Positions 1 to 10,280 of a stretch of 10,280 nucleotides of DNA are shown piece after piece. The DNA comes from Oscillospiraceae bacterium. Its GTDB lineage: Bacteria; Bacillota; Clostridia; Oscillospirales; Oscillospiraceae. The stretch covers positions 1 through 10,280 of the forward strand of contig JAFZQQ010000039.1 of the NCBI GenBank assembly GCA_017620315.1. The letters run 5' to 3'. The notes under the pieces are model-generated. The model saw only the letters and a program-made list of their open reading frames with translations. It was not told the DNA's origin and searched no databases. The translations under genes and the position numbers were made by a program. The number at the start of each line of letters is the position of its first letter. Within the stretch, counting starts at the first letter, position 1.

Positions 1-19
1 AACGCTGCGGGAGTTTCTC

Positions 20-343
20 ATGGCGTCCCGCAGGCCGAGATTCCTTGACACGGACGGCAGCAGGGCGCGCCTCTACTGCATGGACGGGTTCAACGTCTCG
101 GTGCAGGCGGGCGAGGAGTTTGAAAGTGTTCCCAGAGAGGATCTCCCGGATTGCGGCTACACCGCCGTTGAACTGGGGTTTCCCAGCGAGTTCGAGGAGT
201 GCCTTCATAAGTACGCCGAGGACAAGCGCAAGATGACGCATACGGTCTATTGCCGCGTACCTGTTGAGGTCGTGGAAGCCCTTGTCGCCAAGCACGGCGG
301 CTTCTTTGAAAGCCGGATGCCGGTTGTAGCAAGGGCGGCATGA
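20..343 (+). CDS. Small hypothetical protein, possibly extending beyond the left edge
   Basis: This gene encodes a soluble protein of 107 residues with no recognised function and no signal peptide or membrane segment. ATG at 20 has a GGGAG six bases upstream and is taken as the start. The frame is open back to the window edge, so a longer N-terminus cannot be excluded. The C-terminal third, with the pattern TVYCRVPVEVVE then KHGG, resembles a short module I associate with small proteins of Clostridial mobile elements, but I cannot name a family. The stop at 341-343 lies one base before the next gene's ATG at 345, which suggests translational coupling with the DUF2786 gene. Confidence is high that it is coding and nil on function. 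Confidence 0.7.
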   Translation: MASRRPRFLDTDGSRARLYCMDGFNVSVQAGEEFESVPREDLPDCGYTAVELGFPSEFEECLHKYAEDKRKMTHTVYCRVPVEVVEALVAKHGGFFESRMPVVARAA

Positions 344-344
344 C

Positions 345-1052
345 ATGGACAAGGTTCGAGAGAAGATCAAAAAGCTCCTCGCGCTCGGCGAAAGCCCAAA
401 CGAGAACGAGGCGAGGGAAGCCTTGCTCAGAGCCCGCGCACTCATGGCGCAGCACAAGCTGTGTGCCGAGGACGTTGAGGACGAGCCTCTCGTCATATCC
501 GAAACGGTGGAAGTCTTCTGCTCGCCGGAAAAGGACGCATGGGCCGTGGAGCTGAGCGCGATCATCGCGGAGCATTACTGCTGCGGCTCGTTCCGACGCC
601 GCAGGCAGGGCGACGAGGTCGAGATCGGCTTCATCGCATTGGACTGTGACTTCGACCTCTGCCGCGATATCTTCCGCTATGCCTATGATTGCGTGAAAAG
701 CAGCTGCGAGTCGCTTTCCTATCAGGAGCGCAAGAAGGGCAGGAGCGAGCAGATCATCAAAAGAGACTGCAATTCCTACGCGATGGGCTTTTGCTATGGC
801 CTGCAAACCGCGTATGAGCGGCAGGACAAGGAGCATCGGGACTGGGCGCTCGTACTGTCGACGCCCAAGCCGGTCAGCGACGTCATGAACGACATGAAGC
901 AAGCCAAAGAGCCGTTTCTCAAGCAGGAGCCGAAAGCAAAGGATCTGCAATTCCTGAGCAAAGGCTTTTTGGACGGGCTGCGCTTCGATCCGGGCAGACG
1001 GTTACCCGAGGGAGCTGTGCTTGCGGCTATCCCGGGCTTCCATGAGGCGTGA
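345..1052 (+). CDS. DUF2786 domain protein (with DUF7168-like C-terminal part)
   Basis: This gene encodes a 235-residue protein. Residues 3-40 match the DUF2786 pattern: a basic helix with KIKKLLALGES, then NENEAREALLRARALM and HKL. The rest, with a central stretch around SAIIAEHYCCGSF, a following VEIGFIALDCDFDLCRDIF and a late SYAMGFCYGLQ, fits the DUF7168-type region that usually follows DUF2786. The family is common on phages, plasmids and integrative elements, and its biochemical role is unknown; a nucleic-acid-related role is only suspected. ATG at 345 is one base after the preceding stop, so translation is probably coupled. The stop TGA at 1050-1052 overlaps a GTG at 1049 that could start the next frame. 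Domain assignment is by pattern recall, not a profile search. Confidence 0.85.
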   Translation: MDKVREKIKKLLALGESPNENEAREALLRARALMAQHKLCAEDVEDEPLVISETVEVFCSPEKDAWAVELSAIIAEHYCCGSFRRRRQGDEVEIGFIALDCDFDLCRDIFRYAYDCVKSSCESLSYQERKKGRSEQIIKRDCNSYAMGFCYGLQTAYERQDKEHRDWALVLSTPKPVSDVMNDMKQAKEPFLKQEPKAKDLQFLSKGFLDGLRFDPGRRLPEGAVLAAIPGFHEA

Positions 1053-1078
1053 GAATGACATTAGTGAAGGAGAAACAC

Positions 1079-1684
1079 ATGGACATCGGCTCGCGCGTGC
1101 GTATTTTGCCGCACGCGAACTACAAGGATCGATTCGCCGGCTGCGTCGGCGAAGTCGTCTATATGTCCGGCCTTGCATCCGGCAGGGTCGGCGTAAAGAT
1201 ATCCGGTCATGTCAACCCAAACAGCAAATACGGCTGCTTTTGGTTTGATGTAGACCAATTTGAACTGCTGGAAAGTGAGGAAAAAACCATGTTACCCAAC
1301 TATTCGACCGCAAGCGTCCGCTTTTTGGACGGAAATACGGATTCTACCTTCAGCTACGCGCTGTATGACGCTGAGGTTAAGCCCGGCGACACGGTCGTCG
1401 TCAAGACAGGCCACCACGGGCTTTCCGTGGCGGAGGTCGTGGAGATCGACGCGGACGGAGCCAAGCCCGTCAAGTTCGGGCGCGAGATCGTCGCGCGCGT
1501 CGACTTTTCCGCATACGAGGCGCGCAAGGAGCGCGCCAAGAAGATCTCGGAGCTCAAGCGCCAGATGGACGCCAAGGTCGAGGAGCTTCAGCAGGAAGCC
1601 ATCTATGAGATGCTCGCTGAGCAGGACACCGGGCTTGCCAGGCTGCTTGCGGATTACCGCCTGCTGATCGAGACGGATAAGTGA
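1079..1684 (+). CDS. KOW/SH3-like protein with C-terminal coiled coil
   Basis: This gene encodes a 201-residue protein of unknown function. The start chosen is ATG 1079, which has AAGGAG at 1067-1072, six bases away; an upstream in-frame GTG at 1049 lacks this support. Residues 1-65 look like a small beta-barrel of the KOW/SH3 kind (GSRVRILP, FAGCVGEVVY, then WFDVDQFELLE), often seen in proteins that bind nucleic acid or ribosomes. Residues 80-140 form a second beta-rich part (YALYDAEVKPGDTVVVKTG, SVAEVVEI). Residues about 144-184 are a charged coiled coil (KERAKKISELKRQMDAKVEEL). Between the two beta parts an in-frame ATG at 1289 follows GTGAGG, so the gene may be a fusion of two smaller ones or may make a second, shorter product of 131 residues. 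Confidence 0.75.
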   Translation: MDIGSRVRILPHANYKDRFAGCVGEVVYMSGLASGRVGVKISGHVNPNSKYGCFWFDVDQFELLESEEKTMLPNYSTASVRFLDGNTDSTFSYALYDAEVKPGDTVVVKTGHHGLSVAEVVEIDADGAKPVKFGREIVARVDFSAYEARKERAKKISELKRQMDAKVEELQQEAIYEMLAEQDTGLARLLADYRLLIETDK

Positions 1685-1698
1685 TCGGAGAAGGCGGA

Positions 1699-3078
1699 AT
1701 GAAGGAAATCGAACTGCAATACTGCGAAAGAAACGGCTCAGAGCTTGTGGTCAGGCAAAGGACTGGTTTTGAGGTTTTCGCGGAGCTGAAGCAGCGTCTT
1801 GAGAGCATCGGCTACCTGCCGGACGAGTATTTTCTGCTCGACAGGGAATGGGAGGACGGCAGGCTGATCCCGCTTGACGCGGACATCGACTGCTCGACCG
1901 ATTACGGCGGCAGCGAAGGCGTCTACATCGACGTGTTCCTGTATTGGAACGAAGAGGGGAACGGGGTCAAAAGGTCGCACTTCATCACGGGCAAGACGCT
2001 GGGAGAGTCCGGCACGGACCTTGACAGGATGTTCCTCGTCGCGTCAGCTATCACCAAGGCGTTTCACGGCGACAGCGCGCAGCACGAGCGATATGTCCTC
2101 GTCGGCGGGGAACCCCGGCGCGGCAGCCTGATCGTCGGCTTGACGCAGGAGGAGCGGCGTATCTTCATTGAGTCGCTCATTGAGCGCCGAGAGCGCATGG
2201 GCGCGGAACTGCACGAGATCGAGGGCTTGCTCCGCCGCCTGACGGGCAGCATCACGGACTATATCAACACGGTCGGGCATCGACCGCTTGATCTGGATGA
2301 CCATGACCGGGCCATCCTTGCCATTCGTGACGGCGAATGGGACGCCTTTACCTCGGCGTTTCCAAAGCTGACTGAAAGGCGGGAGGAACTGCTCATAGAG
2401 GCGGCGGGGCGCGCGGGTCGCATCGGCCGGCGTATGATGGCATACATTCTTGCCGCGCTCGACGGCGTTTCGGCGGAGAGCTATGTGGAGGCAAGCTGCC
2501 GCGCGGCGGAGACCCGCGATACCAAGCGCGTCCATCTCCTGATGGAGCAGGCGGCGAGCCATGTGAGCGGGCTTGACCCAGCTTACTATGGGAAGCTCCT
2601 ACTCCATGTGATCTCCGAGCAAAAGGGAATGACGTTCCCACTTGTCGAGCAATGCCGCGACGAGTGGATCAAGAACGCGCCGCCCAGGCTGTTGTTCAGA
2701 GCCGTGATGCTGAATCAGCCGCATCTTGCGAGCCTCTTGGTCAAAAAGGGCATATCGGCTGGCAATACGCTGCCCGACATCACGCACTGCATGATTTCGG
2801 GAAGACGTGAATGGGAGCTGTGCGGCCTTTTGGACGCAGGCTTGCAAGTGGGGCGCGACGATTACCGCGCGCTTGACGATTGCGTCTCCAACCGAGCCTT
2901 CGACGCCGCAAAGAAACTCGTGGAGCGCGGCGTCGATTTCGACGGCTACTGCGCGTGGGTGCGCCTGCAGCGCCACAACGGCGAGCGGAAGGAGATACCC
3001 GACGAGCTTACGAAGTACGCCGCGGAACTGAACGAGCGGAGAATGCGAGAGGAGGCGGCGCATGAGCAGGCAGGATAA
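1699..3078 (+). CDS. Hypothetical protein with ankyrin-like C-terminal half
   Basis: This gene encodes a 459-residue protein, taken from ATG 1699 with GGAG at 1687-1690; a GTG at 1681 would add six residues but has no clear ribosome binding site. Residues 1-135 form an acidic N-terminal domain (YLPDEYFLLDREW, CSTDYGGSEGVYIDV, FITGKTLGESG, SAITKAFHG) of a type I associate with unknown proteins of Clostridial elements. Residues about 147-180 are a charged helical stretch. From about residue 330 to 420 there are paired helices with ankyrin-like repeats (HLASLLVKKGISAG, WELCGLLDAGLQVG, DAAKKLVERGVDFDG). Such repeats usually bind proteins. No catalytic motif is seen. The last 17 bases overlap the next gene. 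Function is unknown; a protein-binding role is inferred from the repeats only. Confidence 0.75.
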   Translation: MKEIELQYCERNGSELVVRQRTGFEVFAELKQRLESIGYLPDEYFLLDREWEDGRLIPLDADIDCSTDYGGSEGVYIDVFLYWNEEGNGVKRSHFITGKTLGESGTDLDRMFLVASAITKAFHGDSAQHERYVLVGGEPRRGSLIVGLTQEERRIFIESLIERRERMGAELHEIEGLLRRLTGSITDYINTVGHRPLDLDDHDRAILAIRDGEWDAFTSAFPKLTERREELLIEAAGRAGRIGRRMMAYILAALDGVSAESYVEASCRAAETRDTKRVHLLMEQAASHVSGLDPAYYGKLLLHVISEQKGMTFPLVEQCRDEWIKNAPPRLLFRAVMLNQPHLASLLVKKGISAGNTLPDITHCMISGRREWELCGLLDAGLQVGRDDYRALDDCVSNRAFDAAKKLVERGVDFDGYCAWVRLQRHNGERKEIPDELTKYAAELNERRMREEAAHEQAG

Positions 3079-3616
3079 CAAGCTGAGCTACCCGACCTGT
3101 GTGGGCTGCCACGGGGATTATCGGCATACCAAGGCCGCAACCATGCACCAGTACGGCGCGACCATGCACTTGGGAGACCATTTTTGCATCGAGGGGAAAC
3201 GGGCACGGAAATTCCACCGTTCGGATCCCAAAAGTAGGTGTCCCGAATGGTGTCCGAGACGAAAGGACCCCTGTGAGCTGCGCGTGTACGGTTTCATCAA
3301 CGAAGACGAACGCGCCATGCATTCGTTCTACTGCGATCATTTCAGCGACGCGCCGGAATCGAGGCGCTACGGCGTCCGCTATGAAGGTACGACGCCGCTG
3401 ACGCCGCAAGAGTTTTGGGAACAGTATTCCTCCGGCGTCGATGTGGCGCTTCCCCATGAAGTGGGGCTCTATGAGGTGCTGGAGATCGACGATGGCATCA
3501 AGCCGGTGTACTTCTATCGCTCTATGAAGGGCTTCCGCATCGAACCCTATTTCAAAGGGGAAGACGCTCGCACACGCAAAGCCATGATAATCACAAATAG
3601 GGAAGGTGAAGAATGA
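3062..3616 (+). CDS. Cysteine-rich, probable zinc-binding hypothetical protein
   Basis: This gene encodes a 184-residue protein starting at ATG 3062, which has AGGAGG at 3050-3055 inside the end of the previous gene. The N-terminal half carries cysteines at 13, 16, 42, 60, 64, 71 and 91, with the patterns CVGC, GDHFCIEGKRAR, CPEWCPRRKDPC and LRVYGF. The spacing fits a structural zinc site made from two Cys pairs plus others. The C-terminal half is rich in beta strand and aromatic residues (YEVLEIDDGIKPVYFYRSMKG). I cannot name the family; similar Cys-rich proteins sit near replication genes in Clostridial elements, from memory only. The stop is directly before the beta-clamp start, so the two are likely co-translated. 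Zinc binding is inferred from the cysteines. Confidence 0.75.
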   Translation: MSRQDNKLSYPTCVGCHGDYRHTKAATMHQYGATMHLGDHFCIEGKRARKFHRSDPKSRCPEWCPRRKDPCELRVYGFINEDERAMHSFYCDHFSDAPESRRYGVRYEGTTPLTPQEFWEQYSSGVDVALPHEVGLYEVLEIDDGIKPVYFYRSMKGFRIEPYFKGEDARTRKAMIITNREGEE

Positions 3617-3617
3617 C

Positions 3618-4697
3618 ATGAAAAGCACCATAGACGCCAAGGCGTTCGCCTCGGCGCTCAAGAAGATCAAGGGCGTACTGCGCCGCAGCACTATTCCGGA
3701 GCTGGAGCAGGTCTTCGTCGAGTTTTCGGAAAAACGCTGCCGGCTCACGGCGTCGGATCTTGAAACGTGGATGTCCGTGGAGCTTCCGGCAAAGGGCGAG
3801 GCGTTTTCGTTCGCCTTTTCGGATACCAACGCGGTCACGCGCGCGAGCGCCCATTTCAAGGGTTCGCTTACGCTCGACCTCGATGAAAAGGCGCATACGC
3901 TGCGATTGAGCTGCGGGAATAAGGGTGGAACCTTCCAGACCCTTGACGCCGCGCTCTATCCCACAAAGCCGAAGCTGGAGCCGGCGCAGCGGTATCAGAT
4001 CAAGGTCAACGACCTTTATGAGCGCGTAAAGAGCGTCAGCTACGCGGCGCTTGACAGGGAAGACCAGCCGGTTCGATCCGGCGTCCGGTTCACGGACAAG
4101 CGCGTCTGGTGCGTTGACGGCTACCGCATGGCAATCAACGAGAGCGCAGCGCTGACGGTCAAGGAGCCCTTTATCGTCCGGGCGTCGTCACTTCTGCACC
4201 TGCGCGAGTTCAACAAGTGCAAGGGCGAGCTGTCCGTTGAAGGGAAGTACATTGCTGTAAAGTCAAAAGACTTAACTCTTGTATGCACACGGCTTGAGCC
4301 GACCGACGAGCTCCAGATCGAGCACACAATGCCGAAAAGCTATGCAGAAAGCTACTCGGTGGATCGGAAGCAGTACATGGAGGCGCTTAACTACCTGCGC
4401 GACTGCTGCCGGGATCATGTGCGCGCAACTGTAGCATTTGACAACGGCGTACTTTCTCTGCGGGACAACGACGGAAACTACAGCGTCGCGGTTACGATGG
4501 AGGGGACGCACGAGATCGGCTACAACTTCCGGCTTTCCTATATGCGCGAGGCGCTCAAGCAGTTTGACGGCGAGCCGAGGGTCTGGATCAAGACCAGCTC
4601 GTCCGTTTCGCCCATAATCATCACAGCCGGCGGCGCGGATACCGCCATGGTGCTGCCGGTCAGACGCATGGAAGCCGCGGCCGCGCACGCCGCGTAA
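3618..4697 (+). CDS. dnaN: Divergent DNA polymerase III beta subunit (sliding clamp)
   Basis: This gene encodes a 359-residue protein close to the usual 366-378 residues of bacterial beta clamps. The clamp is a ring-shaped dimer that slides on DNA and tethers the replicative polymerase and repair enzymes. Family signatures seen are REDQPVRSGVRF followed by VDGYRMA (residues 166-172; usually TDGHRLA), a third-domain segment GYNFRLSYMREALKQF, and a C-terminal VLPVRR (345-350; usually MPMRL). ATG 3618 is chosen because GGAAGG-type bases lie about ten bases upstream; GTG 3606 is an in-frame alternative. The tail of alanines after residue 351 is unusual. Its place among unknown mobile-element genes suggests an element-borne copy rather than the host gene beside dnaA. 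The family call is firm; whether it works as a clamp is inferred. Confidence 0.88.
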   Translation: MKSTIDAKAFASALKKIKGVLRRSTIPELEQVFVEFSEKRCRLTASDLETWMSVELPAKGEAFSFAFSDTNAVTRASAHFKGSLTLDLDEKAHTLRLSCGNKGGTFQTLDAALYPTKPKLEPAQRYQIKVNDLYERVKSVSYAALDREDQPVRSGVRFTDKRVWCVDGYRMAINESAALTVKEPFIVRASSLLHLREFNKCKGELSVEGKYIAVKSKDLTLVCTRLEPTDELQIEHTMPKSYAESYSVDRKQYMEALNYLRDCCRDHVRATVAFDNGVLSLRDNDGNYSVAVTMEGTHEIGYNFRLSYMREALKQFDGEPRVWIKTSSSVSPIIITAGGADTAMVLPVRRMEAAAAHAA

Positions 4698-4710
4698 AGG
4701 AGAGGGTCAT

Positions 4711-4962
4711 TTGGAGAATCAAAGCAAAACCTGCACGAACTGCCGGTATTCCTACTATGCGCAGGATCGTTCGCGGCACCCGACCATTGGGCTGCTGCGC
4801 CAGCACTGCAAAAGCAAGGAGTACAACTCGGCGAAGTACACGCAAAAGATGTTTGAAGAGGACCGGAAGGGCAACCATTGCCGTTTCTGGGCTCCCATCG
4901 ACGAAAATAATGATAAAGGAGAGAAAGACAATGAAGAACAATTACTCGGTCGAGGAGCGTAA
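4711..4962 (+). CDS. Small four-cysteine protein, TTG start
   Basis: This gene encodes an 83-residue protein. The start is TTG 4711, eight bases after AGGAG at 4698-4702; no in-frame ATG near the beginning is as good. Cysteines at 8, 11, 33 and 57 (CTNC, QHCKSKEY, NHCRFW) give a likely single zinc site. The remainder is polar and charged, with no membrane segment. The protein is cytoplasmic by appearance and could be a small nucleic-acid or protein adaptor, but no function can be assigned. Its last 32 bases overlap the start of the sigma-like gene, and that gene's ribosome binding site lies inside this ORF, so the two are probably coupled. The low-efficiency TTG start may hold its level below that of its neighbours. 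Confidence 0.7.
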   Translation: MENQSKTCTNCRYSYYAQDRSRHPTIGLLRQHCKSKEYNSAKYTQKMFEEDRKGNHCRFWAPIDENNDKGEKDNEEQLLGRGA

Positions 4963-5302
4963 CCGCATCGTGGAAGAGCACCTTTGGTGCGTGGATACCG
5001 TCATAAGCAGGAATAAGAGGAAGATCCGTTCGGCGCAGCTCGAATCGGACGACGTCCGCCAGGAGCTTTGCATCCGCCTTATCCGCGCCGCCGCCAAGTA
5101 CGCCAAAGCGTTCGGCGACCTCCGTGACTTCATCTTCGCGGAGCTGGAGCAGGAGATGCGCATGCAGCTTTCCAAGCAGGACACGCACGGACTCACGGGA
5201 GCCTCGGCGTTCGGCGGCGGCATCGAGGTCGTGCCTCTGTCGTATGCGCGGCGTACCGCCGCCCGCGACGAGTATGACGATATCGAAAAGCTCGCCGCGT
5301 AA
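4931..5302 (+). CDS. Sigma-70 region 2-like protein lacking region 4
   Basis: This gene encodes a 123-residue protein starting at ATG 4931 with AGGAG at 4917-4921. Residues 13-76 look like region 2 of sigma-70 family factors: a first helix with IVEEHLWCVDTVISR, then LESDDVRQELCIRLIRAAAKY, the equivalent of the region 2.1-2.2 helices that bind the RNA polymerase beta-prime coiled coil. What follows (QDTHGLTGASAFGGG to the end) is short and shows no helix-turn-helix of region 4, so a normal -35 contact is missing. It could be a minimal element-specific sigma factor, one part of a split sigma, or a small regulator that binds polymerase. Its closeness to a clamp gene recalls phage middle/late control, but this is inference. 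The sigma relation is by motif, with moderate confidence. Confidence 0.6.
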   Translation: MKNNYSVEERNRIVEEHLWCVDTVISRNKRKIRSAQLESDDVRQELCIRLIRAAAKYAKAFGDLRDFIFAELEQEMRMQLSKQDTHGLTGASAFGGGIEVVPLSYARRTAARDEYDDIEKLAA

Positions 5303-5327
5303 AGCGAAAAGCAAAGAATGGACCAAT

Positions 5328-5359
5328 GCAGGGGAACGGCGCTATGCGCGTTCCCCTGC
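5328..5359 (+). other. Strong intergenic hairpin without U-tract
   Basis: GCAGGGGAAC at 5328-5337 pairs perfectly with GTTCCCCTGC at 5350-5359. The inner GCGC at 5339-5342 and GCGC at 5346-5349 pair around a three-base TAT loop, leaving G5338 bulged. The hairpin lies between the sigma-like gene and the 37-residue ORF. No T-run follows, so it is not a classical intrinsic terminator. It could be an attenuator with a factor, an RNA-processing or stabilising stem, or a protein-binding site. Confidence 0.7.
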
Positions 5360-5378
5360 GGCTATTATGGAGGTTGAT

Positions 5379-5492
5379 ATGTGCGTTAAAAACAATAGGC
5401 GAATCGCGATCAGTTTCACCTCGCGGGAGAACGCTGAAGCGTTTGAAGAGAGATTTCTGATGGAGCGCAAACCCAGCCAAATGTCCGCGTGA
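5379..5492 (+). CDS. 37-residue small protein matching the C-terminal motif of the downstream paralogs
   Basis: ATG 5379 is preceded by GGAGG at 5369-5373, five bases away, which is a strong reason to call this short frame real. An in-frame ATG at 5367 is less well placed. The product has KNNRRIAISF, then S, then A, F and FL, matching the pattern KNGR-x-D-x-x-F-x-S ... A-x-x-F ... FL found at the C-terminus of the three large paralogs that follow. It ends 19 bases before the first of them. It may be a free-standing copy of that motif, the leftover end of a fourth, deleted paralog that has gained its own start, or a small regulator. There are no membrane segments. Coding status is likely but unproven because it is short. 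Confidence 0.55.
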   Translation: MCVKNNRRIAISFTSRENAEAFEERFLMERKPSQMSA

Positions 5493-5511
5493 CGACAGGG
5501 AGGAGGACACA

Positions 5512-6396
5512 ATGGATCTTGCCGAAAAGCTGCAAAGCGTCGTGATCGAGGTTGATACCCGCATCACACAAGAAGATCGGGCGTTTTGCGAAAAGAACCA
5601 GGCAGCCTATGAGGAGGTGCTCAACAATTATATCGAGTTTCGCTTCTTCTGGGAGACAATGGAGGAGACGCAAAAAGAACTGCTGAAGGACGTCGACGCA
5701 AGGTACCGGCGCGACTATCTGCGCTCAAAAGATGGCCCACAGATCACGCTGAGCAGCATCACAAGCCGTATCAACGCTATCCACGGGGACTATATCAAGG
5801 CGATTTGCGGCTATTTCCGCAGCGAGTACAAGATCACCGTCCGCGAAAAAGAGATCGAAACCTCTTTGATCCCGGAGCAACCCGACGTCTACGGGCGGCA
5901 GGACTTTGAAAAGTGGAACGAATACTGCCGGCGGATGGAGGAATTGAGGATCAGGTATCAGGACGTGGTCGATCGGATCATGCTCCAGCTTGACGGCAGG
6001 CTGCTGAGCGAGCAGGCGTTCTTCGAGCTGCGAGAAAAGTGCAGAAACGCAGCGTATATCAATGATAAGCCGCGGTTTGAGAGGCGAAAGTCCGTCCTGC
6101 GCTTTGACAGCGGATTCTGCCATATAAGAGGCTGGCCGTTTGACGGCTGGGAGATCTACGATGGCGGCAAGGATTTGATCCGTGGTATGGCTCACTTTGA
6201 GACGGGCACGTTTACCGAGCTTCCCGCGGGCGTCGGCGAGCTGATCAGCTTCTATGAGATAGAACGCAGCGTGTTCGATTTTCCCGATTGCAACAAGCTC
6301 CAACAGATCAGGCTGTTCAAGAACGGACGCGCCGACGTGCGCTTCGCTACGGAATCGGACGCGGCGCAGTTTGTGAGTACCTATCTTGCGGCATAG
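5512..6396 (+). CDS. Tandem paralog A, DUF4942-like protein of unknown function
   Basis: This gene encodes a 294-residue protein with GGGAGGAGG just before ATG 5512, the best ribosome binding site in the window. It has the signature shared by the three paralogs: D15-x-R-I-T, then F25-C-E, Q30-A-A-Y-E; a middle helix RYQDVVDRIMLQLDGR; CRNA; a beta segment RRKSVLRFDSGFC; the segment MAHFETG; and a C-terminal FKNGRADVRFATE. The C-terminal pattern and the order of segments recall DUF4942 proteins, where a similar FKNGN motif ends the domain and which are often near or fused to DNA methyltransferases; this is recall, not a search. No catalytic site or membrane segment is seen. Hairpins flank the gene on both sides, so its expression may be separated from the other two copies. 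Confidence 0.7.
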   Translation: MDLAEKLQSVVIEVDTRITQEDRAFCEKNQAAYEEVLNNYIEFRFFWETMEETQKELLKDVDARYRRDYLRSKDGPQITLSSITSRINAIHGDYIKAICGYFRSEYKITVREKEIETSLIPEQPDVYGRQDFEKWNEYCRRMEELRIRYQDVVDRIMLQLDGRLLSEQAFFELREKCRNAAYINDKPRFERRKSVLRFDSGFCHIRGWPFDGWEIYDGGKDLIRGMAHFETGTFTELPAGVGELISFYEIERSVFDFPDCNKLQQIRLFKNGRADVRFATESDAAQFVSTYLAA

Positions 6397-6406
6397 CTCA
6401 GTATTA

Positions 6407-6422
6407 CGGCGCTGATGCGCCG
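6407..6422 (+). other. Short perfect hairpin after paralog A
   Basis: CGGCGC at 6407-6412 pairs with GCGCCG at 6417-6422 around a TGAT loop. It lies ten bases after the stop of paralog A and just before a larger terminator-like stem. Its core resembles the inner part of the hairpin upstream of the 37-residue ORF: both contain ACGGCGCT followed by ATGCGC, with one extra base here. It could be part of a composite terminator or a remnant of duplicated intergenic sequence. Confidence 0.55.
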
Positions 6423-6429
6423 CGGGGAA

Positions 6430-6473
6430 CCCGGAGAAGACCGAATGGCGGTTTTCTTCGGGCTTTCTGTTTG
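6430..6473 (+). terminator. Probable intrinsic terminator after paralog A
   Basis: Bases 6430-6443 pair with 6449-6462 to give a 14-pair stem (twelve Watson-Crick pairs plus two G-U pairs in RNA) with an AATGG loop. The downstream strand is followed by CTTTCTGTTT, a moderately T-rich tail. This fits a weak or partial rho-independent terminator in the 92-base gap between paralogs A and B. It would lower readthrough from the long upstream operon into paralogs B and C. I saw no promoter after it, so some readthrough is likely needed. Confidence 0.6.
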
Positions 6474-6488
6474 CAAAAGGGGGTATTT

Positions 6489-7385
6489 ATGGGCTTGTTG
6501 GAGAAATTCGACGCTGTAACCGTAGACGTGGACAACCGGATAACCGCTGCGGACAAGGCGTTTTGTGAGAAACATCAGGCGGCGTATGAGACGGCGCGTG
6601 CGACTTTCCACGAGTTTTCCTTTTTCTGGGCCGACATGGTCAAGGCGCAGTGTGAGCTGCTGCAGGAGGAAGACTACAAAAACGAGAAGTATCTGGATGC
6701 CAGTGGAGGCGTAAAAGTGGACGAGGACAGGATCCGCAATAATATTGAATGCCTCCACGGCAAGCTGATCGGGACGCTGGTTGCTTACTTCAATGCAACC
6801 TACAATGTCTCGGTGGACAGCTATGAGGTCGAAAAGCAGCTTGTCCCGCAAGAGCCGAGCTATTACGCGAAAGACGAGGAGAAGAACGCATACCACGAGA
6901 AGATGGACGCATTGGTGCTGAACTACCGCGACGTGGTCGACCAGATCATCTTTCGGCTCGGTGGGCGCAGCTTCTCCGAGCAGGCGGACTATGAGATCAA
7001 GGAAGCCTGTCGGAACGCGGTTTGGGATTATCACAGCAAAAATGCCAATTTCACTCTCAGAAAAAGCGTAATCAGCCTGTCAGGATATTTCTGCTCCTAC
7101 AATGAGGTATTCAACACTTGGACGCTCTCCAGCGACATGAGGAAGGTGCTGTACGCCCTTGCTCACTATGAAGCCGGAGCCGCGGGGATTTATCCGTGGG
7201 GCATCCGAAGGCTTCTTGACGAATGCCGCATGCACGTGGATACGACCGGATTGGGGGACTGTGAGAAGGTGACGAAGCTCAAAATGTACAAAAACGGACG
7301 AGTTGACATCACGTTTGCCTCGCCGGACTGCGCGAAATGCTTTGCAAAAGAGTATTTTGGTGAACAATGGGATGCCGCTGCGTAG
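6489..7385 (+). CDS. Tandem paralog B, DUF4942-like protein of unknown function
   Basis: This gene encodes a 298-residue protein starting at ATG 6489 after AAGGGGG at 6477-6483; in-frame codons before this run through the hairpins and are not expected to be translated. It repeats the architecture of paralog A: D15-x-R-I-T, FCEKHQAAYE, NYRDVVDQIIFRLGGR, CRNA, LRKSVISLSGYFC, LAHYEAG and the terminal MYKNGRVDITFAS, ending DAAA. In the first 34 residues I count 21 identities with paralog A and 24 with paralog C, so B and C look closer. Function is unknown; the relation to DUF4942 is tentative. A different gene lies between this copy and C, unlike the closer spacing of the 37-residue ORF and A. 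Confidence 0.7.
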   Translation: MGLLEKFDAVTVDVDNRITAADKAFCEKHQAAYETARATFHEFSFFWADMVKAQCELLQEEDYKNEKYLDASGGVKVDEDRIRNNIECLHGKLIGTLVAYFNATYNVSVDSYEVEKQLVPQEPSYYAKDEEKNAYHEKMDALVLNYRDVVDQIIFRLGGRSFSEQADYEIKEACRNAVWDYHSKNANFTLRKSVISLSGYFCSYNEVFNTWTLSSDMRKVLYALAHYEAGAAGIYPWGIRRLLDECRMHVDTTGLGDCEKVTKLKMYKNGRVDITFASPDCAKCFAKEYFGEQWDAAA

Positions 7386-7440
7386 GAAAAATGCAAGATT
7401 TATGCCACTGAGAGCGGCGAAATGAGAAGGAGAGATCATT

Positions 7441-7848
7441 ATGATCGAAGTAATCAATCGCAGAATTGCTGGAGATATGGTAAAGCTTTACAGCTACGAC
7501 GGCAAAATGCGCTTTCGCGTTACGGGGTCGTACTATAAAGTGCCGGCGTCCGCAGATGAGATCGCACAGGAAAAGAGAATGGCGCTCACCCACTTCGGCG
7601 ATGGCAGCGTTACGCTGGTAACGCAGCTGCTGATCGACAACGATTCAACAGAGCGTCAGATTGAGGAGCGATATGAAGAGATTCTGAACCAAATGGAGGA
7701 TGATTTGGGGATGCACGAAGGCGACTGTTCCAGCAGCAGTTGGTTCGTTGGCAGCGCTGAGGACACCTTTGACTACCTTATGACAGAGGAAGAACGCCGG
7801 ATCATTCGCTCGGCAAGCCAGGGATTGGAGAATACGGAGCATATCTGA
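7441..7848 (+). CDS. Hypothetical acidic protein between paralogs B and C
   Basis: This gene encodes a 135-residue protein starting at ATG 7441, with AAGGAG at 7427-7432. The first half is beta-rich with alternating hydrophobic residues (GDMVKLYSYDGKMRFRVTGSY, SVTLVTQLLID). The second half is a charged helix (ERQIEERYEEILNQMEDDL), a serine cluster (CSSSSW) and a final acidic/basic helix (TEEERRIIRS). I recognise no family and no catalytic motif; there is no signal peptide or membrane segment. It bears no resemblance to the flanking paralogs and sits exactly between two of them, so it may be a partner, a later insertion or a regulator. Coding is well supported by length, ribosome binding site and lack of a better frame. 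Confidence 0.65.
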   Translation: MIEVINRRIAGDMVKLYSYDGKMRFRVTGSYYKVPASADEIAQEKRMALTHFGDGSVTLVTQLLIDNDSTERQIEERYEEILNQMEDDLGMHEGDCSSSSWFVGSAEDTFDYLMTEEERRIIRSASQGLENTEHI

Positions 7849-7900
7849 CGGAGGGCGCGCAGTAGTTCCTGCGTCATAAAAAAGAGAAAGAAGTGAGAAT

Positions 7901-8797
7901 ATGGATCTTTTGGAGAAATTCAATGCCGTCGAGGTCAAAACCGACGACCGCATCACACAAAGGGACAAGGATTTTTGTGAGCGGCATCAGGCGGCGTATG
8001 AAAATGCCGTTACATCCTATACGGAGATGCTGCGACTATGGCTTACGCTTGATGAAAGGCAGAAGGAACTGCTCGGCGACGCGCAGGGTGAGCACTATGA
8101 CCGATATTTGTGCGGCAGGGAAGATGTCCGCATCAACAATTACGGCGTTAAAAGCCATGTGGACGAGCTGCACAGGCTGTTTATCCAAACGATTATTGAG
8201 CATTTTTGCGAGAGCCACGGTATTGAGTTGAACGAGTATCGCATCATGGATGCCTTGCTCAAGAATCCGGACGACCTGCTCAAGCCCCTGGAAGAAAAGT
8301 GGTCGGATATGCCAAGGCAGAGGACGCCGATCCGCTATGAGACCATCGTGGACCTTATCTATGAGCAAATGGACGGTCAGAGCTTTGACGAATTTGCCAT
8401 GAGCCAGCTGAAGGACAACTGCTATAACGCGGTCAGAGGCTTCGGACGCGACGCTGTTGAGGTGGAACGAAAGAAGGCGGTGATACGCTTGCGCGGACGA
8501 TTCTGCCATATGTACCTTAACTATGGCCGCGAGGAGTGGTCTGTTCAGGAACGGCTCAAATCCATTCTGAAGGCTGCCGCCTACTATGAAACGGGGGAGT
8601 TTGGCAACATCCCGGAGCGCCTTTGGGAGCTTATCAAAGGGGAGACGCTCCATTACGGGTATGTCATGTTTACCGACTGTCAGAAGATCAGTGAGCTGCA
8701 GATGTATAAAAACGGCAGGGTAGATCTGTCCTTTTCGTCAGAAGACAGCGCGCGTGAGTTTTTCAACGTCTTTTTGGCGCAGGATGCTGCTGCATGA
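7901..8797 (+). CDS. Tandem paralog C, DUF4942-like protein of unknown function
   Basis: This gene encodes a 298-residue protein starting at ATG 7901. The ribosome binding site is purine-rich but weak (GAGAAAGAAGTGAG), poorer than those of paralogs A and B. The shared pattern is kept: D15-x-R-I-T, FCERHQAAYE, RYETIVDLIYEQMDGQ, NCYNAV, ERKKAVIRLRGRFC, AAYYETG and MYKNGRVDLSFSSED, ending DAAA. In the first 34 residues I count 20 identities with A and 24 with B. A 17-base stretch, 7985-8001, is identical to 6573-6589 in paralog B. The stop overlaps the methyltransferase ribosome binding site (TGA 8795-8797, AAGGAG 8797-8802), so this copy and the methyltransferase are probably made together, which supports a joint role. 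Function remains unknown. Confidence 0.7.
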   Translation: MDLLEKFNAVEVKTDDRITQRDKDFCERHQAAYENAVTSYTEMLRLWLTLDERQKELLGDAQGEHYDRYLCGREDVRINNYGVKSHVDELHRLFIQTIIEHFCESHGIELNEYRIMDALLKNPDDLLKPLEEKWSDMPRQRTPIRYETIVDLIYEQMDGQSFDEFAMSQLKDNCYNAVRGFGRDAVEVERKKAVIRLRGRFCHMYLNYGREEWSVQERLKSILKAAAYYETGEFGNIPERLWELIKGETLHYGYVMFTDCQKISELQMYKNGRVDLSFSSEDSAREFFNVFLAQDAAA

Positions 8798-8808
8798 AGG
8801 AGAGTGGC

Positions 8809-10011
8809 ATGGAACACATCAAATATCAGTTTGCCCCGGCCCCGACCGATCCCGAGCAGCGCAGGGCGCTCAATCAGAAGGTCATCGACATCATCAACTG
8901 CGGCGGCGTCGAGGGCATCACAAAGGAGGACGTCTACAATGCCTACACCGGCGACGGCGGGCTGCACGGGCTGGAGCGCGAGGATTATGAGAATTATCAC
9001 GAGTACAGCGAGGCGAAAAAGCAGGTCGAAAACGGGCAGTTTTTCACGCCGCACGAGCTTTGCCGACTTGTGATCGGCGCGCTCGCTCCGTCCCCCTATG
9101 ACCTTGTTGCGGATCTCACCTGCGGCAAGGGCAGTTTTTTCAATTTCCTGCCGACTGGGTCCAACGCCTACGGCTGCGAGGTGGACACAAAAGCGTTCAA
9201 GGTTGCGCAATACCTCTATCCCGACGCGAACCTCATGCTTGGGGACATTCGCACTTATAAGCCAGACGTACGCTTTGACTATATCGTGGGCAATCCGCCG
9301 TTCAACCTGCGCTGGCAGACGGAGGACACCGAGTATCTGTCGCAGTTCTACTACTGCATCAAAGCCGCGCGACTTCTGAAACCGCTCGGCATCATGGCGC
9401 TGATCGTGCCGCAGTCATTCCTTGCAGAAGCGTTTCTTGACAAGAAAATGATCAAGGAGCTTGAAAAGTATTTCAGCTTTCTCGGTCAGGTCGGGCTCCC
9501 GGACAGCGCCTTCGCGCCGCTCGGCGTCAAGAAGTTCCAGACCAAGCTGCAGCTTTGGCAGCGGATCAGCGAGGCGCCGGGCTGGAGCGCGCGCAAGTAC
9601 ACGACAGATCTTGCCTATGCCATAGACGACCTCAGCGACATGGCAGGAGAAGTCAAGCGCCTCAGTGACAGGCTTTTGGCGCTGCCGAAGGCGGACCTTG
9701 AGAAGAACAAGTCCCATGTGCTGCTGGAGCTGGCGCGCGAGCATCATGCCAACGCGCAGTTCGCGTATGAGACGCAGAAGCTACTCTATCAGATCAAGGC
9801 GCATCCCGCGACACGGGACAGGTACATGAAGTGCTGCGAGCAGGTCCATAAGTTTTACACACAAGAAAAGCCGGACGGTATGGACTGGAAGGAGTGGGAT
9901 CGCAAGAAGCTCACCGAGAATAAGGTGCTTGCCTATCTGAAACGCGCGCTTGCGCGGCAGAGCAGAAAGCCGGAGCGCGACGAGGCAAGGCTTATCAAGC
10001 AGGAGGATTAA
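8809..10011 (+). CDS. DNA adenine N6-methyltransferase (class I SAM-dependent)
   Basis: This gene encodes a 400-residue protein that most likely moves a methyl group from S-adenosylmethionine to adenine N6 in DNA. Motif X-like GQFFTP is at residues 76-81, the SAM-binding motif I DLTCGKGSF at 102-110, the acidic CEVD at 123-126, and the catalytic motif IV NPPF at 162-165. The order X-I-IV is that of HsdM/gamma-class and type IIG enzymes. Residues about 275-400 are mainly charged helices with no visible target recognition domain, so specificity may come from a partner or from the helical part. ATG 8809 is chosen because AAGGAG lies six bases upstream; ATG 8794 is an in-frame alternative. No restriction nuclease is seen, so it may be an orphan, protective or regulatory enzyme of the element. 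Confidence 0.88.
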   Translation: MEHIKYQFAPAPTDPEQRRALNQKVIDIINCGGVEGITKEDVYNAYTGDGGLHGLEREDYENYHEYSEAKKQVENGQFFTPHELCRLVIGALAPSPYDLVADLTCGKGSFFNFLPTGSNAYGCEVDTKAFKVAQYLYPDANLMLGDIRTYKPDVRFDYIVGNPPFNLRWQTEDTEYLSQFYYCIKAARLLKPLGIMALIVPQSFLAEAFLDKKMIKELEKYFSFLGQVGLPDSAFAPLGVKKFQTKLQLWQRISEAPGWSARKYTTDLAYAIDDLSDMAGEVKRLSDRLLALPKADLEKNKSHVLLELAREHHANAQFAYETQKLLYQIKAHPATRDRYMKCCEQVHKFYTQEKPDGMDWKEWDRKKLTENKVLAYLKRALARQSRKPERDEARLIKQED

Positions 10012-10012
10012 C

Positions 10013-10280
10013 TTGTATATAAGGCGTACAGCAACAAGGCAAAGTCGCTGATCCCGGACAGCCTGCGGACGCCGACGCTCATCTACCGCGCCGTGCTCGA
10101 CGATGAGCCGGAGCGTTTTCCCGGCTTTGAGCGGTTCCTGCGCAGAAAGCGGAGCGAGTACGACCGGCAGAGCCGCCAGTTCTCGGAAATGGCCGAGAAC
10201 GCGGAGATTGCCGCTTGGCTCAAGAGCTTCACAATCTGGGACGAGGAGAACGAGGAGAACATCCAGCTCAACGAAAGCAG
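10013..10280 (+). CDS. Partial hypothetical gene, apparent frameshift at its start
   Basis: From 10012 to the window end one frame is open and reads as real protein: KAYSNKAKSLIPDSLRTP, then FPGFERFL, and a later AAWLKSFTIWDEENEEN. The frame has no ATG, GTG or TTG until GTG 10093, which lacks a ribosome binding site. A TTG at 10013 sits six bases after AGGAGG (10001-10006), exactly where a start is expected, but it is in another frame that stops after twelve codons. Removing two bases from the TATATA at 10016-10021 would join the TTG to the long frame and give a start MYKAYSNKA. The gene runs off the window. I do not recognise the family; it follows the methyltransferase closely and is likely part of the same unit. 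Confidence 0.55.

What the first reader, a model, noticed from the sequence alone, without database searches (positions are those of the whole stretch)
5512..8797. Three tandem paralogs next to a DNA methyltransferase
Three proteins of 294, 298 and 298 residues share an N-terminal signature (D-x-R-I-T, FCE, QAAYE), a middle (VVD/IVD) helix, a C-(R/Y)-N-A motif and a C-terminal KNGR motif, yet have diverged clearly (20-24 identities in the first 34 residues by hand count). Triplication kept as full-length frames suggests distinct specificities or subunits of a hetero-oligomer. Tight coupling of the third copy to an adenine methyltransferase lacking an obvious recognition domain suggests they could be its partners. 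DUF4942 kinship and that role are inference.
Basis: partly seen in the sequence, partly recalled or inferred. Interest (0 to 1): 0.75.

Follow-up and report, generated by a model that had tools for sequence, protein, structure and literature searches.

The report
Triple partner array of methylase-helicase
Three old, diverged copies of a protein with no assigned function sit just upstream of a DNA-methylating enzyme, and since relatives of this protein are almost always encoded near a methylase-helicase of that kind, they likely act as interchangeable parts that would tell the enzyme which DNA to mark.

Summary
In detail: X1 (5512-6396), X2 (6489-7385) and X3 (7901-8797) are full-length paralogs, 33-36% identical. 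They are not a recent triplication: X3 is no closer to X1 and X2 than to X of other genera. The "methyltransferase" (8794-10011) is the front of a ~1010-residue LPD36-MTase-SNF2-helicase, M, the DarB-like "methylase-helicase dyad"; here its frame is cut by an in-frame TAA. X is M's neighbour: M lies downstream on the same strand in 22 of 22 virus loci and 55 of 57 genome loci found with X; 44 of 51 virus loci found with M carry X. X was more conserved than M's MTase half in only 4 of 1128 pairs, and in one otherwise about 94%-identical pair X alone fell to 68%, with M's spacer partly following. Other elements carry two X genes; three were seen only here. X is outside Pfam DUF4942, but its C-terminal domain matches DUF4942 above decoys in profile-profile comparison, and DUF4942 is fused to related methyltransferases in phages. 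Best reading (inferred): X is a swappable targeting subunit of a DarB-like antirestriction methylase, and the array would widen its target range. No binding or methylation was tested.

The parts
5512..6396 (+). X1, 294 aa, first copy of the X family (phrog_27491, no assigned function)
   Evidence: (E 8.7e-19)
6430..6462 (+). terminator-like hairpin between X1 and X2 (14 pairs, then CTTTCTGTTT); X1 may be transcribed apart from X2-X3-M
   Evidence: 7 such sites in the region against 5.0 in shuffles, so the scan alone is weak; MFE -41.8 for 6397-6490, z -4.56, 0 of 200 shuffles as low
6489..7385 (+). X2, 298 aa, second copy
   Evidence: (E 2.7e-20)
7441..7848 (+). 135-aa frame of unknown function between X2 and X3; no relative at E 1e-5 in the fetched loci searched
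7901..8797 (+). X3, 298 aa, third copy, overlaps the first possible start of M
   Evidence: (E 2.4e-21); model pLDDT 87.3
8794..10011 (+). M, front part: LPD36-like N-terminus (TGDGG), adenine MTase (FFTP, NPPF) and spacer; frame ends at an in-frame TAA. Likely true start 8809
   Evidence: N6_Mtase E 4.5e-11; phrog_24008 E 1.9e-130
10012..10280 (+). same frame beyond the TAA, aligned to the start of the helicase half of relatives; cut by the contig end
   Evidence: one TAA inside the match

Best explanation
X1, X2 and X3 are members of a protein family encoded near a DarB-like LPD36-methyltransferase-SNF2-helicase (M) in nearly every locus found, and they likely serve as exchangeable targeting (specificity-type) subunits of M, so that the array would let one methylating motor of what is likely a mobile element mark several DNA sequences. 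Shown here: the family, its linkage to M on the same strand, its faster divergence than M, one allele replacement confined to X (of three parts of M compared, only the spacer, residues 231-430, also drops), tandem pairs in other elements, and a C-terminal domain related to DUF4942, a domain fused to methyltransferases in phages. Inferred: that X binds M (perhaps through the spacer), that X reads DNA, that M methylates adenine of the element's own DNA against host restriction as proposed for DarB, and that the three copies differ in target. In this contig M's frame is interrupted by a TAA, so whether this copy still works is open.
For: Linkage: M found downstream of X on the same strand in 22 of 22 IMG/VR loci and in 55 of 57 genome loci (one of the 55 holds only a fragment of X); of 51 virus loci found with M, 44 hold X (9 further rows of the 60 matched only the MTase weakly and are left out; loci not dereplicated). 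48 dereplicated loci (M under 90% identical) with both full length: same strand 48 of 48, X upstream in 47 (downstream in Tenacibaculum phage pT24), within 100 bp in 28. Same 300 family genomes: X in 4, M in 6, all 4 X genomes have M. Variation: X more identical than the MTase half in 4 of 1128 pairs; L057 against L038: upstream kb 93.5%, X 68.0%, MTase 96.7%, spacer 85.0%, helicase 95.7% DNA identity; over 91 pairs of 14 loci X correlates with spacer at 0.74, with MTase 0.48 and helicase 0.50, pairs not independent. Copies: two X genes in L034, in L115/L135/L136/L143 and, as one gene plus a C-terminal fragment, in L134. Kinship: hhalign X against a 16-row DUF4942 profile P 8.2e-5, probability 61; repeated score 41.0 against 200 column shuffles of mean 13.1, sd 2.25, maximum 23.0, and reversed profiles 11.8 and 13.0. 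Three of three DUF4942 fusion proteins scanned match PHROG DNA methyltransferases behind DUF4942, among them families that also match window M, with an NPPF/Y motif. X also ends long frames, one with LPD29 and LPD25. M motifs.
Confidence: 0.5

Rival explanations
1. X is a loading or delivery factor: it brings M to the incoming DNA or into the transfer or packaging machinery (as Dar accessory proteins do for DarB in P1, recalled), and varies because the delivery machinery or host counter-measures vary.
For: X stands behind the large polyvalent-protein domains LPD29 and LPD25 in one frame and at the end of 642-775-residue stop-to-stop frames in others; polyvalent proteins are proposed to be delivered with the DNA (PMC5512222, passages and section 14 seen).
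Against: X-M occurs in jumbo phages and in an element with conjugation-type genes, which presumably share no delivery machinery (inference); the replaced allele is accompanied by change in M's spacer only.
Confidence: 0.22
2. X is a regulator or inhibitor of M (keeps it silent until transfer), and copies are paralogous regulators.
For: Overlap of X3 and M and the usual order X then M; a terminator-like hairpin behind X1 allows separate expression.
Against: A fast-diverging, tandem-duplicated part is not what one expects of a regulator (general expectation); no known regulator fold was recognised.
Confidence: 0.12
3. The module is a defence system (BREX-, MADS- or restriction-like) that the element carries against other DNA.
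For: PADLOC's best match to the window MTase is MAD2 (E 7.3e-19), and DrmD and BrxH models match the helicase part of relatives.
Against: The match to NCBIfam MADS2 is 33.6 bits against a cut-off of 720; M's best PHROG matches are phage proteins. Whether a nuclease gene is linked was not tested.
Confidence: 0.1
4. The array is a relic: X copies gathered in a decaying element whose M is already broken, without present function.
For: In-frame TAA and a contig end in M; the other M piece in the genome, C438, is not the exact continuation (3 substitutions and 1 length difference in about 44 end bases, read); M is also in pieces in L004, L055, L059, L062 and L081 and L138.
Against: All three X frames are intact and keep nearly all conserved residues, and two-copy arrays stand beside an uninterrupted M in L034 and L115.
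Confidence: 0.2

Closest known systems
DarB of phage P1 and the LPD36-MTase-SWI2/SNF2 'DNA methylase-helicase dyad' (PMC5512222, section 14 read, passages elsewhere)
   Same: N-terminal GXGU motif, TP and NPPF MTase motifs, SNF2-type helicase in one polypeptide in relatives; window M matches P1 DarB at 25.5% over 54% of its length
   Different: About 1010 residues in relatives instead of a giant protein; a dedicated partner X beside it, which the section read does not mention; window copy interrupted
DUF4942 (PF13708)
   Same: C-terminal domain with the F-K-N/K-G hairpin; DUF4942 is fused to DNA methyltransferases in two phages and a plasmid scanned
   Different: X is not matched by the Pfam model and is a separate gene beside the MTase; the N-terminal parts were not aligned by hhalign
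phrog_27491
   Same: X1-X3 match its residues 443-717 over their whole length
   Different: The PHROG model has 442 further N-terminal residues, as in the long frames
Type I restriction-modification HsdM-HsdS
   Same: A conserved adenine MTase with a quickly diverging, sometimes multi-copy small partner (HsdS side recalled)
   Different: No Methylase_S match; SNF2-type motor fused to the MTase

Membership tests
LPD36-MTase-SWI2/SNF2 dyad (DarB-like) | GXGU motif in an N-terminal helical domain before the MTase | tested here: met
   TGDGG in window M, TGIGG in L005, G44 and G46 invariant in the 9-row alignment; the helical fold was not modelled
LPD36-MTase-SWI2/SNF2 dyad (DarB-like) | Adenine MTase with TP and NPP(Y/F) motifs | tested here: met
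   FFTP and NPPF; N6_Mtase E 4.5e-11
LPD36-MTase-SWI2/SNF2 dyad (DarB-like) | SNF2-type helicase C-terminal in the same polypeptide | tested here: inconclusive
   Helicase domains in the same frame in L005 and L006 and on C438 (SNF2 E 1.4e-9); in the window the frame is cut by TAA and by the contig end
LPD36-MTase-SWI2/SNF2 dyad (DarB-like) | Protects incoming DNA against restriction | not testable with these tools
   needs experiment
DUF4942 (PF13708) | Score above the Pfam gathering cut-off | tested here: not met
   no match for X1-X3, for 20 family members or in the own genome; the E. coli control rings
DUF4942 (PF13708) | Homologous C-terminal domain by profile-profile comparison | tested here: met
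   P 8.2e-5; score 41 against decoy maximum 23; probability only 61-72, and 3.4 against a single sequence
phrog_27491 | Full-length match of X to its C-terminal region | tested here: met
   E 8.7e-19 to 2.4e-21
HsdS (type I specificity subunit) | Methylase_S target recognition domains | tested here: not met
   no Pfam match up to E 10 for X1-X3; not among the families matched by 20 members up to E 1
HsdS (type I specificity subunit) | Structural match of X to HsdS | tested here: inconclusive
   not listed among the rows shown; absence from the list shows nothing
MADS (MAD2 methyltransferase) | Score above the NCBIfam cut-off | tested here: not met
   33.6 bits against 720

The most novel reading that the evidence does not exclude
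X is a new class of swappable specificity subunit, remotely related to DUF4942 and unlike HsdS, that programmes DarB-like methylase-translocases; elements stack one, two or three X genes so that a single motor writes several protective methylation motifs on entering DNA.
Probability: 0.35. Interest if true: 0.82.

Novelty: new variant of a known kind. Interest (0 to 1): 0.58.

Why it matters
The methylase-helicase module is among the most prevalent parts of polyvalent proteins of phages and conjugative elements (PMC5512222), and I found no account of how it chooses DNA. A linked, fast-changing and sometimes tandem-duplicated partner makes that question directly testable: do X alleles set the methylated motif? 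It would also give a functional lead for DUF4942, which matched 4963 of 72,556 plasmid records, mostly enterobacterial, and could explain how elements adapt to hosts with different restriction systems.
Full report
WHAT IS THERE. The window is a whole 10,280-base contig (C129) of an incomplete genome (68.6% complete). Three frames of one family, here called X, stand at 5512-6396, 6489-7385 and 7901-8797, followed by a methyltransferase frame at 8794-10011. The three proteins are 33-36% identical over their length. All three match phrog_27491 over their whole length; none has a Pfam or NCBIfam match of note, and the one PADLOC match (X2, E 5e-4 over 51 residues) looks like chance. None of the 120 best of 396 X relatives in the protein database carries a precomputed Pfam domain. 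A terminator-like hairpin lies between X1 and X2, and a 135-residue frame without relatives in the loci searched between X2 and X3.

THE METHYLTRANSFERASE IS PART OF A LARGER PROTEIN. The frame matches the first 390 of 1006 positions of phrog_24008, a methylase-helicase. The same frame continues after an in-frame TAA (10009-10011) and aligns to relatives up to the contig end. Relatives (L005, L007 and most others) have one open frame of about 1000 residues; L005 and L006 were scanned and have N6-methyltransferase and SNF2/DEAD helicase domains. A helicase half lies on contig C438 of the same genome, starting at profile position 472, but its end is not identical to the end of C129, so it is a close relative or second copy. 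I call the full protein M. It has the GXGU, TP and NPPF motifs that mark the LPD36-MTase-SWI2/SNF2 dyad, archetype DarB of phage P1 (PMC5512222, section 14 read).

X AND M TRAVEL TOGETHER. A search of virus contigs with an X alignment gave 22 loci, all with M. A search of one genome per species gave 57 loci: 55 have M downstream on the same strand (in L059 and L086 only parts of M; L088 holds M and only a fragment of X); the two exceptions (L078, L089) carry short divergent X-like genes in Bacillota next to an ATPase that looks MoxR-like by eye. The reverse search with M gave 60 virus loci; 9 match only the MTase weakly and were dropped; of the remaining 51, 44 hold X (upstream, or downstream in the two Tenacibaculum phages), two (L111, L118) are cut by the contig start, one (L125) lacks the MTase half, and four (L124, L127, L128, L142) have complete M and no X. 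These loci were not dereplicated. In 300 genomes of the same family X occurs in 4 (E 1e-3) and M in 6 (E 1e-40); all four X genomes have M adjacent, one full M (G291) and one remnant (G154) have no X. In 391 genomes drawn from the class, M (E 1e-60) was found only in the own genome and X there plus two weak partial matches. Of 105 loci with both at full length 48 remain after dereplication: same strand in 48, X upstream in 47, within 100 bp in 28, 100-1000 bp in 12, farther in 8 including pT24, where X lies downstream.

THE ARRAY. Tandem pairs of X occur in L034 (the same contig as G275 C19), in L115, L135, L136 and L143 (same coordinates, probably one virus), and in L134 as a gene plus a C-terminal fragment; a second weak match in Tenacibaculum phage PTm1 was not seen. 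Three copies were seen only in the window. In the tree (51 rows) X3 sits with P0004, P0005 and five further proteins at 100/100, L034's two copies fall in different clades, and X1 and X2 branch elsewhere with modest support. The array is therefore made of old lineages, not of a recent triplication.

X IS THE VARIABLE PARTNER. Over 1128 pairs of the 48 loci X is more conserved than M's MTase half in 4; for example at 50-60% MTase identity X averages 34.8%. In L057 against L038 DNA is 93-99% identical upstream of X in ten of thirteen 150-base windows and 84-86% in three, falls to 57-70% within X with both ends of the gene conserved, and returns to 83-99% in M. Of three parts of M compared, the spacer (residues 231-430) drops most (85.0% against 96.7 and 95.7%). 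Among 14 related loci X identity follows the spacer (r 0.74) more than MTase (0.48) or helicase (0.50); the pairs are not independent and all six strongly discordant pairs involve L057, so this is one event.

STRUCTURE AND KINSHIP. AlphaFold2 on a 60-row alignment gives a confident model of X3 (pLDDT 87.3): long N-terminal helices and a C-terminal alpha/beta domain with the KNGR hairpin; the C-terminal domain alone reaches 92.7. No solved structure stands out. Pfam does not place X in DUF4942. A DUF4942 profile of 16 sequences compared with X aligns 93-98 columns of the C-terminal domain including F-K-N-G, P 8.2e-5 and 3.4e-5, probability 61 and 72, score 41 in the repeat against a decoy mean of 13.1 and maximum of 23 in 200 column shuffles and 11.8 and 13.0 for reversed profiles; one DUF4942 sequence alone gave probability 3.4. 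Of three DUF4942 proteins scanned whole (two phages, one plasmid), Pfam saw the MTase weakly in one, but all three match PHROG DNA methyltransferases behind DUF4942, including phrog_6263, phrog_799 and phrog_9133, which also match window M, and have an NPPF or NPPY motif. X is also found at the end of 642-775-residue stop-to-stop frames and, in Chengkuizengella marina, behind LPD29 and LPD25, domains of large polyvalent proteins.

SETTING. The two-copy element G275 C19 carries PcfJ, a YodL/primase-like protein, RecD2, an NAD-dependent ligase, a group II intron reverse transcriptase and an IS110 transposase (7 of its larger frames scanned), pointing to a conjugative or integrative element; other members are Tenacibaculum phages. 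The sporadic distribution fits a mobile element. The window itself shows no transfer or virion gene in the scans made.

MECHANISM. Most likely, and inferred: M is a motor-methylase that marks the element's DNA on entry, and X docks on M, perhaps at the spacer, and selects where it acts; several X genes would give several target sets, as multiple hsdS genes do in type I systems (recalled). This explains linkage, order, fast divergence, allele replacement with conserved gene ends, tandem copies and kinship to a methyltransferase-fused domain. It does not explain M genes without X, which might carry other partners. The delivery-factor reading explains the polyvalent fusions as well and is the main rival.

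LIMITS. Everything is from sequence and models; no binding, methylation or restriction data exist. The window's own M is interrupted, so the array here may be idle. Counts of loci are not independent beyond the stated dereplication.

Noticed in passing
window 3606-4694: A DnaN-like sliding clamp (PHROG 947 E 2.7e-38; below the NCBIfam dnaN cut-off) in what looks like a mobile element.
   Followed up: no
window 345-1049: DUF2786 plus DUF7168 gene; relatives lie in stretches with M and no X (G291, G154) and with X and M (L058/L069, L115/L136).
   Followed up: partly
window 4928-5299: Sigma-70 region 2-like protein (below the Pfam cut-off) with a relative (42% identity over 88 residues) on the two-copy element G275 C19.
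   Followed up: no
window 3062-3613: Unknown gene whose relatives recur near X-M in L004, L165/L034 (one contig), L054, L056 and L039: a further candidate member of the module.
   Followed up: partly
L078 487-1221; L089 307-1095: Short divergent X-like genes (about 250 aa) in Bacillota without M, beside an ATPase that looks MoxR-like by eye.
   Followed up: partly
L068 8246-10819: 858-residue frame LPD29 - LPD25 - X directly before M in Chengkuizengella marina.
   Followed up: yes
L108 2612-4249: A DUF4942 protein (E 3.5e-19) in the same virus neighbourhood as X and M.
   Followed up: no
L004, L055, L059, L062, L081, L138: M is in pieces in several relatives, in L062 near the border of spacer and helicase as in the window; breakage, sequencing error or natural splitting was not decided.
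   Followed up: no
window 6551-6589 and 7963-8001: X2 and X3 share 87% DNA identity over 39 bases coding the FCE-HQAAYE motif, far above their overall similarity; possible gene conversion.
   Followed up: no
L011 (C438), about 3401-4329 of its reverse complement: Two small overlapping genes behind the helicase half that resemble a DUF3990/DUF3791 pair by eye; names recalled, not tested.
   Followed up: no
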